Positions 1-53,727 of a DNA stretch of 53,727 nt are shown one piece after another. Origin of the DNA: Saccoglossus kowalevskii (Eukaryota > Hemichordata > Enteropneusta > Harrimaniidae); the NCBI RefSeq assembly GCF_000003605.2, contig NW_003133344.1:505735-559461 (forward strand), read 5' to 3'. The notes beneath the pieces are model-generated. The model did not search any database. It was not told the origin of the DNA and saw only the letters and a list, made by a program, of their open reading frames with translations. Both the position numbers and the translations under genes were made by a program. The number at the start of each line of letters is the position of its first letter. The first letter of the stretch is position 1.

Positions 1-1858
1 ATTTAGAGGCACTCCTGAGATATCTTTTGTGCACCTATCAAGACTGATAGTTTGAATGCACTCCTGAGATATCTTTTGTGCACCTAACATGACTGATAGT
101 TTAGATGCACTCCTGAGATATCTTTTGTGCACGTAACATGACTAATAGTTTAGATGCACTCCTGCGACATCTTCTGTGTAACTAACATCACTGATATGTT
201 AGAGGCACTCCTGAGATATCTTCTGTGTTCCTAACATGACTGATAATTTAGAGGCACCTCTGAGATATCTTCTGTGTACCTAACATGACTAATAATTTAG
301 AGGCACTCCTTAGATATCTTTTGTGCACCAAACATGACTGATATTTTAGATGCACTCCTGAGATATCTTCTGTGTTCCTAACATGACTGATAGTTTAGAG
401 GCACTCCCGAGATATCTTCTGTGCACCTAGCATGACTGATAATTTAGAGGCACTCCTGGGATTTCTTCCGTGCACCTAACATGACTGATATTTTAGAGGC
501 ACTCCTGAGATATCTTCTGTGTACCTAACATGACTAATAATTTAGATGCACTCCTGAGATATCTTCTGTGCACCTAACATGACTGATAGGTTAGATGCAC
601 TCCTGAGATATCTTGTGTGCACGTAACATGACTAATAGTTTAGATGCACTCCTGAGACATCTTCTGTGTAACTAACATCACTGATATTTTAGAGGCACTC
701 CTGAGATATCTTCTGTGTTCCTAACATGACTGATAATTTAGAGGCACCTCTGAGATATCTTCTGTGTACCTAACATGACTGATAGTTTAGAGGCACTCCT
801 GATATATCTTCTGTGTACCTAAAATGACTAATAATTTAGAGGCACTCCTGAGATATCTTTTGTGCACCTAACATGACTGATATTTTAGAGGCACCTCTGA
901 GATATCTTCTGTGTACCTAACATGACTAATAATTTAGAGGCACTCCTGAGATATCTTTTGTGCACCAAACATGACTGATATTTTAGATGCACTCCTGAGA
1001 TATCTTCTGTGTTCCTAACATGACTGATAGTTTAGAGGCACTCCCGAGATATCTTCTGTGCACCTAGCATGACTGATAATTTAGAGGCACTCCTGGGATT
1101 TCTTCCGTGCACCTAACATGACTGATATTTTAGAGGCACTCCTGAGATATCTTCTGTGTACCTAACATGACTAATAATTTAGATGCACTCCTGAGATATC
1201 TTCTGTGTAACTAACATCAGTGATATTTTAGAGGCACTCCTGAGATATCTTCTGTGTAACTAACATCAGTGATAGTTTAGAGGCACTCCTGAAATATCTT
1301 TTGTGCACCTATCAAGACTGATAGTTTGCATGCACTCCTGAGATATCTTTTGTGCACCTAACATGACTGATAGTTTAGATGCACTCCTGCGATATCTTTT
1401 GTGCACGTAACATGACTGATAGTTTAGATGCACTCCTAAGATATCTTCTGTGCATCTAACATGATTGATAGTTTAGAGACACTCCTTAGATATCTTCTGT
1501 GCACCTAACATGACTGATATTTTAGAGGCACTCCTGATATATCTTCTGTGCAGTTAATATGACTGATATTTTAGAGGCACTCCTGATATATCTTCTGTGC
1601 AGTTAATATGACTGATATTTTAGAGGCACTCCTGAAATTTCTTCTGCGCACCTAACATGACTGATATTTTAGATGCACTCCTGAGATATCCTTTGTGTAC
1701 CTATTATGACTGATAGTTTAGAGGCACTCCTGAGATTTCCTCTGTGTACCTAACATGACTGATAGTTTAGAGGCACTTCTGAGATATCTTCTGTGCACCT
1801 AACATGACTGACAGAAATAGGCGCCGCTGAGATATCTTCTGTGCATCTAACAGGACTT
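1..1858. repeat. 49-bp satellite array (~37 copies) with higher-order structure
   Basis: Head-to-tail repeat with a 49-bp period (TTTAG starts at 2 and 51, and so on) and no spacers. Each monomer carries the palindromes AGATATCT and GTGCAC and ends in a GACTGATAG-like segment. Copies differ by scattered substitutions. Variant-marked blocks recur at exact multiples of 49: a CTCCCGAG variant at 404 and 1041 (637 = 13 units), a GAC/GAG-ACATCTT variant at about 161 and 651 (490 = 10 units), and ATCAAGACTG at about 37 and 1311 (1274 = 26 units). The array decays from about 1805 to 1858. It lies upstream of the first visible exon of the aminopeptidase gene, so probably in its intron. It runs off the left edge, so its true length is unknown. 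Confidence 0.97.
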
Positions 1859-1906
1859 GTAATGGTAGTTATCTATCAGCAATGAATGTTGTGTCAATTT
1901 ACATCT

Positions 1907-1921
1907 AGCGCCCTCTGGTAG
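1907..1921 (-). promoter_or_regulatory. CTCF-like motif next to the satellite
   Basis: AGCGCCCTCTGGTAG on the plus strand reads CTACCAGAGGGCGCT on the minus strand. This fits the bilaterian CTCF core (CCACCAGAGGGCGC type) with one clear mismatch, A for G near the end. It sits about 50 bp after the satellite ends and about 100 bp before the next exon. The same string also occurs in dispersed invertebrate repeats, so occupancy is not implied. Confidence 0.35.
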
Positions 1922-2019
1922 ACGGGAGAGGGATATATGGGATAAATCTAAATATCTGTTTTTATTCAACTAAATAGTAATCATGTTAGGTCTCAAAACA
2001 CAACCATTTATGTATACAG

Positions 2020-2199
2020 GACCTTAATATCAACTGTTTGAAGATAAACTCTACGAAAGACTTTGATCCAAATGACGTGTATTGCCCAATACCTTATGAG
2101 AAGGGATATTGTCTTGTACGCTACTTAGAACACCTAGCTGGAGGGTATGAACATTTCGAGAAGTTCTTGCGAGCTTATATTGATAAATTCAAGTTTAAG
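2020..2199 (+). CDS. RNPEP: Aminopeptidase B-like exon with PYEKG motif
   Basis: The acceptor is TATACAG ending at 2019. The frame begins GAC CTT AAT and runs 60 codons to AAG, followed by GTACGT. It contains DPNDVYCPIPYEKG, then a helix (CLVRYLEHLAGG), and ends KFKFK. In LTA4 hydrolase numbering the two Tyr match 378 and 383. The Asp-375 position, part of DPD there, is Asn here. The last 15 nt of the exon are the start of a 54-bp tandem repeat, so the true exon end could be any of five equivalent donors. Confidence 0.92.
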
Positions 2200-5100
2200 G
2201 TACGTCTATTACCCATAAAGCATTGGTTTGCTATGTATAAATTCAAGTTTAAGGTACGTCTATTACCCATAAAGCATTGGTTTGCTATGTATAAATTCAA
2301 GTTTAAGGTACGTCTATTACCCATAAAGCATTGGTTTGCTATGTATAAATTCAAGTTTAAGGTACGTCTATTACCCATAAAGCATTGGTTTGCTATGTAT
2401 AAATTCAAGTTTAAGGTACGTCTATTACCCATAAAGCATTGGTTTGCTATGTATTTGGGGGACTGCAGATGAGCAGCTTTTGACGATTTACGAGCATATT
2501 TTGTAATTGGATTGGTGTTTATTGTTTGCTGATAATCACTGAATGTTACTATGCTAATTACTGTGATAATTATCAAAATGCACAGTGTAAAACAGTTGTA
2601 GACAACTTTGCATGATTGTCACTCGAACAACATGTACTCTCATCTAACGATTTGCCATTCCATATAATGACTGAATTGTTTACACACTACACAACTCAGT
2701 TTTTAAATCTCGAAGATTATATTTACGATCAATTACGCCGGGTTGTTTCATCTGATAATTACAGATAATATAACATACAGCTTTTTTGTTTTATTATCGA
2801 AAAATAATGTATTATCACACTATGCGCTACCGAGTGGCCAGCACATATAATTCAAAAAGCAATTTTTATATAATTCAGCAAAACATCTTCTGAATATATT
2901 ATTCTTACATACAACGAAACTAGGTGATGTTATACATTCAAGAACATTCACTGCATATAATAACAATTATGAGACACTATAAAACTAATAAATTGTGGAA
3001 TGTGAAGATAATGTAGGCAATAATGATATGCTTAACATTTTTAGAGTGTAAATGGGCAAGATATATTGGACTACTTCCTTGATTATTTCCCTCATTACCG
3101 AAGACAGGAAATAGAAAACAGGTAACACGATGTAATGACAAGGAATATGTCGAAATAACACTTCCTGCTCTTTGAAAATTACGTGTTCTGAATTAAGATG
3201 AATTAAAGTTAACACGTTTAAATGCTTGAATTGAATATTATTCTTCACATGGTACACTAGGTGCAGATGTTCATTTCATGACGGTACAATACAATATTTT
3301 TTTATTGTATAATAAAACTATAAATCTGTGCTCTAATAGGAAAGATTACGAATTCGATAAATGGTTGAATAATCCGGGATGGCCACCATATGTACCCGAT
3401 TTGTCGGCAGGAAACGATTTAACAAAACCAGCTGAAATACTAGCAGCGATGTGGGCGGGAGAAGAAACACAGGTGGGTTGATAAGAACTGCTGGAGTTAT
3501 TAGCTGGTAGGTAGTTTCTTAACTAGTAGAATTAGCTTCTGGATAACAGAGATGTACTAACAGATATATGGTCTTAACATGCACAGTTGTGAAAGGTGCA
3601 CAGGTAAATAAACTAAATACGCTAAGTAATAGCACTATACAAAAAGATATGCAGGCAGATTTACTAAACTAGCTTAGTTAATATAATTATTTTGAACAGG
3701 AGGTGATACACTGGTGGCCCCTCAAGCCATCAGAGTTAATAGATTTATTCTAGACAAGCGAAGATGTACAGAAAGTATGATGAACGAGTTGTAGGTAAAT
3801 ATAGTCTGGACAGGAGAAAATATACAGGTAAACAAATTATGCTAATTGAGGTATTTTAGAAAGAAAAGACACAAAACAGGTTGACTAAATCAGTTGCGGT
3901 AATATCAGTAGTTTGGATAGGAAAGAAATACAAACGCTTGTTGAGTAAACCAGCTATGTTAACAACGGTAGTCTGGGCAGGACAAACCCAACTTTGTTCA
4001 TAACAGTAGGCTGGACAGGAGAATATATGCAGGTAAGTTAACTAAACCAGTGATGTTAATTGAAGTATTCTAGACCAGAGATGTTGACGGAACCAGCTCA
4101 CTAAATGTTAATGGCTGCATTCTGGTCAGTTAAGAACAACTTTACAAACATCGCTAAAGGTTGGCAGTTATTGAATATTATTTAGATACCACTGGTAAGA
4201 GCTGATACAATTGCAATGACTTCGGTATTCTTTACATTATAAATAAACACACATTCATTTTTGTTTATTTTTTATTCCAGGGCAGCACGAAATTTTCTAA
4301 CGACATTACCAATTGGCCAATTTACCAGGTGATCTTCTTTCTTGACAAGCTATTGGCTAAATTGAAACTACCAGATGGAACAATTCAGCAGATAAACGAG
4401 AAATATCCAACGATATCACAGAGCCAGAATGCAGAGGTTAGTGTTCTTATAGCCAATTATCCATTTAATGATCATGACTGAATCTTATATGACACTTTCT
4501 GAAAAGTGTTTTCCTTTAACAATATTACTTATGATTTCAGGTAAGATTTCGATGGTCTTTATTAACGCTAAAATATAGCTTCACAGAGGACTACCCCAAT
4601 GTCAGAAACTTCCTAGAGTGTCAAGGTACAAACAATATGGAATATAAATATTATTATTCACACCTTATTTGTCACACCTTCATAATTGTTAATTATTTGT
4701 AATCAGCTGAATACTGAACTTAAAACGTATTAACGTCACTAAAAGTTTTCCAGTCGTAAATATCATGTCTGGTTTTTTAAAGAAAATGCTTTGTCACAGA
4801 ATAATAGTCTGTTAAAAGTGCCAAGTATGAAATAATTTGGGGACAAAAAACAAACCTGCATAGAAATCGGAATAATAGGTTTTTTTGATTATCGGAGACG
4901 CATTTCAATGGACTTGATTACGGACAATGCATGACGTAAATTTCACCAGGAAATTCTGCAGTGTGCTTTCGCAATCGCGGACTTAGTCATTTTTACAAGG
5001 TTCGCCATTTTTGATGTCACGTGATAATTATGTAAACAATAACTGTCCAGTTTGTGCAAACTTGTACGTCTATACTTAGTCTTTTGAAATATATAAGCTA

Positions 5101-6670
5101 AATTACTGTTCTGAACGAGACAACAGACAGAGAATGTTTTATTCGAAACCGTCACAAAACCCTTCTCGCTACCTTAAAACGGGGAGTGTGGTGTAATACT
5201 TTCTTCATCATACATGGTTTCACCGATCTTGATTTAATGTAGATAAATAAAGATGATTAGTTCGGAACCAGTTGCGTGAGCGATACAAAGACATGCAAGC
5301 TCTCAGTCAGAAGTCTATGGAACACTTCATAGTTTATGTATATGCTCAGTTTTTGAAAACAAAAATGCAATTGTGTTGATCAGAATAAATTATATTTTCA
5401 GTACAGTAAATCAGTCATGAATTTGGAAAGGTATATGCTTTTTCGTCGCAATTTATTCCAGTTAAAAAATCAATGCAATAACTGGGTAGGTATCGATACA
5501 AAGTAATGGTCTGTTACAAACAAACAATGTGATGCAAGAGTTTACGTTGTTCAGTTTCCCACCTCCGCAAACTGTTTTTGTTCTCAGTCAACATTGGAAC
5601 GTAGCCCAGAAATAACGTTGTCGACCAGTGAACATAAATATTGTTATGAACAACATTAAAGCACACCGTAGCTCAGTTTTTTTTAGCGTGAACGTGTGTA
5701 GTTTTGCGAATCATCAATTATAGTATTAGATTATAGTGCGAATACGAACATTCCAGTTATGATGATAAATCGTAATCTTCAGAGTTTTAATACCGAGTAA
5801 ATCTTAGCGTATTCTTTTCTCCGGATCAGGGCATTTTATGTTATTCCGAAAGCAGCAAATCAAATGTGCAGTCAACGTAAATGTTCTGTAATCATCAATC
5901 AATATTGTTGAACTGGAAATGTACAATATCCTTGTATTGCGTACCACTGAAATATGAGAGAGAAAGAGAGTACAGGCGCTCTCAGCAAAAACATTGTACA
6001 TATGTGTTTGAACTGAAATATGCAATACACGTGAAACTATAGATTATGCAAAGATATCTCGAATGTGTTATATCAACCTATGTGTTTTCATAACTACGTT
6101 CCTTGAAGATAATTGCATTAAGACTTACTTTATGAAAATGGACCATGTAAAGAGAACACGTCCTGTAAACTGGGTTTACGATTTATATATAGCATGGTTT
6201 TTATATTTATTACCACAAACGAATTACTCATTATCATATCAATAACTATTACGTCAAAATTATGTTTATTAGTTAAAATTCCATCAACACATGTGCCCGA
6301 GTTTTTAACATTACTAAATGGAAATCATAATTAAGTATGTAAATCCTATGGACAAATTATGGTTGGTTGATAATGTCGTAGCAGAAGATTCCACCAACTT
6401 CAGGCGAATAAGAGCACATCTGCTAATCTTAAATTATTTCGCTGCAAACACACAGAGACATGAATAACTTTTTATTTTTTCTCGATTCAAAGGATATCAT
6501 TATTTGTTTTACTTCTAGGGAAACAACTTTATACAACTCCCTTGTATCAAGCTATGATCGACGGAAGTGACGTGACCAGAAAAATGGCGCATGATGTCTT
6601 TGAATCTTCAAAGGAAAAAATGCACTTCACCGTCCGAAGATATGTCGAGGATTTACTTTCTAAATCATAA
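2020..6670 (+). CDS. RNPEP: Aminopeptidase B-like M1 metallopeptidase, C-terminal six exons (partial)
   Basis: This is the 3' part of an M1-family aminopeptidase. Aminopeptidase B removes N-terminal Arg/Lys from peptides and is related to leukotriene A4 hydrolase. Exons: 2020-2199, 2700-2764, 3340-3472, 4281-4436, 4541-4625 and 6519-6670, together 771 nt or 256 residues plus TAA. Phases agree across all joins. The first exon holds the PYEKG segment, whose Tyr is the transition-state tyrosine of M1 enzymes. Exon 3 has EFDKWLNNPGWPPYVPDLS and the last exon starts GKQLYTTPLYQAM, both closer to aminopeptidase B than to LTA4 hydrolase. Exons 4-6 form the helical C-terminal domain. The zinc motif HEXXH-X18-E and the N-terminus lie upstream of the window. 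AATAAA occurs downstream near 7225 and 7313. Oddities are the duplicated donor after exon 1 and a non-GT donor after exon 2. RNPEPL1-type paralogues are the main alternative identity. Confidence 0.9.
2185..2454 (+). repeat. 54-bp x5 perfect tandem repeat spanning a splice donor
   Basis: Five identical copies start at 2185, 2239, 2293, 2347 and 2401. Each consists of the last 15 nt of the exon (codons KFKFK) plus the first 39 nt of the intron beginning GTACGTCTAT. The unit is 18 codons long and has no stop in this frame, so each copy offers the same donor in the same phase. Using a later donor would insert 18 residues per copy. Reading past the last copy hits TGA at 2470. I see no difference between copies, which implies recent amplification, homogenisation or an assembly effect. 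Confidence 0.98.
2700..2764 (+). CDS. RNPEP: Aminopeptidase B-like exon 2 (weak donor)
   Basis: The acceptor is ACAACTCAG ending at 2699. Frame 0 reads FLNLEDYIYDQLRR and continues VVSSDNY. This fills the segment between FKF(K/R) and the EFD(K/R)W block that other family members have, at a length within a few residues of theirs. If the exon ends at 2764 it leaves two bases (AG), which join the single G at the start of the next exon to give Arg. The bases after 2764 are ATAATA rather than GT. The in-exon GT donors at 2742 and 2745 would put the next exon out of frame. Confidence 0.6.
3340..3472 (+). CDS. RNPEP: Aminopeptidase B-like exon 3 (EFDKW...PGWPPY)
   Basis: The acceptor is TCTAATAG at 3339 and the donor CAG/GTGGGT at 3473. 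One base plus 44 codons. It encodes KDYEFDKWLNNPGWPP, then YVPDLSAGNDLTKPAEILA and MWAGEE. This is the best-conserved linker between the catalytic and C-terminal helical domains, and the residues most clearly pointing to aminopeptidase B. Confidence 0.93.
4281..4436 (+). CDS. RNPEP: Aminopeptidase B-like exon 4
   Basis: The acceptor is TTTTATTCCAG at 4280 and the donor GCAGAG/GTTAGT at 4437. There are 52 codons, phase 0 at both ends. It encodes part of the C-terminal helical domain, with WPIYQVIFFLDKLLAKL matching the family's W-x-x-YQ-x-x-(Y/F)FLDK helix and YPTISQSQNAE matching the (Y/T)PSIS-x-(A/S)xNAE turn. Confidence 0.92.
4541..4625 (+). CDS. RNPEP: Aminopeptidase B-like exon 5
   Basis: The acceptor is ATGATTTCAG at 4540 and the donor CAAG/GTACAA at 4626. 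There are 28 codons plus one base. It encodes VRFRWSLLTLKYSFTED and ends NFLECQ, corresponding to the (L/I)R(L/F)RW helix of the family. The single trailing G combines with GG of the last exon to make Gly. Confidence 0.92.
4626..6518 (+). other. Last intron of the aminopeptidase gene
   Basis: About 1.9 kb from GTACAA to TTACTTCTAG. I see no protein-like open frame with splice signals inside. Short open frames on both strands have no recognisable domain. It includes one TCACGTGA E-box palindrome at 5021-5028. Confidence 0.7.
6519..6670 (+). CDS. RNPEP: Aminopeptidase B-like terminal exon
   Basis: The acceptor is GTTTTACTTCTAG at 6518. Two bases complete a Gly codon, then 49 codons and TAA at 6668-6670. 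It reads KQLYTTPLYQAMIDGSDV, followed by a charged amphipathic helix ending VEDLLSKS. This matches the usual end of aminopeptidase B in position and length, so the C-terminus is complete. Confidence 0.93.
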
Positions 6671-8304
6671 CGGATACCGATATTTACCGATGTAAAAAAA
6701 CAAACATGACAATGACATTTTAATTCCCTCACCGGTTCTGTTTTGTTTGTCTATGTACTTAATAGTTTCACATATTGGTATAATGCTAATGCTACTTAAA
6801 ATCCACACATCGTGTAATTTGCATATGTGATTCAAAGATCCATACTCCAGATATATTCTTCATCTCTACTTTTCAATGAGACTCGTATGGCAACGTAGAC
6901 GGTAAATGCATGCGATGTAATTCCCTAGCGTGTGGTGGTTTCTACTGGCGGCGGTTAGATGCAAACACGTGCAACTAAAAGGCTTTTATATAGGTTTTGT
7001 TCATTCCATGACTCATTGAACGCCACCACGTATACAGAAAGTGTCGATATGAAAACTACCTGTGTACATGCAGAGATCTCGTGCACTGCGGTTGCTAAGC
7101 TACAGACCGCAGGATATCTAAAAAGGTATCTCTGGCATCACCGCAAATGTTGAGCTTTATGGTGTGTTTTGATTTGATATGATTTGTTTCGTGAACTGTT
7201 CACAACATGTAAATTGTATGACGTAAATAAACAGAGCACGTTTGGACTGATTTGAATATATCGCTGTGGTGTCGTTAATGATATTATCTTGCCATGAAAA
7301 CAGCGACATAAAAAATAAATGTAAATAACGATGACAATTACGATGTCGATGAAATCTCAGGAAGCTTCTAAATTAACACATCCATCAATATGCATTGATC
7401 AATAATCAAGTCGTGTGAAACAACACCAATTCTTTTCACGTCAAGCGTCTGTAATAGAAAGCTTCAGTAGTAACGGACGACTGTGTTTCAACCTGTGCTA
7501 TCTTACCGGGGAGGGCTTCGCACTTTCACTCGTCGACATATCCGTGTAAATGTATGAACAAACATGTGTTAATAAGAATAATACGTTTCCCGGGGTAACG
7601 TTTCAAACCTAATTAATTTGGGACGAGTCGTAATGTTGTATGAAAGCACATATCGATGACTGGTATCCAGTGTTAGTGGGTATTCCTGTCCGATGTGACA
7701 TGAGTGATGCCTCGCTGTGCGACATTCTCCAAATCTCCTTCACCTTTCCGCCTTGACACATTCGATATGCATGTATGCCCTGGACTGTCAATCAACCAAT
7801 CAAACTTCTTAAAAAAATGATAACAAATAATATGGATTGGTGAAACTAAATATATAGCCAAGGCTGTATAAATTGCCTATTGTAATTCAAGGACTACTGT
7901 ACGTGATTGTAGGCGACACTTGACTCGGAGTAGATAATTGGCGATTGTACTTGAAATGAATGCCTTTACCGTTTACCAAACCAATTACAAGCAGACCACG
8001 TATGCATATCATGAACAGCCGCCATGTCTACGTGATGTCACGTAGTTCACGAGTGACGTCACTAATCATTACATATTGTTATATAATATTTACGGAGTTA
8101 TTGGATTCGAGCAAACAAATAAGTACGCACACTATAATAGCATATTCGTGGATTGTTTAGCTTTATACTAATTTTAAACCAGTATACGAAAAATAAATTA
8201 AATGTCACGACAAACAACATTACGGTAGTTACTGGAGTTGAACACATTTTATATATTTTGCGTTCTAAAAAAATGTTATATGATTTCGACAGTTCTATTT
8301 TTAG
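6671..8304. other. Gene 3' flank and spacer
   Basis: Contains AATAAA hexamers near 7225 and 7313 that could serve the aminopeptidase mRNA. No further coding exon is supported. Open frames of about 60 codons at 6959-7153 (+) and 7609-7861 (-) lack family features. A cluster of bZIP-type sites is listed separately. Confidence 0.6.
8028..8061. promoter_or_regulatory. bZIP/CRE site cluster with 18-bp inverted repeat
   Basis: CTACGTGA at 8028-8035 and TCACGTAG at 8038-8045 form an inverted repeat with a 2-bp spacer. Nine bases later the full CRE palindrome TGACGTCA follows at 8054-8061. Such ACGT-core sites bind ATF/CREB and UPR-type bZIP factors. It lies about 250 bp upstream of the orphan exon at 8305 and could equally be a distal element. 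Confidence 0.35.
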
Positions 8305-8439
8305 GAAATCAACCTAATCCAGAACAACTACATGGGCCGGGACGTCGTCCTGGTTACATTTAAAAAGATAGACATTCAGCATATTGAACGATTTGAATAT
8401 ATCCGGCGCCTGTTTAAGTTAGCTGAATATGACGTATAG
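8305..8439 (+). CDS. Orphan 3'-terminal coding exon, function unknown
   Basis: A polypyrimidine-rich acceptor (CTATTTTTAG, ending at 8304) opens directly into 44 codons and TAG. The peptide starts EINLIQNNYMGRDVVLVTF and ends RRLFKLAEYDV. It is rich in charged and hydrophobic residues and protein-like in composition. It enters in phase 0, while the preceding aminopeptidase exon 5 ends in phase 1, so it is not a simple alternative 3' exon of that gene in this frame. I do not recognise the family and found no convincing upstream partner exon. No close AATAAA follows. Confidence 0.4.
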   Translation, partial: EINLIQNNYMGRDVVLVTFKKIDIQHIERFEYIRRLFKLAEYDV

Positions 8440-11400
8440 TAAATACGAATACTGCATTAAATTCAACGTAGTTTGCAATTCGCTTTTCTTTCAATTAATT
8501 GCAGTTTAAATTGACTTGAATTTCGTTACAATAATTTAAACTAAATCGCATTTAACTTAAACTGAAATTAAATTTAATTGATGTGGAATCAGGGGTTACG
8601 TCAGTTGGAGAAGACCAGTGATCGGGTCGGAAAATCGTTAACGTATAATCTCTGTTTCGATATGACTTTGTTCATGTGAACGCTATAGGGTCATTAACCC
8701 GAGCCGAACGCTGAGCTTGCTAACGATATACATTATACAACACGCGCGCTCGTATGTAAGTATAACAAGAAATGTAATTCAGATACAAATAATAATAACC
8801 GTTTATCGGTATCTGCTTTTATAATGACGTCACCCTGTCAAACGTATCCGTATATCGTTATCGATGGTACCAAGGAGTCACATCAGTGGTCGTTATTTTT
8901 TCCGTCCGGTCTTCAAATACGTATTGCACATTGGATACTGCAGGTGAAACATGCGTTTTTGGTTTTGGGCGAAATTTATACCACATTTTAACGTAGTTGG
9001 TCGATATAATTCCCGTTAGTCGCGTAAAAACAATTCATGTACAATAGTGAGAACGTATTGTCGACTCGGATAACAAGAAGACATAGTCTAATATGTCATG
9101 ATAAATTTTCAGGCGAAAGAAAAAAACATTGTCACCGCGAACCAAATTCATTTTTGTTGTTGATCTCCCATGACATTCAGTAAACTCAGTCAGCGGCTAG
9201 TTAAAAGGCATATCCACGGCGAAAATCTCACTAATTCATCAGTACACGCGTACAGCAATACTGCCTTGGAGTGTTAGATACTGTTACGTGCATAATAATG
9301 TTAACAAGAGAGCAAAACCCGGTGGGAGTTGAAATAAAATACATGGCACCCCAACTAACAAAATAAAATACCAAATGTATGTTTTTATAAAATTAAAAAA
9401 ACAAAAAAACAGCCATTAATCTACTGTCATAAATCAATTATTGTACACTTTTTAATACACACACCCCGAAATATTGAGTACATGTTACGTTTCCTACGTG
9501 CATGACTACACCACTAACTGATATCATATAGCAATATTAGGAAACATTATTTACATTATATTTACAATTTTTCTATTCATATTTCAAACATTACTTGATA
9601 TTTGTTACTAATACCTAATCGTGTTTGTGTAGAATATATTATCTGCCAAGAAATTATGGATGTTTGTCAGTTACCATCGTTACAGAAGAATACAACAATC
9701 TACTTGCTAAGCGTAAAATAAAATATACTAGTTTTCTCAATACTCGACGCGTGATGCACAGACGATGATAATTACCCATATTTCAATATTATTTAAAATA
9801 CAAATAGGTTTTCCTGCTTTGTGTCACACAATGTTATGTAATATGATTTACCATATCAATTCAAAAAACTCCGCACTGAGACTTGGAACGTGTTTAATGA
9901 ATGCTATATTTCATTTGCGATTTGTTGGGCGTCAGTTAAAGTATCATGAATCGAGCCGTTTCCACGGTTCAATAAAACAAGGACATGTTTAGGTCAAGAC
10001 ATGAAATGCAATTTTGTAGTAAGGAAAAATCTCGTTTATTATTTTACAATCTGTAGTCAATTGTTCGTTATTTGAATTATCTTGGGCATAACTCAATTTA
10101 TATGCACCTAATTGCGAACCTATTACGTCTAAAGAAACTGAATCGATCAATTTGGGCGTAAATTGACTGTCAACACTGCGCATTTTACCGCGATTTCCAC
10201 TAATTTAGTTCAAATTGAGTCTATTTACATCAGCGCTTTCATAAATTGTTAAACCTTACTACACGTCATTGTGTAAAACACCACTCACGCACTATTGACA
10301 GCGCCACGGACAACAGCAACAGCGACCAACCACAACGGATCCATGAGCAAGAGAACCTTCTTTTACATTTGTCATTTTTTGAAATGCACTTTTCGGATTA
10401 TTAAAAGTCGAAGCTCAAAATCGGGTTCCACAAATTACAAACGCGCAAGTCACAAATGAGACTTTCAAACGTATCACATAAGGCGCAGACTCGACAACGT
10501 TTCATATCCAACTTACAAAACGTACAAGTAAGGAGTTAATAATTAATTAACCGATATAAAATTAAAAAAAATTCACCGTTTAAAACGCGCCAAATATGCA
10601 AATTGTGTATTGTATCACAGACGCATTTGTATTTTCAAACGCACTGATATACGAAGATATATTAATGGGGTGTATGCTTTGGTCAAAAATTATCAAATGT
10701 ATATTAATGAACGCTTCTAGAAATACCTCCCCCATCGGCGACAGGCGTCTTGATAATTGTTAAATTAATGATTCGATGTGCAAATATAGTGTGTAGATAT
10801 AATTATTTTCCCCCAATTGCTTATTTAGTTATAACTTATTGATAACGAATTATGCAATAATTGACGATGAATTACTTAATTAATTTAATTTATTGTTAAT
10901 TTACAAATTTGAATAGATAATGTATTCTATTGAGTAATACTAACTTAACTACGTCAGGGAATTACTATTCGATGCTAAATGGTTTCGAATTTGCTTTAAC
11001 TTAGTCTCAACTCGAGGACTGGATGTTAAATGTTACTCAAAAAAGTAAAAACACGGAGATTGAATGTTAAATTGTCATTAATATAGTTCCAAAACAAAGC
11101 TGCTAAACAGGAAATAAAGGATCAGTATCTGAACGCACATCCCAAAATTCCAAACTCAACATTACTGCACTCGATTCACCCTAGGGTATAAGTGTCTTCC
11201 AATAAAAGCATGGCATAAATCGTCTGGTTGTCATATTAGTCATGCAAATGTATTCAAATGTCGCACAAATTATATATGGCCAGTCAGTCAAATCTGAACA
11301 ATTGGAAAGAAATCATTCTCCTACTGTAACAATTGATCTGTTTGAATGCAGCGCTCTATGATTTCCATTATCATAATATCCTTAGATGATTGACAATGCT

Positions 11401-11846
11401 GACGATGATGCATGTTCATCAAATTTCCAATTCATGAGAATAAATATGTTCACAGTGCATTGATACAAGACGTTTTCTAAACTCCAGAAAACGTGCATAA
11501 GTTACAGCAAACATAATTACAAAAGTACTTGTATTTTAGTGCAATAATCGGTGCCAACTTACTGAAGTAAATATATTGAACGTGACATCAGCTAATTCAC
11601 ATCTTTCCTATTTTGATTCGTAGTTTTCAATAATGCTGTTCATAATTATTCTCAGTATTCGACACTCCTTAGCATTTATCAGATCATGTATATTTGAACA
11701 GAAAACAGTTACAGATGAGAAATAAGCAAACACAAATCACACAGCCAAACGACCCGGTTTTTGGTTGAAACATGTGAATTCGTCTAGAGTTATGGGTGCT
11801 AGATTTATTGTTATACATACATGTTGTATCACTAGGCAGTCAGCTG
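8440..11846. other. AT-rich non-coding stretch
   Basis: No open frame here has both a recognisable protein and splice signals. A 64-codon minus-strand frame (9989-10183) and a 38-codon plus-strand frame starting at 10343 have no identifiable domain. Contains AT-rich, partly self-complementary sequence at about 8470-8580 (alternating AATTTAA/TTAAATT). Confidence 0.6.
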
Positions 11847-11847
11847 T

Positions 11848-12090
11848 TAAAGGTCAGGTAATCTCATAGGTAGAGTTTTATCAAAAAGATTAATGATCTG
11901 TCTGGCTTCGAATCCGGCTATCTCGTCTGTCTGTTGATAACGACTTCAGTAAGTCTTTGTGTCATACTTCGCCGGATATGCTACACAGAGAAACGGGCTT
12001 ATCAAGCCCAACTGTGTATAACGGTGCCCTGAGGATCTACATTTTACAAGGTGTCTTGCTCGATAAACCAAGCATAACATGCCAAGGAAA
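11848..12090 (+). mobile_element. tRNA-derived SINE-like element
   Basis: The head resembles a tRNA with RNA polymerase III promoter boxes. An A-box-like segment GGTAATCTCATAGGTAGAG lies at about 11857-11875, compare tRNA TAGCTCAGTGGTAGAG. A B-box-like segment GGCTTCGAATCC lies at about 11904-11915. A tRNA-unrelated body follows with the hairpin GGGCTTATCAAGCCC at about 11997-12011 and an AT-rich tail near 12085. No intact cloverleaf can be drawn, so it is not a tRNA gene. No second copy was noticed in the window. Confidence 0.5.
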
Positions 12091-12252
12091 TAAATATTAT
12101 TAATTTTGTGATTTTCTCCTCAGAAAAAGAAACAGTTCTCTAGTATAATGCTGCTGTGTTGAAAGACAATTCATGATAATACTGGCCATAATGTTACGCT
12201 ACAAACATTTAAGAAAGGTTCAGTGTATTGTATTCAAAACATTGGAGTCGTA

Positions 12253-12273
12253 AAGCCAGGTTAACCCTGGCTT
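12253..12273. repeat. 21-bp near-palindrome
   Basis: AAGCCAGG, a short centre containing GTTAAC, then CCTGGCTT. The arms are perfect 8-mers and one C is extra near the centre. An isolated inverted repeat of unknown role. Confidence 0.6.
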
Positions 12274-12660
12274 CAAAGTGGTCAGTGTCAACAAGTAGAA
12301 AATGTATTGACTTTGCTTACTAATTTAAATTAAATTGAAACAACCAGTGTACAAGTTGATAACACAAAGGGGGGTTGGGCGTGGTTTTGGGCTACGCCAA
12401 TGCAACCACCTTTTTTCTCGTGGTGTTACATATAGTTATTGTCAACTGTCTGAATATGACAGAAAATCATAGTGGAAATAACTTCCAGACCCCACAGACG
12501 TCAAGGCGAGTCCATGGGGGTTCTTTTATTATTACATTAGTTCCTAGACTTTATGAATATCGCCAAGAAAGATTTCACGACATTTTTTTTGTAAAAGAGC
12601 GCGAAAGGATTATCAGCTAATTCAAATTCAAATTCAGTGACTTAGCGCTCCAATCTGTTC

Positions 12661-12682
12661 ATATGCAAATATATTTGCATAT
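12661..12682. promoter_or_regulatory. Perfect 22-bp palindrome of two octamer (POU) sites
   Basis: ATGCAAAT at 12663-12670 and its inverse ATTTGCAT at 12673-12680 form a perfect palindrome extending to ATAT/ATAT at both ends. ATGCAAAT is the consensus for Oct/POU homeodomain proteins, and paired inverted octamers support dimer binding on known enhancers. There is no gene within several kilobases that it obviously serves. Confidence 0.4.
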
Positions 12683-13394
12683 CAGTTATTTAATATTAAA
12701 CTAATAGTTACCAATATTTAGTTTCAATGACCAGAAAAGAAAATATGTACGGAGGCGCATATTACCTTTTTTCAAAACAAACTATTTGTCATCATTATTA
12801 TCTAGTCTGAAATTCTCATAGCCCTGAAAAGGTACTGTCACAGGATTTGTGTATACATTCATACATGCTGATGATGTTTATTAGCGTGCTATTGAGACTA
12901 CCGGTCGGTTAGGCACGTCACAACTATCGCAGATTTACAGATTTACTGTGCAATTAGATTAGAGATTATTTGCCCTAATACCAAGCAAACCAAGATACTG
13001 TTGTCACCGGGATTACTCTTATAAGGATTTTTTTTATATTAAAAATTATTACTTATAAAGATATATTTTCATTAGCAGTAGACTAATTTGAAACACTGTT
13101 GCTGACTATTTTTGCTGTTTGTAGTGTCGCTAAACAATTTATTTGATCATGATTTGTCTATATATGTGTTAATCTAATTGGTTGTTATGACAACATAAAT
13201 TTACTACTCCCTTTGCAGAATATGCATCGATTATAGATTTTATAATACAATGTCAAACAATGAATATAGGATTTTAAATATTGCTTCATTGTTGTAGTTG
13301 ACCCGTAGAAGGTTCAAAATATTAGGTATTAATTGATGTTCAAGATCGTCACGCCAAATCAATGATGAATGTCAAGTGGCCTCGATTTCTTTAT

Positions 13395-13406
13395 TGCGCA
13401 TGCGCA
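13395..13406. promoter_or_regulatory. NRF-1-type palindrome
   Basis: Exact TGCGCATGCGCA, the consensus of the NRF-1/Ewg family in animals. It stands alone in AT-rich DNA with no obvious first exon beside it. Identical 12-mers occur at 20539 and 36761 in unrelated flanks. Confidence 0.4.
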
Positions 13407-13938
13407 CTTATATTGTTTACAAAAATGCCTTCTATCGCTGACTTCAAAGTTTGTATCTACTCGGTATACTAAAAAAAACATGTTTACTTCAGTGTCTACT
13501 TTCAGTTTTACAAACTCTCTAAAAATGTTATTACGCCTCGGTCAATAAATTCGTCTACGAGTCATTATAAATGAATATTGACCTCCACTATTTGTTGAAC
13601 GATAGGCCATACGGACCGCTGCCGAATACCACTGTTGAGGACTTACTTTGGTACAGTGCGTGCTGATTACACATACATACACCACACGTGTTACCACAGT
13701 AACGTATGGAAAATAACGTAAATAATATACATTTAGACATTTTTATAAATTAAATATATCTTATTTTAAAGGGCGGTGATAGTTGCGCAGCGCTTGTTCA
13801 AATTTCATGTAATAAAACGATGTATTTTACACGCGTTGTATGCATCGCTGTAGGTTCCGTACCCAACAGGGCGCGGCGCGACAATAATTGACCTTTAATT
13901 TTAAATAACACATCCATGGTGATATCCATAGAAACATC

Positions 13939-14096
13939 CAGTGGCGGATCTAGAGGGGCCCTCCCGAACGCATGACGATTCATATCATCTGGATTACGCA
14001 TAGCTTCTTTGCAATTTACGCTCCGTATATCTTAAGCGAAGCATTAAGCAAGACCTTATTGCTGGATCCGCCACCATTTTGCTGGACCCGCCACTG
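13939..14096. mobile_element. hAT-like MITE, 158 bp, with 8-bp target duplication
   Basis: The ends read inward as CAGTGGCGGATCTAG (13939-13953) and, from the right, CAGTGGCGGGTCCAG (complement of 14082-14096), 13 of 15 identical. CAG...CTG termini are typical of the hAT superfamily. The flanking 8-mers GAAACATC (13931-13938) and AAAACATC (14097-14104) match at 7 of 8, as expected for a hAT target-site duplication. Near the right end TTGCTGGAYCCGCCAC is present twice in tandem. There is no transposase, so it is non-autonomous. Confidence 0.8.
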
Positions 14097-14125
14097 AAAA
14101 CATCAGTATTTAATAACCCATATAT

Positions 14126-14175
14126 NNNNNNNNNNNNNNNNNNNNNNNNNNNNNNNNNNNNNNNNNNNNNNNNNN
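14126..14175. other. Assembly gap (50 N)
   Basis: Fifty N characters; the real distance is unknown. Confidence 1.
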
Positions 14176-17100
14176 TGTAGATGTATATATCATAATACAA
14201 TCATCCGAAGCCGATGCAGCGATTTATAATTTCATATTCCTTATAACATGCATAAACAAAGATTATAATAAAATATGATTGCCGACTCACGGTATGTCAT
14301 TATCTATTAAAGTCGATTCATGGCTCAGTCAATCTAATTATGTATATCATTATAATAATAATTATAATCTACGACTTTTTATTCAACTTTGAAATTTGAA
14401 CATACCAACAACACCGTTTGTGTCCACTTAAAAGGCGGTGGTCGTCGATATGCTGGGACTCATAGCGACGTATCCAAAGCGTGTAAAATATATTTGTTTG
14501 TTTACACACAATTCCCGCGCTGCGCGACGACGACGACCACCATTCAACGTGGAATTTTATGTCATTGACGGCACCGTGGCTGATATCGATTAGTATAGTT
14601 ACAATGTTTTAGGCTGTTGCTTTTCATCAGTTTATTCACAGCCATCTGACAAAAAAAAACTGCTAAAACATCATAACCAATGTTGCCAGAACAGTGGATT
14701 CCCTGCTGGTGTTATCTTCACTGTCTTCCAAGGAACCCAGATGCACCCTGTATTATAAATAGACTAATGGCGTCGCGTGCCGAGTTTACAATCTAGGCTT
14801 ATTCATGTCAATTTCTTTTTTTCTATTATCACACAAATGAATTTTTAAATACCAATTTGATGTGCTACGTGTTATAATGGGTAGATGACATTCTGGGTCA
14901 GTACTGTGTTTAACTATAGTATATATATATAATAAATAAAATAAAAAAAAAGTAGTTACTTTTTTCTACTGAGGTTTTACTACTGTCACTCGGTTGGTGT
15001 TGACGAATTCAACTGAGAACACGTGATATAGCTGTAGTTTAAACATACACCACTTATTGTTAAGGTCTCAGCCAGCAGACACAGTTATATATGATGACGT
15101 CTGCTGGTTGCTAGGTGACAGCCTTGCGACTGTGCCTGGAGTTAACATAAAATGAGCTACGCTAGCTGGACAACAGCGACTAACTAGACGTCCGACCAAC
15201 TACGACCTAGAGCTAGATCGCCCCCGTCAGTTTGAAAGCAGGGATATGAGGTCTTGAGTCACGTGGCAGGGTTACGAGACAAAGAATTGCCTAGAAGCCT
15301 AGATATGAAAATATAATTTTGATTAACATACTGTGGCATCGTATTCACAATAATGCAAAATAAATAACATAACATAACAACTTGAAGAAAAATTAATGCT
15401 TGACAACCTTAACAAAACATACGACAATGAACGGGACTTGCCTAAGATTAGTTTAGTCTACCTCAGGCCGGTGACACTACAGCAAAAAGTCATTGCATAA
15501 AACACATGGTATTAAATCGTTCTATAATTATATTGTAGTTACAATTGCAAGAAAGATCAGTACGTAATCTACAATGTCAATACTATTTAAGGGGCTGGAG
15601 GCCTCACAGTTAAAAGTCCACGACTAAAAGAGAATAGCTGCATAATTAAATTACCTCATCACATTGAATTTACATCAATTGACAGCATGGAAGAAATAAG
15701 ACTGTTACCCTCGTTCTATTAACCGACTGAAGAAAGACACTTTGACATTTCTAAAGTCTCTTAGTAATGAAAGTATTTTCTTGAGTTTTTTATATTTTAA
15801 AAAGAGTGATATTCAATGGTCACCTTCTAATGGATTTCGAACTAATAAGACGACTCCACTCGCGATATATATGTATATATAGATCGTGAAAACACAATCA
15901 GCGTAGACGCATTTGATACACGGCTCATATAGCAAGCAAATGACCTGATGTTGTGGAAGATAATAACACTTTCTATGGATCCGAACTAAATTATATATCA
16001 ATCGCACGTTTTACCAATAGCATTTAATTGATAGAAAGCTTGGTCACATATAAATATCTATCATCGCACTTCATTTGTACATTACATTTATCAACTTAAT
16101 TACTTAATTATAAATTATGAAATCATGCATGAATATATATCACATGTATAATGTATTGTGACAGATGAAACATACATTACGTTATATATATATACGTAAA
16201 TATGGCGCTCCCGCGGCAGGATGACTGGCTTATCATGTAATAACGGGGCGATAATATATTCTGGATGTCTTAGATTGGCAAACTAGTCAATAATTCAGAC
16301 GATTATACCATTATTTATTCATTTGAAAACTATGCTGATTTAGTTTTTAACAACCAGTACATATGTGAAGGTTGCCACGAGTGAAGTGTTTGTATCAGGT
16401 AACGATAACGACTATCCAATTTCATTAATAAATTAAACGTGTTATTTAATTGCCAATCCAATGTATGTACACAGTGTTCTAAATTCTTATATAATTAACT
16501 ATCGTATCCGTTATACACGGACTTCTTTGAATGTTGACAACACTGCAAGACCCTAGCGCCCACGCAGTTTATCTCGTGTCTATTACTTGTCAATTCTACG
16601 TCATTCCTCGCAATTCTTTTTTTATGACTACTTTGTCACATATGGACAGAAGATGACGATTTTCTAGCGATTTGTTCTGATATTAAAAATCTACCAAGTA
16701 TTCCCGAATTTTATGAGACCCGCGTCACAACGAATCTGGGATCTGGGGCAAGCATTTCCTTGTGGTAGACACACACAGCATTAAGTCTTAAAATAAAATG
16801 TGTAACAACGCAGACGCCAATATGTGTCTTTATAAGTCGAAGATATACAGACATCGTAATGCGAAATTTGTAAGGACCAATCTTGGCCAATCACAGTGAT
16901 GCATTAATTGAATTGTAATAGAAGCCAGTCCAATCACTTATAAATATCAAAATCACATGTAATCTGGTCGTTTACTGCCGTACAATTTGTTTAAAAGCTT
17001 CAAATATATTTTACCATAAATGTAATTAAATGTATAATTATATAACGAGTAATAATTTTATTTACGCGTTGCTTGTTACCATGGATACCTTAGTTGTATG

Positions 17101-19451
17101 ATGATGGCATGGAATCAGGAATTATAATTGTAAAACACGTGTACACGGGCAAGGGATCTTTACCTTGTTGATTTTCTAAAGCGACTGCTAATAGCTTCGT
17201 GACCCTGTGCATAACTGCTTTCTCGGAAACGAAATAACGTGAGACACCGTGATTGTTGAAGCAATTGTGTTTTTTTAAATATTTGTTGTATACTGTTCTA
17301 ATTTTAATGAAAATAAATACAATAAAATATCTTTCTTAACATATGATGAAGTATCTCGAAATGCACATATTATCGTTGAACCATCGTTTTACACAGGGAA
17401 TGAGTATTATAGTATTATATACATATTATCAATTATTTATAAGATAAGGATGTGCAACTTGGATATCTATTACATTTGGTGAAAATCAAATCCAGTCATT
17501 TCTAACCGATCACAGAACACGCCAGACGCTTGGGAAGGTTCGAGCGTAAACAGAAAACATTAGGAATGCCGCCGTACTTAAAAACGTAAAATGTACACAA
17601 TACATGCCTTACTACCAAGCAACACAGTTGCAAAACATTGCGAGACGAACATTACACACTTATTTGTATTAATATTTCTAGAAACGTATGTTTATCATAC
17701 ATCTTCACGTGACTTCTTCTTCATGGCATAACACACCCCTTTCATCTCATGAATCAAACTCGACTGACGACGTTTAATAAAGATGTTTGACGACAAACAA
17801 ACCACCGAGTAGAAACTACATACACCACTGACCCCGTAAATCCAATTTATTTCCCGAGTTTTAATAAAATATTAGAAGAACAGTGACTCGTACAGTTTTG
17901 AATATAAATTAAAATTTGTCGGAATGTACGGTCCATAAACTGTTGAGAAATAAGTACTATTCGCCCGTAAACCTGTATTCAATTAACCTTGGTGAAATTC
18001 CAATAAAATGAGTTAAGCTAGTTTGTTTTATTATACATTGGAAACGCTTCAGAATCATTATTATTAATATTGTTCACACACTGCTGACTTTACATCGAAT
18101 TGCTGTTTATAGACCCAGGTTATCAAAGATAAATAATGAATACACTGCACATGCAAACAATGGATACTTAGTTATTTCAATGCTTGTGTGCGTTCAAATG
18201 CAATAATTAATTTATAACACTAAAAATAACATACAACATATTTCTTGAGACCCCCGATCATAGATGAGACTTATGGTAACGATAATGCGCTACGTACAGT
18301 TACGCTTAGGGACAACATCAAAAGTTCAATGTATGATAAAATTCCTTTAGTTCCCCCCCACTGAAACTTAATTGATAAATATTGATCATGGCGTCATACT
18401 ACATTCACCATTAAATACAAATTGGTAATCGGACAGTAGTATGGCACAGCAGTTAGTTGTCGGTGGGTGTAAAAAGACTTTACAAATGCACCAATAACAA
18501 AGAAAAACAAGCTTTATTTGTACCTTGCTTTTAAGAAGTACATTTAATTTACAAAGGTAGGTAGTACAATGAAATTGTCATTTGACGCACATATTTACAC
18601 AAGGACCAAACAATTTTCTCGTCTTGGATGCTTTTTTTTTCATTTTCTGTTATTTTTGTCCATGATTGAATAAAAAAAAACTACAAATACTCCAAGATTT
18701 GTTTGACGTCATTAAAAAATAAAATCGTTTTTGTAGGATTGAAACCTTTTGAGGTCAAACCCCCCATCCCTAAACTAAAGCAAATAAGTTTTTTTTTTAT
18801 CCCCGACATCAATCTTTTGACGCCGTCCCTTACCATATGATGATGTACTATGTTTTAATGAACTGCGTAGTGTGCACGTTGTATTTAAACACATATCAGA
18901 GAAGAGAAGACAATTAATAGTAACAGTAAAACGCTTGTATGTCAATTCTTTTCAATGCACAATAACACAAATCAATTATAGAAAGAGATTGAACTTTAAT
19001 TATTATTTATATTGGTTGGACTGTATGTACATAAACTGCAATGCAGATATCTACAAGTTGTGCACTTTGGGACATAAATATAAAACAATTTATACATAAG
19101 CTCATCCTATCTATTCTAAAGAAACACAACGTCGTAAAAGTAATTTGCATATTACATGAAATATGCAATATCAACATGTTATTTGTAATATTGTTGTTTG
19201 ATACTAATATGTTAATGACTACGTTGTATTATCATGACAAGACCATGCACTGTAGTTCACATTTGAGTTTTCGTTCTATAGAATACTGACATTCAATACA
19301 ACGCATATGCACGTACAACAACTATCACTGCATACGTGTTTTTGATTTGTAATCTAAAAAAACTATTGTGTGTTCCGAACATTCAACATTTTTAGTCCAT
19401 GATGAATCAAAATCTGGTTCGGTCAACAGTATATAGTATCGAACAACATTA

Positions 19452-19453
<2 letters not shown>
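14176..19453. other. Long non-coding stretch
   Basis: No supported gene. A GC-richer patch at 14430-14550 has 11-bp inverted arms GGTGGTCGTCG / CGACGACCACC. A patch at 15060-15300 has a 9-bp inverted repeat CCAGCAGAC / GTCTGCTGG followed by GTTGCTAGGTGAC, which loosely resembles an RFX X-box. An open frame at 16628-16768 after a CACATATGGACAG acceptor-like site is protein-like but unrecognised. Confidence 0.5.

Positions 19454-19454
<1 letters not shown>

Positions 19455-19500
<46 letters not shown>
19455..19500. repeat. (TA)n microsatellite
   Basis: Uninterrupted TA dinucleotide run of about 46 bp. Confidence 0.98.
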
Positions 19501-19503
<3 letters not shown>

Positions 19504-20148
19504 TTCCATCTTGCATTTTTAAGTGTTGTTTTGTTGAATCTTTGTCGCCACGGACACCATACTATTCACTGATCTTATAGACGTCCTAAAAGTTCAAAAA
19601 TATTTTATTACGTAACTAAACAATAATAATGAATAATAATAGATGGAACATTGTGTTTTCTAAATAATACTAAGTTTTAGATGAACTGTTTGTATATGAT
19701 GAGCTTTTATATAGCCAAAAATTATAGACGAAAATTAAAAGGCAACACAAATACTAATTCTTTGTTCAGACTGTTTTATGGAAATGTCAGTTCATCTGTG
19801 CTACTCTCCTGGTTTTGAGCATGCAGTGACAATAGTGCAAAAAGGAAGTAACTGTACGTATAAATTGTGCGTACACAATTAGTTATGAAGTTTACCAAGT
19901 ATAATGACACCAGTGCAGTAGCTGGTGTCTGACTGACATTATGCCAATGATAGTTCAAACTGATCCGCAAAACATACGGTATACGCATTAACACAAGTTA
20001 TGGTAAACAATGCATCCTGTCCAGGTTCCAAAGCGTCGTCTTCCGGTCGCAGTATGTCTGATAGCGACATTCTCGATGCCACTTCAAACACGTTGAATTT
20101 CCATGACAAACCTTCCTATAACAGGGGACATTTTGTCGTCACAAGCCA

Positions 20149-20343
20149 CTAACCGTTCATTGCCCCTGCTACTAGTATTGTAATAATAGCAGTAACAAAA
20201 CTAAGCAGCGAGATGATGTTATTATAAATTCGACCGCTGCTTGGAAAGTCATCACAACAAATGTTCCTAGACTGAGTTGGCGTGACCGCCATGAATCGAC
20301 AGCCATGGATTTTTTTTACTTCAACGGCGCTAGCTGCATTCAC
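20149..20343 (-). CDS. Possible small protein with C-terminal membrane segment
   Basis: Open frame of 64 codons whose first internal ATG follows KKIHGCRF. The C-terminus IISLLSFVTAIITILVAGA is strongly hydrophobic and could span a membrane once; the stop follows at 20149. CICC-type cysteines (NICC) lie in the middle. An exact NRF-1-type site is about 200 bp upstream on this strand (20539-20550), which fits a promoter. There is no family recognition, and the frame could be chance or the first exon of a spliced gene. Confidence 0.25.
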   Translation of the reverse strand: MNAASAVEVKKIHGCRFMAVTPTQSRNICCDDFPSSGRIYNNIISLLSFVTAIITILVAGAMNG

Positions 20344-20538
20344 GCCCGACTCGCATGTTAATATTCACCAGGGCACTAGTCACTTAGCGTTCACTGACCT
20401 TCACCTCTAGTAGTACATGTATTGTATTAATAGCACGAACACATTTTAATATTTAACTGGCGGTTCAATGAACTGAACAGCATGCTGTCGTTATTAAAAA
20501 TTTGGTCACATCTACCTTGACAAATATTGCTGGACTCT

Positions 20539-20550
20539 TGCGCATGCGCA
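20539..20550. promoter_or_regulatory. NRF-1-type palindrome
   Basis: Exact TGCGCATGCGCA about 200 bp upstream of the minus-strand frame ending at 20149. Flanks differ from the other two copies. Confidence 0.4.
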
Positions 20551-22014
20551 CCACACGCAATCACATAATGATTACCTGAATGGGTCAGTTTTCACGGCAA
20601 TGGTGCAATCAGTTTTCCTATGATTTTTCAAGCGGATGAATATAATGTATGATATATCTTCTTAATTGCTTATTCCGAAACTTTTAAAAACATACTCAAC
20701 AAATACAAAGTAAGTAACTTCGTGCGAGAAGCTGTGACTCATAATGGTTTATACGAACTTTCGTCTCTAGTCATTGAATAATATTTCCGTATACACTGTT
20801 TTCATGAAAAGTTTTTTGTTAGGCTACCACTCGCCCGTAAAAACAAACATTAGGTAACAAATCCACTCAAAAATCATAATACATATAAAAGTTGTTCTTA
20901 CGAGGGCCATTGCGAGCAATTCAAGGTCGTTACAAGCCACGCTATAAATCAGTATTACAGTACATAACCTCGTATTACGTGCACGTACGTAATGTGTGAG
21001 CGTCAGACACGTAGTAAACAACATCACTAGTTGTTGAGGCATAACCAAACACGGAGCATAGTAAAGTGGAGTTGTCAACAAGATTAAATTCCCGAGTGTA
21101 CCAATGACAGGGAATGTTATTCAGCGTAGTAAGATGATAGAGCCGACCCGATAAATGCCAAAACAATTTTAGAACTTACGAGATAAGAGGAAATCATACA
21201 TGACCAATATCGATTGGCCAATGAGATCGTAGCATTTCACATATATATATACTAAACCGGGAACATTTGTTTATGGTTTTACGTCATGTACAATTTATAA
21301 AGCTCATCACATTCAATTTAAGACAAATCTTATTACGCACTATAAAAACGTTTTGAAAGACACTATAACAATTGCTTTATTTTATTTCACATCGTTTCCA
21401 TGCACGATTTAACCAATTAGATTCTTCTGTTGTGTTCATGACGTCGTGACTGGGGTCGCTGACATACACGTTTCTGCCCTTGCTTGATGACTGCAAATAA
21501 ACGCGTTACGGAAGCCGAGATGAAGTAAACATATTCCGCCAACTACTACGCTAATAACATTATTCCGAGTAAACCAGTGTTTTATTCACTCTACATAGAC
21601 GCCAACACTTGTCAACAACAGTTCTAGCACAGCAGTAATATAAAAATATACCCCCATTATACGGTAAAACACATGCAAGCTTACTACATTGATGCCTAAC
21701 ATTCTATTTATATTAATTATGTAAAAAATAATAAAACAAAAAATTAATTAATTATCACTTGAAACAGAATAAATTTTGTATATTTTATTCGTCATATGCG
21801 GGGGTGTTAATGACTGGAAAATGGTAAATTATTTAACTGTGTAGTACCAAATACTGGAAACTATTTAGTGTTAAAACAAGCCTACTAATTGCCATTATTG
21901 TATTTCCCCCTATATATTTGTTTTCAGTGATTATTCATTTCATTTTCCAACGTCACGAAATTTGTTTATCTGCGCACACAAACGCGATATTTCCCACTCC
22001 CACTATAATATATT

Positions 22015-22745
22015 TCACTTTGTAGTACCATGTGTGTTCATTGAGGTACTGTTATGTATTGCTACGCAACACTAAATTATTACATAGTACTGAGCAATTC
22101 TGTACGTGCGTCCAATAGGTTACTACTACGTAATATCATTTACCACAGAAATAGTACGTAATACCGTACTCTGTAATACCATATAACACTGTACAATACT
22201 ATATGTGTTCAACAGGCTATTTGTAATAGTACATAATAATGTGCTTCATTATGTGTGTTCAATAGGTTATTACTCTATAATACTGTTACACAAAATCGTC
22301 TGTTATAATACAGTAACACTGTTACTACTATGTAATACCAGGTAATGAAATCGTATTTAGTACTACGCAGTAGTTCGTAACAATGTACAATACCATGTGT
22401 GTTCCATAGGTTACTACTATATATTACAATGTAACACTAAATTAGTACGAATACTGTGTAATACTACTTGCGTTCAATAGGCTATTTCTCTGTAATAACA
22501 TGTAACACTTGAATCGTATATAAACTGTAGAAAACCACATGTGTTCAATAGCTTATTACTCTGTAATACTATGTAATACTTGAATCGTAAGTAATAGTAC
22601 GTAACGCTGTACAAAACAATGTGTATCGAATATGATATTTACAGTATAATACTTCATAACACTAAAATCGTACGTAACACAGTGCAATAAAATCGTATGT
22701 AGTAATACGTAATCATACGTAACCCTGTACAATACTACGCAATAT
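22015..22745. repeat. Degenerate GTAATAC/TGTGTTCAATAGG repeat region
   Basis: A segment like TGTGTTCAATAGGTTATTACT recurs at about 22031, 22106, 22203, 22252, 22395, 22466, 22541 and 22621, with irregular spacing of roughly 50-140 bp. The intervening sequence is built from GTAATACTATGTAACACT-like words. It looks like an old, decayed tandem array. No open frame persists. Confidence 0.7.
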
Positions 22746-23167
22746 GGTCGTTGGTATTTGTTGTAATAAGATCTGATTTCCCAGTTCCCTTTGAAATGAA
22801 AAAAAAATCGATGAAGACACGATCTTCTAATAAATTAATGTATTAATAATATATTTCTTTAAAATCAAACAGACATTCAATATAAGAGCGTCATTACCCG
22901 TCTTGTCATGCTCGAACTCTGTATGTAGGCGGACTTTGATCAAATGCATCACTTGAATGGTAATTGAAGGCGACGTATACATATACCCGAAGATTGAAAA
23001 ATAACGCCATTGCTGCAGGTGTGCTTATCTAATTTTATTACGACATAGAATTGTAGTACGTGGTGTGCAAATACTATACTGGAATGCCTGTTCATTAGTG
23101 CTATCTACGAATACGCGTGCGTGGAACCATTCTCTTTTAAAAGCCAACTGAATTGTAATAATAACAA

Positions 23168-23203
23168 TGTTTCGTGTACGCAGATCTCCAAGCGCCTGCT
23201 CGG
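23168..23203 (+). CDS. Possible short first coding exon
   Basis: AACAATGTTTCG has A at -3. The frame reads MFRVRRSPSACS and meets the strong donor TCG/GTGAGT at 23204, phase 0. It sits at the left edge of the GC-richer patch that leads to the exon at 24121. Too short for a confident call, and no partner exon is proven. Confidence 0.2.
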
Positions 23204-23204
23204 T

Positions 23205-24120
23205 GAGTTATCTTTTCATTGGAACAACACTTTTGTTCGGGCTTTTAAAATAACGAGGCGCGTCATCGTCGTGGCATGATTAACTCGATATCGAGGTAAA
23301 ATGTTTGCTAGGTTGAGATACTGGCAGCTAGCTAGGTTCTTTCTCGTCACTTACCTAGCCTGCATTAACTAGTGCCCCTTAGCTCTGGCAGCAGTGTGCT
23401 CTGATCATTGTGTATGTGTTCTAGTGCATTTGTACACAGGTGACAAGCGGTATGGTTACTGACACCCACCACCTAGCAAAATAATATCAAAAGGACACCG
23501 GGAAGTAAGTACCGTACAGCAGATATGTATACCAACAACGTGGCGTTGCCACAGCTGCCGTGTTAGTGTATCGAGATGTCGCAACATGACGTGTCTTCGT
23601 CCCACGAGAAAACACCCTAGATCTAAAGATGATATCCATACCACGGAGTTGGCGCCACTTTATTGGATGCGTATTGCAGACGACAAGCACCGATCAGAGT
23701 GATTTACCGTGTCTTTGAGTCGATGGGTGATAGTGCTCAGTTCCACGGGACCTTGTGAGAAGTACACAGCCTCTACTCAAAGACACCACATTCTCCGCGA
23801 CACTCTTGGAGAAAGCGCGGTTATTTGCATCAATAGAAACAACGTTGTGCGCTTGACACGTTTTCGTCGCCGTTTGTGTAACTGCTACATGCTCAGCGTT
23901 TCTATGCTTCGCGAGTTGGACAACAACAAACACGGGATGTCCATTCTGTTGTGACGTACACACACAGGTAAAACCAACCCAAGTGCTGATTTGTACGAAC
24001 AAAACACACTGTTCAACTCAAAGCCGTCTATATTGCAATACACAACGTTTTGAGAAGTGACAGTAGTACAAAATAGGCTATTTTTGTATTTTTTTCGGAT
24101 TTATGAATTACCTACGCACG
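23205..24120. other. GC-richer upstream region of the 24121 exon
   Basis: Base composition is visibly more balanced than the surrounding DNA, with many CpG. Overlapping frames on both strands (for example 23694-24002 minus and 23709-23954 plus) reflect that composition and have no identifiable domain. Probably promoter or 5' untranslated sequence of the gene starting at 24121. Confidence 0.4.
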
Positions 24121-24452
24121 ATGGAAAAACAAGCGGGAAGCTACTCAAAGGGAAGTTCCGGTGAGGAAATGCGATCTTCAAGCAGGGCAAAATGTCTTCG
24201 CAAACACTGGGCTGGATTTATCCAGAAAGCCCGCACAATCGATAACCAACTCACACAGCCTAAACCCCATCTAGGCCTCCGTAGCATGGTTAGGGAATCT
24301 GTTTGTTTTATGTGGCCCATGGCCAGTATATCCGAGGAAGCGGACAACGAACTACGACGATGTCTTCAGCTTGGATTTGACCCCGAACCAGAACCAGACC
24401 TCGAACTTGGTGAATGTAGCGACGCTAGCGTCAGTGACGACTCCGACGACAG
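24121..24452 (+). CDS. First coding exon of an unrecognised acidic-tailed protein
   Basis: Frame of 110 codons plus two bases, ending at GACGACAG/GTAAGC, a near-consensus donor. I chose the ATG at 24121 (ACGATGG, A at -3 and G at +4) over 24103 (poor context). The protein begins MEKQAGSYSKGSSGEE. It has a basic segment with RAKCLRKHWAGFIQKAR and ends in an acidic low-complexity tail with EPEPDLELGE and DASVSDDSDD. The layout suggests a nuclear or regulatory protein, but I know no family match. A possible next exon is 24603-24709 (acceptor TATGTCAG, donor AACAG/GTAAGA), which fits in phase. Codon use is less AT-rich than in the surroundings. Confidence 0.55.
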
Positions 24453-24602
24453 GTAAGCACTGCTTTGATCGCGTGTTGGTTTGTACTGATTGCACGTTTA
24501 GATAACAAGTCACTATAGCTCCCCAGTTATTTCCACATCAGATTTTTATATTGCGGTCACGGTACTCTTTTAATAGTGTCACATTGCCACTGAGTATGTC
24601 AG

Positions 24603-24709
24603 TATTCTGTCTAAGATCACGTTGCTGGGTGGGCCTGTGGCATATAATTTCACGGCTTTCAAAACAATCACACTAATCACCGATTACCAAATCGTCCACA
24701 GTGAAACAG
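24603..24709 (+). CDS. Possible second exon of the 24121 gene
   Basis: After TGAGTATGTCAG one base completes the split codon, then 35 codons run to AACAG/GTAAGATT at 24710. The peptide includes ITLLGGPVAYNFTAFKTIT and DYQIVHSET. It leaves one base, matching in phase the exon beginning 28485. Phase agreement alone is weak support. Confidence 0.3.
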
Positions 24710-25027
24710 GTAAGATTGAATATGGTAAACCTCAACTATACGAACAAAATGTGGCATACTATATCTTTTTAATATACGACAAGTATATATTATTTATGTG
24801 TGTTGTAGATATGTTATTTTCAATAAATCAACATTTAAAACCCAAATAATATATTTTAATCATCAATCATTCTTAATTTAAAATTCAATGGCCAAATTTT
24901 CCTGGCGCGTTAATCAATCGTGAGACCCCCACCATTACGGGGTATACATCATACATATATACTAAATCAGTTTCAGATTTTGTAATGTGAACAAATTATA
25001 TAATAAAATTATTCTAGCGCGTGCTTA

Positions 25028-25164
25028 TTACGAAGGGCATGTAAATGGAAATATCGCTTCATAGTTGCGAACGGCTTTTTCTGCGATCAAATCGGAATCA
25101 TCAAAGTCGTTGATCGTCACTCGCCGACGGTATCCGGTATATGTTAACTCTGTGCAGCATCTTA
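25028..25164 (-). CDS. Possible 3'-terminal exon, minus strand
   Basis: On the minus strand TATATATTGCAG (acceptor at 25165-25166) opens into two bases plus 44 codons and TAA. The peptide begins RCCTELTYTGYRRRVTIND, continues FDDSDLIAEKAV and ends FPFTCPS. The composition is protein-like with a paired cysteine near the start. No upstream partner exon or polyadenylation signal was identified, and no family is recognised. Confidence 0.3.
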
Positions 25165-25238
25165 CTGCAATATATAAATGCAATGAATTAGTGACCTGTT
25201 CGTCACTGTGTACTTTCACACACAAATAATCTCACGCT

Positions 25239-25850
25239 GACTCACCTACGATGAATGAATGCATGAATGGGAGGCATTGTTATTGATGTGAACAGATGCT
25301 GCACGACTTTAATTTTAAAGTTTAATTAAAATGAAGCGCACACCATACTTTCTGTTATGCTTTGGAATTATTATTCCCCAAATGGTACTCAGCATCCTGG
25401 GCATAATATCGGTGTTATGTACTTATGCTTAAAACTGATCTTTAAACTCACAAACGAATATACTTCTTCTTGTAATGACGTTATCGATTCGTGTGGGAGC
25501 ATTCGATGCAGTACAACATGCACTATGGAGTTAGAACACGTATCGTACTTTGTGTATAAGTCGAACAAATGTCACAATCATTTATTTGACGCACGAACGT
25601 CAATATAAAAACGGCACCCGAGTACTCCGTTCCGTACTCCCGTTTTTGAAAAGAAAAACAATATTATGTGAGGATTCTATAGGCCATTATTAACAGTGTG
25701 TGTCAATATCATAAAAACAAAACAAACAAACACTGAGCTATGAGGTAAATCTATTGTTTGCATAACGGTAATGTGTTATGAACCTATTGGGATACAGTAT
25801 AATTACATACTTCTGAAACGATGCCTAACTATGCCGGGTCGTCATACATG
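25239..25850. other. Spacer before the 21-bp array
   Basis: An 83-codon plus-strand frame at 25357-25608 has no recognisable feature. Nothing else is seen. Confidence 0.5.
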
Positions 25851-26710
25851 TTAGACCCAATCATCACATACACAAACATATTCATTATATATGTAGACCT
25901 ATAATCACATATATATGTAGATCTAGTCGCCACATACAAAGACCTAGTCATCACGTATGTAGACCTATAACCACATACGTTGGTTAATTCGTCACATATG
26001 CAGATCTATTCGTTACATATGTAACCCTATTCATCACATATGTAACCCTATTCGTCACATGCAGACATATCCGTCACATGTGTAGACCCATTCGTCACAT
26101 GTGCAGACCCATTCGTCACATACGTAGACCTAGTCGTCACATATGTAGACCTAGTCGTCACATATGTAGACCTAGTTGTCACATATGCAGACCTATCCGT
26201 TACATGTGTAAACCTATTCCTAACATATATAGACCCATTCGTCACATTTGTAGACCCATTCGTCACATATGTAGACCCATTCGTCACACGTGTAGACCTA
26301 GTCGTCATATGTATAGACCTAGTCGTCACATATGTAGATCTAGTCGTCACATATGCAGACCTATTTGTCTCATGTGTAGACATATTCGTCACATATATAG
26401 ACCTATTCGTCACATGTGTAGACCCATTCGTCACATATGTAGATCCATTCGTCACATGCGTAGACCTAGTCGTCACATGTGTAGACCTAGTCGTCACATA
26501 TGTAGACCTAGTCGTCATATATGTAATCCTATTCGTCACATATGTAGACCTATTCGTCATATATGCAGACCTATCCGTTTCATGTGTAGACCCATTCATC
26601 ACATATGTAGACCTACCTGTCACATGTGTAGACCTAGTCGTCACTTATGTAAACCTAGTCGTCACATATGTGGACCTAGTCGTCACATATGCATACCTAT
26701 TCATCACGTA
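25850..26710. repeat. 21-bp minisatellite (about 40 copies)
   Basis: Period 21, for example TAGTCGTCACATATGTAGACC, with alternating CCTAGTCGTC / CCTATTCGTC / CCCATTCGTC variants. Because 21 is a multiple of three and stops are rare in two frames, long heptad-repeat open frames appear on both strands (about 226 and 198 codons). They are by-products of the repeat. The first copies (25850-26000) are more degenerate. Confidence 0.97.
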
Positions 26711-27345
26711 ACTAGACATAACATCAACATATACAGACATAGTCCTCCCATAAGTTGACATAACAATCACATAAAATACCTAGTCGTCCCATAAGTAGAC
26801 ATAACTATCACATATATAGATCTAGTCGTCCCATAACTGGGCATAACCATCACATATATAGACCTAGTCGTCACATAAGTAGACATAACCATCACATATA
26901 GACCGAGTCGTCACATAAGTGGACATAACCATCATATAGACCTAGTCGTCACATAACTAGACATAACCATCACATATCTGGACCAAGTCGTCTCATAAGT
27001 AGGCATAACCATCACATATATAGACCTAGTCGTCACATAATTAGACATAACCATCTCATATATAGACCGAGTTGTCACATAAATAGACATAACCATCACA
27101 TATGTAGACCGAGTCGTCACATAAGTAGACGTAGCCATTATATATATAGACCTAGTCGTCACATAAGTAGACATAATCATCACATATAGACCTAGTCGTC
27201 ACATAAGTAGACATAACCATCACATATAGACCTAGTCGTCACATAAGTAGACATAACCATCACATATAGACCCAGTCGTCACATAAGTAGACATAACCAT
27301 CACATATAAAGACCTAGTTGTCACATAATAAGACTTAGCTATCAC
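26711..27345. repeat. 42/40-bp dimeric minisatellite derived from the 21-bp array
   Basis: Two diverged 21-mers alternate: CCTAGTCGTCACATAAGTAG and ACATAACCATCACATATATAG, giving a 42-bp unit. From about 27170 to 27310 the unit has lost one TA (CACATATAG) and becomes a nearly perfect 40-bp repeat, the most homogeneous part. The array decays after 27345. Confidence 0.95.
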
Positions 27346-28484
27346 AGACCAAGACGTCAGATATGCGCACCTAATGGTTACATGTATTTCAGCCTAATCG
27401 CCAGAAGTATAAACACAGTCACATATGTAGAATTAGTCATTGTATATACATAGACATAGTAGTACATGTAGGCACGTCCATTGCATGTTCATACTACTTC
27501 GCCTCTGCGCGTGTTGCACTAGAGATGTTTGATTCACTCTCAAGCACAAAAGTTTCCTAACGAAATTATGTTCAACCATTGTGATCCCACAGGACACGCG
27601 ATTGCGTTTTTATTTTGTAATTTCCACTTAAAGTCAAGCAGTGACGTGACATAGACGTCGCTAGTCGAAAGATTCAGTGTGATGAAGACTACAGGGACGA
27701 TGACTGAAAGGATGTTAAATAAAAGAGCACTTGTGGGTATATTTCTTCTTTTTTAACATCAGAAGTGGTTAACACGTGACTATGATTGACAGGAGCACTA
27801 AGCACGTTTTACTATTCATTTAAAAAAAAAATCACAGGCACATGAGATACTCTGGGTTTAATATTTGCTCAACTAACATTCACGCTCTTCCGCAAACAAT
27901 GTTACAACCAACAACACTGACAGCTGCACAACCTCTGTGAAGCTACCTATAGTTTGCAAATGACCAGCCCAAGAATTTGTAAAATTTAAATGTTCACATA
28001 TACGTTGTGTACAATTAATGTCCAACGAATAAAAGGATGTGTGGTAACACCACAATACCATACACAATGTTACATATGAGGTTGATGCCGATCTGGGTAT
28101 ACTGATGTATAATTTATAATCACATTCTCCCGAATCATATTGCAAACAAATAATAATAATGATGGATTAACAAAAAAACAAACAAGCAAAAAACTGTACC
28201 CAACGTCACGGAAGCCATATACCAACAAAACTATAGTACGAATTGTTTTTTTGGTAACATATATAGCCACTTTAATTTGTAAACAAATACTGATTTAAAA
28301 ATACTGTTGTCGATGATTTATATTGTTGATAATCAGTACTATCGTCGAACTGCGTGTTTGGACCTTAATGTTGCCTTGAGTATGTTAGTGTCCAAGTCGT
28401 GTATATGGAATATATGGTGCCTGAAAGATGACACGATTATATATTATATACATACAACGGAATATTTTTACCATATCTTTGCAG
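27346..28484. other. Spacer after the array
   Basis: Degenerate remnants of the array to about 27480, then no supported coding sequence. Minus-strand frames at 27873-28270 lack features. Confidence 0.5.
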
Positions 28485-28648
28485 AACTGAAGGCAGATAT
28501 TCTGATCTCTAGACCAAAACACTCCCAACACGTGCATTATTTAGTGGATTTATATAAACAAAACACGAGAACCTTACGGGCTAACATTTCAAAACTGGGT
28601 TCTATCAGCTACGTTGATATTATTATTATCCACCATGGAACGTGCTTG
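28485..28648 (+). CDS. Probable internal coding exon, function unknown
   Basis: The acceptor CCATATCTTTGCAG ends at 28484 and the donor TGCTTG/GTGAGC starts at 28649. The 164-nt exon is open throughout: two bases, then 54 codons, ending in phase 0. It includes LKADILISRPKHSQHVHYLV, then DLYKQNTRTLRANISKLG and IIHHGTCL. The exon length, both splice sites and the mixed residue composition are what an internal animal exon looks like. Its entry phase fits the exon at 24603-24709. I cannot name the family. Confidence 0.4.
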
Positions 28649-29220
28649 GTGAGCCAATTACTGTATGACGCAGGGAGTTTGTGTTATCGTTCCTTCTTTG
28701 GCTTGGAAGCATATCGCCTGTGATATGCAGAGATGATCTCAGACACACTATTGTCGCTGAATAACATCGACGCCAATGACATCCTTCTACATAATTGAAG
28801 TCGACTCATTGATTGTTTCGCTAAGGCTTTTGTGATTTAAAAATTACTGTACTAGGCGGCTGTAGAGATTTAAATTTTGATTGATTTTCCTTCCTGCCAT
28901 GATTTGAATAACACATATGGAATCAATGTTTAACATGAATATGTCCATGTGTTTCAGAGAGGTAGACCGGAACCAATTGATAGAGAGATAATATATATAT
29001 ATATTTTGCCTTCTAAAAAATGTATAAATCTAATCATGTATCAGTTAGATAACAGATGTGATTACCGGTGTTCCACAAAAGGCAAGTGATGATAACGTCA
29101 CTATTTAATGTTGAGAAGGGATGCATTACATTATTTTTTGGCGTGAAACAATCACTGCTCTGAAGAACTCATGACGAATCAACTGCATATGGCATGCCAC
29201 CACGTGGCAAAGTAATGTGT
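28649..29220. other. Spacer
   Basis: No coding sequence is supported; contains a short TA run near 28990. Confidence 0.5.
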
Positions 29221-29270
29221 NNNNNNNNNNNNNNNNNNNNNNNNNNNNNNNNNNNNNNNNNNNNNNNNNN
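29221..29270. other. Assembly gap (50 N)
   Basis: Fifty N characters; the true gap size is unknown. Confidence 1.
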
Positions 29271-32200
29271 AAATTACATCATTAATTATCGCCCTCTGCG
29301 AGCATATATTAACATCAATAAATACATAACTATAAATACGAAATTACAAAATACGTCACAATCGCTAATGCCTTTAACGCCGTACACTTGACTCAAATGG
29401 CCGTCGAGATCTCGTGAAAAGCGAGGCAGCGCAAGACTTGTTTTTGACCCTTGAGTAGTCTTCCATTCTTCCAGCCCGAAGAACGCGATGACGAGAAAAA
29501 AAGAACACTATTGTGGTGGCAAAGCAAGTCTCGTGGCTCTCTCACTGCAAACGAGATCTCGACGGTCATTTGATCTCAGGTCTATCACGTGCTTCTTCGC
29601 CTTATTACAACAGTGAAAAAATTAAAAAAATGTACAAAAACGACTGAAAAAACAAGAACAGAATTATGCATTTTGGAGATAGTATATACGCATACGTGAC
29701 GAAACACGATATAGAGGAATTCTAAAGTAAAAAAAAAATCGATTCTTAAAGATTTAGATGTGTAGATAGGGACAGTGGTTGAATAGATCTAAGCATTCAT
29801 GTATAGTGCATTGCTTAATCCCTCTGACACCAATGGGACATTATACAAGTTGTAAAAAGTTTGACCTGGTTGTGAGGCATTAGTTCCGACCTTTAAATAA
29901 CAATCTTTTATTCCAGGTTATATGATGTGGATAGATAAGTTGGTGATTTATATGATACCTTTCGTATGTCACGTTTGTCCTTATACCCGTTTATTACACC
30001 TATTAGGAGAGAACTATGCATCGTTAGCTTGTACGATAACAATTATAGATAAGAATACTAACACATGAATACTAAAATATTGAAATAAAATTGTGTTTTA
30101 CGTTTTTGGTCACACATAACCTTTCAGTGACGTACAACGAGTGTTTTATATACCATTGGCGTCAACATGGTTACTGGACTTATTGTTGTATTATGCACAT
30201 TTCCTGGGATATACTAGTTTTTAATAATGTCTGAAAACAAGGCCTGACATTTATTGAACTGGTTTTAGAAATTTGTTAACCATTCATGAAAACATTTTCT
30301 TCATCGGCCTTGGAATACATAATATTATTTTTCTGCTTTATTGATTATATGATGGCGATATATTGGGGGAAGTAATTTTCCCGGCGATTGACATACGTCT
30401 TTTGTTTAAAGGAAACTGTTCTCAGAGGAATAGAAATGACTGACATTTCAAAGTGGATGGTCTGTGATTGGATACTAAATTATTCAGACATAGTCTCTTG
30501 TTTTGTCAAGGTTTTGGAATTGCGCTAATGTAATTGATATGGTGATTAGCCTGATATATGCATATATGTTTTATAGACATTAGGTCAATAATAGTATACA
30601 ATCTTGAATTCGGTTAAGAAAGATTGAATATTAAAAAAAACTAAACAATCTAAACAAATTCTGGTATGCTTGTGTGGTATGGTAACTCTGGTGTGTTTGT
30701 GACAAACTCTGTTTGCGATCAGCAGGCCTACGTTGGTAAACAAAATACCCGTTAGGTTATGTTCCTAAGTTAGTGTCTAAGCATGCAATGATTTTCATTA
30801 TGATATTAGACCACAAGGAAGTCCATACATTATTGTCCATTTGTGTATCTTTCCGAGATGTTAATAGAGATAAAGCAGATGCCACAACTATCGAGTAATA
30901 TTCTTATCATACCAAAATATCAGAGACTCTTACTGATTCGGAAAATTGCTAGCACACAAAAACTTTTGAGAAAAAAACAACAAACACATTAGTAGTGATA
31001 TGTGCATGATGAAACATGCTTATCTTTCAGGCAAACAAGAATGTAATTTTAGACAAATGTCGAGTATAATAAATGCCTTCTTCATAAATTGAAAGAAAAT
31101 TATTCTTAATATCATGAAAAAGGGAAGACAAATATACTTTCAAAATTGTGCTTATCAATGAGCATACATATAAAATATCTTAGCCTAGCTTCTGCTAGGT
31201 TAAACTTGACCTCATATTTAAATCACCACGACCCTAACCACATATTGAATTAATCCATTGAATGTGTACAAAAAAAGAATCGAAACGATTTCCAAACATA
31301 TATCATAAAACATTATTGTATCGGTATTAGCATGCACATGTCGTTTATGCCCGATTTATCACTAGTCTATGCGATTTTGGAAATATATGTGTCCCCTAAC
31401 TACAATTGAGTAGTTACAGCTGCGTTTAAATGGTCTTAAAACATTTTGCTACTAAGATCTTTCTTCCTGATTCTACACATCCCTGGTGTATCACTACAGA
31501 CGCAGATGAAAAATAACATATTCAAAAAGGAATCTTAGTATTTATTTTATTGCTCCTTAGTAGTTTTAGGCATGCTGGTCACCTCATATTCTGTTAATTG
31601 TGAAATGGGGATTTCCGGGACTGTTGGCTTCGTATCGTACATCCCAATCAGCTAGTGGTGTTTCCATCTTTTAAGTCCCTACAAACATTCAATTGTAAAA
31701 TGCGTTCTGATTGCCAACCATGTCTAGATAAACCCTTGTAATTCCAGCAAAAGTTCACTTAGTTATACAAGATAATATATTCTAGCTTTGTATATATTCG
31801 TAGCTATTAAATTGCCTGTGTCTGTATTCGTGGTTTATTTCATGTACTTAAGTTCTTTGAAAACTTTGACCTTTGCCACGTCATTTCTTTGGTGTGATTT
31901 CCAAGCACTGCGACAGTCATCTCATGCCTACACTCCAATTGTGTGAGCATCGCCCTCGAATACACTAGAGAAAAATGCTTTGATTGATTCTTGTTGGTGA
32001 AAACCATCGTATACAAACTTTACTTTTATCACGATTCGCTATTCAACAATACACCCAATTAATCCCAACAAATTCAATTAAGGCTTTTTTATTCCTTACG
32101 CTTAAAGGATGTCTAATACGGAGAGCAATTAGATATTCGACCTGTTAATAATAAAGCTAACGAGAACATGAGAACATTAAGACACAATGCCTCATTAACA

Positions 32201-35200
32201 AGAGTAACTGTACTACTAGACTACGGTTTTCACGTGGAATGAAACATTAATGCACTTGCGTACACATATTGAACCACATTAAAAACTGCACTGCAAAGGT
32301 CAACTGAGTACTAACATTTGTAGATACACAGTTTACTTTACTATTAAATTCAAATGTTTCATGACCATTTGCAAAAGAACCGTAACATATTTCTGACATT
32401 ATTACAAGATATTACATATCACCTAAAGTTATGTTACAAAGTTACAAAAATGGATGGAGTTACTGAATTGACAATATAAATACAACTGTGCCGTTTTGAC
32501 AATATTACAGTACAAGTAAAACACAGAATTATAACAATGAAGGTTGGCCGCGATAATGAATTACCCGTGTGTCAAGGTATGACAATGTTTAGAAGGCTTG
32601 AAATCACATGTATCTTATCTGAGTGGTGCTTGAGTAATATGTAACGTAATTACTCGTTAGATTGAGATAACATTTGCTAGATGTGTGGTTTGCTTAATTC
32701 TAAGATTCGCAGCCTGATACAGAAACTAATTAGATGTAACATGGATCGTATATGGGTGGACAATGATTACTTGTCATCCTTAATCGTATAAGATAGTAAT
32801 TACTGAAGACTTCATTCATTATCATATTGTTTAGTCTAGGTTTATTCCTACCCCATCATATGTTAGATACCCCTAGTTAAGTATTAATATAGCTTAATTG
32901 CTTGAGTTTATGTCGTAAATGATGAAATAATTATATAATTTTACAACAGAAACATCCAAAAGAAAAACGGCGAATGATGAATACCGGCCCTGATTCTATA
33001 GACACCTTGCATGTATTCTACAACGCGTCGATCGCGATTGGCAACGGTTTTTAAATGAGAGACACAAAATCACGATCCACAGAAGCCAGGTAATTATTTT
33101 ACATAGAAAACCTGATATTGAAAATGTGCCAGAAACTCATTAGATGCTCGCTCTGAGTACGGGTACTAGTGAATGTCGTATTAGAAACCCGTCGACGTCT
33201 GACCTTTATATTTGCATTTCCGATTAGTTACACGGATAAGTATTGATCACACTCCCCTGGCTAATCATAGTCATAGTGTGTTGCTTTGTTATATTTGACA
33301 GGGATATAATAGAAACAACTTCAAATAAAGCGAGCCTATTTTGCTTGCGGGCGTGACATTATAGATGCTTAATGCTAGGCATGGGACACATGTCGGATAA
33401 TTCTATTAATCGCGAAAAAGTCTTATGAATAACAAATCGAAAGTTCACAAATCAATGTTTTTTTGACTTGTGAGTACATTTTAGTATAAATATTAGTCTT
33501 TCTTTGAATGTGGTACAAATAATGTCTGTGGAACTTTCTATACACTATATCCAAGACATAGCCACGCTATCTTAGTGATCCACTGATGCGCAAATTTATG
33601 ATAACAGACGTTCTAAGTGCCCAACATGATAGCTGCTAGGGGAGCCTAATATAACATCTAAGATATTTATGGCGTGTAAATAAGAACAGGTTTACCTTTT
33701 TTTATTTACTTTTGGCGAATTGTGACAACGAAACCCAGCCCACCGAAGGAATGCAAACAGCAAAGATATTTTATTGTTGTCTGGCTACCTATTTTAAAGC
33801 AGCAAAGTTTCATTTTGGCGTGAATGGTGAATAACATGGATTATTTTTTAAATTAGTTTGGGAATTATCCACCATCTTTACTGAACTATCAAGCGTATAG
33901 GACGAATGGATGGTGATTTCGAAGCAGTTATTTGTACATTCCAGGTGAAACAAATCTGTAATGGACCCGTAATTATCATTTGATTGTCTATTCCACATTT
34001 CATAAATATTCTAAACAAGGCGTACTGGAACGTTAATTCATTGATAACATGTTTTATTTTCATTATGGCTGATAAATTATGTGAAGACGTGGGGGCGTGC
34101 AGAGTATCCAACGGTTATGTCTTATTGTGGCGACTAAGTAGAAACGATTAGAATCAAAGCAATGTAAATCTACTATGTAGATATATGTGTGATTATTTGT
34201 ACTCGATAACAGGGTTATTACTGTACTATTTTCGAACGGAGATATCACAGATTTGGATTTTATACGTCCATTCCCAATAGTCTTATTTTTGTTCGAGGAG
34301 GTTATCCGAAATTCAAGATAAACTGATTACCAGATTTTAGTCAGAATACATTTTGCTGAAAAGAAAAGGTCACATTTTAATCACTGTTTATCAGTCAAGA
34401 ATCTGGCGGAATGAATATTCTTGGACAGGCTTTATTTGTGCTTATCGGAAGTGATAAATTGACTATGCATTAAACGGAAATTTCCGAGTAATACATTAAA
34501 GCAGCTGATTGATTAACCTATAACTGAATACTTAATCTCGAATATAAGATACTCCCAACCTGTACCAATAAATTTAGAACTAAGGGGCGAACCATTATTT
34601 TTGAAATGAATACCAAATTTGAAATTCAGTCACCACCGAACATGAATGATGTTCGTGCCTCTTTTCATTATGTGCTATCTTTTTTTTCTGATTCAAGCAT
34701 AATATATCCTCTCAATATAGATGGTGGTACTATATGTTATGTGTTTTGTTTTCATTGAAGCATAAATTGACCAACGAACAAAAATGATTGTTGTACCCGG
34801 CGTGACTACACTTGAATATATAGAACATGATGAAATATGGTATTACTACCATCACCATTTAGTGATGACCATGCCTGAATAGGAATGGAATACGGTACGA
34901 CCATAATTTATTTGGGTTGTATCTATGTTTAAACAAATAACATATTCTAAAAAAAGGGCATGACCATTATCTATGTTTGGTGGTGACTAGAAACAGAACA
35001 ATGCATAACACATAATGAAATGATGGTCTTGCCCTAGAACACATTGTATAGTGAGTCTTGTTTCTCGTCGTGCAATAATCGACATATTATGCAATTGTGT
35101 TATTAATTATATTCAAAGTCCAGCATCATTAATTTACCTACGTAACATAATTCGTTTATTAGTGCACTACGCATTATGTATTAGGTTTTGGTTATTGAGT

Positions 35201-35779
35201 TCACGACCACGTACCTATCGTTGTGATCAGGTGCGAGAGTGGATTCATTATTTCCTGATAGAGACATGATATATAGTCCTTTAGCGATTTTTGTTCGTGA
35301 GAAAAATACTTTATGCTTCGCTCTCCTCGTGCAAATACTTTCACGTGGCGCTTGGTCACAATGTCAAGTGCAGCAATGTACATTTAGTATGTTGTGAAAA
35401 ACACTTGTCTTCAAGCAGCAGTGTGTCTTTCCAAGGTTCTAGAAAATTGTGAAAACAAAGCAAGAGTAAAACTGAAAATATAGATTTAAGATTTTTGCTA
35501 TTTCGGTAGTTTGCATCATGATGTATATGAATAGGAATATATTTCCCAAAATGCAAAAAACGATATTAATCCTTCCTGCAATTTCAAACAAAATTTAAAT
35601 AAGGTAATATACAACTTCCTTATTGAATTGTAAGACTTGTTTTTGTCATGTAATATATGTGGTGGATAAAACGAGCCGAGGGAATCATTAGGCATGTATG
35701 ATAATATACGTGATTTATTTTAAATCTAACTCTGCGTGCATGAGTCGATTGAGTTCAGACCGAGGAATTTGCAAGACTC
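29271..35779. other. Long non-coding stretch
   Basis: AT-rich with no supported gene. Weak exon-like frames follow TTTATTCCAG at 29917 and TTTTACAACAG at 32948. The second reads KHPKEKRRMMNTGPDSIDTL before reaching a poor donor near 33050, and neither has a family match. Frames at 33810-34248 and 35201-35556 (minus) and 35051-35269 (plus) look random. Confidence 0.5.
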
Positions 35780-35965
35780 GAAACAGCGTAGCAACAAAGC
35801 AGTGACGTTTTAACAAATGTAATGACATAGCAACAAAGGTATTGATGTAGTTACAAATGTAATGACGTTGCAACACAGATAATATCATAGCAACACAGGT
35901 AATGATGTAGCGACTTTGATAGTGGAGTCGCAACACAGAGAATGTGACGTAGCGACCAGGGTAAT
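35780..35965. repeat. 20-bp degenerate tandem repeat with CRE-like half-sites
   Basis: About eight to nine units of period 20, such as TAATGACGTTGCAACACAGA and TAATGATGTAGCGACTTTGA, with TGACGT/TGATGT followed by (A/T)GCAACA. Three units keep TGACGT. The minus-strand open frames over it (35715-36094) are repeat by-products. Confidence 0.85.
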
Positions 35966-38316
35966 TGCTCTATTGTAGAGACGTGTTTTGCAATTGCTTC
36001 CTCCAGAAATGGAACACAGTGCACCGCACACATGACACACTCGCAATATTGGAGGCATGCACACATTGTAATTACGTCGTAATAATTGAGTCAATCGCGC
36101 CTATGAATGATATCACTAAAATAATGTGATAACTAGCGTTAAATGATAATAACTTGACTGTTTATATCACGTGACTCTATGTGCATTTAGTGTGTGTGTG
36201 AATCGTTTAGGATAATTGGCTACAATAAAAACGATTTTCAGGTGTTCTTGATTTTTTCAATGTAGTTTTAATCTATGCTATTATTCATCCAGATGAAAGA
36301 ATTATCGCTCGCTACTTTTCACACATACATTCGAGTATTGTTCTCCAGGGAATATATATATCCTGTTTGTAAGGACACGCCAAAAGACCTAGGTCCAAAT
36401 AAACCATTCTGTAACCATGGAAACAATATATATACCGAATGCACGAGCACAATCTGAACTGAATTAAATCATAGTTTGAACCTAAATTGAATGACTCGAT
36501 TAAGCAGACTATGTAGCATGGCAGCCGTGGAAATAATTTAAAGTACGAATTAGATGTCCCAGTGCAGTAACGCGACTTAAACTGTGACACGACCAGCCAC
36601 TTTGCATCGAGCTATCAGTCATACAAAACACATTATATGTTATTTGACCTGAATAATCTAGACTCATGTCGGTATATTTTGCTCAGTTTCTAATGGAATA
36701 CGACCCGGATAAACATTGCCTAGTACAAGCAACACAAAATTGATGTGCTATTGATTACAATGCGCATGCGCAGTAACGTTATATGGATTTTTCTGTGAAG
36801 ACCATTCGTTTTGTAGGTGTTTAATTTACTCACCAGTATCCATTCCACTAATCGTTGAATCGTCACCAAGTACGTAACTTTGAAATAAAACATAGCACGA
36901 CCATTGCTGTCTTGCTATTTACGTAATCTAGAACAGATCTAGTGTAGGATGGATTGCCTATTGCCCTTTATCTTAAGATACTTCTAAAATAAGAGTAGTA
37001 AATAAATAAAAAAAAATAGAATTATGTTTGCTATTTTATTCATTTTCTCCAAACTTTCAGTCATTTGTTGAAAGGCATAACTATTATTAATCGTGTAATA
37101 CATACAATTCATTATGAAGTCAAAATGTCATTCTTATTGTACTCTCTTACTGGTTCAAATTTATTACGCAATGTAGTCAGTTGTTTTGTTCTGCCAATTG
37201 TTGCCAGTCATTTGTTTCCCTACATTGAGTATATTTTGTTTCCACTTTAAATAGTGTATAGCCATTTCAATTATACATTCCATTAACATATGGTGAAATA
37301 ATCGTTATTTTGATCCAAGCCATGGTTGGCAATGAAGGATGCACCTGAGCTAGTTCTTAGATTTCGTCGTTTCTTTTGTTGTAAGTGTCCTTTTCGCCAA
37401 ACTCATACACTTGGTTTTGAATAGTATATTTGTTTTTGTCCCAAATGTTTTTCCGAGTTGTATTTGAGAAGTTAATACACAGCCAATATTATGCAAAAGT
37501 GTTATGCCCTTTGAATATCCGGTAGCAACTAAAAACCGGTAGTGAAGTTATTAATATTCAGGCGTACGTTGCTGTGTTTTATTATTCCTGTTATTACTAT
37601 GCTGCGAACAATTGCTATAAACATAAAATATTAAAATATTAAATCGTTAATTTAATGATGAAGTTTTTTTTATTCATATACGGCATTGTCTAAAAATAGG
37701 TGATCTTCTGAATAAGCATTATTGTCATTTTTGTCAAACTTAGATTCTCGATTTCAAACGATCTCTCCTTGTCACCCCATCAATAATTAATGGGGTCGCC
37801 AACATCAATAATTGTCTCTGCATAGTCATGAAATATGTAAGAAACATAATTGAAGCGGAATTATATGATACCTCTCTAAGATTTGTTGATTCTTTTGGCT
37901 GGCAACAACTTTAATTCTAGAATGAATATTGTCGTTATTTTTGGTCAGAAATGCTATTCATAACTACTTCTTGAAAACGCCTAGCCCGGTTGCTTTGTTT
38001 TGTTTTATAGTATGCACCTAAAACAGCGAGGCTGTATCAGCTTGTTTATTGCAAGCATGCAAACATTAGAACAAATATGGCGTGCCCAGGAACCTCTTGG
38101 TCTAGTATTTCCAGTCTAATATTGGATTCTTGTGCATAAATTCGATGTAGATTTTACGTACAACATATTATACATTAATAAACTAAATAGCTTTTTAAAA
38201 AAAATATTTTCATAATTGAGGCGAAATCGAATAACGATATCATACAAAATATTCATTCTCAGTAGTTCTAAATTGACTGAATTCGAATATCATGAACCTT
38301 ATTTAGTAGCACTTAC
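35966..38316. other. Non-coding stretch
   Basis: Holds an NRF-1-type site at 36761. A frame at 37061-37250 follows a good acceptor (TTCTCCAAACTTTCAG) but reads as a hydrophobic AT-rich peptide with no family. Frames at 36275-36590 are not supported. Confidence 0.5.
36761..36772. promoter_or_regulatory. NRF-1-type palindrome
   Basis: Exact TGCGCATGCGCA, the third copy in the window, in flanks unlike the others. No first exon is recognised beside it. Confidence 0.4.
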
Positions 38317-38736
38317 AATGACTTGACGTGACTTAATTTCAAAGTCAAAGCTCAACAATCCCTTGTATTCGTGTATTACACGAAATGTCGACTGGATGCC
38401 CCACAGAAGGTTGTTCACACTAATTTGACAGAACGTGGTTTCAAACTGGAATTGAGAACTAACAAGCACTTTCGGCACCGGGACCCTCAAATTGATCAAT
38501 AAAGTTAGTCTGGCAAAATTCGCAGCCGAATGACACCTCCCCCAGTTCTTCTGGTCTATTGGCTTCATTACGTTATTGTTGAAATTGCCTATGTTTTGCC
38601 ATGAAGTGTAGATGGACTGGCAGTCACCAATGAATATCAATAGAAGAACCGGCAAGAAATTGCAAACTTGAAAATAACAAACAGTGGCGACTGAGGCTTG
38701 AAATGAAACGATTTTACGGTAGATTTGAGTCAGCAT
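38317..38736 (-). CDS. Probable first exon of a secreted or membrane protein, unknown family
   Basis: Minus-strand ATG at 38736 opens 140 codons that end exactly at ATT/GTAAGTGC, a consensus donor, in phase 0. Residues about 20-39 (CYFQVCNFLPVLLLIFIGDC) look like a signal peptide or signal anchor. The remainder has cysteines in WGRCHS and TTFCQ and beta-like alternation in STFRVIHEYKGLLSFDFEIK. ATG context is poor (T at -3), so translation could start elsewhere. The next exon on the same strand upstream (39029-39319) has a similar design. I do not recognise it. Confidence 0.4.
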
Positions 38737-39028
38737 TCAATGCATGATGACGGTGAAAGACACTCAGGGGTCAATGGGTCAAAAGGTTATGCGAAAGTCG
38801 TATCTCATTTAAGTCGTACTCACTAATATCAGGAATAAAGAGGGAGATATATAATTGTATTACTCTTCTTGTTTATTGTCTGCATGGCGACGTTGTTACT
38901 GGCAAAAAAAGTTAATAACTCACACAAAATGTTTAACAATGTATGAATACGTGAATGATCATTCGAAAATGGGGATGTGTTTCCCGTTACTACTGTGCAT
39001 TTATGCCAGGCAGTGACCTAAATCTTAC

Positions 39029-39319
39029 TATATCACCAGAACACATTTCCCAGCGTATTTTCATGTTACCACTCTCGTCCATTAGATGAGTGTGTTGCTC
39101 GATTTTATACCCTTCATCATAGCGAATGCATTTTACAAACGTAAAATTTGACGTTTCGGAAGTGAATTCATGCTGACAATTTAATGGGCATGGTCGACCT
39201 CTCCGTTTTTTCAAAAAAAAGTCAGAAGCACTTAAAAGAAATACCACAGAATAAACAAAATTTAATTCTCTTCGTAAACTGCCTGTAGGACATTTCAATT
39301 TAAATTCAAATATATTCAT
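39029..39319 (-). CDS. Probable first exon of a small secreted or prohormone-like protein, unknown family
   Basis: Minus-strand ATG at 39319 (A at -3) opens 97 codons ending at GATATA/GTAAGATT, a good donor, in phase 0. Residues 21-31 (FVYSVVFLLSA) are hydrophobic. A basic run KKRRGR at 37-42 resembles a convertase cleavage site. It is followed by PCPLNC and later single cysteines (FVKC, WEMC). This order (hydrophobic segment, dibasic site, cysteine-containing chain) is typical of small secreted precursors. Without splicing the frame continues only to TAG at 38990. Its end, a glycine-containing beta-like stretch then an Ile at a phase-0 donor, parallels the exon at 38317-38736. Confidence 0.4.
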
Positions 39320-39590
39320 GCTCAATTAATCGGAACTAGTATAAATAAATGATTAACGATACTTCTCACAAATGCTTTTAAAAGCTAGGAAATTTGGTAA
39401 ATGAGTTTTTATTTATAGATTTGTCCAGTATTCGTATGTAGCAAGAATTATAGAACTAAGTGATCAGTTTTTATACCTTGAATTTGCAATCATATGAAAG
39501 ACGAAGGGATAATAATTTGTTTGATTATTTAGGGTGTTTTAGTAAATGAACCCGACCCCAACGTTGTGAAACTATTGATGCCTCTTTATG
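39320..39590. other. Spacer
   Basis: AT-rich; possible 5' flank of the minus-strand exon at 39319. No motif stands out. Confidence 0.4.
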
Positions 39591-40795
39591 AGTGGCATGC
39601 CCTGTTACGCTGTCAATTTCATGTTTTTCTATGTCGTGTAATGCTATGTCATGTCATGTTACGCTGTCATTTCATGTTTTTCTATGTCGTGTAATGCTAT
39701 GTCATGTTATGTTACGCTGTCATTTCATGTTTGCCTATGTCATGTTATGTTATGTTGTAATTCATGTTTTCCTATGTCGTGCAATGCTATGTCATGTCAT
39801 GTTACGCTGTCATTTCATGTTTTTCTATGTCGTGTAATGCTATGTTATGTCATGTTACGCTGTCATTTCATGTTTTCCTATGTCGTGTAATGCTATGTCA
39901 TGTCATGTTACGCTGTCATTTCATGTTTTTCTATGTCGTGTAATGCTATGTCATGTCATGTTACGCTGTCATTTCATGTTTTTCTATGTCGTGTAATGCT
40001 ATGTCATGTTATGTTATGCTGTCATTTCATGTTGTCCTATGTCGTGCAATGCTATGTCATGTCATGTTACGNNNNNNNNNNNNNNNNNNNNNNNNNNNNN
40101 NNNNNNNNNNNNNNNNNNNNNTTTCTATGTCGTGTAATGCTATGTTATGTTCATGTTACGCTGTCATTTCATGTTTTCCTATGTCGTGTAATGCTATGTC
40201 ATGTCATGTTACGCTGTCATTTCATGTTTTTCTATGTCGTGTAATGCTATGTCATGTCATGTTACGCTGTCATTTCATGTTTTTCTATGTCGTGTAATGC
40301 TATGTCATGTTATGTTATGCTGTCATTTCATGTTGTCCTATGTCGTGCAATGCTATGTCATGTCATGTTACGCTGTCATTTCATGTTTTTCTATGTCGTG
40401 TATTGCTATGTCATGTTACGCTGTCATTGTATGTTTTTCTATGTCGTGCAATGCGATGTCATGTTATGTTACGCTGTCATTTCATGTTCTCCTATGTCGT
40501 GTAATGCTATGTCATGTTATGTTATGTTGTAATTTCATGTTTTCTTATGTCGTGTAATGCTATGTCATATCATGTTACGCTGTCATTTCATGTTTTCCTA
40601 TGTCGTGAAATGCTATGTCATATCATGTTACGCTGTCATTTCATGTTTTTCTATGTCATTTAATGCTATGTCATGTTATATTACGCTGTCATTTCATATT
40701 TTTCTATGTCGTGTAATGCTATATCATGTTATGTTTTAATTTCATGTTTTCCTATATCGTGTAATGCTATGTTATGTCATGTCATGCCATAAATA
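39591..40795. repeat. 53-bp minisatellite interrupted by an assembly gap
   Basis: Period 53, with unit parts ATGTCATGTCATGTTACGCT, GTCATTTCATGTTTTTCTAT and GTCGTGTAATGCT. About 22 copies are visible, with variants (TTTTC/TTTCC/TTGTCC and loss of CGCT). An internal ATGTC/ATGTT pentamer repeat gives units of slightly different length. The Cys/Met-rich open frames in all three plus-strand frames are by-products. The N block inside means the real copy number is unknown. Confidence 0.97.
40072..40121. other. Assembly gap (50 N) inside the 53-bp array
   Basis: Fifty N characters inside a tandem array, suggesting the assembler could not resolve or collapsed copies. Confidence 1.
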
Positions 40796-42260
40796 TAAAG
40801 ACGTGTAATTGTCGTAAGTTTATGTAATGAGTGTTAGCATTTTGTTGCATATTGACATTAACGTCATTCATGTTGACGAACAAACGTAGTAATGCCTAAA
40901 TAATGTTAGCATCTTTATATCATGGCAATAATTATTCATCTTTGTTATTCATTTACATCATATCAGACACCAATGAACAATGATACGTCCATTTAAGACA
41001 ATTTTAATTTCTCAGTTTATGCCAAAATATGATGTGTTTCTGATCTTAGGTTTATTTAAAAACGATGCGGTGATGTGAGTTTCTGTTTTGTTTTTACGAA
41101 ACTACATGAAAGTCGATCTGCGCATGCGTGAACAAGATATTGCGCTGCCAGCTGCAGGCACATTACCTCCATGTTTTTCAATTGTTTTTGAGTGTGGCCT
41201 TTTGAACTGACAGATCTGTATATCGACCAAGACTGGGGTCAATATTTGTATTAATACACCGAATAAAACAAACATGTGCTAAAAGGCTGTATCGACAATT
41301 TTTCAATGACAGCACCCAGAATATTCTCCATTCACAAGTAGCTGTTTTATCACACTTCCAATGATTTGTATGTATCTATATTCTATAATCCCAAAGTTAC
41401 TGTCACATATAAGATTTTTGTAGCTGTCAACTATGTACGGACGACTGCTAACACAAAAAAAAACATCACACTACACTGGGGGTCAATCAACCCCTGATCG
41501 GACCTAAATCAAATATTTCCAGTTAAATGAACAATGTAATGAAATCAACATGTATATACGATACGCAATGAGTAATAAAATTATTTTGATGAAATAAATA
41601 AATGCACTAAACGTCGGTATACGGAGCCCTTGAAAGACTGAGAAGTCAATACTCACATCTATTGACCGCCAAATGCTCAAATTTAATTAGCTGTTAGGTT
41701 ACTTGCACAGCCACTTAATAACAGCAATCCTCCTCTTTATATTAATGGTACAAAGAGGATAATATCGTTCAATAAAATATAGACAAAAAAGTTGTAATAT
41801 TTGATGGAGTTTTCATAACGGATGTGTTCTATTCAGACAAATATGCGCATGTCAAGTGCGCAATTTGTTCAGTGCCAACAAATCGAATTCACGGTATCAT
41901 ATTTCTGTCAGCGGGATTCCGGTAAAACGATCATGTTTAGTACAGCCCAACCAACTGTATGGAATTATCGATCCTAACAGCAATTATTACTATGGATGAG
42001 AGACGGAGAGAGAAAATACAGAGAGTACTGCCCAAGGGTCTAATTAACCCGCCCACCTTTGTGCTACAGATGTCAGCAAGTAGAACACCAGGGAGCGTTT
42101 TTTTTCTCCTAGTGGTAGATAAGATATACTGGCAGTGTGTTGACTTTGTTAATGGCAGTCACGATTCAGATGTATGGCGATAGATTATGTCAAATTATTT
42201 CTTTGTTACGCCTTCAGTCTCTTTTAGTGATATGTATATTAGAGATAATGTCTGAATGAC
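40796..42260. other. Non-coding stretch
   Basis: Contains an NRF-1-like site TGCGCATGCGTG at 41119-41130. A 74-codon frame at 41959-42183 has no recognisable domain. Confidence 0.5.
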
Positions 42261-42265
42261 CACTT

Positions 42266-42663
42266 CACGTGGAACAAATCTTGCGAAAGTAGACACTTAA
42301 TATAATCGGATCACGTGCGTACCTATATCACGTGGAGCAATGACCACATGCGGTAAGAAGTCTTCTAACGCAGATGCATTTTCAAATTAAAAACATCATT
42401 TCAAATACCATGCATAGTATGTCTCTTAAAATTTGTATGAGTGTCTACTTTTTACATTAAATATACAGGGGCATACTTATTACTTAAGTGACAAATGCGT
42501 GGTTATTATTATCAATATAATATGAGGGGCCATTCCGGAAATAAGTGTTACATAGAGTACAGTAGACACAATGGAATACTGTTTGAGTCGCGCTCACAGC
42601 GACATCTCGGCGGCCATTTTCGTCTAATGTTTAAAACGGGGGAGTGGTCACCCGCGCATGCGT
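42266..42663. promoter_or_regulatory. Candidate regulatory/promoter region: three E-boxes plus YY1- and NRF-1-like sites
   Basis: CACGTG occurs at 42266-42271, 42312-42317 and 42329-42334. The first and third share TCACGTGGARCAA. At 42608-42622 GGCGGCCATTTTCG resembles an inverted YY1 site, and CGCGCATGCGT at 42653-42663 resembles NRF-1. CpG density is raised from about 42590 to 42800. A short frame MCEIPKKIPRKLTTVARG (42844-42899) meets a GTAAGA donor on the plus strand, a possible first coding exon. No gene is proven. Confidence 0.4.
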
Positions 42664-43127
42664 CAGATGGCCATACCGTGTCATTGTTTACAACAAGCGT
42701 TTACCCATGAGCCTTTGTCTTTTTAGGTGTGTTGTTATTGCTTAGGACTCAATTCCCGCGCGTGAGCAGGTGACGACTCTCCCGCTTTAATCAGAGCGAT
42801 CGATAATATTAATTAAAACAAGATTGTTGTATTGCGGTTATAAATGTGTGAAATACCGAAAAAGATACCAAGAAAATTAACTACTGTGGCTCGAGGGATG
42901 TAAGAAAGTTTTTTTTAATGGGAAGATGTTTATGACACTGATACATGTTATTAGCGATACACCCGATTCTGTGCTGGAAATTTTTATTTGACGTGTGTTC
43001 GTATGTCGTTTGCTGGTCCAGGAGAATGCAATACAAATACTTCGACGCGTTTATCATCTTATCGATTTTTTTCTCGCTACCACTACCGGATATTCATTAT
43101 TCGGTATTTCGTGGTATTACAATTGAA

Positions 43128-43276
43128 ATAAAGGACTCCGAATTGCCCAATATTGCGTGATATCAGAGCTTTGATGGGAATAAACGCTTACAAATTGGCT
43201 CGACTGCGTGTCGCCCATTATTGCGCACATCCCGTCTCTGATATCACGCAATAATCTAAAGTTCGTCGTCCTTTAT
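43128..43276. repeat. 149-bp inverted repeat (hairpin or MITE-like)
   Basis: The inner arms TATTGCGTGATATCAGAG (43151-43168) and its exact complement (43236-43253) are perfect over 18 bp with a 67-bp loop. The outer arms ATAAAGGAC (43128-43136) and GTCCTTTAT (43268-43276) are perfect over 9 bp. Between outer and inner arms only a few bases match. I see no clear target-site duplication, so it could be a MITE or a structured regulatory element. Confidence 0.8.
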
Positions 43277-43679
43277 GCCCCTAGTTACGCTCGAACCACT
43301 ATGAATTGATTGTGTTAAATGTATAGAATAAATCGCGCAACAAAAGAGAACGTTTACTTAAATATGTTAATTAACGCATCGTTAATCTGCCACTTACACG
43401 CGGACATTAGAAGCGAGATGATTTATTTTGTTCATGGGACAGTGCACTCGTGCACATGAGTGGTTGTACCTACAAATTAGGTTTGATTATATATTGAGAT
43501 TGTACGCTGCGAAACCATGGAAACGTAATGAGTGTGATATGTATTAATGAATTGATGATTTTATACAACAGAGATTAGTATGTTCTAAGTCGAATGGAGA
43601 GAATGTTTATTATATACTATACGCCTGTATTGTTATTACTCGTTTCTATTACAGCATTAATATAAGGTGCATCACTATC

Positions 43680-44225
43680 ATGACAACATCACCACCTATT
43701 CCCACCTATCACAACCATGTCAGTCGTCGCTACCATCAATATAACCACCAGCGAACTCCCACCACAACCACTACCATCATAACCGCCACTGTCACCAGCA
43801 ATATACTAGTAATCACCACTGCCACCAACTTGAAACTGCCGCCACTGCCACCACTACCAAACTGAGTCATGCAATCACCGCCAGTATAAAGACCACTGCC
43901 ACCATCATAAAACACCACCACCAACACCACCACCAGCAAACTGAAAGTCACTGCATTCGCCAGCAACATAACCGCCACTGCCACCACCACCACCAGTAAA
44001 CTTATCCTGTCACTGTTACCAGTATAACCACCACTGACACTACAACCACTACAAACATAAACACAACAACCAATGTCAGCAAACTCCCACTGTTGTTATT
44101 GGGGGTATAACGGATACTGTCTTACTATTAAACCGCCACTACCAACATAACCTCCACTGCCACTACTAAGATACTGCCACTCCTGGTACCGGTAGAATAG
44201 CCACTACCATCACCAATAAACTGCC
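43680..44225. repeat. CCA/ACC-rich imperfect triplet region
   Basis: Dominated by CCACCACTGCCACCA-like words on the plus strand, with G almost absent, giving strong strand asymmetry. It decays from an original trinucleotide or (CCACTG)-type repeat. The Val-rich minus frame at 43736-43993 and Thr/Pro-rich plus frame at 43680-43865 are composition effects. Confidence 0.85.
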
Positions 44226-45685
44226 ACAAACTTAATGCTCTTCCGGGTTCGTGTTCGTGTTATAAAGGTATAATGATGTGGTCAATCGAGAAATACATGA
44301 TCTGAACGCAATATCTGAATTATTCTGCCGTTCAAAATTGAAGGTATCAATGCACGTCTCTTTCAATGCTTCTCACATATTTTTATCTTGTAAACGAAGT
44401 AGATAATTTGCAGCCTCCAGACTTATGGCGGATATTCTTTAGAGGGAAATGTATCTGTATATGTGCCAGAAGGAAATTGCATAGGCAAAGCAATAGGGTT
44501 TCAATAATATTGTCGTCGGTTGCCATGCGGTGCTTAATAATATTATGCTGGGGATTCGACTAATATACAAAAAATCAAATATGAAATTAGCACAGTGAAA
44601 TTTCGAAACATGTTGATTTTGAAAGTTTAATTTGCAGTGATATTGTTGATACGCCAATACTATCATTTCCAATTGTCCCCAGCCCTTAATGAGGTGCGTA
44701 CCAGCATTCAATTTAGTGAGCTTCAGTTCGACAATAACTATCTTGCTCTATCTATGTGCATGAAAACAAACAATAGTAAAGGGACGATAATTTGTCAAGT
44801 TCGCATAGTGTTTATTGTCAGCTATCGCACGAGGCAAGATGGCGGATAATTTGGCCCCTCAGCTACAGCTTTGCATAAAGTATACTATTACATTCTCTTG
44901 ATAATTGTCAGGAATTGTATATGTAATTTCTTCTACTATATATGGTTTCAGTGGATTCTATTAAAGAGACATACTAATATTATTCATATTTGGTACACAA
45001 TGAAGCACAATACAGAGCAACGTAACGCTAAACAGCACAAAGCAATACAATTCAACGCAGCCATACAACACAACACAACACAGTACCAGCCAAACTAACT
45101 CAACAAATACCACATAAAAACACAACAAAGCGCATAATAGGAATTCTGACTAGTTATTAGTCTTTTCTTGAAAAAGAGGCAATGGAAATTGAGAACTAGT
45201 TGGTCTATGTACAAACTATTAAGCAGATAAATTTCTTAATTTGGTCCACATACAATCATTATTATGCCCGGTGTTATTGGTTTCAATTTTAGCGTAGAGA
45301 TATTATTCACGGACTAGGAGGTTGGGAAGAGAACATTTGAAAGGTATATAAAATAGGGTATATTTTCAGGCACATACTCCACCTGTATAGTCCCAATTAC
45401 TGTTAGTGTTGTTACAGATCACCCTATCAATATACTCTCAAATCTACCAATTTATTTTCGTTTGAATTGAAAACAGCGGAAACGGATTTTCCCCCTTTTA
45501 AATCTACAATTTAAACGAGTCTCGTTGCTGTCGAGTATCATTGTTGGTGCGTATTATTTTAACATCGGCTATATTGGTACAACCGAAACTCTCATATCCA
45601 GTTGAATGGGGACTGTAAATACCGCAAGCTATTTATTTTTTTACACATACAATACCCGTTCACCGAAAGATAGCATCACGTTTTC
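44226..45685. other. Non-coding stretch left of the retrotransposon
   Basis: Includes a YY1-type motif CAAGATGGCGG at 44835-44845 and an ACAAC/AACAC-rich low-complexity patch at about 45003-45125. Frames at 44366-45098 are not supported. Confidence 0.5.
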
Positions 45686-45690
45686 ACCAT
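45686..45690. repeat. Target-site duplication ACCAT (left)
   Basis: ACCAT immediately left of the LTR element, matching 49080-49084. Five bases is the usual Ty3/gypsy duplication length. Confidence 0.9.
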
Positions 45691-45855
45691 TGAACGATCG
45701 CGGCCGATGTTTAAGTGCCCGGTGCGTCGGATTTAACACAAACAACAGATTCAACTAAGTTATGCATCCATCTTTATTTATCAACTTACGTCGTCTTACA
45801 ATATGCAAATGAGATGTGACCCAGAGGTCAAGATACGTTTAGTCAATACGCTACA
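45691..45855 (-). repeat. 3' LTR (165 bp)
   Basis: Direct copy of 48915-49079 with about ten differences by eye (roughly 6%). On the minus strand it carries ATTTGCAT (octamer) and AATAAAGATGG, a polyadenylation signal fused to a YY1-like core. Confidence 0.95.
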
Positions 45856-45870
45856 ATCCCTCTTTTTCCC
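45856..45870 (-). other. Polypurine tract
   Basis: On the minus strand GGGAAAAAGAGGGAT directly abuts the 3' LTR. This is the expected second-strand primer and supports the LTR boundary. Confidence 0.85.
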
Positions 45871-46160
45871 GGAACACTATATCACTCATTTAAACGAAAG
45901 TGTCCTGGAGGTTGATATAGTTTCTAGCACCTAATGTCTCTTGATATAATTGTATGTTGTTAACTCATATAACAACAGTTTACAAACTCACAATCTGGCA
46001 TTGTTTCCAAATAACTACTAACTCTAATATAACAATAAACTTAAACTATTCTAGTAGGTCAGGGTGGACTACCAAAACCTACGTACAGCTGGGAGGATTA
46101 TTCTGCCTCGTTTTCCATGCTGTTACCCTATCTATGTATCTCATTAAACAATTCAATAGT

Positions 46161-46325
46161 TCAATAACACAAATAATCCTTTAAATACTTGGGTGCCTGA
46201 ACTGTACGTTTTGCTCTATCTGGTGGTTCAGGTAAGGTTGCATCACTTTCACATTCAGAAGTTACATCACATGAATTATCAGTGTCTTTATCGCTTTGTT
46301 GAGTTTCAGCTTTATCACTATCTGT
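46161..46325 (-). pseudogene. C-terminal tail of pol after the deletion
   Basis: In a frame different from the RNase H part, about 54 codons read SDKAETQQSDKDTDNS and later RAKRTVQAPKYLKDY before TGA at 46161. The Arg/Lys-RTVQAPKYLKDY type ending is the usual last segment of mag-like pol, normally several hundred residues after RNase H. Its position here shows that the integrase was lost. Confidence 0.75.
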
Positions 46326-46907
46326 CGGGTAGGGCAATTATTCCAATTTCCCAATGCTATGCATTCTCTAAGCTCAGTAATTTCCTCATCCTGTTCAGAC
46401 ACTCGTTCTATTAATCTTATTGGTATCGCATGTGGTGCCGCATATTCTGCTACATAACGAATGTATCCCTCCGTGTCATCACTATGTTCACTCTTATTAT
46501 TGTCAACTAGTCTAGACAGTGCATCTGCGATGTTCTTCGACCCAGGTATGTATTCCACAGTAAAGTTGTAGGGCTGTAAACGTAGAACCCAACGTTCAAT
46601 TCGGGCAGATGGCTTTGACTTATGTGAATATATCACCTTTAACGGCTGGTGGTCTGTTAACAGTTTAAATTCAATACCACATATTAAGTATAAATTGAAT
46701 CTCTTACAAGCCCAAACTATGGCAAGGGCCTCTCCTTTCTACATCTGACAGACTTCTACTGGCATAACACACAACTCTATTTTCACCGTTCTGTTTCTGT
46801 ATCAAGATTACGCCTAGTCCTACTGGACTAGCATCTGTAATCACTGTAGTTTCAGCATTCTGATCAAAGTAGGCTAAAGTCCGTGCATTAGCTAACTCAT
46901 TTTTCAA
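46262..46907 (-). pseudogene. RNase H region, split between two frames
   Basis: The first part (46704-46907) has the TDASPVGLG catalytic-Asp motif and ends in a frameshift near 46735, where the family has a conserved Glu-containing block. The second part (to about 46330) has LLTDHQPLK, WVLRLQPYNF and GSKNIADALSRL, the normal RNase H and connector end. The second frame then runs on past the deletion junction to 46262. Confidence 0.85.
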
Positions 46908-46955
46908 GCGGTCAAATGGGTGTTGTTGTTCGGTTTGCTATTCAAATTTGGTTCC

Positions 46956-48416
46956 TTAGCGTGTTAATTTGCGGAGTGGCTTGGCTACTGTGGCTAAGTT
47001 TGGTATATATCGGGCAGAGAAATTTACCAATTCCAGAAAACTTCTCACTTCTGTTGAATTCTCTGGTGCACGAGCATTTAAGACTTCTTCTACTTTTTCG
47101 GTAATTGGACGGATACCATGTCTAATCAGCATACTTCCCATGAATTTTAAATGAGACATTCGAAATACGCATTTCTCCGCATTCAGTGTCAGACCCTTTT
47201 CTTCAAAGCATTTCAGACCTTCAATTAATCTTTGATCATGGGTTTCATTGTCAGGAGCATGTATCACCACATCGTCAGATATATTTACGGCTCCATCACA
47301 TCCAGTCAATACTTGTTGTATGATGTGTTGGTACAGTTCTGGGGCAGAACTAATGCCAAACATCAGCCATTTATATCGGAACAAACCGTTATGTGTAGCA
47401 AATGTTGTGATACTTCTAGACGATTCCTCCAACTCGATCTTATGAAACCCCCACTTGAGGTCTAACTTTGTAAAGACCGTGCTTTGGTTCATGCTTTCTA
47501 ATATTTCATCTACGGTTGGTATCGGATGTCTCTCTCTGACTACTGCCTGATTTGCCTGACGCATATCTACACATAATTTAATCAATTCAGTCAGCTTGTC
47601 TTCTATTTTGCTTCTGAGGCTGAATGGTGTTCTCCGTGGTTTCTGTGCCACCGGTGGTATGTCTGGATCAATGTTGATCTTCGCCTGGTAATCATTCAAT
47701 TTTCCTAACCCATTAAAGCACTTAGGAAATTTATCACGCACATTTTGTGTGCCAATCATGTTTGCCTGCAGTCCAAGCTTCAACACTCCGAGCTCTTGTG
47801 CTGTTTTTCGTCCCAACAGTGAACGACCTTTGTCTTTAAATACGATAAATTCAGCATTTGTCATATTATTGGCAACTTGAGCAGTGGCTTGTAATTTCCC
47901 AAGGACTTCCAATGGCTTATCTGCTTCATAAGAATACAGCGACTGTGTTGACCTCTCAGCTTTACAGACAATTCCTTTTTGTTTCAAGGTAGACCATGTT
48001 GTTTCACAAATCACATTACATGTTGCTCCAGAATCAATGAGCATGTCTGAAATAACTACTCCACCCACCGTGACACTAATCACACCAGTGTCATTTGAGT
48101 TATTCTCTGGATGAACAGCAAATACATAGTCACCATTTGTCTGTACACAATACAATTTCTCTTTGTCTGAGTTTCCCTGTATACCAACTTTCTCTGCGTT
48201 ACCCTTGGTATGTTTCTTAGTCTTGCATACTACTGCAAAATGTCCTGTTAGATGACATTTGTTACAGTTCGCAGATCTTGCTGGGCATTCTCTATCCCTG
48301 GCGAAATGTCCCTCTTTACCACAACGATAACATTTCCTTTTCTCTCTTCCTGGCTTCTTTTGTGGCCTTTGACCTTTATGGACTTGGTTGACTTCACGTT
48401 TAAATTCACCTTCCAT
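46956..48416 (-). pseudogene. Zinc knuckle-protease-reverse transcriptase frame of the retrotransposon
   Basis: 486 codons. Residues 29-44 and 51-64 are two zinc knuckles (the first C-x2-C-x4-H-x6-C, the second C-x2-C-x4-H-x4-C). LIDSGAT at 126-132 is the aspartic protease site. RT motifs are LDL (318-320), LMFGISSAP (351-359) and ISDD (379-382), where the family often has (I/Y)ADD. Between residues about 280 and 282 the usual segment carrying the WVSP-type motif, about 30 residues, is missing without loss of frame. After KPLRKLTR a TAA ends the frame, and a TAG follows about 6 codons later where the family has sense codons. Confidence 0.93.
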
Positions 48417-48419
48417 AGT

Positions 48420-48873
48420 CTTTAATGAACATCAACTACTTCTAGGCCCGTGCTGTATCTTGCACCACTTTTAGGGTTAGGGATTTTCCCTTTTCTAGGA
48501 GCTTACGGCGCAACAATGACGACTTGCATTTATCTATAACTTGATCTCTGATTTGTTCATCAGTATTGTGAACTCACAATTTTGTGCTTGATGTTGCAGT
48601 CTTGAAATGAACTGATCTATAGTTTCACCCTCCTCTTGTTTCATTTGACGAAACACATGTCTCTCATATATTGCATTTAGCTGAGGTATGAAATACGCGT
48701 TCAATGTTCATAACGCTTGCAAGGCTCTCTTTTGGTTGTCATCTTTGACACCCTTTCCGACGATATAGAACTCGAACGCTTTCTTTCACCTTTTCCATCT
48801 AGTCGATACGCTAGTGGGGTCACTTTTGCAATCAAACGGCGGAAGGCTACAATATCAATATTTGAAGCCATCT
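48420..48873 (-). pseudogene. Broken gag remnant
   Basis: Starts MASNIDIVAFRRL after the primer site, shifts frame within about 30 codons, and later recovers a gag-like block with KCKSSLLRRKLLEKGKSL. A stop follows TARA just before the knuckle frame. Several lesions, so no functional Gag. Confidence 0.7.
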
Positions 48874-48890
48874 CAAATTAAACTTGTGAC

Positions 48891-48912
48891 TTCGATCCCG
48901 TCCTCGTCGCCA
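48891..48912 (-). other. Primer-binding site, serine-tRNA type
   Basis: The plus strand spells a tRNA 3' end: TTCGATCCC (T-arm) then GTCCTCGTCGCCA. TCCTCGTCGCCA equals the acceptor end of animal tRNA-Ser(GCU) as I recall it. Two bases (AT) separate it from the 5' LTR. mag elements are known to use serine tRNA. Confidence 0.75.
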
Positions 48913-48914
48913 AT

Positions 48915-49079
48915 TGAACGATCGCGGCCGATGTTTAAATGCCGGATGCGTCAGATTTAACACAAAAAACAGATTCAACTAAGTTACGCAGCCATCTTTA
49001 TTTACCAACTCACGTCGTCTTACAATATGCAAATGAGATGTGACCCAGAGGTCAAGATACGTTTAGTCAATACACTACA
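48915..49079 (-). repeat. 5' LTR (165 bp)
   Basis: Same length and boundaries as the other LTR (TG...CA on the minus strand), joined outside to ACCAT. Confidence 0.95.
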
Positions 49080-49084
49080 ACCAT
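49080..49084. repeat. Target-site duplication ACCAT (right)
   Basis: Exact match to 45686-45690. Confidence 0.9.
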
Positions 49085-52000
49085 TAGACCAAAACAAAAT
49101 GATTTTAGATCTTTTGATCCGATTCCACGCCATTGTACACTAAAAGGCTATCCTTATCTTCAGCTGATTCGTTGTACTTGACTACGTGACGCCATGTGCC
49201 GCCATGACATCTATAGATTGTCTAAAACAAGTGGAAACAACAACCGTTAATTTTTAAGTCGTTTGGGGCAAATTTATAAATCCGAGAACAGAAAGTACAA
49301 AGAACAGAAAACAGACAGACTATCACACTAACAAGAAAATGAAGAAGAATTTCAAGCATTGATGAGCAGAAACACCCGTGTTAATATTGGGAGATGATCT
49401 CGCAGTATTTGCGTTATTGAAGATAAGGCAAATTGGTACAGCGAGCCCCCAGGGAATACATTTTCTGTATAACAACAGATAAATGATGCTAATACAATTT
49501 ACCATATTATTCGCTATTTATATGCTACACACTATTCTGCGGATACTTATTTTAATTTCCTCCCTGCACTTTTTGCAAAAATGTTCTTTTCAATGGAATT
49601 TAGTTAAATTCATTAACAATTTCAGTGGGAATTGCGGCATTTCTGAGACGATGCGTTATTTGAGGTGGAAGTCATTAAAAAACAAAAATAATTTCAAAGA
49701 AGTAGGATGATTAAAATCTTACATAAGCTCCATCCTCAACCTATGGTAATCAGAACGTTTCCATGGAAAATAGCACATCTTGTCTAAACTTTAATATGTT
49801 TTTAATTTTATTAAAATGTCCCATGTTTTTGGAAGGTCTGAATGGCCCTAGCACTTCATTGTTTCACAATCAGTCTGAGCTTCAAATGTAGAAAAATCAA
49901 ACAAACAAATACTTGGATTACTATGGTACACTCACACCGCCAAATATTCAAAGATTTATACGCAAACTACCTTGGACGATTTTCTGTTCACTGCGAGGTC
50001 CCGCGTTATGCGGGAATTCTGACGTAACACAGTGCAAATAAAGTTCCTAGCGTCGTAGTGGCACAACACATCTCGTAGGATTCGACAAACGCGAAACTGT
50101 TTTTGATAATATTTCTATGCTTAATAATGTGCTATACACATTTGATGATTGTCAATTTTGATGAAGTTAGGGTACCCCAAAGCCATATTCCCTTCTGACA
50201 GATCGGCATTCCATCATTGTGCTATAAAAAACAAATCCACGTTCAAAATCATTCGAAGTTTAAAGCCCGTAAATTATTTATGTGAACGCTTTTCGCCGAA
50301 TTGTTGTAGTTACGAGATAACTTTAACAAAAAACACATCCAGTAATAAAATGAATCATATAGAGATATGACAGGGGAACGAACCACAAATTTGTATACGC
50401 ATTCTTGCGTAATAAATGGCCACACAGGTAGTACTAATACGATCATAACACGCGAACATGCTATATTATATTTCACTAATGTACAATCGCCAGCATGATT
50501 GCCTGGGGCGCTCCCACGTAATCTGGGTATTTTGATAACATAAAATATTCTTTAATGCAAAAACATAATTATCGAGTAATCCATACAAACTAGGAATCAT
50601 TGGTGCGGTATGTTTACATAATTTAATAAGCAAATACATTTCTTTTAAAACATGATTACATTCTGCTGCATTTTAACACGTGTAATAATGAGTTCAAACA
50701 CTGTATTACAGAATAGAGTATTTGGAACATCGCATATAAGCAAGGAATGTGTTCTAGACAGAATTCGAAAGTGGATATTATTCCCACATACGTACATACA
50801 CGTACAGACTAACACGTGTTTTATGATTCATTTGTTTGAAACGTGGTTAAGTCAATATGTTGAAATCGATTAAAATGTGTGACATTCTTGCAGTGTTTTC
50901 GAATGCTGAAACCTTACGTCATGTAACATATCCATTACAAAATCCATTTTCCAATTAACCTCATGTGAATGAATTACTGACATTAAAGACATCGGATACA
51001 ACAAGTCATTTAGTGGTAAGCCCCTGATGATGTATGTATGTGGAATAAACTGATCGAAATCGCGATTCAATGGTAGGGTGAGGTGAGATGGGGTGTGATT
51101 TCTATTCTATTCTATTCTATTTCTTTGTCACACTTCTGCTATACTTAAAAAGAAGTTACAGAAACATTTGCATGTGCGACTGTTACGAACTCCGATCCCT
51201 TGGGGACAAATCAAACGCAAAATGTGATAAAACAACTTTTTCCATGTAAATCGGATTTGCAACACAAATTACCCAGACGTGCGTGCACTTGTAAACAGAG
51301 GAATCCGGGATCAGAAACACAGGGCAATCAGTTCGACACTTTTCTGCTATTTATAAACAATTCTGACATTTTCATTTTCGCTATATGAACAATTTTGAAA
51401 TAACTAGAATGCAACTTGTATGCTGTTACTTTCAATGCTGAAAATTCAATTCGAGTTTGACGATCGGAGACCAACACTGTGAATTCGAAAGTCGATACGA
51501 ATTACTTTGTTGCTGTCCGTATCGTCACTGTAAATTGAAAATATAGTATTATCTAGGGAAATTAGGCGGCACTGTTTTTTGCAACAAGATCCATGCGCAA
51601 AACAACAACACAAATATCAGTATATTAAACAATCGTGCGTAGTGCCTCAAGATCATTGATTGCTTTAATATATAAACTGTCGTCTTTTACCCGATGTTAT
51701 AAATAAAACAAAATGGCGCCTCGTATTATATATATAGTATTATAATTCTCGCCATACGTGGCAACATCTGATGTTCAATGTAAAACCAAAACCTATTACT
51801 TTTATTACAGACGATTTTGACCCTAAATAAGTATGTAACCAATTTGAAAAAAAAGATTTCATAATATTAGCGCAGGCAAAACCCTCAAAAACAAAATGGC
51901 GGCTTAGTAACAATTAATCTCATACATATATTGAATGTACACGAAATTACTCTATGTTTCTCGACTAGGTAAACTATTTTTTTTATCATACAATGAACTT

Positions 52001-52600
52001 TTGATGTTTTTTCTAACAATTCACGTAGCGATATAGAAAAAGCCAATTATTGTTTTTCACATAGGATACATACACCATTCGGATCGTTACTCCATATTTG
52101 GACATGCGTCTTGAGCAACAACAATGTGAATATGTGTCAATGTCCAACAGACTGCTCCATCGAACCAAATTATTTTATTGTATGGGAAACTATACACAGT
52201 AATCTCGAATTGAAAACGATGCTGGTCGCCATTCCACAAAATAATTAAGTGATGATTGAATAAATATCTTTTCTGGGAAAAAAATACAAGATATGTGATT
52301 ATTTAGATTCAATTGCTCTGACTATATCGCCCACGCTTTGTTAATTGTATACATGTCATTTTATATCAAGAGTCTCTGTTTCGATCGTCGGTTACAATTT
52401 TATTAGGATGCAATTGAAGAAATTATAGTAATACTATTACATTCATATCTACGACACCGTCAGATACGTTGTAATATAATTGAAAGATGTAATTTCACTC
52501 TCCCTACGTCATTGAGATACATCGGGGAAATTACTCATAGTTTGATACTTACTGTATTATGGTGACAGCTATCGTCCGATGGGCAATCGGAAGTGATTCG
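49085..52600. other. Non-coding stretch right of the retrotransposon
   Basis: No supported gene. Contains a TTCTA pentamer run at 51100-51121 and two YY1-like motifs AAAATGGCG(C/G)C at 51710-51720 and 51893-51903. Open frames of 60-75 codons (49323-49710, 50149-51388) have no identifiable domain. Confidence 0.5.
51100..51121. repeat. (TTCTA)n microsatellite
   Basis: About four copies of TTCTA. Confidence 0.9.
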
Positions 52601-52601
52601 A

Positions 52602-52602
52602 C

Positions 52603-52643
<41 letters not shown>

Positions 52644-52644
52644 T
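52602..52644. repeat. (CTGT)n microsatellite
   Basis: About ten uninterrupted copies of the tetramer CTGT/TGTC. Confidence 0.98.
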
Positions 52645-53250
52645 CTCTCGTTGTTTATTGCTCTCAATTTTTCTAGCAACTTTACTTTTCTATGGTGTGT
52701 AAACACTTTGATATCGCTCAATACTTCTATATGTATTCATAACTACATATTATAGTTTAAATTTTTATTGCATGCTAATTGATACCAATACGTGGGTGTC
52801 TATGAAATACGGTAATGGAAAGCCTATTAAATGCTTGGATCAGTTAACACATTAAACCAATCTACTCCCACGTACCTTAAGATATACCATTAAAATATAG
52901 TAATTCTATATATTATTATGGAAGCCTTGCTTTAAAAACCTCGTTAATGATGACGTATGAATCTTAGACCAGTAAGGAACAGGGGAGGTGTCAGCTTAAC
53001 GTCTCGTGTTATTGCAATTATGTGCAGTACGACATTGTATCCGTCGTGTACAATCATATACGAGTTCAATCTGATTAAAATCTGATGTAGTGTATGGGCT
53101 TTAATTATTGTGGCTATAAACTTATTTTAATTTTATTTTTTATTACTTTTGTTATTAATGCCCTTTTATTTTATTATTTTACTTTGATTTTGATTTTGTG
53201 CCCTACCTACATCTGATCCGACGCCTATGTAAGTCCCGTTCAAATCTCGC
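52645..53250. other. Non-coding stretch, T-rich near 53120-53200
   Basis: No coding sequence supported; T-rich plus strand from about 53120 to 53200. Confidence 0.5.
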
Positions 53251-53259
53251 ATAAGTAAC

Positions 53260-53312
53260 AGCCAATCACAGCCCCCTTTTTATACAGGCTGTCGGTTGCT
53301 TACTTTTCAGTG
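53260..53312 (+). promoter_or_regulatory. Core promoter candidate: CCAAT, TATA and Inr
   Basis: AGCCAATCACAG at about 53260, TTTTTATACAG at about 53277-53287 and an initiator-like TTTCAGTGT about 30 bp after the TATA box. The spacing is textbook for TATA-driven polymerase II start sites. AATAAA follows at about 53364, only about 55 bp after the Inr. That order (TATA, start, AATAAA) is also what an LTR U3-R region looks like. I found no matching LTR copy or clear target duplication, so the nature is open. Confidence 0.35.
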
Positions 53313-53727
53313 TAGCGATACTCTACGGGCAATCTTTCTGTACATTATATTTTGCTCACTTGAATAAACCATTAATAGAAAATTGCTAGTATATTTTTAT
53401 TTGCAAAAGAAATTCCACAGCATTTTACAATTTTTGTCATTACATTGAATATTTTTTTCACTTCCAACAAATGTGTACACTTCCAGATACATCTTCGCCA
53501 ACCAAGGTTCGTTCATTCAGTCATCGCTTCAATTTTACATCACTGAGCATAATTATCTAGAATGGAAGCAAAAAAATAAGTAAATCGTAATGATTAGAAC
53601 ACTGCAAACAGCTATAGTAAACAATGCAAACTGATTTTAAATTGTATAACGGTCACCGGCCCACGGCATCGACGCACTGGCAGAAAATTGTAGCAAAAAA
53701 ATATTTCCTGATCAATTGCGATGTGTT
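53313..53727. other. Right end of window
   Basis: No open frame with recognisable content downstream of the candidate promoter; continues past the window. Confidence 0.4.

Follow-up and report, generated by a model that had tools for sequence, protein, structure and literature searches.

Five identical copies of an exon-intron junction, and a decayed array two exons downstream, in an M1 aminopeptidase gene

Results

The window, by which we mean the whole stretch of 53,727 nucleotides that was analyzed, opens near the 3' part of a gene on the plus strand, six exons of which could be placed. Exon A (2020..2199, 180 bp, phase 0-0) follows ATACAG and is defined by an open frame, its splice sites, a Pfam Peptidase_M1 match, and alignment with leukotriene A4 hydrolase (LTA4H). 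It contains the residues PYEKG, which we take to be the motif with the M1 catalytic Tyr. The remaining exons were located through reading frames and family similarity. Exon B (3045..3121, 77 bp, phase 0 to 2, TTTTAG/AGT), the partner of exon A, rests on frame and LTA4H alignment; exon C (3340..3472, 133 bp) comes next, followed by exon D (4281..4436, 156 bp; frame, Pfam, and LTA4H alignment) and exon E (4541..4625, 85 bp; frame and Pfam). The last one, exon F (6519..6670), is supported by frame and by a match to positions 69-112 of the Leuk-A4-hydro_C profile. Exons A and B join in phase 0, and the frame from A to F is open down to the TAA at 6668-6670. A candidate exon just 3' of the repeat described below, at about 2466-2520, looked weakly family-like by eye; it was rejected because it has the wrong phase or contains stops, and 3045-3121 fits.

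When searched against Pfam, the product of exons A-E matches PF01433 (Peptidase_M1; 5.7e-12) and then PF09127 (Leuk-A4-hydro_C; 1.1e-12), and exon F matches the C-terminal end of Leuk-A4-hydro_C (1.7e-07). The same A-E product finds leukotriene A4 hydrolase in the PDB at 1.8e-27, with 22 distinct sequences matched. Judged by this homology, the gene is an M1 aminopeptidase of the LTA4H/aminopeptidase B group. It is presumably closer in look to aminopeptidase B than to LTA4H, and we assume that the HEXXH zinc motif is encoded in upstream exons, outside the window. We considered whether this might be a pseudogene and rejected the idea: although the upstream exons lie outside the window, each of the six within it is open and in phase, and family profiles match at either end. 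With its introns, the gene appears to be animal-like. GC content runs from 0.309 to 0.403 across the window's 26 tiles of 2 kb; lancelet genomes tend to have a higher GC content, a slight indication that the host is not a lancelet. Rfam gave 0 matches at the gathering threshold, and a pattern scan for bacterial or archaeal relatives produced 50 pattern matches, with 0 confirmed.

The junction between exon A and intron A is covered by a tandem repeat, which we call array A (2183..2454, plus strand). It comprises five copies of a 54-bp unit plus 2 nt, all of them 100% identical. TRF reports 2183-2454 with a period of 54, 5.0 copies, 100% matches, and 0 indels; a scripted self-comparison of the same span at lag 54 gives 218 identities in a row; and the five 54-mers starting at 2185, 2239, 2293, 2347, and 2401 agree letter for letter. 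The total length of 272 nt (5 x 54 + 2) leaves a register ambiguity of 2 nt, so that each unit can be said to contain 15 to 17 exon bases. Among the 28 TRF rows in the window, array A is the sole one to combine a period above 10 with over 3 copies and 100% matches. Chance is ruled out as an explanation for a perfect five-copy 54-mer. That the unit is also in frame and stop-free is less remarkable, having a probability of about 0.12 from base composition, with 1/3 counted for a multiple of three. The 14-mers of the unit were found nowhere else in the window on either strand, and a shuffle test saw no older copies of the unit beside the array (the observed score was reached by 128/200 and 81/200 shuffles). 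These results bear out the sequence-only reading that had preceded our analysis, which described five identical in-frame copies at 2185..2454. Its further claim, that they sit on a real exon/intron junction of an aminopeptidase gene, is supported by the Pfam and LTA4H homology and by the frames.

Copies that are letter-identical five times over might be a product of the assembly, the real copy number being different and perhaps one. Assembly is indeed imperfect at repeats in this window, where a 53-bp minisatellite at 39596-40787 is broken by a 50-N gap (40072-40121), and the numbers of the PGBD5 repeats in lancelets are reported to vary between two genome versions (2 vs 7 and 3 vs 6; PMC3902484). 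However, array A is short at 272 bp and contains zero N bases, the window's 49-bp and 21-bp arrays, which are longer, were assembled, and an error would be likelier to alter a copy number than to create an array. We regard an artifact as very improbable.

Every unit of array A carries a 5' splice site. The first donor, AAG/GTACGT at 2200..2201, has equal copies at 2254, 2308, 2362, and 2416, confirming an earlier claim that the same donor recurs in the same phase. Because the unit is 54 bp long and open in the exon phase, each copy is a potential in-frame donor, and each later donor used means one more VRLLPIKHWFAMYKFKFK inserted. Each of the five products stays open as far as the natural stop, and their lengths within the window are 260, 278, 296, 314, and 332 aa; the proposal that later donors add 18 residues per copy therefore stands. 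So does the prediction that reading through the whole array leads to a stop at 2470: the TGA at 2470..2472 is the first stop in the exon A frame.

Comparison with the enzyme family suggests which of these donors came first. The junction falls between query residues 60 (exon A end) and 61 (exon B start), and it is ungapped in the three LTA4H-chain alignments examined of the 22 sequences matched. The Pfam M1 match likewise spans it, placing query residues 10-71 (62 residues) on 61 profile positions. Splicing from 2200 thus gives the family's normal protein and, since the LTA4H alignments cross the A/B junction without a gap, 2200 is probably the ancestral donor. Counted from the PDB alignment, an insert would lie between K417 and S418 of chain 1gw6_A. 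For the 18-aa unit itself, the PDB yielded nothing at E = 10 or below, and Pfam nothing that passes the curated cut-off (best E 0.021).

The five donors cannot be told apart by score or by predicted local structure. With a consensus weight table, each scores 9.1 bits, and the donors of exons B, C, D, and E score 6.9, 9.9, 7.6, and 3.7. Predicted 9-mer accessibility is alike for all five (0.010 to 0.018), copy 1 lying at the 39th and copy 5 at the 32nd percentile within the region. The isolated unit has a predicted fold of -6.2 kcal/mol, with the donor inside a small hairpin (GGUA/UACC), to which we give no weight. The later donors could well be used, being strong for this gene and favored or disfavored by no predicted local structure.

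AG/GT stands at every unit boundary, and this raises a further idea, that each AAG/GT acts as both acceptor and donor, in a dual-specific or recursive manner, and that units are removed as tiny introns of 54-216 nt; human UBC provides a precedent for such sites (PMC10809524). In array A, however, the 20 nt before the AAG are 50% pyrimidine and form no clear polypyrimidine tract, although the gene's own acceptors reach only 55-60% at A, B, C, and E (80-85% at D and F). Moreover, an animal intron of 54 nt would be very short. The product would be the same as that of first-donor use, and hence invisible in mature mRNA. We consider this mode of splicing scarcely likely at all.

The sequence-only reading did not include a second, decayed array two exons downstream. 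It was first spotted on reading, as partial repeats in intron C (3473 to about 4140) that resemble the end of exon C. Searching the intron for repeats gave families of 15-43 nt, several of them spaced by about 56-60. TRF at score 30 detected nothing over 3330-4290, the array being too diverged for that program. We describe array C (3419..4140, plus strand) as a decayed tandem array with a unit of about 58 bp made of the exon C 3' end and its donor. One copy is exonic (the last 54 nt of exon C, 3419-3472), and nine stretches lie in the intron from 3660 on. No copies were recognized by the scans in 3479-3659, a stretch that may nevertheless belong to the array.

To model the repeat, we used the nine intron stretches in a register picked by eye and left the exon C letters out. 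The first scan used a consensus of 58 nt in which the donor part, the final 10 letters, had been added by eye; it gave 39/58 for exon C, 36-45 for seven copies, and 31 for the best unrelated place. Because the by-eye donor part could flatter this result, the scan was repeated without it. The donor-free 48-nt consensus (positions 1-48) scores 32/48 on exon C, compared with 28/48 at the best place outside 3400-4150 (107,360 placements, both strands); on the intron stretches it scores 38, 38, 37, 36, 35, 31, 29, and 28, and 22 on the ninth, which begins at 4084 and has an insertion. With a 58-nt consensus built by strict majority from the nine stretches, exon C scores 40/58 and seven copies 36-44, with 31/58 as the best value elsewhere; the weak copy at 3824 scores 31/58, equal to the best unrelated place, and the stretch at 4084 is not conspicuous in an ungapped scan.

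Searches in the opposite direction are consistent with these scans. When the 58-mer of exon C itself is placed at 107,340 positions, the copies at 3660 (37/58) and 3979 (33/58) rank first and second; two further intron copies score 30, as do unrelated places. A Smith-Waterman comparison of the exon C end with intron C scores 35, a value reached by 0/500 shuffles (maximum 33) and by 0/200 in a second run (maximum 29). Two results weigh against the relation. With nhmmer, the intron-only model finds exon C at no better than E = 2.8 in the window and 0.052 in a 1-kb region, although as the best match outside the model's own copies. The mean identity of exon C to the nine copies is also low, 54%, with 55.5% for copy to copy. 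Read in the exon C frame, the hand-completed consensus gives LTKPAMLIEVFWTGENIQ beside LTKPAEILAAMWAGEETQ. Exon C is probably where the array came from, since its sequence can be aligned with the enzyme family. The relation of array C to the exon C 3' end and donor is well supported by these sequence comparisons; its age and history are inferred.

Array C also indicates how the gene copes with repeated donors. CAG/GT is kept in only two of the nine intron stretches, at 3828 and 4033, and the second of these (4033..4034) is a full-consensus CAG/GTAAGT of 12.6 bits within a decayed copy. A CAG/GTAAAT at 3604 lies in the part without a recognized copy. Six downstream donors were tested in intron C, and each would bring a stop into the mRNA after two residues. 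Since the gene looks intact in the window despite such strong decoys, the splicing machinery of this species can probably pass over donor copies that lie downstream. Indirectly, this speaks for the first donor as the winner in array A too.

The same test gave no clear array at donors B, D, and E or at the acceptors of exons A-E. Donor-side arrays were not seen at D or E (59/200 and 150/200 shuffles reach the observed score), and donor B is borderline (9/200), leaving a clear array at only two of the five donors tested. Acceptor-side arrays were not seen at exons A-E, where 53 to 174 shuffles out of 200 score as high as the real sequence. The window as a whole is rich in minisatellites: we counted eight array clusters from TRF and a self-similarity scan, setting aside the AT and CTGT microsatellites, TRF rows that are short and low in copies, and groups of no more than two scan hits. 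If whole spans are considered, an estimated 0.60 arrays would be expected at five donors, with P(2 or more) = 0.12; if each array is reduced to one seed unit, 0.04 would be expected, with P = 0.0008. Both arrays were chosen with the data already in view, and we therefore claim no significant enrichment at donors.

Several other repeats were recorded in the window. The window starts within a 49-bp minisatellite (2-1857; about 38 copies at 87%) that ends about 160 bp 5' of exon A and whose unit contains no AGGT on the plus strand. At 25913-27346, a 21-bp minisatellite of 68 copies (72%) contains long ORFs of 256, 221, and 198 aa and is a trap for gene prediction. Diverged repeats of the GTAATAC / TGTGTTCAATAGG type occupy 21999-22640; they emerged from the self-similarity scan and by eye and are missing from the TRF table. 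Further 50-N gaps lie at 14126-14175 and 29221-29270. On the minus strand, 46265-48431 holds the remains of a retroelement, presumably Ty3/gypsy-like, in which two ORFs match zinc knuckle, reverse transcriptase, and RNase H profiles above the cut-off and a protease profile below it. Also on the minus strand, a 98-aa ORF at 20824-21120 resembles receptor membrane segments by eye and matches nothing in Pfam up to E = 0.1.

Discussion

Together, these results lead us to favor the view that array A is a recent, largely neutral minisatellite of the mirage type, spliced mostly from its first donor, rather than an evolved splice switch; we would put the probability of this at roughly 0.7. Mirages are described in amphioxus as minisatellite-like tandem duplications of exon-intron boundaries (Adh3, the globins BflGb6/BflGb9, troponin C, and PGBD5; PMC3087553, PMC3902484). 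According to PMC3087553, their units measure 10-72 bp in Adh3 and 150-160 bp in the globin genes, AG/GT is present in many copies, and two haplotypes have 6 versus 3 units. The same report cites earlier work for somatic instability of the Adh3 mirage, describes regular splicing as undisturbed, as RT-PCR suggests, and takes degenerate repeats within an intron as support for an intron-origin model. In lancelet PGBD5, repeats of 60 bp and 108 bp are described at splice sites, with numbers that differ between the two genome versions (PMC3902484).

Array A fits this description in every structural feature tested. Its 54-bp unit, like the unit of about 58 bp in array C, is within the published range of lengths; AG/GT, which mirages have in many but not all copies, occurs in 5/5 here; and the repeat lies on an exon-intron boundary, as array C does in decayed form. 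What distinguishes the present case from the amphioxus mirages is that all five units are identical and in frame, encoding units of 18 aa, and that one gene contains both a young array and a decayed one. In most transcripts, splicing would probably start from the ancestral donor, the first one, and the other copies would leave with the intron; occasional use of a later donor would add 18 residues per copy. Such arrays may then decay within the intron over time, making it longer, and intron C, where the array itself can be seen, could represent the end state of that decay; intronic repeats of a degenerate kind are what the mirage literature predicts.

The sequence-only reading had left three explanations side by side: a splice switch of variable length, a neutral expansion, and an assembly artifact. 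Neutral expansion is the one that we favor, and the splice switch found no support, there being no insert at this position in the three LTA4H alignments examined or in the Pfam profile match. The switch can be stated as a ladder in which each of the five donors is in use, whether stochastically or in a controlled way, adding 0, 18, 36, 54, or 72 residues. It would be compatible with the equal donor scores and with the five open products, and a stochastic ladder is documented for the tandem AGGT sites of human UBC (PMC10809524). However, mirages are reported to leave regular splicing undisturbed (PMC3087553, PMC3902484), and the decoys of array C, including the full-consensus site at 4033, coexist with an open gene even though their use would place a stop in the mRNA. 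On this evidence, we think a ladder unlikely. Quite unlikely, too, is the more far-reaching idea that all five donors are live and place 0 to 4 inserts between two conserved M1 segments, that the height of this ladder is set by a copy number unstable between individuals or cells, and that the genome is one in which donors repeatedly seed minisatellites that turn into intron.

Repeats at splice junctions have been seen in other settings. Lievers et al., in 2001, are said to have described a 31-bp VNTR at exon 13-intron 13 of human CBS. This VNTR, cited in PMC1395315 and PMC5188458, is like array A in its placement on an exon-intron boundary; unlike array A, it has a unit of 31 bp, which is no multiple of three, it is polymorphic, and it is associated with enzyme activity in people. 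PMC5188458 locates it in non-coding sequence. More broadly, variable internal tandem repeats in humans are reported to occur at exon-intron boundaries (PMC2812944). UBC (PMC10809524) shares with array A a set of tandem in-frame AG/GT sites, any of which keeps the frame; unlike array A, its 228-nt repeats are the coding product, and its sites are described as acting as both acceptors and donors. The units of array A, by contrast, derive from a junction and lie mostly in the intron.

Intron gain or modification through tandem duplication was reportedly the subject of work by Rogers (1989), Zhuo (2007), and Gao and Lynch (2009). Tandem duplication is described as a route to either outcome in PMC4974935. 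The likeness to our case is that duplicated splice signals alter intron structure; the difference is that here an existing intron is lengthened 3' of its donor, and we claim no gained intron.

Array A thus most likely belongs to a known kind, the mirages, and it is the pair of a young and a decayed array in one gene that is the interesting part, raising the interest of the locus above that of a lone repeat. Array A is a natural competition of five 5' splice sites that have the same near surroundings and different positions, and its outcome would be readable as a cDNA ladder. Taken with array C, two exons downstream at donor C, it provides a possible before-and-after picture of how junction-seeded minisatellites lengthen introns, a picture that agrees with the mirage model. 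If the host is not a lancelet, the finding would also widen the range of mirages, which are known so far from lancelets in the literature that we surveyed.
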